Below, one piece after another: positions 1-46,037 of a DNA stretch of 46,037 bases (within the stretch, counting starts at the first letter, position 1; every line of letters begins with the position of its first letter). The DNA lies in NCBI GenBank assembly GCA_903902705.1, contig CAIUVX010000014.1, positions 1 to 46,037 on the forward strand, written 5' to 3'. The translations under genes were made by a program, and so were the position numbers. The stretch is from an uncultured Methylococcales bacterium (GTDB taxonomy: Bacteria > Pseudomonadota > Gammaproteobacteria > Methylococcales > Methylomonadaceae). The notes below the pieces were generated by a model that did not search any database, was not told the origin of the DNA, and saw only the letters and a program-made list of their open reading frames with translations.

Positions 1-499
<499 letters not shown>

Positions 500-511
500 A
501 ACCGAACAACT

Positions 512-536
512 GTAGGGTACGCATCGCGTACCCTAC
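512..536. repeat. Perfect 11-bp inverted repeat in nifH-nifD gap
   Basis: Arms GTAGGGTACGC (512-522) and its exact complement (526-536) are separated by ATC. There is no T-run after it, so it is more likely an mRNA-stabilising hairpin or a dispersed palindromic repeat than a terminator. Because nifH is normally made in excess of nifDK, a stem here could help set that ratio; that is inference. Confidence 0.8.
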
Positions 537-597
537 TATTCCATCCTAAAACCTGTCTGTGAGGGATTACTCACGACATTATGGTAGGAGCATTATT

Positions 598-2079
598 ATG
601 GCAGCTTTAACCAGAGAAGAGACCGAAGCCCTTATTCAAGAAGTGCTAGAAGTCTATCCAGAAGCAGCAAAAAAAGATCGCGCTAAACATTTAGCAGTAA
701 ATGATCCCACGCTGGAAAAATCAAACAAATGTATTACTTCAAACCGTAAATCTTTACCTGGCGTTATGACCGTGCGCGGTTGTGCTTATGCAGGTTCTAA
801 AGGGGTGGTTTGGGGTCCAATTAAAGACATGATTCATATTTCTCACGGTCCCGTGGGTTGTGGTCAGTATTCACGCGCAGGTCGTCGTAATTACTACGTT
901 GGTACAACGGGCGTTAATGCGTTTGGTACCATGAACTTTACTTCAGATTTTCAGGAAAAAGACATTGTGTTTGGCGGTGATAAGAAACTTGCCAAAATCA
1001 TGTTGGAAATTGAAGAGTTATTTCCACTTAACAAAGGTATCAGTATTCAGTCTGAATGCCCGATTGGTTTGATTGGTGACGATATTGAAGCCGTCGCTAA
1101 AAAAGCCAGCAAAGCAATCGATAAACCTGTTGTACCTGTACGTTGTGAAGGTTTCCGTGGTGTTTCTCAGTCATTAGGTCATCACATTGCCAATGACGCA
1201 ATTCGGGATTGGGTATTAGAAAACCGTGATGGTGACGAAAGTTTCCCAACTACGCCTTATGACGTAGCGGTTATCGGTGACTATAACATCGGTGGTGATG
1301 CGTGGTCTTCACGGACATTACTGGAAGAAATGGGTTTGCGTGTTGTTGCCCAATGGTCAGGTGACGGCACTATTGCCGAAATGGAAAAAACCCCGAAAGT
1401 TAAACTGAACTTGATACATTGCTATCGCTCGATGAACTACATCGCACGGCACATGGAAGAAAAGTACAAGATTCCTTGGATTGAGTACAACTTTTTTGGT
1501 CCAACCAAAATTGCTGAATCGTTACGCAAAATTGCCGCCTTGTTTGATGAAACCATCCAAGCAGGGGCAGAGCGTGTTATCGAGCGTTATAAAGCCGAAT
1601 ATGAGGCTGTAATCGCTAAATACAAACCACGTCTACAAGGCAAACGCGTGATGTTGTATGTCGGTGGTTTACGTCCACGCCACGTTATCGGTGCGTATGA
1701 AGATTTAGGCATGGAAGTAGTCGGTACTGGTTATGAATTTGGTCATAACGATGACTATGACCGTACCATCAAAGAAATGGGCAATGCCACCCTGATTTAT
1801 GACGATGTCACTGGCTATGAATTTGAAGAATTTGTTAAACGCGTGAAACCTGATTTGATTGGTTCAGGCATTAAAGAAAAGTACATTTTCCAAAAAATGG
1901 GTATTCCTTTCCGTCAAATGCACTCATGGGATTATTCAGGCCCGTATCACGGTTATGACGGTTTTGCTATTTTCGCCCGTGATATGGATATGACCTTGAA
2001 TAACCCCTGCTGGAAACAAGTTCAAGTGCCTTGGAAAAAAGCAGATAACGATCCGATAGCAGTTGCTGCTAGCGCGTAA
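598..2079 (+). CDS. nifD: Nitrogenase molybdenum-iron protein alpha chain NifD
   Basis: Alpha subunit of the MoFe protein, which reduces N2 at the FeMo-cofactor. I place the start at ATG 598, preceded by AGGAG at 586-590, rather than at an upstream in-frame ATG at 559, because this gives 493 aa and makes the residue numbering coincide with Azotobacter NifD. P-cluster ligands are Cys62 (RGCAYAG), Cys88 (GPVGCG) and Cys154 ([11 protein letters not shown]); FeMo-co ligands are Cys275 (LIHCYRS) and His442 ([11 protein letters not shown]); the substrate-path His195 is in SLGHHIAND. All key residues are present, so the protein should be active. It pairs with NifK encoded next. Confidence 0.98.
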
Positions 2080-2089
2080 TTTCATAATC

Positions 2090-2152
2090 GTAGGGGCAGG
2101 TTTTATGCCTGCCCTTGGTGATTAGGGCAACCAAAAGGGATTGCTCCCCTAC
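2090..2152. repeat. Composite palindromic repeat in nifD-nifK gap
   Basis: An outer stem GTAGGGG (2090-2096) pairs with CCCCTAC (2146-2152). An inner hairpin GGGCAGG (2094-2100) pairs with CCTGCCC (2108-2114), so the two stems compete for the shared G residues. This alternate-fold design and the location between genes look like a dispersed repeat family rather than a terminator; no T-run follows directly. Confidence 0.75.
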
Positions 2153-2205
2153 ATTTTTACACTTACACGTTATCCACAGATTAGTGGTGCGTTAGGAGAA
2201 TTATC

Positions 2206-3777
2206 ATGAGCCAAGACGTTGACAACATCCAAGCCAGTTATCCGTTATTTCGTACTGACGAATACAAGGATAACTTGCAAAACAAACGCGACAGTTACGA
2301 AGAGCGTCATCCGCAAGAAAAAATTGATGAAGTATTTCAATGGACAACGACCAAAGAATACCAAGAAGTTAATTTTAACCGCGAAGCCCTGACTGTTAAC
2401 CCAGCTAAAGCTTGTCAACCCTTAGGCGCGGTGTTGTGTGCATTAGGGTTTGAAAAAACCATGCCTTATGTGCATGGATCACAAGGTTGTGTAGCGTATT
2501 TCCGTACTTACTTTAACCGTCATTTCAAAGAACCCGTGTCTTGTGTATCAGATTCTATGACGGAAGATGCGGCGGTATTTGGTGGTCAGAAAAATATGAT
2601 GGCAGGTTTAGAAAACTGCAAAGCCTTGTACAAACCAGACATTATCGCGGTATCAACCACTTGTATGGCTGAAGTTATCGGTGACGATTTAAACGCCTTC
2701 ATCAATAACTCGAAAAATGGAGGTCACATCGAACAAGATTTCCCTACGCCTTATGCGCATACGCCTAGCTTTGTCGGTAGCCATACCACAGGGTGGGACA
2801 ACATGTTTGAGGGTATGATTAAGTATTTCACTCGCACCACGATGGATGATAAAAAAGTCGGCTCTAACGGCAAAATCAACCTCGTTCCTGGTTTTGAAAC
2901 TTACTTAGGCAATTTCCGTGTCATGCACCGCATGATGAAAGAAATGGGCGTTGATTACACACTGTTAAGTGATCCGTCTGAAGTGTTGGATACCCCAGCT
3001 GACGGTACGTTCCGTTTGTATGCAGGCGGTACAACCCAAGCTGAAATCAAAGATGCACCCAATGCAATAGATACCCTGTTGTTACAACCTTGGCAGTTGG
3101 ATAAAACCAAAAAGTACATTAAAGATACATGGCATCAACCTGTTACCGCTATCAATATCCCAATGGGCTTGGCGTGGACTGACGAATTTTTGATGAAAGT
3201 GTCTGAACTGACTGGCAAACCAATTGCCGCCTCGTTGGAATTAGAACGTGGTCGTTTAGTTGACATGATGACTGACTCACACACTTGGTTACATGGCAAA
3301 AAGTTTTCCCTGTACGGTGATGCGGACTTCTGTTTGGGTATGACCCAATTCTTATTGGAATTGGGCGCAGAACCTACCGACGTATTGTGTAACCACGCTA
3401 ACAAACGTTGGGTAAAAGCCATCAGCAAATTGTGTGCAGATTCACCTTACGGTCAAAACACCCAAATTCATGCAGGCAAAGACTTGTGGCATTTCCGTTC
3501 TTTGGTATTCACTAACAAGCCAGATTTCATGATTGGCAACTCGTACGGCAAATTTATTCAACGTGACACTTTGTACAAAGGCGAAGAATTTGAAGTGCCA
3601 TTAATCCGCATTGGCTTCCCCATTTTTGATCGCCATCATTTGCACCGCATGACCACTTTAGGTTATGAAGGCGCGATGTATATGCTGACCACACTGGTCA
3701 ACGCGGTGCTGGAACAATTGGATAAAGACACGCGTGGCATGGGAACAACTGACTACAATTACGACTTGGTTCGTTAG
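2206..3777 (+). CDS. nifK: Nitrogenase molybdenum-iron protein beta chain NifK
   Basis: Beta subunit of the MoFe protein, forming the alpha2-beta2 tetramer and sharing the P-cluster with NifD. It is 523 aa, the usual length, starting at ATG 2206 behind TTAGGAGAATT. P-cluster ligands are visible at Cys70 (AKACQPLG), Cys95 (GSQGCVAY) and Cys153 (STTCMAEVIGDD), with Ser188 in PSFVGSH, matching Azotobacter numbering. The C terminus TTDYNYDLVR is the conserved ending. It lies 126 bp after nifD with a palindromic repeat in the gap, and 116 bp before nifT with a different palindrome. Confidence 0.98.
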   Translation: MSQDVDNIQASYPLFRTDEYKDNLQNKRDSYEERHPQEKIDEVFQWTTTKEYQEVNFNREALTVNPAKACQPLGAVLCALGFEKTMPYVHGSQGCVAYFRTYFNRHFKEPVSCVSDSMTEDAAVFGGQKNMMAGLENCKALYKPDIIAVSTTCMAEVIGDDLNAFINNSKNGGHIEQDFPTPYAHTPSFVGSHTTGWDNMFEGMIKYFTRTTMDDKKVGSNGKINLVPGFETYLGNFRVMHRMMKEMGVDYTLLSDPSEVLDTPADGTFRLYAGGTTQAEIKDAPNAIDTLLLQPWQLDKTKKYIKDTWHQPVTAINIPMGLAWTDEFLMKVSELTGKPIAASLELERGRLVDMMTDSHTWLHGKKFSLYGDADFCLGMTQFLLELGAEPTDVLCNHANKRWVKAISKLCADSPYGQNTQIHAGKDLWHFRSLVFTNKPDFMIGNSYGKFIQRDTLYKGEEFEVPLIRIGFPIFDRHHLHRMTTLGYEGAMYMLTTLVNAVLEQLDKDTRGMGTTDYNYDLVR

Positions 3778-3781
3778 TTTT

Positions 3782-3861
3782 GTAGGTTGGGTTAGCGATA
3801 GCATAGCCCAACACCACTACCCGAATACGTTGGGTTACGGCTACCGCCTAACCCAACCTAC
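3782..3861. repeat. Long double-hairpin repeat in nifK-nifT gap
   Basis: Outer arms GTAGGTTGGGTTA (3782-3794) and its exact complement (3849-3861) form a 13-bp stem. Each arm can also pair locally: the left GTTGGG with CCCAAC near 3808-3812, and an internal GTTGGGTTA near 3829 with the right arm. The element can therefore form one long stem or two small hairpins. It fills most of the nifK-nifT gap. Similar GTAGGTTGGGTTA palindromes occur in many gammaproteobacterial and cyanobacterial genomes. Confidence 0.8.
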
Positions 3862-3893
3862 GTTCTACTAAATGCGCATAACGGAGAATCCTC

Positions 3894-4118
3894 ATGCCCA
3901 GTGTCATGCTGAAAAAAAATGCCGAAGGCAAATTGATTTTCTACGTTCCCAAGAAAGACTTGGAAGAAATCGCGGAAACTGTTGAGTTCGATAGTCCAGA
4001 GTTGTGGGGCGGTGAAGTCTTACTCAGCGACGGTTCAAAATATTATTTTGAACCACAGGCACAACCCGATTTTCCCGTTACCTTACGCGCAAAACGCTTA
4101 GATTCAGGAGAAGAATAA
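3894..4118 (+). CDS. nifT: NifT/FixU family protein
   Basis: A 74-aa protein directly after nifK, matching the NifT/FixU family in length and motifs (KKNAEGKLIFYVPKKDLEE, WGGEVLLSDGSKYYF). The function of NifT is poorly known; mutants generally still fix nitrogen, and a role in MoFe protein maturation has been suggested. It starts at ATG 3894 after GGAGAATCCTC. Its TAA stop overlaps the next ATG by one base (TAATG at 4116-4120), so it is translationally coupled to the ferredoxin. Confidence 0.93.
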   Translation: MPSVMLKKNAEGKLIFYVPKKDLEEIAETVEFDSPELWGGEVLLSDGSKYYFEPQAQPDFPVTLRAKRLDSGEE

Positions 4119-4318
4119 TGGCACTTTATATTGTTGAAGCCGAATGTATTTCATGTGGCGATTGTGTACCCGTCTGCCCCACCGATTCAATTACCGAAGG
4201 CGCGATCGTTTTTAAAATCGATAGAAAAACCTGCACCGAATGTGAAGGTGATTTTGATAAGCCCCAATGTGTGCGTGTTTGTCCTATCGACAACTGCATT
4301 CTACCGATAGCAGGGTAA
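4118..4318 (+). CDS. 2[4Fe-4S] ferredoxin of the nif cluster (FdxN type)
   Basis: A 66-aa bacterial-type ferredoxin. The first cluster motif is Cys10-x2-Cys13-x2-Cys16-x3-Cys20-Pro; the second is Cys39-x2-Cys42-x8-Cys51-x3-Cys55-Pro. The eight-residue spacer in the second motif is typical of nif-linked ferredoxins such as FdxN and Azotobacter FdI-like proteins. Likely role: electron carrier for NifH or for cofactor assembly. It overlaps nifT by one base and is followed after 4 nt by nafY. Confidence 0.93.
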   Translation: MALYIVEAECISCGDCVPVCPTDSITEGAIVFKIDRKTCTECEGDFDKPQCVRVCPIDNCILPIAG

Positions 4319-4322
4319 TCAG

Positions 4323-5054
4323 ATGAGCCAGAACACGCTATCACGGGAACTGGCTCTGCGTATCGGGCTGGCAGCACGCGCTTTGCCCGATACGACCATC
4401 CAACGCTTAATGACCGTGTTAACGGCAGAGTTGGGGCTGCCCATTACCGAAGAAAAATTGGCTACGCTTAATTTAAAAACTCTGAAAACTGCCCACGAGG
4501 GTGAATTTTCGGAAATCGAAGAACCATTATTGAAAAAAGCCGTCCACGCGCTAAAACATCCAGCGTCTGAAGACATGACTGCCAGTCCTTTAAGGACTGG
4601 CAGTCATCCGATTACACCTTATCACGAAGGCGAAATGCCCAGTTCGATACGCATCGCCTGCGCCAGTGATGACACGGTTAAAGTCGATGGTCATTTTGGT
4701 TCATGCAAGCAATTCATGGTGTATCAAGTATCAGCCAGCGAAGCACGATTGATTGATGTCCGTGATACCCAACAAGCCAGTGCGCTTGAAGAAGACAAAA
4801 ATCGTTTTAGGTCTGAATTGATACGCGATTGCCAAGTATTGTACTTGGTTTCAGTGGGTGGTCCTGCTGCGGCAAAAATCGTTAAGACAGGTATACACCC
4901 GATTAAATTACCCGAAGTGACTGCTATTAGCGAGGTAATATCTGAGTTACAGCAGGTATTAGCAAACAAGCCACCGCCTTGGTTAGCCAAAGTAATGGGG
5001 ATTAATCCAGAAGCGCGTTTTGTTGCGCATGAGGCAGAAGAGGTGGTCGAATGA
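4323..5054 (+). CDS. nafY: NafY/NifY-type dinitrogenase cofactor-binding protein with in-frame palindrome
   Basis: A 243-aa protein with two parts, as in Azotobacter NafY: a helical N-terminal domain (about residues 1-80, binding apo-dinitrogenase in the family) and a NifX-like core (about 107-232) that binds FeMo-co. The core contains VDGHFGSCKQFMVYQV; His124 there corresponds to the family's cofactor-binding histidine. Residues 85-95 (MTASPLRTGSH) are encoded exactly by a 33-bp dispersed palindrome inserted in the linker between the domains. The gene overlaps the next one by ATGA at 5051-5054. Whether it is orthologous to nifY or nafY cannot be settled here; the family is secure. Confidence 0.88.
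   Translation: MSQNTLSRELALRIGLAARALPDTTIQRLMTVLTAELGLPITEEKLATLNLKTLKTAHEGEFSEIEEPLLKKAVHALKHPASEDMTASPLRTGSHPITPYHEGEMPSSIRIACASDDTVKVDGHFGSCKQFMVYQVSASEARLIDVRDTQQASALEEDKNRFRSELIRDCQVLYLVSVGGPAAAKIVKTGIHPIKLPEVTAISEVISELQQVLANKPPPWLAKVMGINPEARFVAHEAEEVVE
4575..4607. repeat. Dispersed palindrome, copy 1 (inside nafY)
   Basis: Two exact 16-nt arms beginning ATGACTGCCAGTCCTT flank a single central T. Compared with the 34-bp intergenic copy at 7324 it lacks one central base, giving 33 bp, i.e. exactly 11 codons with no stop. It sits in phase at codons 85-95 of nafY. Confidence 0.95.
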
Positions 5055-5320
5055 TTGCCGAGGTACAACTGCAAGCGGTCGTAAAACGCATTGCTTCAGC
5101 TTATTTGGATGACGCATTAATCACTCAATTAAGGGCTGAATTTGCGCCGCTACATTTTACTTATTGTTACGATGATGACATTAGTGACCGCACACCCGTC
5201 CTAGAAACTGAACAATTTAATCTGTATTTGATTGACGGGCGCGAACACTGTTTGAAAATGACTAATGATTATGAAGCCGCGACGGGCATTGTTGTTGCTG
5301 AACTGATTGCTGACGATTAA
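5051..5320 (+). CDS. Small conserved nif-cluster protein (possibly DUF6129)
   Basis: An 89-aa acidic protein with no cysteine cluster or membrane segment (MIAEVQLQAVVKRIASAYLD at the start, EAATGIVVAELIADD at the end). Small proteins of this type follow NafY/NifX-family genes in gammaproteobacterial nif clusters; I believe the family name is DUF6129 but could not check. The start ATG overlaps the stop of nafY (ATGA), so it is translationally coupled and probably functions with it. Specific function unknown. Confidence 0.7.
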   Translation: MIAEVQLQAVVKRIASAYLDDALITQLRAEFAPLHFTYCYDDDISDRTPVLETEQFNLYLIDGREHCLKMTNDYEAATGIVVAELIADD

Positions 5321-5324
5321 TGAC

Positions 5325-6071
5325 ATGAGTGATCCAGTCAGTGTGCCACAAGCCGATTGCAGCCTTTGTCCCTTTCGTGGCAAAACCTTGTTAATGGGGC
5401 GTTGTATGCCAGCTGATACCTGCGTAATGGCACACAGTGGACGGCAGATTGATCGGTTTTTTCGGGTTAATCCTGTTTATGCCGAGCGATATTTGCAAGA
5501 CAATTTTTGGGAACGCCGCGCTTGTGCTGTGCGTTACGCACCTCAAAAAGCCTTGCTTGCCTTGATAGATGATGAAGATGAAGTGGTCAGACGGGCTGTC
5601 GCTTACCGTATAGCAACCAATCAACTGCAATATTTTTTGCATGATGAAGATCGCGAAGTGCGGATGACGGTAGCCGACCGTATTGCACTTAACGAACTAG
5701 AACAACTGGCTAACGACAAAGATTATATCGTGCGTTTAACTGTCGCTAAACGTTTGCCTGAAGGGCGTTTATTTCGCATGATTCGTGACAAAGATTTACA
5801 AGTCAGAAAATTAGTGGCGACACGCTTACCAGAAGTCAGTTTAGGGCTAATGATTAATGACGATGCGCCTGAAGTACGGCGCATTATTGCTCAGCGACTG
5901 CCAGCCAGTGATTTAGCGATATTACAGAGCGATGACGATTGGCTGGTGCGTTATGCAGTTGCTGAACGCATTGCCGTTGCGGAGTTAGGCTGTTTGTTAG
6001 CCGACTCAGAACCCGATGTACAAGCGATTGCCCGCGAGCGTTTAAACGCCTCGCAACACGCGGAGGATTAA
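5325..6071 (+). CDS. [4Fe-4S] leucine-rich repeat variant (LRV) protein
   Basis: The N-terminal domain carries Cys12-x2-Cys15-x11-Cys27-x5-Cys33 (DCSLCPFRGK...GRCMPADTC), the LRV FeS4 motif. The rest is about eight 24-residue repeats of the form VRxxVAxRL followed by an acidic turn (for example DEDEVVRRAVAYRI, DKDYIVRLTVAKRL, DKDLQVRKLVATRL). This is the architecture of the crystallised LRV protein of Azotobacter vinelandii, which is linked to nitrogen fixation but has no settled function. I choose ATG 5325, 4 nt after the previous stop, over an in-frame TTG at 5307 inside the previous gene; this gives 248 aa. It is followed after 2 nt by the next gene. Confidence 0.88.
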   Translation: MSDPVSVPQADCSLCPFRGKTLLMGRCMPADTCVMAHSGRQIDRFFRVNPVYAERYLQDNFWERRACAVRYAPQKALLALIDDEDEVVRRAVAYRIATNQLQYFLHDEDREVRMTVADRIALNELEQLANDKDYIVRLTVAKRLPEGRLFRMIRDKDLQVRKLVATRLPEVSLGLMINDDAPEVRRIIAQRLPASDLAILQSDDDWLVRYAVAERIAVAELGCLLADSEPDVQAIARERLNASQHAED

Positions 6072-6073
6072 TA

Positions 6074-7015
6074 ATGTTGGATGGACAATCAATTAGTAGT
6101 TGTTGTAAAAACACCTTGCCAACACAAAACGACGAAGTGTTATTAAAAAAAATTCAAGCCTTAGTGCCTGAATACACGGTACGTTTAGCCCGCACAGATG
6201 ATGAATGGTATCGCTTGGGCGGTGTCGTCGATATGAGTGGCAACCGTATTGCTAATAACCTGATTGAATGGACAGAACGCACTTACATTGAATGTGGTAA
6301 AAATCTGCAAACCTTGATTGACCACGCCCGTGATTCACAACTGATTGCCACGCGGCAAACAGGAAACACCTTGTATTTTGTTATGCAAACGGGCAAAAAA
6401 GCCGAAGATTTCATTCAAATCGACATTGATAAAACCCACGAACAATCTGACCGTCTGCTCGTTAATGACCTACAGCCACCTGAAGACTTAGAAGAATTTA
6501 TTGACCCATTAGAACCCGACTGTATTGAAAGCTTCTTTATTGGGACGGCACGTTACACTTATCGACGTAAAACTGACGTTGCGGTTTTCATGGATGAAAT
6601 CAATAAACACCACCCTGAAGAACACCCTGTGCAACGTTTTATGGATGACTGGAATCGTAGCACTGCGGGAAAAACCGCTTTGTGTGAAGACTGGGTCGTG
6701 CGTCCATATCGCCATATCGGTCGCTTTAATGAACAAATTATTAATATCGAATTAATTAACACCCAAAGCAAAAACATTCCGCGTTTAGACGACATTGCGG
6801 GTAAAAAAGGCATTGCTTTACACAATCTACTCACTCGTTTTGACAGACAAGCTGGCTATCCGTTTGCGTGGTTTTTTTATTTAGTAAAAGGCAAATTAGT
6901 CAGTCCACAAACGGGAGCTGCTGTGTTTAGAGATATTAGCGGGGATTTTTCTTATTTACCCGAACGTGATATTGCGGTGTTAAAAGATTGGATTAGCACG
7001 CCGTATAGCGTTTAG
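6074..7015 (+). CDS. Conserved hypothetical protein in nif cluster
   Basis: A 313-aa soluble protein that I do not recognise by name. It starts two bases after the LRV gene stop (ATG at 6074), with GGAGG at 6062-6066 just inside the previous gene. It has a CC pair near the N terminus (SISSCCKNTLP), a central acidic stretch (PPEDLEEFIDPLEPDCIESFF) and an aromatic segment (YPFAWFFYLVKGKLV) too short and charged to be a clear membrane helix. No nucleotide-binding motif is seen. Tight packing between LRV and Nif11-like genes argues for a nitrogen-fixation-linked role, but the function is unknown. Confidence 0.75.
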   Translation: MLDGQSISSCCKNTLPTQNDEVLLKKIQALVPEYTVRLARTDDEWYRLGGVVDMSGNRIANNLIEWTERTYIECGKNLQTLIDHARDSQLIATRQTGNTLYFVMQTGKKAEDFIQIDIDKTHEQSDRLLVNDLQPPEDLEEFIDPLEPDCIESFFIGTARYTYRRKTDVAVFMDEINKHHPEEHPVQRFMDDWNRSTAGKTALCEDWVVRPYRHIGRFNEQIINIELINTQSKNIPRLDDIAGKKGIALHNLLTRFDRQAGYPFAWFFYLVKGKLVSPQTGAAVFRDISGDFSYLPERDIAVLKDWISTPYSV

Positions 7016-7017
7016 AA

Positions 7018-7057
7018 AATCCCCCTCCCCCCTTTGAAAAAAAGGGGTAGGGGGATT
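7018..7057. repeat. G/C-tract inverted repeat before the Nif11-like gene
   Basis: AATCCCCC (7018-7025) pairs with GGGGGATT (7050-7057), with further C-rich/G-rich tracts (CCCCCCTTT against AAAGGGG) extending the stem inward. It lies in the 72-bp gap between two nif-cluster genes and ends 30 nt before the next start codon. It resembles widespread intergenic repeats rather than a classical terminator. Confidence 0.7.
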
Positions 7058-7087
7058 AAAAACTTTCACAACCAACAGGAGAAAACA

Positions 7088-7306
7088 ATGGCAATCGCCG
7101 ACATTAAAGCTTTTTCAGAGCAAGCCAAAATCGATACTGAACTAAAAGAAAAATTAGTAGCCTGTATGAAACTCAGAGAAATTCTCACGCTGGCTAAAGA
7201 ATACGGTTTTAACTTGGATGAAGTAGAGCTCTACCCGCCCAATGAACCGCAATTCACTGAAGAACAACTCTCTGAAAAAATGGCAAAAGCCTTGCTCAGA
7301 GTTTAA
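7088..7306 (+). CDS. Nif11-like domain protein
   Basis: A 72-aa protein starting at ATG 7088 behind CAGGAGAAAACA; an in-frame start at 7034 lies in the repeat and is unlikely. The sequence AIADIKAFSEQAKIDTELKEKL...ILTLAKEYGFNLDEVEL fits the Nif11 domain: a helical pair with Asp-x-x-Leu and a Lys-Glu-x-Gly-Phe turn. The family is named from nitrogen-fixation operons; in other bacteria the same fold is used as the leader of ribosomally made peptides. Here there is no cleavable core with Cys/Ser/Thr after the domain, so a nif accessory role is more likely than a peptide precursor. Confidence 0.8.
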   Translation: MAIADIKAFSEQAKIDTELKEKLVACMKLREILTLAKEYGFNLDEVELYPPNEPQFTEEQLSEKMAKALLRV

Positions 7307-7323
7307 TTAGCACTGTTGCTTTA

Positions 7324-7357
7324 ATGACTGCCAGTCCTTTAAAGGACTGGCAGTCAT
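7324..7357. repeat. Dispersed palindrome, copy 2 (intergenic, perfect 34 bp)
   Basis: A perfect palindrome with half-site ATGACTGCCAGTCCTTT and its exact complement, with no spacer. It is 17 nt after the stop of the Nif11-like gene and 26 nt before the next ATG. It is the reference copy for the family seen also at 4575, 16025 and 35048. Confidence 0.95.
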
Positions 7358-7383
7358 ACTCACCACCAACCTAGGAAGTTATT

Positions 7384-8247
7384 ATGTCTATCAGCGTTTT
7401 TTCCGAAATCCTCGAAGGATTGTACGACAACACCGTCGTGCCTTATTTAGGCTCTGGTGTGCTGTTTGATGCCAAAAACAAACTGACGGGTGCAGCGATG
7501 CCAGCCGATAGCAACAGTTTGATTTTAGCCATGAACAACGGCAAACCGATGGCACCTAAACTCATGTATGAATTTCCCAGAGCGGCAATGAATCTGGAGC
7601 TAAAGCGTGGCAGAAACTTCCTTGGTCAATTCCTAACCAAGCTCTACGGTGAAACCGAATGGACGCGAGCTGCTGTGCATGAATGGTTAGCTGAATGGAA
7701 ACCTAATTATATTGTTGACATAAACCGCGATAGCCAATTGCAAGACAGCTATGCAGACGAAGAACATTTTTTAATCGTGGGTGCAGCAAGGATTACCGCC
7801 AACAATTTTCGCTTTAACTGTTATCACTATGACGGCAAAGACTATTTTTCTATTGCCCAAGAACAACTTGATCCCACCTTCCCCATCCTATTTAAACCGA
7901 TGGGAACAGCCAAACCAGAACCCAGTTTTATCGCCTCTGATGCCGATTATGTCGATTACATCACCGAATTAATGGGCGGATTTGCTATTCCTGATGTTCT
8001 CAAAGCTTACCGTAAAGACAAACGTTATTTGTTCATCGGACTACCGTTAAACCGTGACTCAGAACGCATGGTCATGAGCGACATCACTCACGATGCAGCC
8101 CAACCCAGAGGCTGGGTATTAAACAAAAATCCTACGCCAAAAGAAGTACGCTATTGTAAAAAAATAGGCATAGAAATTGTCGATGCCGATGTGCTGGATT
8201 TATTAACTGCGGTGGGGTTCGATAGGGATAATCGTAAGACGGCGTAA
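7384..8247 (+). CDS. SIR2-like domain protein of nif cluster
   Basis: A 287-aa protein starting at ATG 7384 (upstream CCTAGGAAGTT). The N-terminal LYDNTVVPYLGSGVL resembles the glycine-rich NAD-binding start of SIR2-like proteins, followed by PNYIVDINRDSQLQDSY, similar to the conserved region where the SIR2 fold places its NAD-site Asn/Asp, and YLFIGLPLNRDSERMVMSDI near the C terminus. SIR2-like proteins occur next to nif genes in other diazotrophs. The reaction is not known; NAD hydrolysis or a structural role are both possible. I could not verify the full set of catalytic residues. Confidence 0.6.
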   Translation: MSISVFSEILEGLYDNTVVPYLGSGVLFDAKNKLTGAAMPADSNSLILAMNNGKPMAPKLMYEFPRAAMNLELKRGRNFLGQFLTKLYGETEWTRAAVHEWLAEWKPNYIVDINRDSQLQDSYADEEHFLIVGAARITANNFRFNCYHYDGKDYFSIAQEQLDPTFPILFKPMGTAKPEPSFIASDADYVDYITELMGGFAIPDVLKAYRKDKRYLFIGLPLNRDSERMVMSDITHDAAQPRGWVLNKNPTPKEVRYCKKIGIEIVDADVLDLLTAVGFDRDNRKTA

Positions 8248-8326
8248 AAATACCGCTTCTCCTGACAATTTAAATAGTGTTGCCTTTTAGGTTTATTTTG
8301 AGCTAATAACATTTTGCGAGGAAACG

Positions 8327-8862
8327 ATGACTAAAATAGGTATTTTTTTGGCACCGATACGGGCAATACACGGCGAATTGCCAAAGATATTTCCACTGCG
8401 TTAGGTTCAACAATTGCCGCTAAACCCGTCAATGTACGCAATGCCAGCGTCAGCGATATGCTGATGTATGACGTGTTAATTTTAGGCACGCCCACTTATG
8501 GCGAAGGTGTATTACCTGGATTATCAACGGGGAACGCCACTGAAAGCTGGGAAGAATTTTTGCCTACGCTTGTAGGTCAAGATTTTAGCGGTAAAAAAGT
8601 AGCAATTTATGGGCTAGGCAATCAAAAAAGTTATCCCAACGAATTCGTTGATGCCATGTTTTATTTATACGAACAGTTTGAACACTGTAATGCCACCCTC
8701 ATTGGTGAATGGACAACGGACGGTTATGACTTCAAAACCTCTAAAGCCGTTGTCGATGAACAGTTTGTCGGTCTAGTGTTAGATCAAGAAAATCAAAAAG
8801 ACCTCACACCCGCCCGACTGAATGCGTGGTTAACAATGCTAGCAAAAATGTGGGATGACTAA
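8327..8862 (+). pseudogene. nifF: Flavodoxin NifF with apparent 1-nt deletion in a T-run
   Basis: Long-chain flavodoxin that donates electrons to NifH. The ATG at 8327 has AGGA at 8319-8322. Read directly, the frame gives MTKIGIFLAPIRAIHGEL and stops after 25 codons. Adding one T to the seven-T run at 8343-8349 restores MTKIGIFFGTDTGNTRRIAKD, with the FMN phosphate loop Thr-Asp-Thr-Gly-Asn-Thr, and an uninterrupted 178-aa flavodoxin ending MLAKMWDD; Azotobacter NifF is of similar size. Conserved YDVLILGTPTYGEG and GLGNQKSYPNEFVDAM flavin-binding loops are intact downstream. Either a sequencing error in a homopolymer, a recent mutation, or slippage-dependent expression. Confidence 0.88.
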
Positions 8863-8890
8863 TCCAACAACCCTCAAAATAAGGATAGTC

Positions 8891-9280
8891 ATGACCAAAC
8901 GACCTCGTCAACCCGTGTGTACTCGTCGTGAACTCGACGAAACCCCTTTTTTAATCCGCGCTATTGATTTTAAAAATCAACCGACTTCCGCCATTATCTT
9001 CGCTTTTGAAGGCATTGCATACTCGTACATCAACCACTGTATGCACATGCACCGCCCTTTAAACTGTGAACAAGACGCTGTTTTTGACGAAACGGGAAAA
9101 TATTTACGCTGCTCCATGCACGGATTTATCTTTGATCCTAAAACGGGAGAATGTCAAAGCCCTGTGTGTTTAGGGCAACGTTTACAATCACTACGTTTAG
9201 AAGAAATTGATGGAACACTTTATTTTGCTGAAAAGCATCTGACTCAGTCAACCAAACTGCTTGATAAAGCGTTGCAGTAA
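8891..9280 (+). CDS. Rieske-type [2Fe-2S] protein of nif cluster
   Basis: A 129-aa protein with a single Rieske domain: Cys50-x-His52 (HCMHMH) and Cys74-x2-His77 (LRCSMHGFIFDPKTG), the mixed Cys2His2 cluster ligands. I choose ATG 8891, with AAGGAT upstream, over an in-frame ATG at 8855 that overlaps nifF. No signal peptide or membrane anchor is present, so it is a soluble cytoplasmic ferredoxin-like protein, probably an electron carrier or a protective redox protein for nitrogenase. It is the last gene of the nif cluster in this window. Confidence 0.85.
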   Translation: MTKRPRQPVCTRRELDETPFLIRAIDFKNQPTSAIIFAFEGIAYSYINHCMHMHRPLNCEQDAVFDETGKYLRCSMHGFIFDPKTGECQSPVCLGQRLQSLRLEEIDGTLYFAEKHLTQSTKLLDKALQ

Positions 9281-9407
9281 CACCAAATTGGTCAACTTTA
9301 TCCCAAAACTGTTTCCATCGCCCTTCGGATTGAATTAATGCCCGCAACGACAAAATCACTTTTGCCCCTTGCAGTTTCCACCGCATTCCTGAGCAACACA
9401 AACCAAT
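9279..9407 (-). pseudogene. Transposase C-terminal remnant (ISKra4-like)
   Basis: On the minus strand about 40 codons read IGLCCSGMRWKLQGAKVILS followed by LRALIQSEGRWKQFWDKVDQFG. The pattern GMRW-x2-xGA-x2-IL-x-LRA-x4-S-x-RW-x2-FW matches the extreme C terminus of ISKra4-type transposases as I know them. An in-frame TAG lies just before it and no catalytic domain is present, so it is a decayed fragment. With the adjacent 56-bp repeat it explains most of the 333-bp gap between the Rieske gene and carA. Confidence 0.6.
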
Positions 9408-9424
9408 CTACTCAGCTATGTTTT

Positions 9425-9480
9425 GGATTCCAAGGCATGACTTCGACGACACAAAACGTCAAAAACTTGTTTTGGACTCC
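9425..9480 (-). repeat. 56-bp dispersed repeat, copy A
   Basis: Its reverse complement matches 34762-34817 at 53 of 56 positions by direct comparison. The element has inverted ends (GGAGTCC against GGATTCC here, a perfect 9-bp pair in the other copy). It adjoins the transposase remnant, and a further partial TTTGGACTC lies at 9484-9492. Confidence 0.85.
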
Positions 9481-9561
9481 TGCTTTGGACTCTAGTCGCT
9501 AAAATTGTTGATGACCAAAGCGGCATAATTTTGTATAGTGGCGCAATTAGATTTTTTATAG

Positions 9562-9593
9562 CGGGATGAATCCACACAGGGTCATCCCGTTTT
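9562..9593 (+). promoter_or_regulatory. Leader hairpin before carA
   Basis: CGGGATGA (9562-9569) pairs perfectly with TCATCCCG (9582-9589) and is followed by TTTT, 20 nt before the carA start. It has the form of an intrinsic terminator or attenuator in the leader. TATAGT at 9534-9539 could be a -10 box but has no well-spaced -35. Regulation by pyrimidines or arginine through this hairpin is speculative. Confidence 0.5.
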
Positions 9594-9613
9594 GTACATT
9601 AGAGGTGACGTGT

Positions 9614-10738
9614 TTGACTAAATCCGCATTATTAGTGCTAGAAGATGGCACCGTATTTCACGGCGTATCGATAGGGGCAGACGGTTGTTCTGTCGGCGAA
9701 GTGGTATTTAATACCGCTATGACAGGCTATCAGGAAATCTTAAGTGATCCTTCTTATTGCCAACAAATTATCACCTTAACTTATCCGCATATCGGCAATA
9801 CAGGCACAACCAGCGAAGATGATGAATCCAGAGCGGTGTTTGCTAGTGGTTTAGTGATTAGAGATTTACCATTAATGGCGAGTAACTGGCGGTCAGAAAA
9901 AACGTTGCAACAATATCTGATTGATAATAACGTGGTAGCGATTGCTGAAATCGATACGCGTAAATTAACGCGCATCTTGCGTGATAAAGGCGCACAACGC
10001 GGCTGCATCATGGCAGGTAACGCAGCGAGTGTGGAAACTGCAACCGCTGCCATTGATGGTTTTGCAGGTTTAAAAGGCATGGACTTAGCCAAAGTTGTCA
10101 GCGTCACTGAATCATATCAGTGGACAGAAAATACTTGGGATTTGCGCAACGCTCACCAAGAAGGCGAAAACCTAAGCAAGCACGTTGTCGCATTCGACTT
10201 CGGTATTAAACGCAATATTCTAAGATTGCTCGTCAATCGAGGTTGTCGTGTCACTGTTGTTCCCGCGCAAACTCCAGCGGCTGAGGTTCTCGCAATGAAT
10301 CCAGACGGGGTATTTTTATCCAATGGACCTGGCGATCCTGAGCCTTGTACTTATGCTATTGAAGCGATTAAAACTATCGTGGCAACGAGACTCCCTGTGT
10401 TTGGGATTTGTTTAGGGCATCAATTATTAGCTCTTGCCAGTGGTGCGAAAACTGAAAAAATGAAATTCGGACATCATGGCGCGAATCATCCTGTGCAGGA
10501 AATTGCTACAGGTCGGGTGATGATTAGCAGTCAAAACCACGGTTTTGCAGTCAATGAAGCTAGTTTGCCAGCCAATGTTATCGCCACTTACCGTTCATTA
10601 TTCGATGGTAGTTTGCAAGGCATTAAATTCACTGATTACCCCGCGTTCAGCTTTCAAGGACACCCCGAAGCCAGTCCTGGTCCACACGATGTCGAAGCTT
10701 TGTTCGATGACTTTATTGACTTGATGAATGCGCGTTAA
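9614..10738 (+). CDS. carA: Carbamoyl-phosphate synthase small subunit CarA
   Basis: Glutamine amidotransferase subunit that releases ammonia from glutamine for carbamoyl phosphate made by CarB, feeding arginine and pyrimidine synthesis. The start is TTG at 9614 behind AGAGGTGA: it gives [17 protein letters not shown], aligning with the E. coli N terminus [13 protein letters not shown], and 374 aa. The in-frame ATG at 9566 would add a non-homologous extension through the hairpin. The class I amidotransferase nucleophile Cys is in [15 protein letters not shown] and the His-Glu pair in [13 protein letters not shown]. No carB follows; a terminator and an unrelated gene do. Confidence 0.96.
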
Positions 10739-10747
10739 TCACAAGCT

Positions 10748-10768
10748 CCGAGGTTTTTAAAACCTCGG
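10748..10768 (+). terminator. Hairpin after carA
   Basis: CCGAGGTTTT (10748-10757) and AAAACCTCGG (10759-10768) pair perfectly around one T, followed by TTTATC. This is a plausible intrinsic terminator 10 nt after the carA stop and supports carA being transcribed without carB. Part of the same word (CCGAGGTTTA) recurs at 11888. Confidence 0.6.
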
Positions 10769-10885
10769 TTTATCTATGCTGATGAATCTATTGCCATGAA
10801 CTTAAATATCAATTAAGGGTTAAATCTGCAAAAAATAGAGGCATAGAATAATGTATTTTTCAGAATATGGTTTGGAGTAAATATC

Positions 10886-11866
10886 ATGCTTGGTCATCTT
10901 AAACCACGTTTTTGTCAGCTATCTTCACCGTCTAAGCAACACTATTCGCATTTATACTGCTCTATTTGTTATAGTTTGCGCCAACAATTTGGCTTATCGG
11001 CAAGTTTTTTTATTAACCACGAATTAACGCTTAGTCTGGCGGCATTTCCTAATTATGCGAGCATGAACGTAGAAAGCTGTGCCTGTCCTGCTAAATTATT
11101 CTGCGGACAGAAACTTATTTTACGCGATCCGTTAATTGATAAAGCCGCAGGGCTTTGTTTGTTGCTAGTTTGGTTAAAGCTGGTTGATAGTGAAACAGAT
11201 ACCCCTGCTTTTTATAAAAAACGCTTACGGCTATCTATTGAGCATAAAGTTCAACCTATTCTGACTAATTTAACTGCTCCAACTCGTCAATTTCTTGATA
11301 CTTATTTATTATTAATCCGCGCTAATAGCACGGATTTTTCCACCACGACTAAAATGTCTGGGCTATTAGCCAAACATATTTTTCAAGAGCTTTGCTACGA
11401 TTCTGCCGATACTCAAAACGCCATCGCTGAAATTACGTTATTACTCGGCGAGTTAATTACCATAGCGGATGCGTTATTAGATGTAAAAAAAGATAGTCAG
11501 AATAAACAATACAATCCAATTATTGGTGCGACTGAAAAAAACAGCACGACACTGGAACACGAGTACGCTTTATTAACCAGAGACTATCAGCAACTGGTGC
11601 AACATATTGTTGAGCTTATGTGTGCTGCCAACTTAAGTACCGTTAATCCACTGTTTAATGAAATATTGCAACAAAGTTTGCATAACTTAACGCGGAATAT
11701 TCAACGAGCCAATAATGCGTTATTTGTAGCTAATACCAATAATCAACAAAATGAGTCACGCACTAGAAAATGCTGCCAATGCGCTGATTGTTGTGATTGT
11801 GGTGATTGTGGTGATTGTGGTTGTTGCGATGTTTGCAGTTGTGGTGATTGCAGTTGTGATTGTTAA
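10886..11866 (+). CDS. DUF5685-like protein with cysteine-rich C-terminal tail
   Basis: A 326-aa protein with SD GGAGT before ATG 10886. The N terminus (MLGHLKPRFCQLSS...HLYCSICYSLRQQFGLSASFF) fits the DUF5685 pattern of a Gly-x-x-x-Pro start and a Tyr-Cys-x-x-Cys-x-x-Leu segment; ESCACPAKLFCGQK adds further potential metal-ligand cysteines. The middle is helical and soluble. The last 32 residues contain 15 cysteines, mostly as Cys-x-Cys, Cys-Cys and Gly-Asp-Cys repeats, encoded by near-repeats of GATTGTGGT at 11768-11863. Such a tail could bind metal clusters, anchor an FeS or Cu centre, or be modified. The reaction is unknown and the family assignment is moderate. Confidence 0.65.
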   Translation: MLGHLKPRFCQLSSPSKQHYSHLYCSICYSLRQQFGLSASFFINHELTLSLAAFPNYASMNVESCACPAKLFCGQKLILRDPLIDKAAGLCLLLVWLKLVDSETDTPAFYKKRLRLSIEHKVQPILTNLTAPTRQFLDTYLLLIRANSTDFSTTTKMSGLLAKHIFQELCYDSADTQNAIAEITLLLGELITIADALLDVKKDSQNKQYNPIIGATEKNSTTLEHEYALLTRDYQQLVQHIVELMCAANLSTVNPLFNEILQQSLHNLTRNIQRANNALFVANTNNQQNESRTRKCCQCADCCDCGDCGDCGCCDVCSCGDCSCDC

Positions 11867-11908
11867 TTACTGCACGATAAAAAACATCCGAGGTTTACGA
11901 ATTAACTA

Positions 11909-12005
11909 ACGTGCTGATGTTACGCAGGAAAACCAAAAACCAATAACTTACGAAGCAAAAGTGACCGTAAGCTATTGATAGTTCGTAGCTAGTGCGTAAC
12001 ATCAG
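11909..12005. repeat. Nested palindromic element between convergent genes
   Basis: CTGATGTTACGCA (11914-11926) pairs exactly with 11993-12005. Inside it, CAATAACTTACG (11941-11952) pairs with CGTAAGCTATTG (11966-11977) with one mismatch. The element occupies the middle of the 234-bp gap between two convergent genes. It could act as a two-way terminator or be a small non-autonomous mobile repeat. I see no gene in the rest of the gap. Confidence 0.65.
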
Positions 12006-12100
12006 TAACGTGCTTTTACGAGTGCGCGAAACGTTCGCGCCTTCCTATTTTAAAAACGTTGTTTGTTATTTTGGATGCTTTCGCTCTATCGAGTTAAAGG

Positions 12101-13225
12101 TTATTTAGCGTATCGCTCATAAACCATTTGTAGCATTTTTAATTCACCTGCTTCGGGTTTTTGCCAGCCTTGGATTTGAATATCTTTTAGAATTTCTTTG
12201 CCTTGCTCATCATTTTCCATCGCCATTAACACATCAATCAGTGCCTGACTTTCATCTTTTAAATGCGGAGCAACACAAAACAGATGACAGGCAAAATCGG
12301 TAACGCTTTCGTCTAATTTTCGGACATTGCTATGACTGAATGAAGATAATCCTTCATAGGTCTTTTTCAGCATAAACAATAAATCGCATTTTTTGCGAAT
12401 GAGTGATTGCAAGGCTTTTATTTCATTGCCCGAAAAATCAAAGGTGAATTTTGATGAATCTACGCCGCTTTCGTCACATAAAAAACGCCCTAATAGATAA
12501 ACAAAACTACCTTCGCTTGCTGTGCCAACCGTCACATCTTCGTAATCACTTAAACTGCGCACATCGTCAGCGCGGGTGAGAATAACTACTTCATCCACTT
12601 CCGCGATGGGGCGCATCAGAGGAATAAAGCCATGTTTTTTAATCATTAAACAAGCTTCAAACGGTTTGGCAAACAACAAATCAGTGGTGCTAGGATCAGG
12701 CGTATCGACCGATTGTTCAAAATGAATAGCTCTGGTTAAACGCCGTTGTAAATAAGTATTCAGTAAATACCAGCCTGTGAGTTGCTGTCCAGATTGCAGA
12801 CTGGCAACAAAATGCAGTTTCTCATTGGTAACTTTTGCGTGAGCTTGAGTCGTATCGTGTTCACTATGGCGCGGTGGTTCTGGATTAACGAGCGATGATT
12901 CAGCATCTGCGGTGGTTGTTTGTCCTTCTGTGAGTACAAAACGCCCTAATCCTGTGATTTTAAACAGCATATTTACCATGCGGTTTAAGTTCTGCACCTC
13001 TACGCGAATACGATGACCTTCCCACTGTTCAAATAATTTTAATAATAGCGATAAGCCCATCGAGTTGACGCGTTCAACTTTACTGAAGTCCAGCAAGACA
13101 TGTGATTCAGCGGGTATATCAGATAATGCTTCTAACGTAGCTGCACTGTGAGCATCAATTGAGCCAACAAAGTCGTAATGGTAGTCTTTGCCAGTGATGG
13201 GTTGAATAGTAAAAGTAGTTGTCAT
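12101..13225 (-). CDS. STAS domain protein fused to PhnD-like substrate-binding domain
   Basis: A 374-aa cytoplasmic protein. Residues 1-100 form a STAS (anti-sigma-antagonist) domain: VLLDFSKVERVNSMGLSLLLKLFEQW, with the phosphorylatable Ser in VNSMGLS. After a linker (about 100-130), residues 130-374 resemble the phosphonate/phosphate-binding PhnD-like fold: LLFAKPFEACLMIKKHG, VVILTRADDVRSLSDYEDVTVGTASEGSFVYLLG, KCDLLFMLKKTYEGL. There is no signal peptide, so the ligand domain should sense an intracellular molecule or protein. It starts 2 nt after the stop of the PP2C/GHKL gene, its likely enzyme partner. Probable role: phosphorylation-controlled switch coupled to ligand sensing; the output is unknown. 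Confidence 0.75.
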   Translation of the reverse strand: MTTTFTIQPITGKDYHYDFVGSIDAHSAATLEALSDIPAESHVLLDFSKVERVNSMGLSLLLKLFEQWEGHRIRVEVQNLNRMVNMLFKITGLGRFVLTEGQTTTADAESSLVNPEPPRHSEHDTTQAHAKVTNEKLHFVASLQSGQQLTGWYLLNTYLQRRLTRAIHFEQSVDTPDPSTTDLLFAKPFEACLMIKKHGFIPLMRPIAEVDEVVILTRADDVRSLSDYEDVTVGTASEGSFVYLLGRFLCDESGVDSSKFTFDFSGNEIKALQSLIRKKCDLLFMLKKTYEGLSSFSHSNVRKLDESVTDFACHLFCVAPHLKDESQALIDVLMAMENDEQGKEILKDIQIQGWQKPEAGELKMLQMVYERYAK

Positions 13226-13227
13226 AG

Positions 13228-15921
13228 TTATGCTCTGCTCTGATAAGTGGCTTCATACTCGCTGTGATAAAGAAATTGAACACCTGAATCCACATTCATA
13301 TCAATAATACCGTTAATGTCCCATAAAGTGGTGACTTGAGTGCGTTGTTGTGGATGAACACGAATTTGTAAATAATCAGATAACCGCCACATCATATATA
13401 AACCAGCACCACCTACGCCTGCCTCAACACCTTCATCCATTGCGCGTGAAATATTTTTCAGGAATACGCTGGGCATGAGCGTTCCCCAGTTGTCAGTAAT
13501 CATCAAACCTAAAATATCCCCCGTTACCGCAATATCGATACGCACTTCTTCATGTTCAGATAATTCTCTGGATTCGCCTTTAACGTAATATGCTACGCCT
13601 TTACCATCTCGCGGTGCAGCATATAAGCTATTTTCAGTCATTTCATCGAGAATAATCATCAAGGCTTCGACATGATCGCTGGGTAAATGAGGATGATCGC
13701 TTAACCATGATTGAATTTCTTCCATGATAAAAGGCTTGTCTTCCGTATGGGTCAATTGAAACTGACGATACTCTGGCATTTCTGGAATCAGTACATATAA
13801 GTCATCATTGGGCGTTTCATGATGTTGATTGAGCAAATGTTCCCAGCCCAATTTTTTACAAAAATCATTGTGTCTAGGCAAAATGCGACAAATCCCGTCT
13901 TGACTAAAACGCGTCAATAAATCGGCATAGCCGTGTTCGGCTAAAAATACCACATATTCTTTGGATATGCGTGGAATGGGATGATCGCCCTGACGATAAA
14001 AACTTTCTGAGATACGAATAATATCACTGACTTCATTCACAGCAGCGGCTTGTATCACGCGGTCGCTGTGGGTAACGACAACGATAGTCACGTCATCAGT
14101 GTAAGCAGTACCTCGACAATGAATGCGTAGTGCATCCATCATAATGTCATGTAAGGTTTCGGGTTCTGCATCAACGTTGGCATTAAGCAACGCTTCCAGA
14201 CGATCATAACCAAAGGCTTCACCTGAAGGCGATTCTTCCTCAGCCAGACCATCAGTATATAGAAATAAGCGGTCGCCGACTTCGAGGGTTAATTCAATTG
14301 CGGTGGCTGAATAATCTGAATCAATACTTTTACCTAAGGGTAAACCAGAGGCTTCTAGCATTTCCCAGTATTGTGCTTTATGGCGCAGTAAATACGGCAA
14401 CACATGACCTGCATTAGCAAAAATCAATTTACCTGTGCGAGCATCCAAACTTAAACACGCCATCGTCATTAACAACGATTGTTGGGCAGTCGCCAGCATG
14501 GTGGTATTGAGCGAGTTAAGAATTTCGATAGGCGACGTAATGCCTTCATGAATCAGCGGATAAACACCTGCTTTTGCCGCGCTCACCATTGTACCTGCTG
14601 CCACACCATGACCACTGACATCACCAATCAGTAGAACACTGTGATGACCTGCGACTTTATAATAATCATAATAATCACCCCCTACTTCACTGGAGGTTAA
14701 TAGGCTTGCCTTACCTTGAACACCTGGTAAATCAATACGCGGTGGTGGCAGAATAGAGCGTTGCAAGGTCGCCGCTAAATTGACTTCACCTTGTAAACGA
14801 CTGGTTAATTTGGCTAATTCGGCATTGGCTTTTTTAACTTTTTGTTCCGCTTCTTTGCGTTCGGTAATATCCAATCCTGTGGCTAAAAACATAATCGGTT
14901 TTGCCGATTTCGCCTCTTTAATAACCGTCGGACTCCAGATGATATTGAGTAAATCGTTGGTACTAACCATCATTTTTGTTTCAATATCATCAGCATACTC
15001 AACTGTCCCTGACATCATGTCAGTAAATAAAGTGAGCAATTCTTCTTGATCTTTTTCAGGAATAAACTGTTCGAAAAAGTTTTTCCCTTTGACTTCTTCT
15101 TCTGACCAACCACTATTTTCTTCGGCATAATGATTAAAAAGCACCACTTTGCCACGGTTATCAACACCGATAATCAACGCTTGGGTGGTATTAATAACGT
15201 TATCAGCAAAGGCTTTTTCTTGTTTCATTTTCAAAGCATTGTCTTTTAATCGTGCCACCATCGGCTGTAACAATAACATTCCCACCAACAACAACGTGGC
15301 TATTGAGAGTGTGAATGTTAGCGTCTGGGTGTTGACCGTGCTACCCAGCATATATTCACTTTGCCGTTGCTGTAATAAACTGGCTCTGTCCAGACCTTCT
15401 AACAACGGGGGAGAGATAGTGAACAGCAATTTATTAAGTTCTTCGTTATCCAGTTTAAGCGTATCGACAGACATTCGTTGAAGGTCGCGGACGAGAGCTA
15501 GATAAGAGTGCATTAAGCTATCGACTGACCGTGAACCATTAAAATAGATGGCTTTTAATTCTGGCGATAACTCGCCGCGTACTTGAACTAAGCGTTCTTT
15601 TTCTTTAACGAAACGATAGCCTGATTTTAACGCCTCGTGGTCTTGCGCCAATTGTAGAACAGTTGAAAGAACTCGTGCATTAAGCTTATGTAATGTAGCT
15701 GTATCAGTGATGTAGGCTTTTTGTGTCAAAGCACTGTTCAACTCTGAAATCATAAGACCCTGCTCGGTACTCATCTTAACGAGCCGCGCATTACCTTCCT
15801 GATTTTTAATGTCGGTAATAAGAACAAGGTAAGTCACTGTACTTACTGCACCTAAAACCAGCAGTACCGTGACATACTGCCCTAGCATATTATTAACAAT
15901 TCTCTGAAAAATATCTCTCAC
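13228..15921 (-). CDS. Membrane PAS-PP2C(SpoIIE)-GHKL partner-switching regulator
   Basis: An 897-aa inner-membrane protein. TM1 is at about 13-36 and TM2 at 201-222, bracketing a helical periplasmic sensor. A PAS domain follows (about 234-352, with ATGLDITERKEAEQK at its end), then a coiled coil (352-390) and a SpoIIE/PP2C phosphatase (about 395-618) with metal-binding Asp416 (GGDYYDY), Asp434 (GDVSGHG) and Asp610 (YTDDVTIVV). The C terminus is a GHKL ATPase of RsbW type with N-box near 758 (LDEMTENSLYAA), G1 near 808 (ITDNWG) and G2 near 835 (GVGGAGLYM). Both phosphatase and kinase activities in one chain suggest it sets the phosphorylation state of the adjacent STAS protein. Confidence 0.85.
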   Translation of the reverse strand: MRDIFQRIVNNMLGQYVTVLLVLGAVSTVTYLVLITDIKNQEGNARLVKMSTEQGLMISELNSALTQKAYITDTATLHKLNARVLSTVLQLAQDHEALKSGYRFVKEKERLVQVRGELSPELKAIYFNGSRSVDSLMHSYLALVRDLQRMSVDTLKLDNEELNKLLFTISPPLLEGLDRASLLQQRQSEYMLGSTVNTQTLTFTLSIATLLLVGMLLLQPMVARLKDNALKMKQEKAFADNVINTTQALIIGVDNRGKVVLFNHYAEENSGWSEEEVKGKNFFEQFIPEKDQEELLTLFTDMMSGTVEYADDIETKMMVSTNDLLNIIWSPTVIKEAKSAKPIMFLATGLDITERKEAEQKVKKANAELAKLTSRLQGEVNLAATLQRSILPPPRIDLPGVQGKASLLTSSEVGGDYYDYYKVAGHHSVLLIGDVSGHGVAAGTMVSAAKAGVYPLIHEGITSPIEILNSLNTTMLATAQQSLLMTMACLSLDARTGKLIFANAGHVLPYLLRHKAQYWEMLEASGLPLGKSIDSDYSATAIELTLEVGDRLFLYTDGLAEEESPSGEAFGYDRLEALLNANVDAEPETLHDIMMDALRIHCRGTAYTDDVTIVVVTHSDRVIQAAAVNEVSDIIRISESFYRQGDHPIPRISKEYVVFLAEHGYADLLTRFSQDGICRILPRHNDFCKKLGWEHLLNQHHETPNDDLYVLIPEMPEYRQFQLTHTEDKPFIMEEIQSWLSDHPHLPSDHVEALMIILDEMTENSLYAAPRDGKGVAYYVKGESRELSEHEEVRIDIAVTGDILGLMITDNWGTLMPSVFLKNISRAMDEGVEAGVGGAGLYMMWRLSDYLQIRVHPQQRTQVTTLWDINGIIDMNVDSGVQFLYHSEYEATYQSRA

Positions 15922-16342
15922 CGACTTTACTCCTTGGTTGTTATAGTTATTATTTTACCGCGTGATAGTGTACTGAAATACTAATATTAATAAGAGGGTA
16001 GTAAACCTAATTATAGCGATATTAATGACTGCTAGTCCTTTAAAGGACTAGCAGTCATACTCAAAAGTAAAAACAACAAATTTAATTTACTATCCATCTG
16101 GCTTATAATACAACAAACTTCAGCTTGACCAACTAACTATGACAAAGACAGTGTCAGCTGTGGTGTTGCGCTTATTAAATTCAATGTGCGTGATCCCCTC
16201 GGATCACTTCAAATTGCTCAGTCTTTTTTTAGTTCGCCCTTTTGTCAGCCTGTTTCCTTGCGTTAGTACGCCCATAATCGCGATGCGCTTTTTGAAATAA
16301 AGCCCCCCATTCATCACTAACGCTGTTGGAGTTAATATTAAA
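15922..16342. other. 421-bp intergenic region between divergent regulator and MFS genes
   Basis: It contains palindrome copy 3 (16025-16058) and a small hairpin GTGATCC/GGATCAC at 16190-16207. TATAAT at 16104-16109 with TTAATT 16 nt upstream could be a weak promoter. A 53-codon ATG frame at 16139-16300 lacks recognisable features. No RNA gene was seen. Confidence 0.5.
16025..16058. repeat. Dispersed palindrome, copy 3 (intergenic, paired change)
   Basis: Half-site ATGACTGCTAGTCCTTT and its exact complement, 34 bp. Relative to copy 2 it differs at two positions, C to T at position 9 and G to A at position 26, which are partners in the stem, so the palindrome stays perfect. Confidence 0.95.
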
Positions 16343-17488
16343 GTGATAACCATACCCTACTGGCGATTATCAGGCTTTTATTTCTTTTATTTTGCAACCG
16401 TAGGCAGTTTTATTCCCTATTGGAGTCTGTATTTAAAACATATTGGTTTTAATGCGGATGCCATCGGTGAATTGTCTGCGTTATTAATCAGCACTAAAAT
16501 AATTTCTCCTAACTTATGGGGGTGGATTGCTGATCGTACTGGCAAAAGTTTACGCATTATTCGCCTTGCGGCTTTTTTTGCAGGTTTTTTGTTTGCAGGT
16601 TTTTTATTTTTTCATGGTTATGTGTGGTTTGCATGGATAACACTGTGTTTTAGTTTTTTTTGGAATGCTGCACTACCACAATTTGAAGCACTCACTTTAC
16701 AACACGTCAAAACTGAACCGCATCGTTATAGTCGAATTCGACTGTGGGGATCGGTGGGTTTTATTATTGCTGTGTTAGGTGTCGGTCAGTTATTGGATGG
16801 CTGGGGTATTGATTATCTGCCAATGGTGGTGATTGGTATTTTGGTGTTAATGTGGCTAGTAAGCCTCATCATACCTGAGGCAAAAAGAAGTGATATTTAT
16901 CATACTGATTCAATAGGTATGCTGCAAATTTTAAAAAAACCAGAAGTGTTAGCGTTTTTGCTGGTGAGTTTATTGGTACAACTAGCTCATTCACCTTACT
17001 ATGTTTTTTATTCGATTTATTTAAAGCACTATCATTATTCCGCCAGTAATACTGGGCTATTGTGGACGTGTGGCGTGTTGGCGGAAATTGTTTTATTCAT
17101 TTACATGAAGCAGCTGTTACAACGTTTTTCTCTGCGCATTATTTTATTATCCAGTTTGCTGTTATCGATTATTCGCTGGTGGTTGATTGCCAACTATGCG
17201 AATAATATTCCGCTTTTAATTAGCGCACAATTGCTACACGCAGCAAGCTTTGGTGGTACTCATGTTGCCGCTATGCACTTAATCTATCAGTATTTTGGTG
17301 AACAACATCAAGGCAAGGGGCAGGCGTTATACACCAGTTTAAGTTTTGGTTTGGGTGGAATGTTGGGTAGTCTTTATGCAGGTTATTGCTGGGAATCGTT
17401 AAGCCCTGAGTTTGTTTATTTGGTTGCCGCCTTTTGTTGTGCGCTTGCTTTATTGATTGCCTATCTGTGGGTGGGCAGGGATATTTAA
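16343..17488 (+). CDS. MFS transporter (HcaT/MFS_1-like), C terminus altered by island insertion
   Basis: A 381-aa protein with about 12 predicted membrane segments, starting MITIPYWRLSGFYFFYFATVGSFIPYWSLYLKHIGF, typical of the LacY/HcaT-like MFS group. The loop motif WGWIADRTGKSLRII resembles the MFS signature between TM2 and TM3, and RYSRIRLWGSVGF is the conserved motif of this subgroup. The substrate cannot be told. The last ten codons (IAYLWVGRDI) coincide exactly with the 30-bp attL core. At attR the same words continue for ten more codons (NKILSIKSAN) before a stop, so the pre-insertion protein was probably 391 aa. Confidence 0.88.
   Translation: MITIPYWRLSGFYFFYFATVGSFIPYWSLYLKHIGFNADAIGELSALLISTKIISPNLWGWIADRTGKSLRIIRLAAFFAGFLFAGFLFFHGYVWFAWITLCFSFFWNAALPQFEALTLQHVKTEPHRYSRIRLWGSVGFIIAVLGVGQLLDGWGIDYLPMVVIGILVLMWLVSLIIPEAKRSDIYHTDSIGMLQILKKPEVLAFLLVSLLVQLAHSPYYVFYSIYLKHYHYSASNTGLLWTCGVLAEIVLFIYMKQLLQRFSLRIILLSSLLLSIIRWWLIANYANNIPLLISAQLLHAASFGGTHVAAMHLIYQYFGEQHQGKGQALYTSLSFGLGGMLGSLYAGYCWESLSPEFVYLVAAFCCALALLIAYLWVGRDI
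17456..17485 (+). repeat. attL core (30-bp direct repeat)
   Basis: Starts ATTGCCTATCTGTGGGTGGG and is identical to 29720-29749. It is exactly the last ten sense codons of the MFS gene. Similarity to the attR flank continues weakly for about 30 bp into the element, without gaps. Confidence 0.92.
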
Positions 17489-17540
17489 ACAATATAATCA
17501 ATAAAATCAGTTGGTTATAAAATATCATTAGTGAGTAATT

Positions 17541-17564
17541 CAAAAATAGCGCACTTATGGCGCA
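17541..17564 (+). promoter_or_regulatory. Candidate integrase arm-type sites, left end
   Basis: CAAAAATAGCGCACT (17541-17555) followed at once by TATGGCGCA (17556-17564). Both words recur at the right end (29582-29603) in swapped order. They lie 55 nt inside the attL core. Paired repeats inside both ends are typical of tyrosine-integrase arm sites; the function is inferred. Confidence 0.6.
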
Positions 17565-17581
17565 CTTCTAAAAAAATCACC

Positions 17582-17606
17582 ACAAAAAACCGCAATGTGT
17601 GCGGTT
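17582..17606 (-). terminator. Intrinsic terminator for the winged-helix/J-domain gene
   Basis: Read on the minus strand, AACCGCA and TGCGGTT form a 7-bp stem with a 5-nt loop, followed by TTTTGTG. It lies 43 nt after the stop at 17650. Confidence 0.6.
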
Positions 17607-17649
17607 AAAAGTGGCGCGTATCAATGCCCTTTTTTTTCACTCAAAACCA

Positions 17650-18261
17650 TCACCGTAAAGAATTATTGACCTGCACCTGTTCATTAACTTGGTGGGTTGG
17701 TGTGGGTAATGGAATACCTGATTTAATCCAGTCGCTACATTGCTTCATTTGTTTAAATTCAAATTCATAACCTGCGGCTTTGTCGGGGTGGGTTTTTTGC
17801 ATCAATCCTTTAACCTTAAGCATTAACGGCTTTACCTCATTTTCTGGTAATCCCATATCGAACACGCCCCCAAACAGATTAAAGCCGTGCTTTGCCTTAT
17901 CCACTTTTTTAAAAACCGCTTGGCACTCTGTGATTAAGGCATTGCGGTAAACATCCGTGCTTAACTGCCATTCCAGTTCCCAGTAGGGCAGTTTACAACT
18001 CGAACTATCAAACCATTCTTGTTTAGTGCGATTGCACACGATTAAGCCTTCACTTGCTAATGCCCTCAATGTCCGTCTTATCTGGTTTACGCTTGGCTTG
18101 GTTTTCATGCCCTCATAGATTCCTGTCCATTTCAAATCAAAAGCATTTTGAAGAATGTAAAAAACCGTATTAGCAGAATGGGGCGGTGGGTGATCTATAT
18201 CAACGGTTAAAGCATCAAGGATTAACCGCTTGTTGAATGTAAGGCGTGTTTTGGCTGTCAT
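17650..18261 (-). CDS. Winged-helix plus J-domain-like protein
   Basis: A 203-aa soluble protein. The N-terminal half looks like a winged-helix DNA-binding domain (SVNQIRRTLRALASEGLIVCNRTKQEWF, about residues 57-85). The C-terminal part has KPLMLKVKGLMQKTHPDKAAGYEFEFKQMKQC with the His158-Pro159-Asp160 motif and flanking helices of a J domain, which in the family stimulates Hsp70 ATPase. It is the leftmost gene of the element and diverges from the DnaJ-RDD-Sel1 gene across a 158-bp gap. A transcription or replication factor recruiting host DnaK is possible, by analogy with DnaJ use in phage replication. The J assignment is moderate. Confidence 0.6.
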   Translation of the reverse strand: MTAKTRLTFNKRLILDALTVDIDHPPPHSANTVFYILQNAFDLKWTGIYEGMKTKPSVNQIRRTLRALASEGLIVCNRTKQEWFDSSSCKLPYWELEWQLSTDVYRNALITECQAVFKKVDKAKHGFNLFGGVFDMGLPENEVKPLMLKVKGLMQKTHPDKAAGYEFEFKQMKQCSDWIKSGIPLPTPTHQVNEQVQVNNSLR

Positions 18262-18373
18262 TTTTTATTGTACTGTCAAGCAAAGGCACAATAATATCAT
18301 AACGATGTTATAAAGTAACATGTAACACAAGCGCATTTCACCGATATTGGCACAGCCATTCTAACCAGTCGCG

Positions 18374-18379
18374 TATAAT
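18374..18379 (+). promoter_or_regulatory. Possible -10 box for the DnaJ-RDD-Sel1 gene
   Basis: A perfect TATAAT lies 40 nt before the ATG at 18420. The only -35-like word, TTGGCA at 18347, is 21 nt away, longer than ideal, so the call is tentative. The gap also contains the short dyad ATAACGATGTTAT near 18299-18311. Confidence 0.3.
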
Positions 18380-18419
18380 CAAAACCTCACGCGCTCTCAA
18401 ATAATAACAAGCAGGTTTC

Positions 18420-20003
18420 ATGGCAAACATCCGCACCCATTACGATAACTTAAGAGTTGCACGAAACGCGCCAGATAGCGTTATCAAAGCCGCATATAAA
18501 GCTCTTTGCCAAACCTATCACCCTGATAAATTTCAAGGTAATAAAGCCGAAGCCGAACGGATTATGAAGCTGATTAATACCTCTTATGCGGTGTTAATAG
18601 ACCCTGTTAAACGGGCAGAACATGATGCTTGGATTAAAGAAAAAGAAGCAGCCGCTAATCAACAGTATGAAAAAGCAAGCTTTGCCGAAACAGGCAGTGG
18701 AACTGAACAAGAGTTTTATCAAAAGCAGGAAACCAAGCGCGAATATACCCCGCCACCCAGAGAACCAGAACCTGAACCACCCGAAACCAACCCCTCACTG
18801 TATTTATGGCGGCGTTTTTTTGCTCGACAGATTGATTATTTTATCTGTGCTTTCCTGTTGAGTTTTATGCTTGCAGCTTGGTCAACTACAGGTCAATCCC
18901 TACCTAACACGATAAATGAGGCAATAAATAATCCTAATTTATCCGCCTCCCAACAAATGATTAACTGGAGTATTGTGAGTGCATTTTTTTGGGTTATTTT
19001 AGAGTCGATTTGCCTTTCAATGTTCGGCACAACCCTTGGTAAAGCATTGTTTCGTTTGCGGCTAGTCAGTGACAACATTGAGCCTAATTATTGGGGGCGT
19101 AGTGTTGCCGTGTGGTTGCAAGGTATGGGCGGCGGGCTTCCTGTTATATCTGCATTTTTTATGCTGAATGCAGCGGCAAAGTTAAAGAAAAATGGTCAAA
19201 CCGAATGGGATAGGCGGACTGGGTTTAGCGTAGAAGCTGAGCCGCTTGGCATTCTACGCAGTGTGTCATTAACTGTGTTAATCGTGTTGGTGTTTGTAGG
19301 TAGTTCCATTCTTGGGGAAATTGGGAAACATACCAAGCCTAGCCAACAACAGATACAACAAGCTCAGGTTGTGCAAAGTGTGCCGCAAGCTACGCCTGTG
19401 AAAGCCAAAGATTTTGATTATAGTAAAGTTGATTTAGATAGTATTAACCCTAATGACATAAGCTTTAAAGGTTATGAGCATCTATTTAAGCCAGAAGAAA
19501 AACCCGTTACACGACAAGCCACGGCACAAGATATATTTCAACAAGCAGAAAATTTACATAACCAAGGTCGTTATGCAGAAGCCTTGCCACTTTATCAAGG
19601 CTTGGCAGAACAAGGGGATGCGTATGCGCAACACACTTTAGGGTTTATGTATGAGCGTGGTCAAGGCGTAGCTCAGGATAATACTCAAGCCGTTTTTTTG
19701 TATCGTAAATCAGTGGTTTGGTTTCGTAAATCGGCTGAACAAGGGGATGCAGATGCGCAATTTAGATTAGGCATAATGTATGAATATGGTCGAGGTGTTG
19801 CAAAAGATGAAGCTCAAGCAGTGGTTTGGTATCGCAAAGCCGCTGAACAAGGTCATGCAGAAGCACAAGCTAATTTAGGATTTAGGTATGAAATCGGTCT
19901 AGGTATCGCAAAAGATGAAGTTCAAGCTGTGTATTGGTATCGCAAAGCCGCTGAACAGGGTCATGCTATTGCCATCGCTACTTTAAAGCAGCTAGGTCAA
20001 TAA
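18420..20003 (+). CDS. DnaJ-RDD-Sel1 membrane protein
   Basis: A 527-aa fusion. The J domain (about 5-70) has His34-Pro35-Asp36 in TYHPDKFQGN. A Pro/Glu-rich linker (109-124) leads to an RDD membrane domain (about 126-265, starting LWRRFFARQIDYFICAFLL) with hydrophobic segments near 136-156, 181-203 and 230-252, and a further TM at 280-297. The C-terminal third has Sel1-type repeats (about 370-525: EQGDAYAQHTLGFMYERGQG, EQGDADAQFRLGIMYEYGRG, EQGHAEAQANLGFRYEIGLG). One repeat has an extra SVVWFRK insertion. Probably a membrane-tethered Hsp70 cochaperone or protein-interaction scaffold. Cargo gene of the element. Confidence 0.82.
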   Translation: MANIRTHYDNLRVARNAPDSVIKAAYKALCQTYHPDKFQGNKAEAERIMKLINTSYAVLIDPVKRAEHDAWIKEKEAAANQQYEKASFAETGSGTEQEFYQKQETKREYTPPPREPEPEPPETNPSLYLWRRFFARQIDYFICAFLLSFMLAAWSTTGQSLPNTINEAINNPNLSASQQMINWSIVSAFFWVILESICLSMFGTTLGKALFRLRLVSDNIEPNYWGRSVAVWLQGMGGGLPVISAFFMLNAAAKLKKNGQTEWDRRTGFSVEAEPLGILRSVSLTVLIVLVFVGSSILGEIGKHTKPSQQQIQQAQVVQSVPQATPVKAKDFDYSKVDLDSINPNDISFKGYEHLFKPEEKPVTRQATAQDIFQQAENLHNQGRYAEALPLYQGLAEQGDAYAQHTLGFMYERGQGVAQDNTQAVFLYRKSVVWFRKSAEQGDADAQFRLGIMYEYGRGVAKDEAQAVVWYRKAAEQGHAEAQANLGFRYEIGLGIAKDEVQAVYWYRKAAEQGHAIAIATLKQLGQ

Positions 20004-20092
20004 CCCCGCTATGTGTGTCCATAACACGATAAAACGCACCCCGTAGAAAGTAATAATAGCAAACAACAACAAACACAAAACGAGCGTAAATA

Positions 20093-21064
20093 GTGGCAAA
20101 GAAAATTAATTGTCCCAGCAACTTAAATCTAACTTGGCTGCAATATGTATCTGTAGTTGATTTTGATGCGCAAGAGTTAGGGGAAGGAAAAGAGTATATT
20201 TCGCTTTTTGTCGATATGAGCAAGGTTACATTTTGCACACCCGCTGGATTGTGTGGACTGCATGAAATGATTAGGTCACATCCACATCAGGGATTAATTT
20301 TTGTTAATCATCCTGAAAAATCAGACACCTATCAATACCTGCAACGCATGGACTTCTACGATAATTTACAGATTTTTAAAGACAAAAACTTTGTTTGTCA
20401 TTCGGCTTCTGGACGTTTTAAAGAGATGACGCTCATTGCTAAAGACATACAGCCCAGATCGTCTGTAGTGAATAATCTTTGTAAAGAAATTGCTTGTGTG
20501 GTCGCGCCAGATGACCGTGATTTTCAGGATTTTCTTTTATTCTGTATTGGGGAAATGATTAATAACGTCATTCAACATTCGCATTCTACAGGTATCACTT
20601 GTGCGCAATTTTACCCAAAAACCAATGAAATTGAGGTTGCTATTGCTGATCATGGCAGGGGAATAAAAGCAGGATTAAAAGACAATCCACAGTTTTATTC
20701 TCTCGAATCTGATTTAGACGCGCTTGAAATTGCTACTCAACCTGATACATCAGGCACGTTTGATAGTTCATCAGAGCCTTACGCCATTAAAATGAACTCT
20801 GGAAATGGACTTTATTATCTTAAAAAAATCATTGAGAAATCTCATGGGCATCTGGATATTTTTAGCCATTCAGCACATTATTATCAGAATGGAAACCAGC
20901 CGATAACCATTAAATTGAGCCGCTGTTTTGCAGGAACTTTGGTTGTTTTTCGCTTGAATCGAGATTACACTTCAACTCTACAGGAGATATTACGCGAGAT
21001 TCGTGAAGAAACTTCAACTGCGCAACAAACAACCAGTGATTTATCTGATATACAATTTGAATAA
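20093..21064 (+). CDS. STAS-like plus GHKL ATPase protein
   Basis: A 323-aa soluble protein starting at GTG 20093; the start is the first in frame, the upstream SD is weak and a later start is possible. Residues about 30-105 look like a degenerate STAS fold (ISLFVDMSKVTFCTPAGLCGLHEMI). Residues about 140-290 are a GHKL ATPase: N-box CIGEMINNVIQHS (151-163), G1 IADHGRGI (184-191), G2 NSGNGLYYLKKI (235-246). There is no receiver, HisKA or membrane segment, so this is not a two-component kinase; it resembles anti-sigma-type serine kinases. It lies 42 nt before a DUF4325 STAS-like gene, its likely partner. Confidence 0.75.
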   Translation: MAKKINCPSNLNLTWLQYVSVVDFDAQELGEGKEYISLFVDMSKVTFCTPAGLCGLHEMIRSHPHQGLIFVNHPEKSDTYQYLQRMDFYDNLQIFKDKNFVCHSASGRFKEMTLIAKDIQPRSSVVNNLCKEIACVVAPDDRDFQDFLLFCIGEMINNVIQHSHSTGITCAQFYPKTNEIEVAIADHGRGIKAGLKDNPQFYSLESDLDALEIATQPDTSGTFDSSSEPYAIKMNSGNGLYYLKKIIEKSHGHLDIFSHSAHYYQNGNQPITIKLSRCFAGTLVVFRLNRDYTSTLQEILREIREETSTAQQTTSDLSDIQFE

Positions 21065-21106
21065 TAAGAAAAACAGTAGCTTGCCATATTTAGGAGGTAA
21101 TACGTT

Positions 21107-21406
21107 ATGAATATCATACTGACAGAACAACCCGATTCTTTTTTATCAGGTGCTGAATGCGCATTAGATATTAGAATAAATCAGTTAGTACCCGCCTTAA
21201 AAAAAGGTGAAACGGTTGAAATCGATTTTTCCAATGTTAGGGGGACAAGTCAATCATGGATGAACACTTTCATCATGGGAACATTGCTGGAATGTGGCGT
21301 TGATAGCCTGAAATACCTGAAATTTCAACATTGCAATCCATTGGTTAAAGAGTTGATAATCTTTTCTGTGCAGAAAGCCAAGCAAAGATCATTACAGGCA
21401 GCATGA
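21107..21406 (+). CDS. DUF4325 STAS-like protein
   Basis: A 99-aa protein with a strong SD (AGGAGGT, 9 nt before ATG). The segment ETVEIDFSNVRGTSQSWMNTFIMGTLLECG fits the STAS-like DUF4325 family: a hydrophobic strand ending in Asp-Phe, a Ser/Thr-rich loop and an amphipathic helix; KYLKFQHCNPLVKELIIFSVQKA follows as in relatives. It is encoded after the STAS-GHKL ATPase. Known DUF4325 proteins occur with GHKL ATPases in mobile regions. Function unknown; a phosphorylation switch is inferred. Confidence 0.72.
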   Translation: MNIILTEQPDSFLSGAECALDIRINQLVPALKKGETVEIDFSNVRGTSQSWMNTFIMGTLLECGVDSLKYLKFQHCNPLVKELIIFSVQKAKQRSLQAA

Positions 21407-21421
21407 GCATAGCGTATTGTG

Positions 21422-21444
21422 AGGCGGTTAATATTACGCCGCCT
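21422..21444. terminator. Possible bidirectional hairpin between convergent genes
   Basis: AGGCGG (21422-21427) pairs with CCGCCT (21439-21444) in the 39-bp gap between the DUF4325 gene and the minus-strand 75-aa gene. The T-runs on either side are poor, so it is tentative. Confidence 0.35.
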
Positions 21445-21445
21445 G

Positions 21446-21673
21446 TTACTCACTATTTAACCTTGCCCTAATCTGCGCTATTTCCAAACAGATTTCAGGT
21501 GTCATGCAATCAGGACAATGTGGGCAGTTGGACTTTGCAAGTCTGGCTTCAATTCGTTTGCGTTCAGCCCTGATTTCTTCAACAGACATTTTTTGAATTT
21601 CCTCCCAATACGGGTCTATTTTTGTTTTAGACTGTTGTTCCAGTTTGGTTAATCGGCTTATTAATCGGTTCAT
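21446..21673 (-). CDS. Small phage-type protein with RLxKLE start (75 aa)
   Basis: Begins MNRLISRLTKLEQQ, then a charged helical region (SVEEIRAERKRIEARLAK) and a Cys4-like cluster NCPHCPDCMTPEIC that may bind zinc. It is the last gene of the minus-strand core operon and shares its N-terminal R-[LV]-x-K-L-E motif with the next two upstream genes. Function unknown. Confidence 0.6.
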   Translation of the reverse strand: MNRLISRLTKLEQQSKTKIDPYWEEIQKMSVEEIRAERKRIEARLAKSNCPHCPDCMTPEICLEIAQIRARLNSE

Positions 21674-21694
21674 GGTTTGATGCTCGCTTTTAAA

Positions 21695-21961
21695 TCACCA
21701 CGCATAAATAGCCATAAATATAAGCACGTTAGAACCGCTAGGTATCGGTACTATGTCCTTACACCTGCATTGAAAGTCATGCACTGATTCATCGGCTAAA
21801 CGCATTATTCGGGTTTCTTTACCGCGTGAAGTAGTGGCATAGCCTAGCAGTTCAGGTTCAGACTTATCAGGGTTCACACCATGAAAATGGATATAAATCG
21901 GCTTTATATTTAGTGAGGTATTATTGGTTTCTAATTTAGCGAGTCGGTTTTTTAGGTTCAT
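21695..21961 (-). CDS. Small phage-type protein with NRLxKLE start (88 aa)
   Basis: Starts MNLKNRLAKLETNN, then IKPIYIHFHGVNPDKSE, similar to small proteins that accompany DUF5681 genes in prophage-like elements. Its ATG lies inside the end of the upstream 59-aa gene (26-nt overlap). There is no membrane helix apart from a short hydrophobic C terminus. Function unknown. Confidence 0.6.
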   Translation of the reverse strand: MNLKNRLAKLETNNTSLNIKPIYIHFHGVNPDKSEPELLGYATTSRGKETRIMRLADESVHDFQCRCKDIVPIPSGSNVLIFMAIYAW

Positions 21962-22115
21962 GCGGTACGCTCTTTAGTAGACTTGAATAATCAGGAAAAC
22001 GCTTGTTTTTGGGCATATCACCGCCCTGTTTTACCCGTAAACATTCTTCAAAGGTTAAAAATTCACTGTGTTTATTGGACACTTCCAGCTTCACCACTCT
22101 ATTCTTTATGCTCAC
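21936..22115 (-). CDS. Small phage-type protein with NRVxKLE start (59 aa)
   Basis: I choose GTG at 22115, with GGAG 8 nt upstream, giving MSIKNRVVKLEVSNKHSE; an in-frame ATG at 22136 would lie deeper in the DUF5681 gene. The start matches its two downstream neighbours, and FLTFEECLRVKQGG follows. It overlaps the end of the DUF5681 gene by 17 nt and the start of the 88-aa gene by 26 nt. Confidence 0.55.
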   Translation of the reverse strand: MSIKNRVVKLEVSNKHSEFLTFEECLRVKQGGDMPKNKRFPDYSSLLKSVPHEPKKPTR

Positions 22116-22497
22116 TGCTTTGCTCCAATACTTCAATGCGTTTGGTTAGTTCGTCTATTTCAATAACCTTTGCCTGATTCGCTAAGGCGGTGATTAACTG
22201 GCTACCTATGTCGGGTGGTATTTTGCCTTGCATCGTGGCGCGTATGATCTCGTTACCTTGACCTGCTAAGGAGTCAACAAACGGTAAGTTTATCGGCACG
22301 GCTTGCGGTTTCAATGCAGGACACACGCGCTCTAATACCAGCTTGATCGCTTGCACATCGCCGCCTTTGGCTAACTCGATTAGTTTGTTAAGAATGTCTG
22401 GCATATCGTCATTGATGCTTTTGCGTAGCTTATCCGCTGTCATGTTTGCTGATGGTCTACCTTTTGCGTTGCCACTTGTGCCTTTTTTAAATGTCAT
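22099..22497 (-). CDS. DUF5681 domain protein
   Basis: A 132-aa protein starting MTFKKGTSGNAKGRPSANM, the basic Gly-rich signature of DUF5681 found near small-terminase-like genes in phages and satellites. The remainder is helical with a C-terminal coiled coil (VIEIDELTKRIEVLEQSSEHKE). It may bind DNA. No terminase large subunit accompanies it here. Confidence 0.75.
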   Translation of the reverse strand: MTFKKGTSGNAKGRPSANMTADKLRKSINDDMPDILNKLIELAKGGDVQAIKLVLERVCPALKPQAVPINLPFVDSLAGQGNEIIRATMQGKIPPDIGSQLITALANQAKVIEIDELTKRIEVLEQSSEHKE

Positions 22498-22522
22498 GTT
22501 GTTATTCCTTGCTTAATCAAGC

Positions 22523-22825
22523 TCAATGCTTGCTGGTCACTGGCTGTAATGCTGCGCTTAGCTTACCGCCCATTACATAATCAACTGATACCATGAGCAA
22601 GCCATAAAACAGGGCTTTATCTTCTGAATTATCAAAGTGAATACGGTTGTTATCCAGCGCGTGAATTATCGGAATGCCGCATGATGCCAAGCCTGTTCTC
22701 AGGTCATCGGGATTCATGGCGTTAATGGGGCAGTCGTTTTGCGCTAACAAGGCTAATCGTTCCAGTGTTGGACTCATTTGTAGTTTTGCGGCGGTTAGTT
22801 CAATACTTTCGTTTTCGTTAATCAT
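22523..22825 (-). CDS. Hypothetical protein of element (100 aa)
   Basis: I do not recognise this protein. It is acidic and helical (TAAKLQMSPTLERLALLAQND, DKALFYGLLMVSVDYVMGGKL), with no metal motif. It overlaps the upstream 92-aa gene by 8 nt and is 25 nt from the DUF5681 gene, so it belongs to the core operon. Confidence 0.6.
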   Translation of the reverse strand: MINENESIELTAAKLQMSPTLERLALLAQNDCPINAMNPDDLRTGLASCGIPIIHALDNNRIHFDNSEDKALFYGLLMVSVDYVMGGKLSAALQPVTSKH

Positions 22826-23096
22826 TTTGGTATTCCTTTGGTAGTGGGTTCATTTTCAGTAAAAAGGCTTGGTGTTCTGCGTTGTGGGCAAGCACGGTTA
22901 ATGCTTGCCAGTTGGGGGTGTAGACCGTTGTCATGAGCAATTCATTAACAATGGTTTGCTTGTTGGCTTTTAAGTATGCCAATTGTTCTGCGCTTAGTTT
23001 GTCGGACGGTTCGATACACAAGCCGTTTTCTAAACCGTCCACTGATTCAAGCCATAAACTAAAACCCGCTTGTTTGATTCTATCGAGTGGACTCAT
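22818..23096 (-). CDS. TubC-N-like small protein (92 aa)
   Basis: Residues 5-53 (IKQAGFSLWLESVDGLENGL, then PSDKLSAEQLAYLKANKQTIVNELL) follow the short helix-hairpin pattern also seen in TubC N-terminal docking domains, which is common in phage-type proteins next to DUF927 helicases. It starts 2 nt after the stop of the DUF927 gene. The role is unknown; a primase/helicase accessory is plausible. Confidence 0.55.
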   Translation of the reverse strand: MSPLDRIKQAGFSLWLESVDGLENGLCIEPSDKLSAEQLAYLKANKQTIVNELLMTTVYTPNWQALTVLAHNAEHQAFLLKMNPLPKEYQND

Positions 23097-23098
23097 GG

Positions 23099-25438
23099 TT
23101 AAATCCTTAATTGATTGGGTTTAAGCGGGTGCAATTTATTTTTTAATTCGGTTGCACTTTCAGTCTTGTTTTTTTCGGGTGCTACAAGTGCAACAGGTGC
23201 TACAGCCACGAATAGCGCGGGTTGCGCTGTTGCACTTTCATTTTTAGCAGGTGCAACAGGTGCAACAGATTGACTGGCTTGTATTTCAGTTGTTGCACTT
23301 GTTGCACTTATGTTTTCAGTAGGTGCTACGCTGTAAGCCGCGCCGCCGTAAGGTGTAGCACTTGTTGCACCTGTTGCACCTATTTTTTCAATATCTGAAT
23401 TGAAACAAATAAAATAAAATCGAGTGTCGTTAAGCTCATTATTTTTTAGCCTAACGAACCGTGTACTTTTTCCCTGTCCATCCAACATTAACCAGCCACA
23501 CTGTTTAAGCACATCCACCACTTTTTTAAGGTCATAACCTTTGGTGGCTTCCATCAATCCCGATTTACTGAACAACCATTCACGCCCTTTAATGCCGTCC
23601 TTCAAATAGCCTGATCGCATACCATGTAAGCGGTTTTCATCGTTGGTATGGGTAAACCTTGCATCACCATACATTTCAACGTAAGCCTGTATCGCTTCTT
23701 TAATCTGTCTGTCCTCAGTATCACCCGCTCCACGATAGCCGTGCCACTGTTCAAAACAGCTTAAAGCTGATTCAAATGCCGCACCCTCATTCCAGCCAGT
23801 AATGCCGTAACTGGTAGCTAATTCGCCCGCAACCGCAACCAGTGCAAACGCCCGCGCCGTTCTTAATTCTTGTGGTGAAAGGCTTTTGTAGGGGGCAGTG
23901 ATTTTATTTAACGCACTGTCTAGGTGGCGTGTGAGTTGTTCAAGGGTGTCATGATCGCGTGTCAGTTGTTCAAGGTATGCCCTACCTGCTACGCCATAAA
24001 AGGTATTGGCTTTTTCTTTGACAGTATCAGAAAAGCCGCGCCCGTCCTGTTGTCCATGCAGATTATCAAACGCGCCATACTGCCCAAAAACGGGGATTTG
24101 TATCATTCTGACCAACTGCCCCGCTTTCACGGTAAAGCCCTTTTTTGCCAAGTGCGTTTGTATGTCGTGTTCACCATTGGATAGGGTTGCGATTTGCCAT
24201 GTTCTAATTGCCCTTGCGCCGCCTGTGACGTTAGCGCGTTGTTTGCCCTTACCATTGCCTAATAAATACAGTGAGTCGTTAAGCTCTTTAGCCTCACAAT
24301 CCCCCATTTCATCTAATGCCAGTAAGCCATCGTTAGACTGAGAAGCCGCGCCCTCTAACCCGTTGGCTGTGGCTTTCCACGTCTTCATAAAGTGTTTATC
24401 ATTGCCCCAGACAGAAACCGCTAATTTTAAGCCTGTGCTTTTACCGCGTGAACTTTCACCAAAAATGTGAAACCCTATGCCGTCCATATTGCACGGTTTG
24501 AGCAATGCACCCGCAAAAGCTACCGAGGTAGAGAACACCATCAAAGCATTGCCCACACATAAAGAGGCGCAATCATTACGCCATTGTTCCAGCGTTCCCG
24601 CCGTGTCGTATTCCTGAGAATGCCCGCCTTCTGACTGAAATATAATACCGTCTGAGTCTTCACCGATGGTGGCATCGGGTAGAACAAAATTATGCTTATC
24701 GAACCAGCCCACTTGTGAAGCCGTCCACACGGTTTTAGTCGGGTGGATTGAGCAGATATAAGCCGCTATTTGGTTGCGCTTGGCATAGTTAAACGCTAAG
24801 CCCATATCGAGTAATTCTTTAAGTAGTTCATCGCCACGCCCTGCTAATAAGCGAGTGGGCATATTCCAAATTTGCCAGTGTCCAAGCTTGTTTTTAAACT
24901 GTAATATCTGCCCAAAAGACCGCGCTACTTTGTCTCTCGCTATGGCAATAATGAGTATTTCACCGCATACCCAACTATCAATAGGTTTGGGATCGTCACC
25001 CTTGCCCATACTGTGAAACCAAACGCCCGCCTTTTGAATGTTGCCGTGCCTGTCTTTCCAGAAGTCGCTATAACATCGATAGCAGGGTCTATGCTCAATA
25101 TCGGGGGATAGGATGTTATCGGCTGGTGTGGTTTGTGGATCAATAGCGGTTAATAGGTTGATACTTGGCTTGGGTTTTTCTGGTTCGCTGTTGGTGTCTA
25201 CGTTCACATCGGGATTGACATCTGTGCCACTTTCAACCATGACTATGCTGGTTTCCGTGCTTTCAACAGGGCTGGAATCTGAGCCATCATTAACCTTTTT
25301 CGGTCTACCGCGTTTTTTAACTGTCGCTTGCTCAGCCGCTTTTTCGGCTGTGTTCTTATCATCGGTGGTGGGTAAGTTCGGATCATCCATCGTTAAATTA
25401 CTCTCGAACAGGTCACAGTTAGTTAATGGCGCGTTCAT
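23099..25438 (-). CDS. DUF927 family replicative helicase
   Basis: A 779-aa protein. After a low-complexity charged N terminus including an AT-hook-like KKRGRPKK, the DUF927 ATPase core has Walker A GESSRGKST and Walker B LLALDEMGD, with SNGEHDIQTHLAKKG and an Arg-rich stretch further on. DUF927 proteins serve as replication helicases in satellites and plasmids. The C-terminal 90 residues are a Ser/Ala/Thr/Val/Pro repeat (VAPVAP, SATSAT) encoded by tandem-like GCAACAGGTGC words at 23180-23400, likely a flexible linker. Its start overlaps the end of the primase gene by 4 nt. Confidence 0.85.
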   Translation of the reverse strand: MNAPLTNCDLFESNLTMDDPNLPTTDDKNTAEKAAEQATVKKRGRPKKVNDGSDSSPVESTETSIVMVESGTDVNPDVNVDTNSEPEKPKPSINLLTAIDPQTTPADNILSPDIEHRPCYRCYSDFWKDRHGNIQKAGVWFHSMGKGDDPKPIDSWVCGEILIIAIARDKVARSFGQILQFKNKLGHWQIWNMPTRLLAGRGDELLKELLDMGLAFNYAKRNQIAAYICSIHPTKTVWTASQVGWFDKHNFVLPDATIGEDSDGIIFQSEGGHSQEYDTAGTLEQWRNDCASLCVGNALMVFSTSVAFAGALLKPCNMDGIGFHIFGESSRGKSTGLKLAVSVWGNDKHFMKTWKATANGLEGAASQSNDGLLALDEMGDCEAKELNDSLYLLGNGKGKQRANVTGGARAIRTWQIATLSNGEHDIQTHLAKKGFTVKAGQLVRMIQIPVFGQYGAFDNLHGQQDGRGFSDTVKEKANTFYGVAGRAYLEQLTRDHDTLEQLTRHLDSALNKITAPYKSLSPQELRTARAFALVAVAGELATSYGITGWNEGAAFESALSCFEQWHGYRGAGDTEDRQIKEAIQAYVEMYGDARFTHTNDENRLHGMRSGYLKDGIKGREWLFSKSGLMEATKGYDLKKVVDVLKQCGWLMLDGQGKSTRFVRLKNNELNDTRFYFICFNSDIEKIGATGATSATPYGGAAYSVAPTENISATSATTEIQASQSVAPVAPAKNESATAQPALFVAVAPVALVAPEKNKTESATELKNKLHPLKPNQLRI

Positions 25439-26295
25439 AGCGCACCCCCTGCATTGATATGGTCGTTCCAGTCATGCCCAACAGTCGGCGGTAAAATGTA
25501 CTTACCATTGATTGCTAACGCCGCCGCTCGTGCCGCTGTTTGCCCTGTACCTGATACGTCATTATCACCCGCGATAATAATCTCAGCCGTTGGGTTCTTT
25601 GCCCTGACAATACGCGCCACATGAATAAGGTTGCCAGCATCGTAGGCTATGAATACTTGATTGCCTGTTGACTCATACAAACTAGCGGCGGTAGCGAAAC
25701 CCTCAGCGATTAATATCGTGCTGGTTTTCTTGCCTAGCCACCAAAAACACGCCTTTTTCTGACCACCTGATAAAAAGCGTTTTTCACCATCGGGGGCTAT
25801 GAATTGGACATTTACCAGCCATCCATCTTCGTTATAAAGCGGTAGAATCAGAACACCTGTTAAGCCAGTAGAACCGCCTGTTTTCGCGCCGTGTGCCTTG
25901 ATATTTTTACGGATTAAGTAAGTCATACAGGCATAAACAGTATCGGCACAAATAGCGTTATCTATGAACCTACGCGCTTTTCGTGCCGCTTTGGCTTGTG
26001 CTTCTACTCTGTCACGTTCACGGTTTAGGCGATCACGTTCGCATTGTTCAGCAAAGGCTTTACGCTCTTCTTTGGTGTAGGGTGTGGCGCGTTCAGCTTG
26101 CCAGACTTCATAAAGTCCTGTGCTGTAATCCATAAACCAGCCGCCGCGCCCGTCTTCAAACAGAAAACACCGCGCCGCCTTGTTGGCTTTGGGTTTATTA
26201 AGTCCAGCAAAATAGATTATCTTGCCTGTGGTGATAGAGTCAGGTGGCACAAGTCCAGCCGCTCTTATTGCCTCTTTAAATTCTTCGGTACACAT
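25435..26295 (-). CDS. Toprim-domain primase
   Basis: A 286-aa protein starting at ATG 26295 behind AAGGA. The N-terminal part has FLFEDGRGGWFMDYSTGLYEVW, a primase-like zinc-free region, and a long charged helix (about 70-105). The Toprim domain has ILIAEGFATAASLYES with the catalytic Glu and IIIAGDNDVSGTG with the Asp-x-Asp motif, ending GHDWNDHINAGG. Together with the DUF927 helicase it forms a minimal replication module for the element. The ATGA overlap with the helicase gene shows coupling. Confidence 0.85.
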   Translation of the reverse strand: MCTEEFKEAIRAAGLVPPDSITTGKIIYFAGLNKPKANKAARCFLFEDGRGGWFMDYSTGLYEVWQAERATPYTKEERKAFAEQCERDRLNRERDRVEAQAKAARKARRFIDNAICADTVYACMTYLIRKNIKAHGAKTGGSTGLTGVLILPLYNEDGWLVNVQFIAPDGEKRFLSGGQKKACFWWLGKKTSTILIAEGFATAASLYESTGNQVFIAYDAGNLIHVARIVRAKNPTAEIIIAGDNDVSGTGQTAARAAALAINGKYILPPTVGHDWNDHINAGGAL

Positions 26296-26429
26296 TTGGG
26301 CTATTCCTTAAGAAATAAGCCGCACCTTGCCTGTTAATCAATCACAGAACACCGCACGACTTACTATGTAAGTGTGGGGGTTATTGGTTTTGCTCGATTT
26401 GAGCTTGAGTGTTGAGTTGTTGGGCGGAA

Positions 26430-26741
26430 TTATTTTGGGACATGGTGTGTACTCTGTTGTGAGGTTAGAGGACACCGCTTTAAGCTACTAAACTTTGGGC
26501 GGTGAACGTTAGACGGGTTAGTAGACACGGCAACAGAACCGTGCGAGCCGAAGCTCCCCAAATAACGCCCACCATAGAATTTACTGCATTTGATAACGCA
26601 ATCTATGATTAGACGCGCTTGAATTGGCATCTGTTGATTTTTACGGCTACTAACCCGTACCGCCCAATGAGTGGACAGCGTGATTAGGTTATCCAGCATC
26701 GGGTAAATAGTCAAACAATTGTTTAACGTGTCCACAATCAT
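26430..26741 (-). CDS. Hypothetical protein coupled to HTH gene (103 aa)
   Basis: I choose ATG 26741, which overlaps the upstream stop as ATGA, with a G-rich SD-like tract before it. The sequence MIVDTLNNCLTIYPMLDNLITL is followed by a Gly/Ser-rich stretch (FYGGRYLGSFGSHGSVAVST). No domain is recognised. The overlap supports translation, but the composition is unusual and it could be a non-coding frame. The 134 bp between it and the primase gene contains no gene I can support. Confidence 0.4.
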   Translation of the reverse strand: MIVDTLNNCLTIYPMLDNLITLSTHWAVRVSSRKNQQMPIQARLIIDCVIKCSKFYGGRYLGSFGSHGSVAVSTNPSNVHRPKFSSLKRCPLTSQQSTHHVPK

Positions 26742-27028
26742 ACTGCCCCCACCAAAAGCACATAACACGCTACACGATGCTTATATTTACCGTTGTCATC
26801 GGTCGTCCAGTGAGTAATGATGTTATGCCCTTGTTCACGCAATTCTTGAATACGCGCTGCGGGGTGCATGATGTCCAGCTCTTTTCGCGCTTGTAATGTG
26901 GTAAGCGTGTTATGGAGTATTAGCCAGTCAAGGATTTGTTGTCGTTGTGAATAGGCTGTGCAGGTATAATCACTGCTTAGTTTTTCTTTTCTGCTGCCAA
27001 GGTTCGCCGCCGTGGTGGTGGCGTTCAT
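26738..27028 (-). CDS. Helix-turn-helix protein (HTH_55-like)
   Basis: A 96-aa protein from ATG 27028 (SD GAGGTG, 5 nt spacing), preferred over the in-frame start at 27061. The C-terminal two thirds (SQRQQILDWLILHNTLTTLQARKELDIMHPAARIQELREQGHNIITHW) fit the winged-helix family used in phage-type elements. Its start overlaps the stop of the Xis-like gene by 4 nt. Probably a regulator or replication initiator. Confidence 0.7.
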   Translation of the reverse strand: MNATTTAANLGSRKEKLSSDYTCTAYSQRQQILDWLILHNTLTTLQARKELDIMHPAARIQELREQGHNIITHWTTDDNGKYKHRVACYVLLVGAV

Positions 27029-27258
27029 GCTACACCTCTTTGGTTTTGGTTTTCTAACCATTGAGGGAATTTAACGCCGTGTAGTAAAACCTTACGCCCT
27101 GCTCTAATAACCGCGCCGCTTTTGGCTAAGCCGTTGTTATGCTCATTAAAGATAATGGCGCGTAGACTGGACTCACTAAACGCGGGTTCTTTCTGTGCGT
27201 ATTGTTTGACGGTGAAATAGGTTTGTTCGGTGGGTGTGGCTTGTGTGTTGTCTGGCAT
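27025..27258 (-). CDS. Excisionase/AlpA-like DNA-binding protein
   Basis: A 77-aa protein from ATG 27258, with GGAG 8 nt upstream; the in-frame start at 27315 lacks an SD. The core YFTVKQYAQKEPAFSESSLRAIIFNEHNN...GAVIRAGRKVLLHGVKFPQWLE is a MerR/Xis-type winged helix with the characteristic Arg-Lys-Val-Leu-Leu strand. Likely directs excision or regulates the operon. It is the first gene of the minus-strand core operon. Confidence 0.72.
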   Translation of the reverse strand: MPDNTQATPTEQTYFTVKQYAQKEPAFSESSLRAIIFNEHNNGLAKSGAVIRAGRKVLLHGVKFPQWLENQNQRGVA

Positions 27259-27412
27259 GGTAATAACTCCAAAAAAGAAAGATTCTTTTCCCGTTTGTTC
27301 GGGCGTTTTCTGCAAGGGTTGGCTTGCTTGGAGTTATTGTTATATTTTTACCTGTGTTACAGAATACCGTGTGCTTAAGCAAAAGCTGGCTAGTGCTTAA
27401 GCAAAGGACAGG

Positions 27413-28372
27413 CTATTTTTTAGGGTCTGGGGTATTTTTCAATGCTTTTCTTGCCTCACCAAAAGATGGAAAACCTAGTCCGTTATATTCTTCTTCGGCG
27501 CAAATATCACGAATGCTATATTTTCCTGTTGCCCATATTTCCCGAATTTTATTTTTTCTATCTTCTGCCCCGCTTTTTTCAGCTTTGGCTTTACCTCCTT
27601 TGCTTGCTCTATCTTTCAAAAAAATCACAAAAGCTTCTGCCTTATTTATTAACCCTGTTAAACCTCTATCAATCTCAAGATTTTTCTCTAACGCTATTAT
27701 CTGGCAATCCATCGTTTTATCTGCAAATTCTTTTATTTTTCTCTCTCTATCAATGACAGCCATTTTTAATTCGTTAAATAATCTCTCGAATTTCAGTATG
27801 GCTTTTATAGTTTCCTCATTGGTATATGCTAATGATTCATAAAACTCTGCTAATTCTTTATCACGCTCTACCAATGTTTTATCAAGCTCTGCTAATGCTT
27901 TATCACGCTCTGCCAATGCTGTATCAAGCTCTGCTAATAATTCATTTGCTCCTTTAGTAAGTCTTTCTGCACTTTCATTTAATGTTTTTTTAGATAGTAT
28001 TGCCTGAGTAGAAAAACCAAGCCAATACTTAGCATCGGCAATAAAAGACCAAGCCAAGTTAATACTATCTTGGCTTTTAACCATATAGGCTTTATATGCC
28101 TGTGCGGTATAAAAAATAGGCAAGGCAAACACGCCTTTTTCGCTTGGCTTATATCCTTTTTCAATATCGTCATATTGGGCAATCAATGAATCCAACACAC
28201 TACAATCAATTGATTTTTTGTGTTTTATTCTGTCCAGCATATCGGCTAAAGCAGGGGATAAATTGCTTTCTAAATACAAGCCTTGATTAATATAACCTTC
28301 TATTATTTTAAATATATCATTAGCGTCTGTAATAGGCGTTCTCATGTGTCTAGGAAAGGCTTTCTTCATCAC
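27413..28372 (-). CDS. Coiled-coil protein after integrase
   Basis: A 319-aa protein I do not recognise by name. An alpha-helical N-terminal region (1-160) is followed by a coiled coil (about 165-245) with a 14-residue double-heptad repeat (LAELDTALAERDKALAELDK), then a basic C terminus (KDRASKGGKAKAEKSGAEDRKNK) and a helix-turn-helix-like end (IREIWATGKYSIRDICAEEEYNGLGFPSFGEARKAL). The C terminus is common in integrase-linked phage-type proteins and may bind DNA. Its start overlaps the integrase stop by 4 nt, so it is made with the integrase. Confidence 0.65.
   Translation of the reverse strand: MMKKAFPRHMRTPITDANDIFKIIEGYINQGLYLESNLSPALADMLDRIKHKKSIDCSVLDSLIAQYDDIEKGYKPSEKGVFALPIFYTAQAYKAYMVKSQDSINLAWSFIADAKYWLGFSTQAILSKKTLNESAERLTKGANELLAELDTALAERDKALAELDKTLVERDKELAEFYESLAYTNEETIKAILKFERLFNELKMAVIDRERKIKEFADKTMDCQIIALEKNLEIDRGLTGLINKAEAFVIFLKDRASKGGKAKAEKSGAEDRKNKIREIWATGKYSIRDICAEEEYNGLGFPSFGEARKALKNTPDPKK
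27857..27940 (-). repeat. 42-bp tandem repeat inside the coiled-coil gene
   Basis: Two adjacent 42-nt units (27857-27898 and 27899-27940) starting TTTATCACGCTCT on the + strand differ at only a few bases and encode 14-residue coiled-coil steps, with weaker partial units on either side. In-frame unit changes would lengthen or shorten the coil. Confidence 0.75.
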
Positions 28373-29436
28373 ACACCCCCGAAAATCTTAGCATTCATAC
28401 TGGCAACCACATTGCTAACGTGTCCATCGGACAAGTGAGCGTAACGTTTAACCATAGCCAAGGTCTTATGTCCTAACACTTCGGCTATTTCAGCCAATGA
28501 CGCGCCATTCATAGCGAGATAAGAGGCTGTACAGTGTCTTAGGTCATGCCAGTGAAAATCATTGATTTCAGCGCGTTTAAGGGCGGTTAGCCACGCTGCT
28601 TTAAAATAAATGGGTTGTTGTGGTTTGGTTGTTGATGGAAATAATAATTGAGTGTCTAGCCGTCTAACTTTGGCATGAGTGCGTAGCAGATCAACTGCTA
28701 ACCCTGCCAATGGTACGCGCCGCCGTTCCCCGTTCTTTGTTTCATGCAGAATTAAATAACCGTCCTTAAGGTTCACATCCTGCCACTGTAAACGCATTAA
28801 TTCGCCTTGTCGCATTCCAGTAGATAGGGCTAGCACTACGCACAAATAAAGGTATGGGCTTACTGATTCCTTGCAAGCGGTTAAAAGTTTGGCGCGTTCA
28901 ATATCATCTAAAAATCTAACGCGCCCGCGTGACGGTACGGGTTTTTTTACCTTACGCATAGGGCTATCTTCTAACCACTGCCATTCATTCACCGCAATAG
29001 TAAACGCATGACTAAGAGCAAGCATATATTGCAGAACGGTTGCGGGTGTTCGTTGTGTTCCTCTATAAGTGATGCCGCTCAACAATTCATCACGATATTG
29101 CCCAATAAGTGCAGGAGTAACATCAGCTAGGGCTAAATAGCCTATTTTTTCCTTCCGCCAAGTAAGCTGTTGTTTTTTGTCGTGTGCTATTTTAGGTTTA
29201 GTGGGTAAAACGTCTTTAATATATCGGTCTACTAAATCGGCTAGCGTGTGTTTTTTTGCCTCAACGGTTTTGAAGTGCCTCCCTTCTCTTATCGCGCTTT
29301 CTGTTGATGCTATCCACTTTCTAGCATCGGTTTTACGCTTAAAGTTTGCGTATTGTTTTGGATAGCCTTTTAGCCTTATTTCTACTTTGTAGGTTATTGA
29401 GCCGTCTTTAGCGGTTAATTCTGTGATAGTTGCCAT
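28369..29436 (-). CDS. int: Tyrosine recombinase/integrase
   Basis: A 355-aa phage-type integrase from ATG 29436 behind AGAGGG; a start at 29502 is less likely. It has an N-terminal arm-binding domain (EIRLKGYPKQYANFKRKTDARKWI), a SAM-like core-binding domain and a catalytic domain with Arg209 (STGMRQGEL), Lys234 (ETKNGERR), His297-x2-Arg300 (WHDLRHCTAS), His323 (LGHKT) and the nucleophile Tyr332 (VKRYAHL). All catalytic residues are present, so it should be active. It lies 284 nt from attR, as is usual for the integrase that made the junction. Confidence 0.95.
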   Translation of the reverse strand: MATITELTAKDGSITYKVEIRLKGYPKQYANFKRKTDARKWIASTESAIREGRHFKTVEAKKHTLADLVDRYIKDVLPTKPKIAHDKKQQLTWRKEKIGYLALADVTPALIGQYRDELLSGITYRGTQRTPATVLQYMLALSHAFTIAVNEWQWLEDSPMRKVKKPVPSRGRVRFLDDIERAKLLTACKESVSPYLYLCVVLALSTGMRQGELMRLQWQDVNLKDGYLILHETKNGERRRVPLAGLAVDLLRTHAKVRRLDTQLLFPSTTKPQQPIYFKAAWLTALKRAEINDFHWHDLRHCTASYLAMNGASLAEIAEVLGHKTLAMVKRYAHLSDGHVSNVVASMNAKIFGGV

Positions 29437-29581
29437 ATTGCCCTCTTTGGGTAGCAATCGGCTTTTCTGGTATGATGTGCCTAGCCATTGCTTAACCCGC
29501 ATTGTTAAGTTATTGGTATGGGCTTGTTTGTGTTGGTAGCACTCTCAAGCCCGCTTTGTTTGTGGGTTTTCATTATAAACC

Positions 29582-29603
29582 TATGGCGCAAAAATAGCGC
29601 ACT
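29582..29603 (+). promoter_or_regulatory. Candidate integrase arm-type sites, right end
   Basis: TATGGCGCA (29582-29590) overlaps CAAAAATAGCGCACT (29589-29603) by two bases. Both words match the left-end cluster at 17541-17564 exactly. The site lies between the integrase start and attR. The rest of the 370-bp gap (29437-29806) holds GTTGTGGTTT repeats, attR and the original MFS gene tail. Confidence 0.6.
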
Positions 29604-29719
29604 AGCTAATAAAAAACGGCAAAAAACAGCAATAAATGGCAATAAAGCGTAATGGTTAACTAATTGATTTTATTGGCTTTGTTTTGTTGTGGTTTGTTGT
29701 GGTTTTTGCGTTGTGACTC

Positions 29720-29749
29720 ATTGCCTATCTGTGGGTGGGCAGGGATATT
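29720..29749 (+). repeat. attR core (30-bp direct repeat)
   Basis: Identical to 17456-17485. The frame continues past it into ten further sense codons and TAA at 29780-29782, which is the displaced original 3' end of the MFS gene. Confidence 0.92.
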
Positions 29750-29806
29750 AATAAAATATTGTCAATTAAATCGGCTAATTAAAAAATAAGTTCTATGATG
29801 GATAAA

Positions 29807-31393
29807 CTACGATTTTAAGAGCAAGGTTAACACAAACAACGCCCCTTCCCTGCTCTCTGCCAGTTCAATTTTACCGTTGTAGGTTTTTAATAAAGAGGCG
29901 GTAATTTCTAAACCCAAACCTGTGCCGCCGTTGTTTCGGCGGGTGGTAAAAAACGGGGTGAAAATCTTTTTTCGATTGGCTGCGGAAACGCCAGTGCCGT
30001 TGTCGTGTAAATGTAGCTTTAGGCTGTTGTCATGTTGGATGGTGCTTAGCGTTAATTGAGTCGCGCCGTGTTGTAGGCTGTTTTCAAATAAATTGCTTAG
30101 GATAATTTCAAGCGCATCTGGGGCAATGGCTAACGGGGTAGTGGGTAACGTTTGATAAGTTAACGTTAAACCACGTTCGACATAACGGTTTTGTAAGGTA
30201 AAAATCACATCGGGCAACACGCTGTCTTGTTGACTGGGTTCTAGCACATCGGCTCTTGCCAGTTCTAATAATCGATTCACCAATTGTTTAAGGCGTTGGG
30301 TATCGGCTAATAAATTATCAATGAAACGCTGGCGGCGGTCGCTAGGCATATCGCTATGGTCTTGCAAGAGTTCTAACGCGCCCTGCATGGAGGTGAGCGG
30401 GGTTTTAAATTCGTGAGAAACATGAGTAGCAAAGCGTTGGATATAATCCGTCCGTTCGGCTAAAGCGTGCGACATACTGGCAAAACTGTCCGACAGTTGG
30501 GCAATTTCATAAGTGACAGGATTTTTTAGCGGCTGTATGAGTTTTTGTGAGCCTTGTTTAACGCGTTCAGTTTGCCGTATCAGTTCTCGAATGGGACGGG
30601 AAATAGTGGAAGACACCAATAATACCAGCAACACCACTAACAGCAACGAACACAAGCTGGCAATTATCACGATTTTTCTGACTTCAAAGATATGCTTAAT
30701 GATGTTGTTAGGGGTGCGTGATAAATAAATCACGCCTTGTAGTTGTTGATTTTCCAGCACAGGAAAGGCGACAAACACTCGAATATTGGTACCTCGACTT
30801 AACGAATATAAAGGCGGTGGTGGTTCGTCAGAAATACGTTGCCGTATGATGCTGGCATAATGTCCTTGCAGAGCTTGTTGTACCTCTAACACATGAGCCA
30901 GCGACAAACCCACTTCTTCACGTCCAGCAATCACCGTACCGTTTATATCCAGTAAGCGAATGCCCGATAACATAATGTGCTGGGTATCAAAAATGATAGG
31001 AGTCATTAACTCAGCAACTTTTTGTGCTACTTTGTCTACGGGTAATTGAGTTGTGACTGGAGCTTCGCGTGGGGGTTGAATTGGATTAATCAAACTCAAG
31101 GTGGGCGAAATAGGTTCATAAACGGGATCAACAGGTGGCGAAGTTGGCAAGTAACGCCCATAACCTGCTTGATTAACAGTCATCCGTACTAATTGCCGAT
31201 AACTGGCAGACAGCGCGGCAGCTTGCGAGATAAGCTCTAATTCGGTTTGCTGGACTAATTCATTTTCATAAATGCGAAAAAAATACAAACCACCTAACGG
31301 CAACGCTAACACCATCAACATCACGAATAATAAAATATTTCGTAGCGGAAATAAGCGGCGGCGAAAAAATGGCAGTTGGGCATTTATTGGCAT
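29807..31393 (-). CDS. Sensor histidine kinase (HAMP-HisKA-HATPase)
   Basis: A 528-aa inner-membrane kinase. TM1 is at about 18-40; a large periplasmic sensor (41-239) contains a Pro-rich stretch (PPVDPVYEPISP and IQPPREAPV); TM2 is about 240-262; HAMP is 262-315. The H-box has His327 (FATHVSHEFKTPLTS), and the ATPase has NLFENSLQHG, HDNGTGVSA, FTPFFTTRRNNGGTGLGLEI. Overall it resembles CreC/ChvG-like sensors. Its start overlaps the response regulator stop by 10 nt, so the two are coupled. The signal is unknown. Confidence 0.9.
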   Translation of the reverse strand: MPINAQLPFFRRRLFPLRNILLFVMLMVLALPLGGLYFFRIYENELVQQTELELISQAAALSASYRQLVRMTVNQAGYGRYLPTSPPVDPVYEPISPTLSLINPIQPPREAPVTTQLPVDKVAQKVAELMTPIIFDTQHIMLSGIRLLDINGTVIAGREEVGLSLAHVLEVQQALQGHYASIIRQRISDEPPPPLYSLSRGTNIRVFVAFPVLENQQLQGVIYLSRTPNNIIKHIFEVRKIVIIASLCSLLLVVLLVLLVSSTISRPIRELIRQTERVKQGSQKLIQPLKNPVTYEIAQLSDSFASMSHALAERTDYIQRFATHVSHEFKTPLTSMQGALELLQDHSDMPSDRRQRFIDNLLADTQRLKQLVNRLLELARADVLEPSQQDSVLPDVIFTLQNRYVERGLTLTYQTLPTTPLAIAPDALEIILSNLFENSLQHGATQLTLSTIQHDNSLKLHLHDNGTGVSAANRKKIFTPFFTTRRNNGGTGLGLEITASLLKTYNGKIELAESREGALFVLTLLLKS

Positions 31394-32073
31394 GAAGCGA
31401 GTTTATAACCAACACCATGAACAGTTTCAATCAAGGTTTCACACCCTGCTTCGGCAAACTTTTGGCGTATGTGACGAATATGGCTATCAATGGTACGGTC
31501 GCTAATATAAATATTGTTATACGCGCCATTCATGATGGTATCGCGGCTAAAAACCCGATTCGGTTGACGAACAAATAATTGCACCATAGCAAACTCAGTT
31601 GCAGTCAGGCTAATCGCCGAACCATTCCAAGTAGCGGTATGTTGTTCGGGATAAATGGATAATTTACCGTGTTGTAAACTAGGCGCGGCGGGTTCAGGTT
31701 TTACGCTGGATTGAGTGCGTTTTAAAATCACGTTAATCCTAGCCACCAATTCACGCGGACTAAACGGCTTGGTAACATAATCATCACCGCCGATTTCTAG
31801 CCCCAAAATACGGTCGATTTCATCATCACGCGAGGATAAAAATAAAATCGGCACATCGGAGCTTTTACGAATTTCGCGGCATACTTCCAGCCCATCAAAT
31901 TCTGGCATATTAATATCCAGCACAATTAAATCGACCGTGTGCAAGCGGAACTGCTCTAAGGCTTGTCGTCCGTCTTCGGCAAGCGTGATTTGCATACCTG
32001 CTTTTTCCAGTGCGAAACTAATCACTTCACGGATATGTAAATCGTCATCAGCAACGAGGATGTGTTTATTCAT
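31384..32073 (-). CDS. OmpR-family response regulator
   Basis: A 229-aa regulator: receiver domain with acidic pair Asp10-Asp11, phospho-acceptor Asp53 (LIVLDINMPEFDG) and Lys in VTKPFSP, then a winged-helix DNA-binding domain (LTATEFAMVQLFVRQPNRVFSRD...DRTIDSHIRHIRQKF...TVHGVGYKL). It is the partner of the overlapping kinase gene. The start is only 12 nt after the res stop, and its SD (AGGA) lies immediately after that stop, so it is probably co-transcribed with the restriction genes. Confidence 0.93.
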   Translation of the reverse strand: MNKHILVADDDLHIREVISFALEKAGMQITLAEDGRQALEQFRLHTVDLIVLDINMPEFDGLEVCREIRKSSDVPILFLSSRDDEIDRILGLEIGGDDYVTKPFSPRELVARINVILKRTQSSVKPEPAAPSLQHGKLSIYPEQHTATWNGSAISLTATEFAMVQLFVRQPNRVFSRDTIMNGAYNNIYISDRTIDSHIRHIRQKFAEAGCETLIETVHGVGYKLASCQ

Positions 32074-32085
32074 GGATTTTTCCTG

Positions 32086-34701
32086 TTACAGTTGTTTCAA
32101 TTGCTCAAGTGCGTCGGCTAACCGCTTTGCACCCTCAATAGGATTATTATCAAACACCATCATATACTTAAACTCAGTCCCTGCTTTAGCTTCCCAATCA
32201 TTACCCAATTTCAGTTTTAATATGGAGTCCGAATTGTCCCTGTCGTCTCCTTTGGTTTCAATAACAATCACATTGCCCTTTGTGGTTTTAACAATAAAAT
32301 CTGGGTAGTGATTCAAAAAACCGTTAATTCTGAAACCTTTACCTCTGGAAAGGTTACGATGCCACCAGACAATATTATCGAGATTGGCAATATCGTTAAT
32401 AATTCTGGATTCAAAATTTCCCATTGCCGATTCAGTCGCATACAGACTTTTCGGCAGTGCGGGGGCGTTACCAGATGAGGTAATTATTTCAGCAAAATTA
32501 AAACAGGGTTGTAGGAAAATTTTACCGACATACAGAAGTTCACTGAATGTTTTTTGCGCGTGAACATCCGCCAGCGTGGTAATTTTTTGTTTTATTTTTC
32601 TGATATATGACACATCACGTTCAAGGCAATCGCGTATCTGATCCTCGCTAAATGACTCAACAATACGACCAATATATTTTTTCACTTCGCTGTCATCAAT
32701 TGGATACATATTGCCAATTAACTGCACTAAACGCGCCGTCACATTCATAATCTGACTGGCTTTATCGCCATTTAAAATAAGCGCGTTAAATTTTTCCCTG
32801 CCTTTAGCGTTCACTTTAAACGGCGTGGCTTTATAGTTTTCATCACCGATTTCTTCGAGGTCAACGCGATACATTTCCGTTTCAACGTCTTCAAAATTGA
32901 TAGTAGAGTCGGCTTGAGATAACTTAAAGGCTTTTAACAAATAATCGCGTTCAAAAATCTCTGCCGTTTCTATCCAGCCGCCATCTTCAACCGATGTAAA
33001 AAATTGTGGCAGTTTTAGCGTTAAGGCTTGCTTTCTAAAGGTATCCTTCAACTTGTGTTTGTTCATTTTATCTTCCAAAGCGGCTGGAATATCTACATTA
33101 ATCACAACGTCCGCTTGTGCTTCGTAGTCTTTATTTTGTTCGATTGCTTGTTGCATTAATTCTCTAACAAAATTTTCATTAGAAGACACACTATTGCCAT
33201 AATCGATAATGGTTGAATCGTTTTTATACTCAACGTCTACGACCAAATTATTTTCACCAGAACCATCTAATGGTTTAACATCATCAAATATATCAATCGT
33301 TTTTGTTTGGCTAGATGAAGGTTCTTCTATTGTTGGTGGAGGAGTAAAGGCGCGACACTCTTTTTCTGAAAACCCAGCCATATTCAAGGCTTTAACCACA
33401 TTTTGCAGGACTGCCATAAATAAATTGGAAGCCGTCAACACATAGCTTACATTCAAATCATCATGCCCATGTTGCTGAACATGAGGCATACGCAAAATAC
33501 GCCCTAAAATCTGTGTAACATCCACCGCCGATGATTTATCAGCCAACGACACCAAAATATAAGCAAATGGACAATCCCAACCTTCTTTGAGCGCGTTCAC
33601 GGTAATAATGAAGCGCACAGGACAATCGCTACTCATTAAATCAACGCCTTTCAGCTCATTAATATCAGCGGTTTTAATTTTAATCTGCTCGACAGGAATG
33701 CCCAATTCCACCAGCTTGGCTTTAGTTTTTTCAAACGTGGTTTTATCGTCACCTGTTCGCGCTTCGGCTTGCAATAACACAATCGGGCGGATGTATTTAC
33801 CGCCTTTCGCTTGTTCATCCAAGGCGATTGCTTCCAAGCTATTACGCAAAATTAACGCACGTTCAATCGCTTCTTCACGACTGTTTTGATTCGCCACAAT
33901 CACAGGCAGTTTAACCATGTGTTTTATTTTGAGCGGCATTGCATCGACATAGCTGATAATATTGCTGTTATTGCGCGGCGTGGCGGTTAAGTCAAAAATA
34001 AAATGCGGATTTAGATTTTTCAGCATTTCTACCGATAACGCGGTTTCAGCATTATGACTTTCATCAACTATCACAATCGGTTTCAAGCGGCGAATCACAT
34101 TGATTAATGCCGACGCATCATAATCAGGCAATAAAACCGCTTCATCATCGTCAGTTAAAAATGAAGCCAAATAACCGTTATCCTGAAAAATCTTGCGGTC
34201 TTCCTTATTTTTGGCGCGTAGGCTATCAAAACTCATCACCACAATAGACAACTGTTCCTGCACACTGTCCGCAGAAAAGCCCGCGCCCATGAGCAAATCA
34301 CGTTTTTCATACACCACGACACGATTAGCAAAAAGTTGATTCAAGCGTTGTCGATACGGATGTTCACAATTGCTTAAATTTTTAACCGTCTGTTCCAAAA
34401 TGGTTAAAGATGGCACTAACCAAATCACCAGCTTGCTACGCTTTGGATGCTTTACTGCAAAAGCATCAAAAATCGTTTTAATGGCATTCACCGCGATAAA
34501 AGTTTTACCACCAGCGGTCGGGACTTTAGCGCACACATGAGGAACACCAAACACATTGTTTTTATACGCCTCCATGCCTGTCACGCCTTTATTCTGCCAA
34601 TAGCTTTTGAACGCATTGCCTAAGTGTGCGGTGCTTTCAAATTCAAGCAGGTATTCAGCAAGATTATCGATAACGCGCTGTTGGTAGTCTTTTAGTTCCA
34701 T
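32086..34701 (-). CDS. res: Type III restriction enzyme, Res subunit
   Basis: An 871-aa superfamily 2 helicase-nuclease. Walker A is PTAGGKT (61-67), the DEAD-box-like motif is IVDESHNAE (Asp213-Glu214-Ser215-His216), then DLTATPRNNSN (motif III) and QILGRILRMP (motif VI). The C terminus has a PD-(D/E)xK nuclease: YPDFIV with Asp801 and VIETKGD with Glu815-x-Lys817. It needs Mod for target recognition and cuts after ATP-driven translocation. It is separated from mod by 119 bp that consists of two repeat elements. All motifs appear intact. Confidence 0.92.
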   Translation of the reverse strand: MELKDYQQRVIDNLAEYLLEFESTAHLGNAFKSYWQNKGVTGMEAYKNNVFGVPHVCAKVPTAGGKTFIAVNAIKTIFDAFAVKHPKRSKLVIWLVPSLTILEQTVKNLSNCEHPYRQRLNQLFANRVVVYEKRDLLMGAGFSADSVQEQLSIVVMSFDSLRAKNKEDRKIFQDNGYLASFLTDDDEAVLLPDYDASALINVIRRLKPIVIVDESHNAETALSVEMLKNLNPHFIFDLTATPRNNSNIISYVDAMPLKIKHMVKLPVIVANQNSREEAIERALILRNSLEAIALDEQAKGGKYIRPIVLLQAEARTGDDKTTFEKTKAKLVELGIPVEQIKIKTADINELKGVDLMSSDCPVRFIITVNALKEGWDCPFAYILVSLADKSSAVDVTQILGRILRMPHVQQHGHDDLNVSYVLTASNLFMAVLQNVVKALNMAGFSEKECRAFTPPPTIEEPSSSQTKTIDIFDDVKPLDGSGENNLVVDVEYKNDSTIIDYGNSVSSNENFVRELMQQAIEQNKDYEAQADVVINVDIPAALEDKMNKHKLKDTFRKQALTLKLPQFFTSVEDGGWIETAEIFERDYLLKAFKLSQADSTINFEDVETEMYRVDLEEIGDENYKATPFKVNAKGREKFNALILNGDKASQIMNVTARLVQLIGNMYPIDDSEVKKYIGRIVESFSEDQIRDCLERDVSYIRKIKQKITTLADVHAQKTFSELLYVGKIFLQPCFNFAEIITSSGNAPALPKSLYATESAMGNFESRIINDIANLDNIVWWHRNLSRGKGFRINGFLNHYPDFIVKTTKGNVIVIETKGDDRDNSDSILKLKLGNDWEAKAGTEFKYMMVFDNNPIEGAKRLADALEQLKQL

Positions 34702-34728
34702 TGATTATGCCGAATAAAGTGTTACCTA

Positions 34729-34751
34729 GTTCCCACGCGCTGCGTGGGAAC
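34729..34751. repeat. 10-bp-stem palindrome in mod-res gap
   Basis: GTTCCCACGC (34729-34738) pairs exactly with 34742-34751 around a 3-nt loop and is followed by GAG. GTTCCCACGC...GCGTGGGAACGAG hairpins are abundant dispersed repeats in many gammaproteobacterial and cyanobacterial genomes. Confidence 0.8.
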
Positions 34752-34761
34752 GAGACAATCT

Positions 34762-34817
34762 GGAGTCCAAAACAAGTTTTGGACGTTTTGTGTCGTCCAA
34801 GTCATGCCTTGGACTCC
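34762..34817 (+). repeat. 56-bp dispersed repeat, copy B
   Basis: Ends GGAGTCCAA and TTGGACTCC are inverted repeats, and an internal AACAAGTTTT is palindromic. It matches the reverse complement of 9425-9480 with three differences. It ends 3 nt before the last base of the mod stop codon. Confidence 0.88.
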
Positions 34818-34820
34818 GAA

Positions 34821-36467
34821 TTAAAAACGAGTTATATCACGCGGTATTTTTTTGAAGATGATACCGTGTTTGGTTAGGAATTCTTTGTTAAATAGGCATT
34901 TGTCCGCATAGATAATCGCGGTGGCGGGTTTATTTGCTCCGAATTTTAATGTGCCGAGAAAATCTAAATCAAGACAAGTGACGGCATCGGCTTCGTAGTA
35001 GAAAATCCACGCGGTTTCAGGGCTTAAGCCTAGTAAATACGGTGTGTATGACTGCCAGTCCTTTGAAGGACTGGCAGTCATTCCATCTGGTTTATTTTGC
35101 GGTGTGCGGTATTCAGTCGCTATGCCTTCGGAGTAACTGACATAATCGCGGATAACGTCAACGCCTACGGCTTCGTTCAGTGTGTCATCGGGGTTAAAAA
35201 TCGCCGCGCCAACGGTGTAATAATCGAAACTGCCGCCTAATCCTGCGGTTTGTTTTGTGCCTACACCATAACCAGACATCACGCGGCGCACTCGTTCAGC
35301 GGTGATGGTGTCGGCGTAGTCTTCCATTTCAATCAGGATGAAGCGGCGATTGCCTTGGTCTTGGGCGTTGAGTTTAAGGACTGCGTGGGCGGTTGTTCCT
35401 GAGCCTGCGAAACTGTCCAAGATAATGGCATTCTTATCCGTCATTGATAGTAGGTAGGCTATTAACTCGGATGGCTTTGGAAAAGAGAATGCCTTACCAT
35501 CTCCTAGCAGTAATTTGATTTCATTTGTGCCATGCTGTGTATAAAGCCCATCAATAATGGAGTATGGTTTTGCTCCTCTAATTTTCCCGTCAGTGGATTT
35601 TAGATATTGTTTATATGAAACAGTCCATTTTTCGTTTCTTTTTATAAAAACCAATTCATTATTTTTTTGTGCTTCTTCAGACCTATCACGCGACCATTGC
35701 CATTGTTTTTCGGGCATAATTTCTTCGTCATTATGGTAAAGCGGATAACGTAAGTTTGGTCTTTCATCCATGCTGGTAGTGGCTAATGGTTGAAGTCGAA
35801 ATGCCCCCCGTTCTTGAAACTTCTCATCAGTATATTTGTAATACTTCAATGATTTATCGTCAGGTGGTAATTCAATAGGTTTTAGTTCACTTATGTTTTT
35901 TGAATAACAGATAATGTATTCGTGAAGATTAACTATATGTTTTGATTTTGAGCCGCCACCATAACTTTTTTTCCAGACAAATGTTTCCAGTTTATTTGAT
36001 GCGCCAAATAGCTCTTCCAAAATAAGCTCTAAAAAACTATGTTCATTTTCATCAATGCTTATTAATAATATGCCATCCCTAGCCAACAACCGATGCAACA
36101 ATTTCAAACGTGGATACATCATGCACAACCATTTATCATGCCGTGATAAATCCTCGCCTTCTTTGCCCACCACCTGCCCTAACCATTTCTTAATTTTCGG
36201 ATCATTCACTGCATCGTTATACACCCAGCTTTCATTGCCTGTGTTATACGGTGGGTCTATGTAGATACAGTTAATTTTGCCCTCAAATTCAGGCAATAAA
36301 CTTTTCAAGGCGGCAAGATTATCGCCGTGAATAATGCGGTTATCGGTGCTGTTAGCAGGTGTACCGTCGGGTGCGTCAAAATGACTTTCGCATTGCAAAA
36401 CCCGAAACGGTACGTCCAAGTGATGATTGACTACTTTGTCTTTTCCGACCCAAGTCAGTGTTGGCAT
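34821..36467 (-). CDS. mod: Type III DNA adenine methyltransferase, Mod subunit
   Basis: A 548-aa beta-class N6-adenine methyltransferase. The catalytic motif DPPYNTG (71-77) comes before the SAM-binding motif DSFAGSGTT (351-359), with the target-recognition region between (about 160-330). It starts MPTLTWVGKDKVVNHH, as in type III and related Mod proteins. Residues 463-474 (MTASPSKDWQSY) are encoded by the dispersed palindrome at 35048-35081, in the C-terminal part after the methylase core. It is the first gene of the mod-res-RR-HK series. The specificity cannot be predicted. Confidence 0.92.
   Translation of the reverse strand: MPTLTWVGKDKVVNHHLDVPFRVLQCESHFDAPDGTPANSTDNRIIHGDNLAALKSLLPEFEGKINCIYIDPPYNTGNESWVYNDAVNDPKIKKWLGQVVGKEGEDLSRHDKWLCMMYPRLKLLHRLLARDGILLISIDENEHSFLELILEELFGASNKLETFVWKKSYGGGSKSKHIVNLHEYIICYSKNISELKPIELPPDDKSLKYYKYTDEKFQERGAFRLQPLATTSMDERPNLRYPLYHNDEEIMPEKQWQWSRDRSEEAQKNNELVFIKRNEKWTVSYKQYLKSTDGKIRGAKPYSIIDGLYTQHGTNEIKLLLGDGKAFSFPKPSELIAYLLSMTDKNAIILDSFAGSGTTAHAVLKLNAQDQGNRRFILIEMEDYADTITAERVRRVMSGYGVGTKQTAGLGGSFDYYTVGAAIFNPDDTLNEAVGVDVIRDYVSYSEGIATEYRTPQNKPDGMTASPSKDWQSYTPYLLGLSPETAWIFYYEADAVTCLDLDFLGTLKFGANKPATAIIYADKCLFNKEFLTKHGIIFKKIPRDITRF
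35048..35081. repeat. Dispersed palindrome, copy 4 (inside mod)
   Basis: Arms of 16 nt (ATGACTGCCAGTCCTT and complement) match the family, with a central TG instead of TA, so it is one base off perfect. On the mod strand it enters in phase at codon 463 and encodes the same MTASP start as the nafY copy. Confidence 0.95.
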
Positions 36468-36591
36468 GGCTGATTATTCCCTTCTATTAATCTTGAATGG
36501 ACAAGGTGATATGTCGGCTACAGGGCTTATTTTCTATTTCTTACTGGCTGCATAAACAGCCAACAGCCTGTAATATCAGCTCATTATAACA

Positions 36592-36987
36592 GTGAAGCTA
36601 AGCTTCCACTTGGCAATGCAGCGCATTCGGGTAACTGGCATGGGTAAATCTGGGCATATTGCAGGTAAAATTACGACTGCTTTAGCCAGTACGGGAACAC
36701 CTGCATTTTTTGTTCATTCAGGTGAAGCCAGTCACGGTGATCTAGGAATGATTACCGCGCAAGATGTGGTATTGGCATTATCAAATTCGGGCGAAACCGA
36801 AGAGGTGATTACCATCTTACCGATTATTAAACGCCTAGGTGCAATGACAGGTAATTCTGCGTCAACGTTGGCGAAGTTTGCCACCACCCATATTAATGTT
36901 GCTGTTGAGCAAATTGCGTTAGTGTATAAAAAGCTAACAAGAGGTAGAATTAAGCCATTCTGGTTCTACATAATGGTACGATTATAA
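36592..36987 (+). pseudogene. kdsD fragment (arabinose-5-phosphate isomerase SIS domain)
   Basis: From about 36613 to 36920 the sequence encodes RIRVTGMGKSGHIAGKITTA and GEASHGDLGMITAQDVVLAL followed by SNSGETEEVITILPIIKRLG, which is the SIS domain of KdsD/KpsF. The normal VPLIAL after KRLG is missing (it reads AMTGNSAS), the N terminus is absent, and after INVAVEQ the homology ends in unrelated codons and a stop. The active-site Ser/Glu/His region is partly present but the CBS domains are not. This is a decayed fragment, not an active isomerase. Confidence 0.8.
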
Positions 36988-37077
36988 ATACATCCCCTGA
37001 AACCTCGAAAAAAACTAAGTGTTATGCTATCCATTCACCTACAATACGCATAGTCCTTGGTAAACCAAAGTCGATTG

Positions 37078-38646
37078 ATGACTTGGTTTGACGAACCGCG
37101 ATACCTAAATCAACTGGAATTCAAAATCTTCAATAATTACTTTTTTCTACCAACATTTATTTTCATCAGCACTTTGTTGCTGTCCGCTTGTACCTTAGGG
37201 CCTGATTTTGTACGTCCTGATAGTCCCGATACTCAAAACTATACGAGCGGCAAACCATTAAAATCGGTTGGTGAACAATCTTTAGTGATGGGTAAAGAAA
37301 TACCTGCGCAGTGGTGGATGTTGTTTCGTTCGCCACCGCTTGCGGCATTAATAGACAAGGCATTAAAACACAGCCCCGATTTGCAAGCCGCGCAAGCCGC
37401 ATTGACCGAAGCATCAGAAATAGCGACCGCAAAACAAAGCTCCTTGTTTCCTACGGTCGATGCCAGTTTTGCTAGCTCCCGCTTAAAAACCACAGGCGCA
37501 CAATTTGGTAGACCTGATGCAGGTGGAACATTGTTCAATCTTGACAATGCGACTATCAAAGTTTCCTATACGCTGGATGTTTTTGGTGCAGTACGCCGTC
37601 AACTGGAAGGCTTGATGGCGGAAGCGGATTATCAGCGGTTTCAATTGGAAGGTGCATTTTTAACTTTATCCAGCAATATTGTCACCACGGCAATTGAAGA
37701 AGCGGCATTACGCGATCAAATCAGCACGACCGAAGAACTGATTAAGGCGAGAGTCGAGCAACTAGCTATTGCTAAGCAGCAATTTGAATCAGGTAGCACG
37801 TCACAAGTTGATGTATTGACCCAGCAAGCAGAATTGGAACAAGAGCGTACCGCCCTACCCCCGTTACAAAAGCAATTAATGCAGGCGCGTCATCGTTTAA
37901 CGGCGTTAGTGGGAGATTTACCCAGCAACGATCTAGCCGCGCAATTTACTTTAGCTGATTTGAAGCTGCCATTAGAATTACCCTTGAGTATCCCGTCTAA
38001 ATTGGTCGCACAACGTCCAGATATTCGAGCGCAAGAAGCCTTATTACACGCGGCGAATGCAAAAATTGGGGTGGTTGCCGCTCAGATGTTCCCAGATTTT
38101 ACCATTAGCGCGAATGCAGGCAGTATTGCTACCAAGATGGGTGATTTGTTTATGCCTGGCAGTGCTATTTGGACTACGGGGCTTAATTTATTACAACCTG
38201 TTTTTCACGGTGGCGAAAATATACATCAAAACCACGCGACTGTTGCCGCTTATGAAGCGGCGGCGGCGCGTTATCGCAGTACGGTATTGCTAGCCTTTCA
38301 AAATGTAGCCGATAGTTTGACCGCACTAGAAGCCGATGCCAGCGCAGTCAAGGCGCAAACTGCCGCTGAACAAGCGGCACTGGCAAGTTTAGAACTGAGT
38401 CGTACCCAGTATCAAGTCGGTGCGGTAAGTTATTTATCGTTACTCACAGCGCAAAACACTTATCAACAAGCGCGACTCGGACAAATCAAAGCGCAAGCAA
38501 TCCGTTTAGCCGATACTGCCGCGCTGTTTCAAGCCTTAGGGGGTGGTTGGTGGAATCGTGCTGATTTATCTAGGACGTTGGCAGCGCAACAGAAAAAACC
38601 AGAAACATCGTCGTTCTTGCCATTTTTCGATTGGAATTTTAAATAA
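37078..38646 (+). CDS. RND efflux outer-membrane lipoprotein (NodT/OprM family)
   Basis: A 522-aa TolC-type channel from ATG 37078 (a TTG at 37057 is also in frame). A signal peptide and lipobox LLLSAC place the lipidated Cys at residue 38, followed by TLGPDFVRPDSP, the typical mature start. Two OEP repeats with long coiled coils follow (SPDLQAAQAALTEASEIATAKQSSLFPTVDA; RPDIRAQEALLHAANAKIGVVAAQMFPDFTI). It is first in a three-gene operon; its stop overlaps the adaptor ATG by one base. Confidence 0.92.
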   Translation: MTWFDEPRYLNQLEFKIFNNYFFLPTFIFISTLLLSACTLGPDFVRPDSPDTQNYTSGKPLKSVGEQSLVMGKEIPAQWWMLFRSPPLAALIDKALKHSPDLQAAQAALTEASEIATAKQSSLFPTVDASFASSRLKTTGAQFGRPDAGGTLFNLDNATIKVSYTLDVFGAVRRQLEGLMAEADYQRFQLEGAFLTLSSNIVTTAIEEAALRDQISTTEELIKARVEQLAIAKQQFESGSTSQVDVLTQQAELEQERTALPPLQKQLMQARHRLTALVGDLPSNDLAAQFTLADLKLPLELPLSIPSKLVAQRPDIRAQEALLHAANAKIGVVAAQMFPDFTISANAGSIATKMGDLFMPGSAIWTTGLNLLQPVFHGGENIHQNHATVAAYEAAAARYRSTVLLAFQNVADSLTALEADASAVKAQTAAEQAALASLELSRTQYQVGAVSYLSLLTAQNTYQQARLGQIKAQAIRLADTAALFQALGGGWWNRADLSRTLAAQQKKPETSSFLPFFDWNFK

Positions 38647-39773
38647 TGATTAAGCGTTTACTGATTATGCTCGTTATCGTCGGGCTAATATTTGGTGGTA
38701 TTTTTGGCTTTATTAATTTTAAAGCCAAAATGATTAAGCAATACATGGCTTCTATGGGCAACGCGTCGCAAACTGTTTCTACCACCGTTGCTAGTTATCA
38801 AGATTGGTCATCTAATCTTGACGCAGTCGGTAGTTTAGCTCCAGTTCAAGGTGCTGATTTAAGCGCGGAAGTATCGGGCATAGTCACAGAGATTTTTTTC
38901 CAGCAAGGCGATGATGTGGTTGCGGGGTCGCCGCTGGTGCAACTTAAAGCTGATGATGACATTGCCAAACTAAAATCACTAAAAGCCACCGAAGAACTTG
39001 CTCATCTGACTTATCAACGCAATCAAGCCCAGTTGCTGGCGAAAGCGATTAGTCAGCAAATAGTGGACAGCAATAAAGCGGATTTGACTAGAGCCAGTGC
39101 GAATGTTGCCGAACAACAAGCCTTGGTGAATAAAAAATTAATTCGCGCCCCTTTTTCGGGACACTTAGGCATTCGTACCGTAAACCTTGGGCAATATCTG
39201 AATGCTGGCACATCGATAGTTACGCTACAGGCATTAAATACCCTGTATGTAGATTTTTTCCTACCTCAACAAAGTTTGGCTAAAATCGTTATTGGTCAAA
39301 TAGTTGAGGTTCATATTGATGCCTATCCTAGCCAAAAATTCATGGGTAAAGTGGTGGTAATTAATCCCAAAGTCGATGCAAATACTCGCAATGTGCAGAT
39401 AAGAGCAGTGCTTGATAATGCCAAACACCAATTATTATCGGGTATGTACGCCAATGTGGAAGTTGTCACGGATTCAGCGCAACACGCCCTCACTTTGCCG
39501 AATACCACGATTAGTTTTAATTCTTACGGTTCTACCGTATTTTTAATCGAAACCAACAAAGATGAGCAAGGCAAAGAAAAACGCACAGCCAAACAAGTGT
39601 TTGTGACTACAGGCGCGACACGCGGCGATCAAGTTGTAATCCTTAAAGGCATTAAAGAAGGTGATACCGTTGTTACCTCAGGGCAACTCAAGTTACGCAA
39701 TGGTTCGGTCGTGCTAATTAATAATACGGTACAGCCCAGTAATGAAGCTAATCCACAACCTAACGATTTATAG
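38646..39773 (+). CDS. RND periplasmic adaptor (membrane fusion protein)
   Basis: A 375-aa adaptor with an N-terminal anchor (about 5-25), lipoyl half-motif (ADLSAEVSGIVTEIFFQQGDDVVAGSPLVQL), an alpha hairpin, and IRAPFSGHLGIRTVNLGQYL, the second half, followed by beta-barrel and membrane-proximal domains. It connects the permease to the outer-membrane channel. It overlaps the preceding gene by one base (TAATG) and is followed after 2 nt by the permease. Confidence 0.93.
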   Translation: MIKRLLIMLVIVGLIFGGIFGFINFKAKMIKQYMASMGNASQTVSTTVASYQDWSSNLDAVGSLAPVQGADLSAEVSGIVTEIFFQQGDDVVAGSPLVQLKADDDIAKLKSLKATEELAHLTYQRNQAQLLAKAISQQIVDSNKADLTRASANVAEQQALVNKKLIRAPFSGHLGIRTVNLGQYLNAGTSIVTLQALNTLYVDFFLPQQSLAKIVIGQIVEVHIDAYPSQKFMGKVVVINPKVDANTRNVQIRAVLDNAKHQLLSGMYANVEVVTDSAQHALTLPNTTISFNSYGSTVFLIETNKDEQGKEKRTAKQVFVTTGATRGDQVVILKGIKEGDTVVTSGQLKLRNGSVVLINNTVQPSNEANPQPNDL

Positions 39774-39775
39774 TT

Positions 39776-42700
39776 ATGAATTTTACTGATATTTTCATAC
39801 ACAGACCTGTATTAGCGACCGTTGTTAGCTTGGTGCTGTTGGTATTGGGATTACGCGCTTTAAGTAACTTACCCATTTTGCAATATCCACGCACCGAAAA
39901 CGCGGTTGTCACCGTGACCACCGTTTATTATGGTGCTGACCCTGAATTGGTTGCGGGCTTTATTACCACGCCGCTGGAAAATGCTATTGCTCAAGCCAAT
40001 GGTATTGATTACCTCACTTCATCCAGCAAAAGCGGTATCAGCACCATCACTGCCAATTTACAGCTCAATTTCAACACTGATAATGCTTTGACTGAAATCA
40101 CTGCCAAAGTCAGTTCGGCGCTTAACCAATTGCCGCCCGAAGCACAAAATCCATCCATTAGTCTGAGAATTGGTGAAACCATCGATTCCATGTATATCGG
40201 TTTTTCCAGTGATGTATTACCCGCTAACAATATCACCGATTATATATTGAGTTCTGTACAGCCCAGATTACAAGCAGTCGAAGGTATACAAACCGCTGAA
40301 ATATTGGGTGGCAAAAATTTTGCTCTGCGTGCGTGGTTAGACCCCGATAAGTTAGCCGCTTACGCGCTGAATGCAGCGGATGTCAGTGTCGCGTTAGCTA
40401 AAAATGATTTTTTATCGAGTTTGGGCAATACCAAAGGCTCAATGGTGCAAGTGAATTTAGTCGCCTCGACCAGTCTGCACACCGTTGAAGAATTTGAAAA
40501 TCTGGTTATCAAACAACAAAACAACGCCATTATTCGCTTAAAAGATGTGGCGAAAGTGACTTTAGGCGCGGATGACTACGAATCCAGCGTGGCATTTGAT
40601 GGTAATAAAGCCGTGTATGTCGGCTTACAAATTGCCCCGAATGCTAATTTGTTGGAAGTCATTGGGCGGGTGAAAGCGGTTCTTCCTGATATTCAAGCGC
40701 AATTACCGACAGGTATTGAGGGCAAAATTGTTTACGATGCTACCAACTTTGTGCAGAGTGCGATTGATGGCGTAACCCGCACACTGGTTGAAGCCTTGCT
40801 CATCGTCATTTTAGTGGTGTTTGCATTTCTGGGTTCGCCGCGTGAAATTCTAATTCCGATTGTTGCTATACCGTTATCGCTAGTCGGTACGTTTATCATC
40901 ATGCTGTTGTTTGGCTTTTCAATTAATTTATTGACCTTATTGGCGTTAGTTATCGCCATCGGTTTAGTGGTCGATGATGCTATTATTATTGTTGAAAACG
41001 TCAATCGGCATTTAAAACAAGGCATGAAACCCACTGCCGCGTCATTACTCGCGGCGCGTGAATTGTCTGGGCCCATTATTGCCATGACTATCGTATTAAT
41101 CGCCGTGTATGTGCCTGTGGGTTTTCAAGGCGGTTTAACAGGCGTGTTATTCACCGAATTTGCGGTAACGTTGGCAGGCGCGGTGACTATTTCGGCAATA
41201 GTCGCGCTGACTTTATCACCGATGATGTGTTCTAAAATGTTAGCGCACACCGATGAACATGAAGGTTGGCAAGAAAAAACCATTGCCTTTATCGACAGTA
41301 TTTTTGACCGCGTGAATAGCCGTTATGCTCGCACCCTGCACGGTTCTTTAAATTATTTACCCGTCACCGTTGTGTTCGCGCTGATTATGTTGGCAAGCAG
41401 TTATTTTCTGTATCAAAGTGCGAAAAGCGAACTCGCACCGCAAGAAGATCAAGGCATTGTCATCACCTTCGCCTCATCCGCACCGAATGCGACGCTGGAA
41501 CAACGCCTGCTATCGTCCAAGCAAGTCTATGAAAAACTTGTCAAACATCCCGAAACTAATCATGTATTTCAACTCGATGTTCCTGGTCAATCAGTGGGTG
41601 GGATGGTGCTAAAACCGTGGAATGAACGCACACTCAACAGTAACGCGCTCCAGCCCATTGTTCAGCAAGAAATGAATGAGATTGCGGGCAGTCGTGTTGC
41701 GGTGATTCAACCGCCGTCTCTTCCAGGAAGTCGCGGTATGCCGATACAATTCGTCATCAACTCCACCGAATCAGTCGCACAAATGCTGGCTGTCTCTGAG
41801 CAATTTATGCAGGACGCGCAAAAAAGCGGAATGTTCATGTTCTTAGACAGTGATTTAAAAGTCGATCAACCACAATCACGCGTTATCATCGACCGCAATA
41901 AAACCGCGCTACTGGGCTTAACCATGCAGGATGTGGGAGCGTCTTTAAATGCCATGCTAGGCGGTGGTTATGTCAATTATTTCAGCCCAGCAGAACGCTC
42001 TTACAAAGTGATACCGCAAGTTCAGCAAAAATCACGACTCAATGCAGAGCAGTTGCTCAATTATCAGTTTCGCACTGCCACAGGTGAATCAGTCGCTTTG
42101 TCCACCATTGCCAGTATCAAAAATGAAACCGTGCCACAATCGTTAAACCATTTTCAACAGCTAAATTCTGCGACTATTTCAGGCGTACCCTTACCCGATG
42201 TTGCCTTAGGTGACGCACTCCATAGCTTAAAAGCACTTGCAGAACGCACATTACCAAGAGGTTATTCACTGGATTACAGCGGACAATCACGCCAACTCAT
42301 GCAGGAATCCAACGCCTTTATCATCACGTTTTCATTCGCACTGATTATTATTTTTCTCGCATTAGCAGCGCAATTTGAAAGTTTTCGTGATCCGTTGATT
42401 ATTCTAGTGTCCGTGCCTATGTCGATTGCAGGCGCGTTAATCTTTGTTGCTTTAGGGATTGGCAACGCCACACTGAATATTTATACCGAAGTGGGTTTTG
42501 TCACCTTAATGGGCTTAATCAGTAAACACGGCATTTTAATCGTCGAATTTGCCAATAACAGCCAACGCGAAGGGCTATCTAAACGCGAGGCAATTGAACA
42601 CGCCGCCGCAACCCGCTTACGACCCATTTTAATGACCACCGCCGCAATGGTATTAGGCGTATTACCGCTCATTTTTGCCACAGGCGCGGGCGCGGCATCA

Positions 42701-42832
42701 CGTTTTAATATGGGATTAGTCATTGCCACAGGTTTGGCAATTGGCACATTATTTACCCTGTTCGTTGTCCCAGCGGTGTATTTGCTAATCGGACAAAATC
42801 ATTCAAAATTGGTAATTGAAGACGAGCTATAA
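39776..42832 (+). CDS. RND efflux permease (HAE1/AcrB-MexF family)
   Basis: A 1018-aa proton-driven exporter. It starts MNFTDIFIHRPVLATVVSLV, with large periplasmic loops and 12 TMs. The TM4 proton-relay pair is Asp400-Asp401 (IGLVVDDAIIIVENVNRHL). TM10-12 motifs (GLISKHGILIVEFANNSQREG, TRLRPILMTTAAMVLGVLPL) are intact. Probably exports drugs or toxic organics; substrates cannot be predicted. No regulator gene is adjacent. Confidence 0.94.
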   Translation: MNFTDIFIHRPVLATVVSLVLLVLGLRALSNLPILQYPRTENAVVTVTTVYYGADPELVAGFITTPLENAIAQANGIDYLTSSSKSGISTITANLQLNFNTDNALTEITAKVSSALNQLPPEAQNPSISLRIGETIDSMYIGFSSDVLPANNITDYILSSVQPRLQAVEGIQTAEILGGKNFALRAWLDPDKLAAYALNAADVSVALAKNDFLSSLGNTKGSMVQVNLVASTSLHTVEEFENLVIKQQNNAIIRLKDVAKVTLGADDYESSVAFDGNKAVYVGLQIAPNANLLEVIGRVKAVLPDIQAQLPTGIEGKIVYDATNFVQSAIDGVTRTLVEALLIVILVVFAFLGSPREILIPIVAIPLSLVGTFIIMLLFGFSINLLTLLALVIAIGLVVDDAIIIVENVNRHLKQGMKPTAASLLAARELSGPIIAMTIVLIAVYVPVGFQGGLTGVLFTEFAVTLAGAVTISAIVALTLSPMMCSKMLAHTDEHEGWQEKTIAFIDSIFDRVNSRYARTLHGSLNYLPVTVVFALIMLASSYFLYQSAKSELAPQEDQGIVITFASSAPNATLEQRLLSSKQVYEKLVKHPETNHVFQLDVPGQSVGGMVLKPWNERTLNSNALQPIVQQEMNEIAGSRVAVIQPPSLPGSRGMPIQFVINSTESVAQMLAVSEQFMQDAQKSGMFMFLDSDLKVDQPQSRVIIDRNKTALLGLTMQDVGASLNAMLGGGYVNYFSPAERSYKVIPQVQQKSRLNAEQLLNYQFRTATGESVALSTIASIKNETVPQSLNHFQQLNSATISGVPLPDVALGDALHSLKALAERTLPRGYSLDYSGQSRQLMQESNAFIITFSFALIIIFLALAAQFESFRDPLIILVSVPMSIAGALIFVALGIGNATLNIYTEVGFVTLMGLISKHGILIVEFANNSQREGLSKREAIEHAAATRLRPILMTTAAMVLGVLPLIFATGAGAASRFNMGLVIATGLAIGTLFTLFVVPAVYLLIGQNHSKLVIEDEL

Positions 42833-42845
42833 AACGAAAAATTCT

Positions 42846-42889
42846 GGCGTGTCAGCTTTGCTTGCAAGTACAAGCAAAGCTGGCACGCC
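42846..42889. repeat. 19-bp-stem hairpin after RND operon
   Basis: Arms at 42846-42864 and 42871-42889 (core CAGCTTTGCTTG) pair with a single G-T type mismatch around a 6-nt loop. It lies 13 nt after the permease stop. There is no T-run, so it may protect the mRNA 3' end or be a dispersed repeat rather than an intrinsic terminator. Confidence 0.75.
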
Positions 42890-42981
42890 TATATTAAAAG
42901 TTTGGTTTTGGCTAAATTGGCAATTACCGACAAGTTAATAAGGTGTAGAATCCCCCTATTGCAACCGACAGGGACAGCTTA

Positions 42982-43128
42982 ATGATACTCACCGAACTCC
43001 TCAAAGATTCCGCCTACAAACTCACCCAATTTACCGTCGCACAAATCCAAGCGTTAGAAAATCAAGTATGCAATAAAACCACAATTTATGTTATTCGCCC
43101 AGCAGTCGAGATACGCGATACGAGATAA
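42982..43128 (+). pseudogene. Short ORF, possible fragment of a restriction-type protein
   Basis: A 48-aa frame MILTELLKDSAYKLTQFTVA, then QIQALENQVCNKTTIYVIRP, with an SD-like AGGGACAG upstream. The start resembles N termini of some type I restriction/methylase-associated proteins (KLTQF-x-I-x-x-LE), then diverges and stops. Either a truncated remnant or a small gene; low certainty. It occupies the middle of the 347-bp gap before the DUF262 gene; no clear promoter is seen in the rest. Confidence 0.35.
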
Positions 43129-43179
43129 TGCTATAGTGGTTTAAGATTTGTGTATTGCTCCACTTTACAGGAAATATTT

Positions 43180-44313
43180 ATGATAGACGATGAGGTAATT
43201 GAAACTTCCGATGATACCGAAAATGAAGGCAAAGGTGGACTTTATCCGTATGACCCCACCCAAGCCGATATTGATATTCGAGAAACTCCACATTCTATTT
43301 ATGAATTAATGCGTAAATACAAAGATGGAAGATTAATTGTTAATCCCGAATTTCAACGCAGTAAAGTTGTTTGGAAACCAGAACAGAAAAGTAAATTTAT
43401 CGAATCCATTATTTTAAATTTTCCATTGCCACCTTTTTATGTCAGTGAAACCCGCGAAGGTAAATATATTATTGTTGATGGTCTACAGCGCACCACTGCT
43501 TTACATGAGTTTATGGAGGATGAAAATAAAGATAAATTTAGACTGAAAGGATTAGAAGCCTTGCAACACTTAAATGGTAAAAACTTTTCTGATTTAAAAG
43601 AAATGTCAGGTGCATATCAAACAAAAATAGAAGACAAAAAAATTACCCTCTATGTATTAAGACCCTCTGTCCCTATGGAGGTTGTTTATGATTTATTTAA
43701 TCGGGTTAATACGGGTGGTACACCATTAGAACGTCAAGAAGTACGCAATTGTATTTTTATAGGAAACGCCACAAAATTATTAAAAGAACTTGCAGAAACC
43801 GAAGATTTTAAAAAAGCTATTGATAATGGCATTTCACCGAATCGTATGAAAGATAGGGAAGTCGTATTGCGTTATCTTGCTTTTAAATTATTCGATTATA
43901 AAAAAGACTATAAAGATGATATGAGCGAGTTTTTAGAAAAAGCCATGCGTAAAATTAATAAAATGGCAGATGCTGATATTGAAAACTTAAAAGCTGATTT
44001 TAAACGGGTCATGCAAATCAGCTATGAGTTTTTTGGTACGCGAAATTTTCGCATTCCTTTTTCTGACAAAATAACACGCGGACGTATTAATATTGCAGTA
44101 ATAGAATCTGTCGGTTATTTCTTTTCCAAACAAAGCGATGATTTTTTACATCAAAATAAACAAATTATTACTAATAATTTTGATATTCTTTTAAAAAATC
44201 CAGAATATCTGGATGCCGTGCAAAAAGGCACAGGCTACACAAAACGGGTTATTACACGCTTTAATTTAGCACAAGAAATACTTGGGAGTGTTGCTCATGT
44301 TGACGGAAATTAA
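43180..44313 (+). CDS. DUF262 domain protein
   Basis: A 377-aa protein from ATG 43180 (AGGA 8 nt upstream), preferred over GTG 43150. The DUF262 domain shows IYELMRKYKDGRLIVNPEFQRSKVVWKPEQKSKFIESIIL and the ParB/Srx-like catalytic signature YIIVDGLQRTTALHEF (Asp100, Gln103, Arg104). NRVNTGGTPLERQEVRNCIF is the second conserved block. DUF262 proteins act as nucleotide-dependent nucleases or regulators in defence (for example the N domain of GmrSD). The DUF1524 nuclease domain is absent. Its end overlaps the ATPase gene by 17 nt. Confidence 0.88.
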   Translation: MIDDEVIETSDDTENEGKGGLYPYDPTQADIDIRETPHSIYELMRKYKDGRLIVNPEFQRSKVVWKPEQKSKFIESIILNFPLPPFYVSETREGKYIIVDGLQRTTALHEFMEDENKDKFRLKGLEALQHLNGKNFSDLKEMSGAYQTKIEDKKITLYVLRPSVPMEVVYDLFNRVNTGGTPLERQEVRNCIFIGNATKLLKELAETEDFKKAIDNGISPNRMKDREVVLRYLAFKLFDYKKDYKDDMSEFLEKAMRKINKMADADIENLKADFKRVMQISYEFFGTRNFRIPFSDKITRGRINIAVIESVGYFFSKQSDDFLHQNKQIITNNFDILLKNPEYLDAVQKGTGYTKRVITRFNLAQEILGSVAHVDGN

Positions 44314-45568
44314 ATTAACCAATTTTAAATGCTTTAAAGAAGAAACGGCGATTCCGTTAAGTAAGTTTAATTTATTTACAGGGGTTAATGGTGCGGGTAA
44401 ATCAACTGCTCTACAATCTTTATTATTGATGCGGCAATCTATTGAACATGATCCTTATACCACTGAGTTACTTTTAAATGGCAGTTGTGTTAATTTAGGT
44501 AATTTTGATGATGTGAGAAATCGTAATATTCCAAAAGAGAATAATGTTATTTTTGAGTTTTCATGTAGCACAAATAAAGATATATGTTTTATTAAAAATT
44601 ACTTGAAGCCAAAAAGTGACGAAATGAGTCTTTTAGTTTTTGAAATAAATATATTTGCAAAGTTTTTTTCTGGTGAAGAATTAAAAATTGAGTCACATAC
44701 ATTTAAATATGACTATAAAAATGGGTTGTATTATGATGATTCAAATAAATCTTATTCTAGTTTTGTATTAAATACACCAGTTTTTTTAGAAACTACAGTA
44801 ATGGAATCTCAGCATCTTAATATTAATGATTTTTTTTCAAGCTTTTATGCAGGAAATATTCATTTTATTTCAGCCGATAGAATAGGTCCACAAGAATTTT
44901 ATTTTAAATCTACTTTGCCCGAATTTCGCCATGTTGGTACAAAAGGTGAGTTTGCCGTTAATTTATTGGATAAACTCGCGCAAGAATTAGTAAATGAAAC
45001 ACTTTGTTTAGGTGATGATGCCAGAACCTTAATAACCCAAACCCAAGCATGGCTTGGTAAAATATTAAATCCAGTGACTGTAAGAATCAATCCTTTGAGA
45101 GTTAATATTTTAGAATTACTTATTGATGGATTTAAACCCAGCAACGTAGGTTTTGGTTACAGTAGTATCTTACCCATTGTCGTGACTGGACTAATCGCCA
45201 AACCAAACGAAAAAATTATCATCGAAAACCCAGAAATTCACCTACATCCCAAAGCTCAGTCTGCATTAATTGACTTTTTGGTTAAAGTCGCTAACACAGG
45301 CGTACAAATATTTATCGAATCCCACAGCGACCATGTTTTAAACGCGCTACGCATTGCAACTAAAAATAAAGTATTAAAGCCTGATGATGTAAATATTCTT
45401 TTCTTTACACAAGAGAATGGAAATTCAAAAATTATTAAACCAACTATTGATGATAATGGCAGAATTGACAATTGGCCCGAATCTTTTTTTGATGAAACCG
45501 CAAAGAGTTTAGCCAGCCTTGCCGCAGGACAACGCCCGCGTATTAAAGCACCTAAAGCCGAAATATAA
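44297..45568 (+). CDS. DUF3696-type ABC/SMC-like ATPase
   Basis: A 423-aa ATPase from ATG 44297 inside the end of the DUF262 gene (a TTG at 44282 is the alternative). Walker A is GVNGAGKST (29-37) after IKLTNFKCFKE; Walker B is KIIIENPEIHLHPKAQ (about 305-320); a His switch follows in IFIESHSDHVLNALR. The C terminus DDNGRIDNWPESFFDETAKSL matches DUF3696. It belongs to the OLD/RecF-like ATPases that power several anti-phage systems. AT content is higher than in neighbouring housekeeping genes, suggesting transfer. Confidence 0.88.
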   Translation: MLTEIKLTNFKCFKEETAIPLSKFNLFTGVNGAGKSTALQSLLLMRQSIEHDPYTTELLLNGSCVNLGNFDDVRNRNIPKENNVIFEFSCSTNKDICFIKNYLKPKSDEMSLLVFEINIFAKFFSGEELKIESHTFKYDYKNGLYYDDSNKSYSSFVLNTPVFLETTVMESQHLNINDFFSSFYAGNIHFISADRIGPQEFYFKSTLPEFRHVGTKGEFAVNLLDKLAQELVNETLCLGDDARTLITQTQAWLGKILNPVTVRINPLRVNILELLIDGFKPSNVGFGYSSILPIVVTGLIAKPNEKIIIENPEIHLHPKAQSALIDFLVKVANTGVQIFIESHSDHVLNALRIATKNKVLKPDDVNILFFTQENGNSKIIKPTIDDNGRIDNWPESFFDETAKSLASLAAGQRPRIKAPKAEI

Positions 45569-45570
45569 TA

Positions 45571-46037
45571 ATGAAAGCAGAACTTATATTGAATGATTTA
45601 TCTGTGATTGAAGCAGATTCAAACGATATAGCGCGTGATTGGTTTACAGAAACATTATTGGCTGTTGCAGAATTAATTAATCAAAATGTCTGTAAACCTT
45701 TATTACATTCTCAAACAAAATTAACTGACATATTATTAACCGATGATTATGGATTTGATGAATGGTTAGAAGAATTAGATTATCATGATGATTTACGTCT
45801 ATTAGCTCAGAAACTAGATACAGATACCCCTGTAAATAAATTTTTAAATATTATTGAAAAAGAAAATAATGAATTTTGTCGTTCTGAATTTTATCTTAAA
45901 ACTGAACCTAAAAAGACGTGTAATGCTTTAGGAGTTGCATTAATTAGCGATGGAATTAGTGTAAGTTTTCCTTCACAACCTCAATGGTGTTTGCCATTTA
46001 TTGAAGTTGAGCAAGTTTTATATAATGAAGAATTAAA
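45571..46037 (+). CDS. Unknown third gene of DUF262-DUF3696 unit (3' truncated by window edge)
   Basis: ATG at 45571, 2 nt after the ATPase stop, with an open frame of at least 155 codons to the end of the window. It starts MKAELILNDLSVIEADSNDI, then RDWFTETLLAVAELINQNVC. It is acidic, with LLTDDYGFDEWLEELDYHDDLRLLAQKL. I do not recognise the family and no nuclease motif is visible so far. The tight spacing makes it part of the same operon. Confidence 0.8.
   Translation, partial: MKAELILNDLSVIEADSNDIARDWFTETLLAVAELINQNVCKPLLHSQTKLTDILLTDDYGFDEWLEELDYHDDLRLLAQKLDTDTPVNKFLNIIEKENNEFCRSEFYLKTEPKKTCNALGVALISDGISVSFPSQPQWCLPFIEVEQVLYNEEL

Follow-up and report, generated by a model that had tools for sequence, protein, structure and literature searches.

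A short palindrome of 34 bp is dispersed in scores of copies through the genomes of Crenothrix-like Methylococcales, and we consider it likely, with a probability of roughly 70%, that it works like the Rickettsia palindromic elements (RPEs) and the intragenic REPs, occurring both within a MITE and as a bare repeat. The stretch analysed here (the window) comprises 46,037 nucleotides of an uncultured Methylococcales bacterium. The original prediction had placed four copies at positions 4575-4607, 7324-7357, 16025-16058 and 35048-35081, and a half-site search of the window returned exactly these coordinates. With up to three mismatches allowed, the half-site ATGACTGCCAGTCCTTT matches the window eight times, twice per palindrome, against a chance mean of 0.14, and none of 100 dinucleotide shuffles reached eight. 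These shuffle controls, together with the genome-wide copy count, rule out a chance set of four. The relevant features of the window are as follows.

4575..4607, + strand: bare 33-bp palindrome, in frame in the nafY-like gene; no MITE flank
4323..5054, + strand: NafY/NifX-like host gene (Pfam DIMCO_N and Nitro_FeMo-Co)
7324..7357, unstranded: bare 34-bp palindrome, intergenic, about 2.3 kb downstream of the nafY-like gene; no MITE flank
about 15997..16095, unstranded: degenerate MITE with central palindrome, its ends set by eye against the consensus GGTAGTGGGTTAAAYCTGTT
16025..16058, unstranded: 34-bp palindrome, centre of this MITE, with MITE flanks on both sides
35048..35081, − strand: bare 34-bp palindrome, in frame in the mod-like gene; no MITE flank
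34821..36467, − strand: mod-like DNA methylase host gene (Pfam N6_N4_Mtase)

Two copies (7324 and 16025) are intergenic and two (4575 and 35048) lie in genes, as predicted; the name NafY/NifX-like is a fair one for the first host because of its two Pfam domains. The coding copies are also free of stops and equal in phase, reading MTASPLRTGSH at 4575 and MTASPSKDWQS at 35048. The prediction of a four-copy family held in that the copies are real, but the window contains only a share of a far larger family. Similarly, the copy at 16025 is a real palindrome but not a lone one, being the centre of a degenerate MITE.

The palindrome and its genomic distribution

The family consensus is the 34-bp sequence ATGACTGCCAGTCCTTTAAAGGACTGGCAGTCAT. 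Each arm contains the small palindrome GACTG-C-CAGTC, so the 34-mer can be described as a pair of 11-bp units with CTTTAAAG between them and an AT at both ends; shorter forms with one unit were also found. The consensus RNA is predicted to fold into a single hairpin with a 15-bp stem and a 4-nt loop (−27 kcal/mol, z −8.95). In a set of 141 copies, in which bare and MITE-borne copies are mixed, the two outermost pairs are complementary in 136 and 134 cases, and complementarity outside them falls below expectation. The palindrome core is as a rule 29-31 bases long. Among 66 bare copies (from all loci examined, distinct by context and with orthologues counted separately), the outermost pair is AT..AT in 43, AC..GT in seven, AG..CT in five, GT..AC in one and unpaired in ten. 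Such two-sided changes at the last pair speak for the symmetry being upheld, whether through selection or through hairpin-templated repair. A further element, bounded by GCATAGGTATCTACACA..TGTGTAGATACCTATGC, has inserted repeatedly at the palindrome's TTTAAA centre or close to it (L111:1215-1405, L153:11055, L146:1620 and L187), both of its ends being seen only in L111.

The window belongs to a genome of 3.97 Mb in 210 contigs (G000), in which the half-site with up to three mismatches was found 119 times forward and 129 times in reverse (three and six times for a reversed-pattern control) and the 30-base core, again with up to three mismatches, at 75 places. The core is present in 13 of 237 genomes of the family; the control is found in none of the 237. 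Within the genus of G000 the counts are 75 in G000, 79 in G006, 39 in G003, 31 in G002, 19 in G005, 12 in G007 and one each in G001 and G004. In genus g26 they are 44 in G032 and three in G062, and elsewhere in the family one each in G113 and G210 and two in G218. The core is therefore common in seven genomes, six of the Crenothrix-like genus and one other, and rare or absent in the remaining 230. In a sample of 369 genomes from the class, G000 alone gave a match, the core being absent from the 368 others. The exact 34-mer occurs in 46 stretches among named genomes, all recorded as Methylococcales bacterium, uncultured Methylomonas sp. or Crenothrix sp. D3, and we call the host Crenothrix-like because the records include those names. 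Neither the 34-mer nor the 30-mer has an exact match in IMG/VR, and the 34-mer has no match in PLSDB, which leaves a phage- or plasmid-borne repeat unsupported.

Two other features of the window may be mentioned. A second dispersed palindrome family (GGAGTCCAAAAC / CCAAGTCATGCCTTGGACTCC) adjoins the mod gene at about 34780-34825; it also occurs at L126:3450, L131:10360 and L147:10915, in places within the same MITE ends. C4 antisense RNA is a phage-type immunity RNA, and positions 26495-26579 (− strand) match its Rfam model (RF01695) at 53.3 bits, the gathering score being 45.

MITE-borne and bare copies

In the stretches of G000 examined we found 80 pairs of half-palindromes, three of which (with spans of 35, 38 and 42 bases) were left out as chance pairs. 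The remaining 77 copies have MITE sequence on both sides in 36 cases, on one side in 18 and on neither side (bare) in 23, proportions that apply to good copies because the stretches were picked around listed copies. For 3000 places chosen at random in these stretches the corresponding numbers were 3, 28 and 2969.

The MITE is about 102 bp long and ends in GGTAGTGGGTTAAAYCTGTT and its complement. Of 62 distinct MITEs at the loci examined, a 34-bp palindrome could be recognised in 39. Among the other 23 are elements with a single unit, with a degenerate copy or with an altogether different palindrome. When one mismatch at most is allowed, 16 of the 62 are flanked by target duplications of 8 bp (shuffled mean 0.51, maximum 3), nine of them with the palindrome and seven without; two of the 16 lie in a segment duplicated within L157. 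Duplications of 9 and 10 bp were not found, and those of 7 bp were found three times. For one palindrome-bearing MITE (L139:3443-3544, duplication GAAGTGTG) an empty site was recognised by eye in L082. An 833-bp element with MITE-like ends (L149:6470-7302) contains part of an IS1 transposase (PF03400, E = 1.2e-25). Given the 8-bp duplications, the empty site and an IS1 transposase relative with similar ends, the container is best read as an IS1-family MITE; it has the terminal inverted repeats (TIRs), the 8-bp target duplication and the related transposase in the same genome that mark such elements. In the four copies checked, stops interrupt five or six of the six reading frames.

The likeness to an IS1-family MITE is limited to the container, and the bare copies differ in having neither TIRs (by their classification) nor a target duplication. 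With fixed anchors, the 66 bare copies, selected by a flank rule slightly stricter than that used for the 77, show no duplication of 2-11 bp beyond the palindrome's own AT. They stop sharply at 34 bp. Some of the bare intergenic copies could nevertheless be old MITEs with decayed arms, and no bare insertion at the aligned sites proved to be very recent and clean at once. That a small element had dispersed, as originally proposed, is upheld, but part of the dispersal is hitch-hiking in an IS1-family MITE, which the prediction had missed.

In-frame inserts and their occupied and empty sites

Ten of the 77 copies in G000 lie within genes, and all ten are bare and in frame. Thus 10 of 23 bare copies are in genes, compared with 0 of 54 copies with a MITE flank (Fisher p = 1e-6). 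The hosts in G000 are an RND pump (ACR_tran), an ATP-grasp protein, an ATPase/TPR-like protein, SMC, nafY, mod, three TPS/ESPR proteins (L168, L139 and L127) and an epimerase-like gene, which was named by eye and aligned with its orthologues. Other genomes add LeuRS (in its editing domain), a CydD-like ABC transporter, a PbpC-like transglycosylase/transpeptidase, a YfiH-like Cu-oxidase_4 protein and an nSTAND protein. Six short ORFs (81 to 158 codons) that run over copies with one MITE side have no Pfam match. One further copy (L133), close to the beginning of the hisA frame, sits in the hisH-hisA gap and was left out of the in-gene count. In another genome, a copy with MITE flanks (L084:4087) overlaps the first part of an ORF with a DDE_3 domain further in, and may lie upstream of the start codon.

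Across all genomes we counted 15 gene insertions in 13 gene families, taking gene and position to define separate events. The prediction that this minimal, mobile or REP-like sequence can serve as a protein insert is thereby largely borne out. The insert is read as MTASPLKDWQS in 12 events, as DCQSFKGLAV in two and in the third frame in one (L126, where the central stop is lost); with events as grouped by us, the first frame accounts for 12 of the 14 in the two naturally open frames (p = 0.013). It adds about eleven amino acids in stretches that vary among orthologues, and it falls in a gap or a poorly aligned stretch relative to the solved structures of YfiH, LeuRS and the RND pump ZneA. Palindromes of other families are likewise in frame in long ORFs (L256:1738, L285:353 and 1264, L286:1729, L135:3533 and L173:6760), and one CydD-like gene in G003 carries two different in-frame palindromes.

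Comparison with relatives reveals both occupied and empty sites. LeuS has the insert in G006 and lacks it in G000, G002, G007, G032 and G010; PbpC has it in G003 and G007 and lacks it in G002, G006 and G000. The RND pump carries it in G000, G007 and G003 and not in G006, G002 or G010, and in G032, of another genus, the same loop holds an insert in another frame. In the ATP-grasp gene the insert is present in G000, G006, G007 and G002, and the family's palindrome is absent from G003 and G010. The SMC hinge region has it in G000, G003 and G007, in decayed form in G006 and G002, not at all in G010 and elsewhere in G032. For nafY it is found in G000 and not in G002, G003 or G007, and for mod in G000 and, at the same place, G003, with a relative in G008 lacking it. 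Between genes, the hisH-hisA gap is occupied in G000 and G002 and empty in G006, G007 and G003, and the family's palindrome is absent at the window's 7324 site in G007 and G002. Sites L123:6489, L131:14873, L140:5452 and L117:494 are occupied in a relative too, and L173:9679 and L127:4297 also in G006.

The changes at these sites are not confined to the palindrome. The net gain over an insert-free relative is 12 bases in nafY (against G002 and G003), 18 in the RND pump, 24 in YfiH, 27 in LeuS, 36 in L126 and 39 in PbpC, and is not simply 34 since the surrounding loop is altered too. Compared with the empty allele, the flanks at hisH-hisA show a few extra bases, and the relatives' gap at the 7324 site has a quite different sequence. 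Because flanks, gap sequence or gene loops differ in this way, "insertion" here means insertion plus local change.

Neither a restriction to four copies nor a lack of empty sites, either of which would have spoken against spread, was found: there are scores of copies, and insert-free sites exist at hisH-hisA, in LeuS, PbpC and the RND pump, at 7324 (G007 and G002) and for the MITE with its 8-bp duplication. The predicted "active or recent spread" is supported by the copy number and the patchy sites as far as spread itself is concerned, but not as to its being active, and some of the gene insertions are not recent, since they are common to several species.

In several cases a relative carries a different palindrome at the same place. 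The ATP-grasp loop of G003 has GTGGGAGCGACTTTAGTCGCG in place of the family's palindrome, and the CydD loop of G003 and G007 has a GATGGGC..GCCCATC palindrome, both in frame. The CydD gene of G006, which bears the insert, is not longer than the genes of its relatives, which carry the other palindrome. Three intergenic sites (L089/L130, L088/L137 and L058/L169) also have another palindrome in a relative, and at the 7324 site of G007 (L318) a different one, GTAGAGACGCGATTTATCGCGTCT, was recognised by eye. These observations suggest that a given protein loop or intergenic site is occupied by palindromes of more than one family. The shared loops and gene ends may reflect tolerance of any hairpin or a shared insertion process. 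Other palindrome families (GTAGGAGCGGC and GATGYGC) lie beside Y1 transposase (RAYT-like) genes of G000 (L062, L063, L064 and L067).

Relation to known repeats and alternative explanations

One account describes RPEs as palindromic repeats of about 150 bp that are in frame in many unrelated protein genes (PMC10969869), and another lists the small intragenic RPE-4 and RPE-6 as CGTC repeats (PMC3733652). The 34-bp family has the same defining property, a palindrome read in frame in several unrelated protein genes. It differs from RPEs, as far as these descriptions extend, in being 34 bp long, lacking a CGTC tag and also forming the core of a MITE, and its hosts, unlike those of RPEs, are free-living gammaproteobacterial methanotrophs.

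REPs are described, in the second of these papers, as high-copy palindromes of 20-40 bp, mostly intergenic, with some in frame in genes including tRNA synthetase genes; CGTC REPs are defined by a CGTC tag, a 3-bp tail, an 8-9 bp stem and a 4-5 bp loop (Table 1) and have no known transposase, and some REPs lie within longer palindromic sequences (PMC3733652). On this description the 34-bp family resembles GTAG and CGTC REPs as a short, high-copy, mostly intergenic palindrome that is in some cases in frame in genes, but it has no unpaired tag, its stem is paired to the ends and no RAYT was found beside its copies. There is no GTAG at the edge of the consensus and no unpaired GTAG at one end of the hairpin, 56 of the 66 bare copies being paired at the last two bases. 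The consensus also lacks CGTC, and its 15-bp stem with a 4-nt loop departs from the CGTC definition. Eight matches to Y1_Tnp were found in G000, at seven places, and none of the eight loci holds a copy of the palindrome with up to two mismatches, whether flanking a RAYT gene or otherwise, although copies farther from these genes are possible because the loci are short (1.9-3.3 kb). Mobilisation by a RAYT as a GTAG REP was therefore rejected as the sole origin, there being no tag and no RAYT nearby. The main text of PMC3733652 contains no word beginning with "Methylo" or "Crenothrix", and we found no description of the family in the literature searched, most subscription journals being outside its coverage.

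A further comparison can be drawn by description only. The small hairpin of the 34-bp family, its embedding in a minitransposon and its compensatory changes set it beside the SDRs of Nostoc, another host. Nostoc SDRs are mobile hairpins of 21-27 nt that are often embedded in minitransposons and show compensatory changes; we know of no in-frame protein inserts among them.

Bare copies might instead be immobile remnants of MITEs that have lost their arms, the palindrome being kept because it folds. Copies with one recognisable MITE side (18 of 77), single-unit MITEs and deleted forms are what such decay would leave, and one of six frames is open in two of the four MITE copies checked, so that an occasional MITE insertion in a gene could be free of stops. 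However, none of the ten in-gene copies of G000 has a recognisable MITE flank, complementarity ends sharply at 34 bp, and both arms would have had to be lost, in frame, in 13 gene families; we regard this explanation as unlikely, if deserving of attention. Selection in place of a functional hairpin (an mRNA stabiliser, an attenuator or a protein-binding site), with spread being secondary, would fit the very stable fold, the two-sided changes at the outermost pair and the copies between operon genes such as hisH-hisA. The patchy presence at orthologous sites, the unrelated palindromes that relatives hold there and the copies within coding loops of proteins that have nothing in common all speak against a conserved function tied to the site, and we regard this account as rather improbable.

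The layout of two 13-bp arms around CTTTAAAG recalls the 13-8-13 arrangement of loxP and FRT, and the palindrome could in principle be a recombination site of a tyrosine recombinase that has spread with that system. Only the layout points this way: the spacer is symmetric, the core varies in length, and such sites alone do not get to scores of loci, so we consider this very improbable. Several contigs of the draft genome end near a copy, as might be expected of an assembly or contamination artefact, but the chance of such an artefact is close to nil given that the family appears in records of several independent projects, including Crenothrix sp. D3, and occupies orthologous positions within genes of several genomes.

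Transposition of the MITE, with its 8-bp duplications, moves the palindrome around the genome. On the reading that we prefer, the bare hairpin would be inserted by a route that leaves the target unduplicated, most likely in single-stranded form, in the way proposed for REPs. A REP-like activity acting in trans might insert the bare hairpins, or they might rarely be trimmed MITEs. MITE insertions in genes would mostly be purged because of the stops in five or six of the six frames. Insertions that break the frame or the protein would be lost, and a bare insert would survive where the frame is open and an additional hydrophilic loop is tolerated. Later decay might remove one 19-bp unit or the whole hairpin by deletion between repeats.

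We also entertain, with low confidence, a broader possibility: the bare hairpin may itself be a mobile unit, among the smallest known, inserted by a hairpin-specific activity that makes no target-site duplication and is common to several unrelated families. Loops and intergenic sites would then be filled, emptied and refilled in a general exchange of palindromes that adds short loops to housekeeping proteins. It has long been asked how palindromic repeats as small as RPEs, REPs and SDRs enter genes. Here a single sequence can be traced in two forms, one within a MITE that has 8-bp duplications and one bare and lacking them, among closely related genomes with both occupied and empty sites, and its in-frame inserts are seen in proteins such as LeuRS and in the hinge region of SMC.
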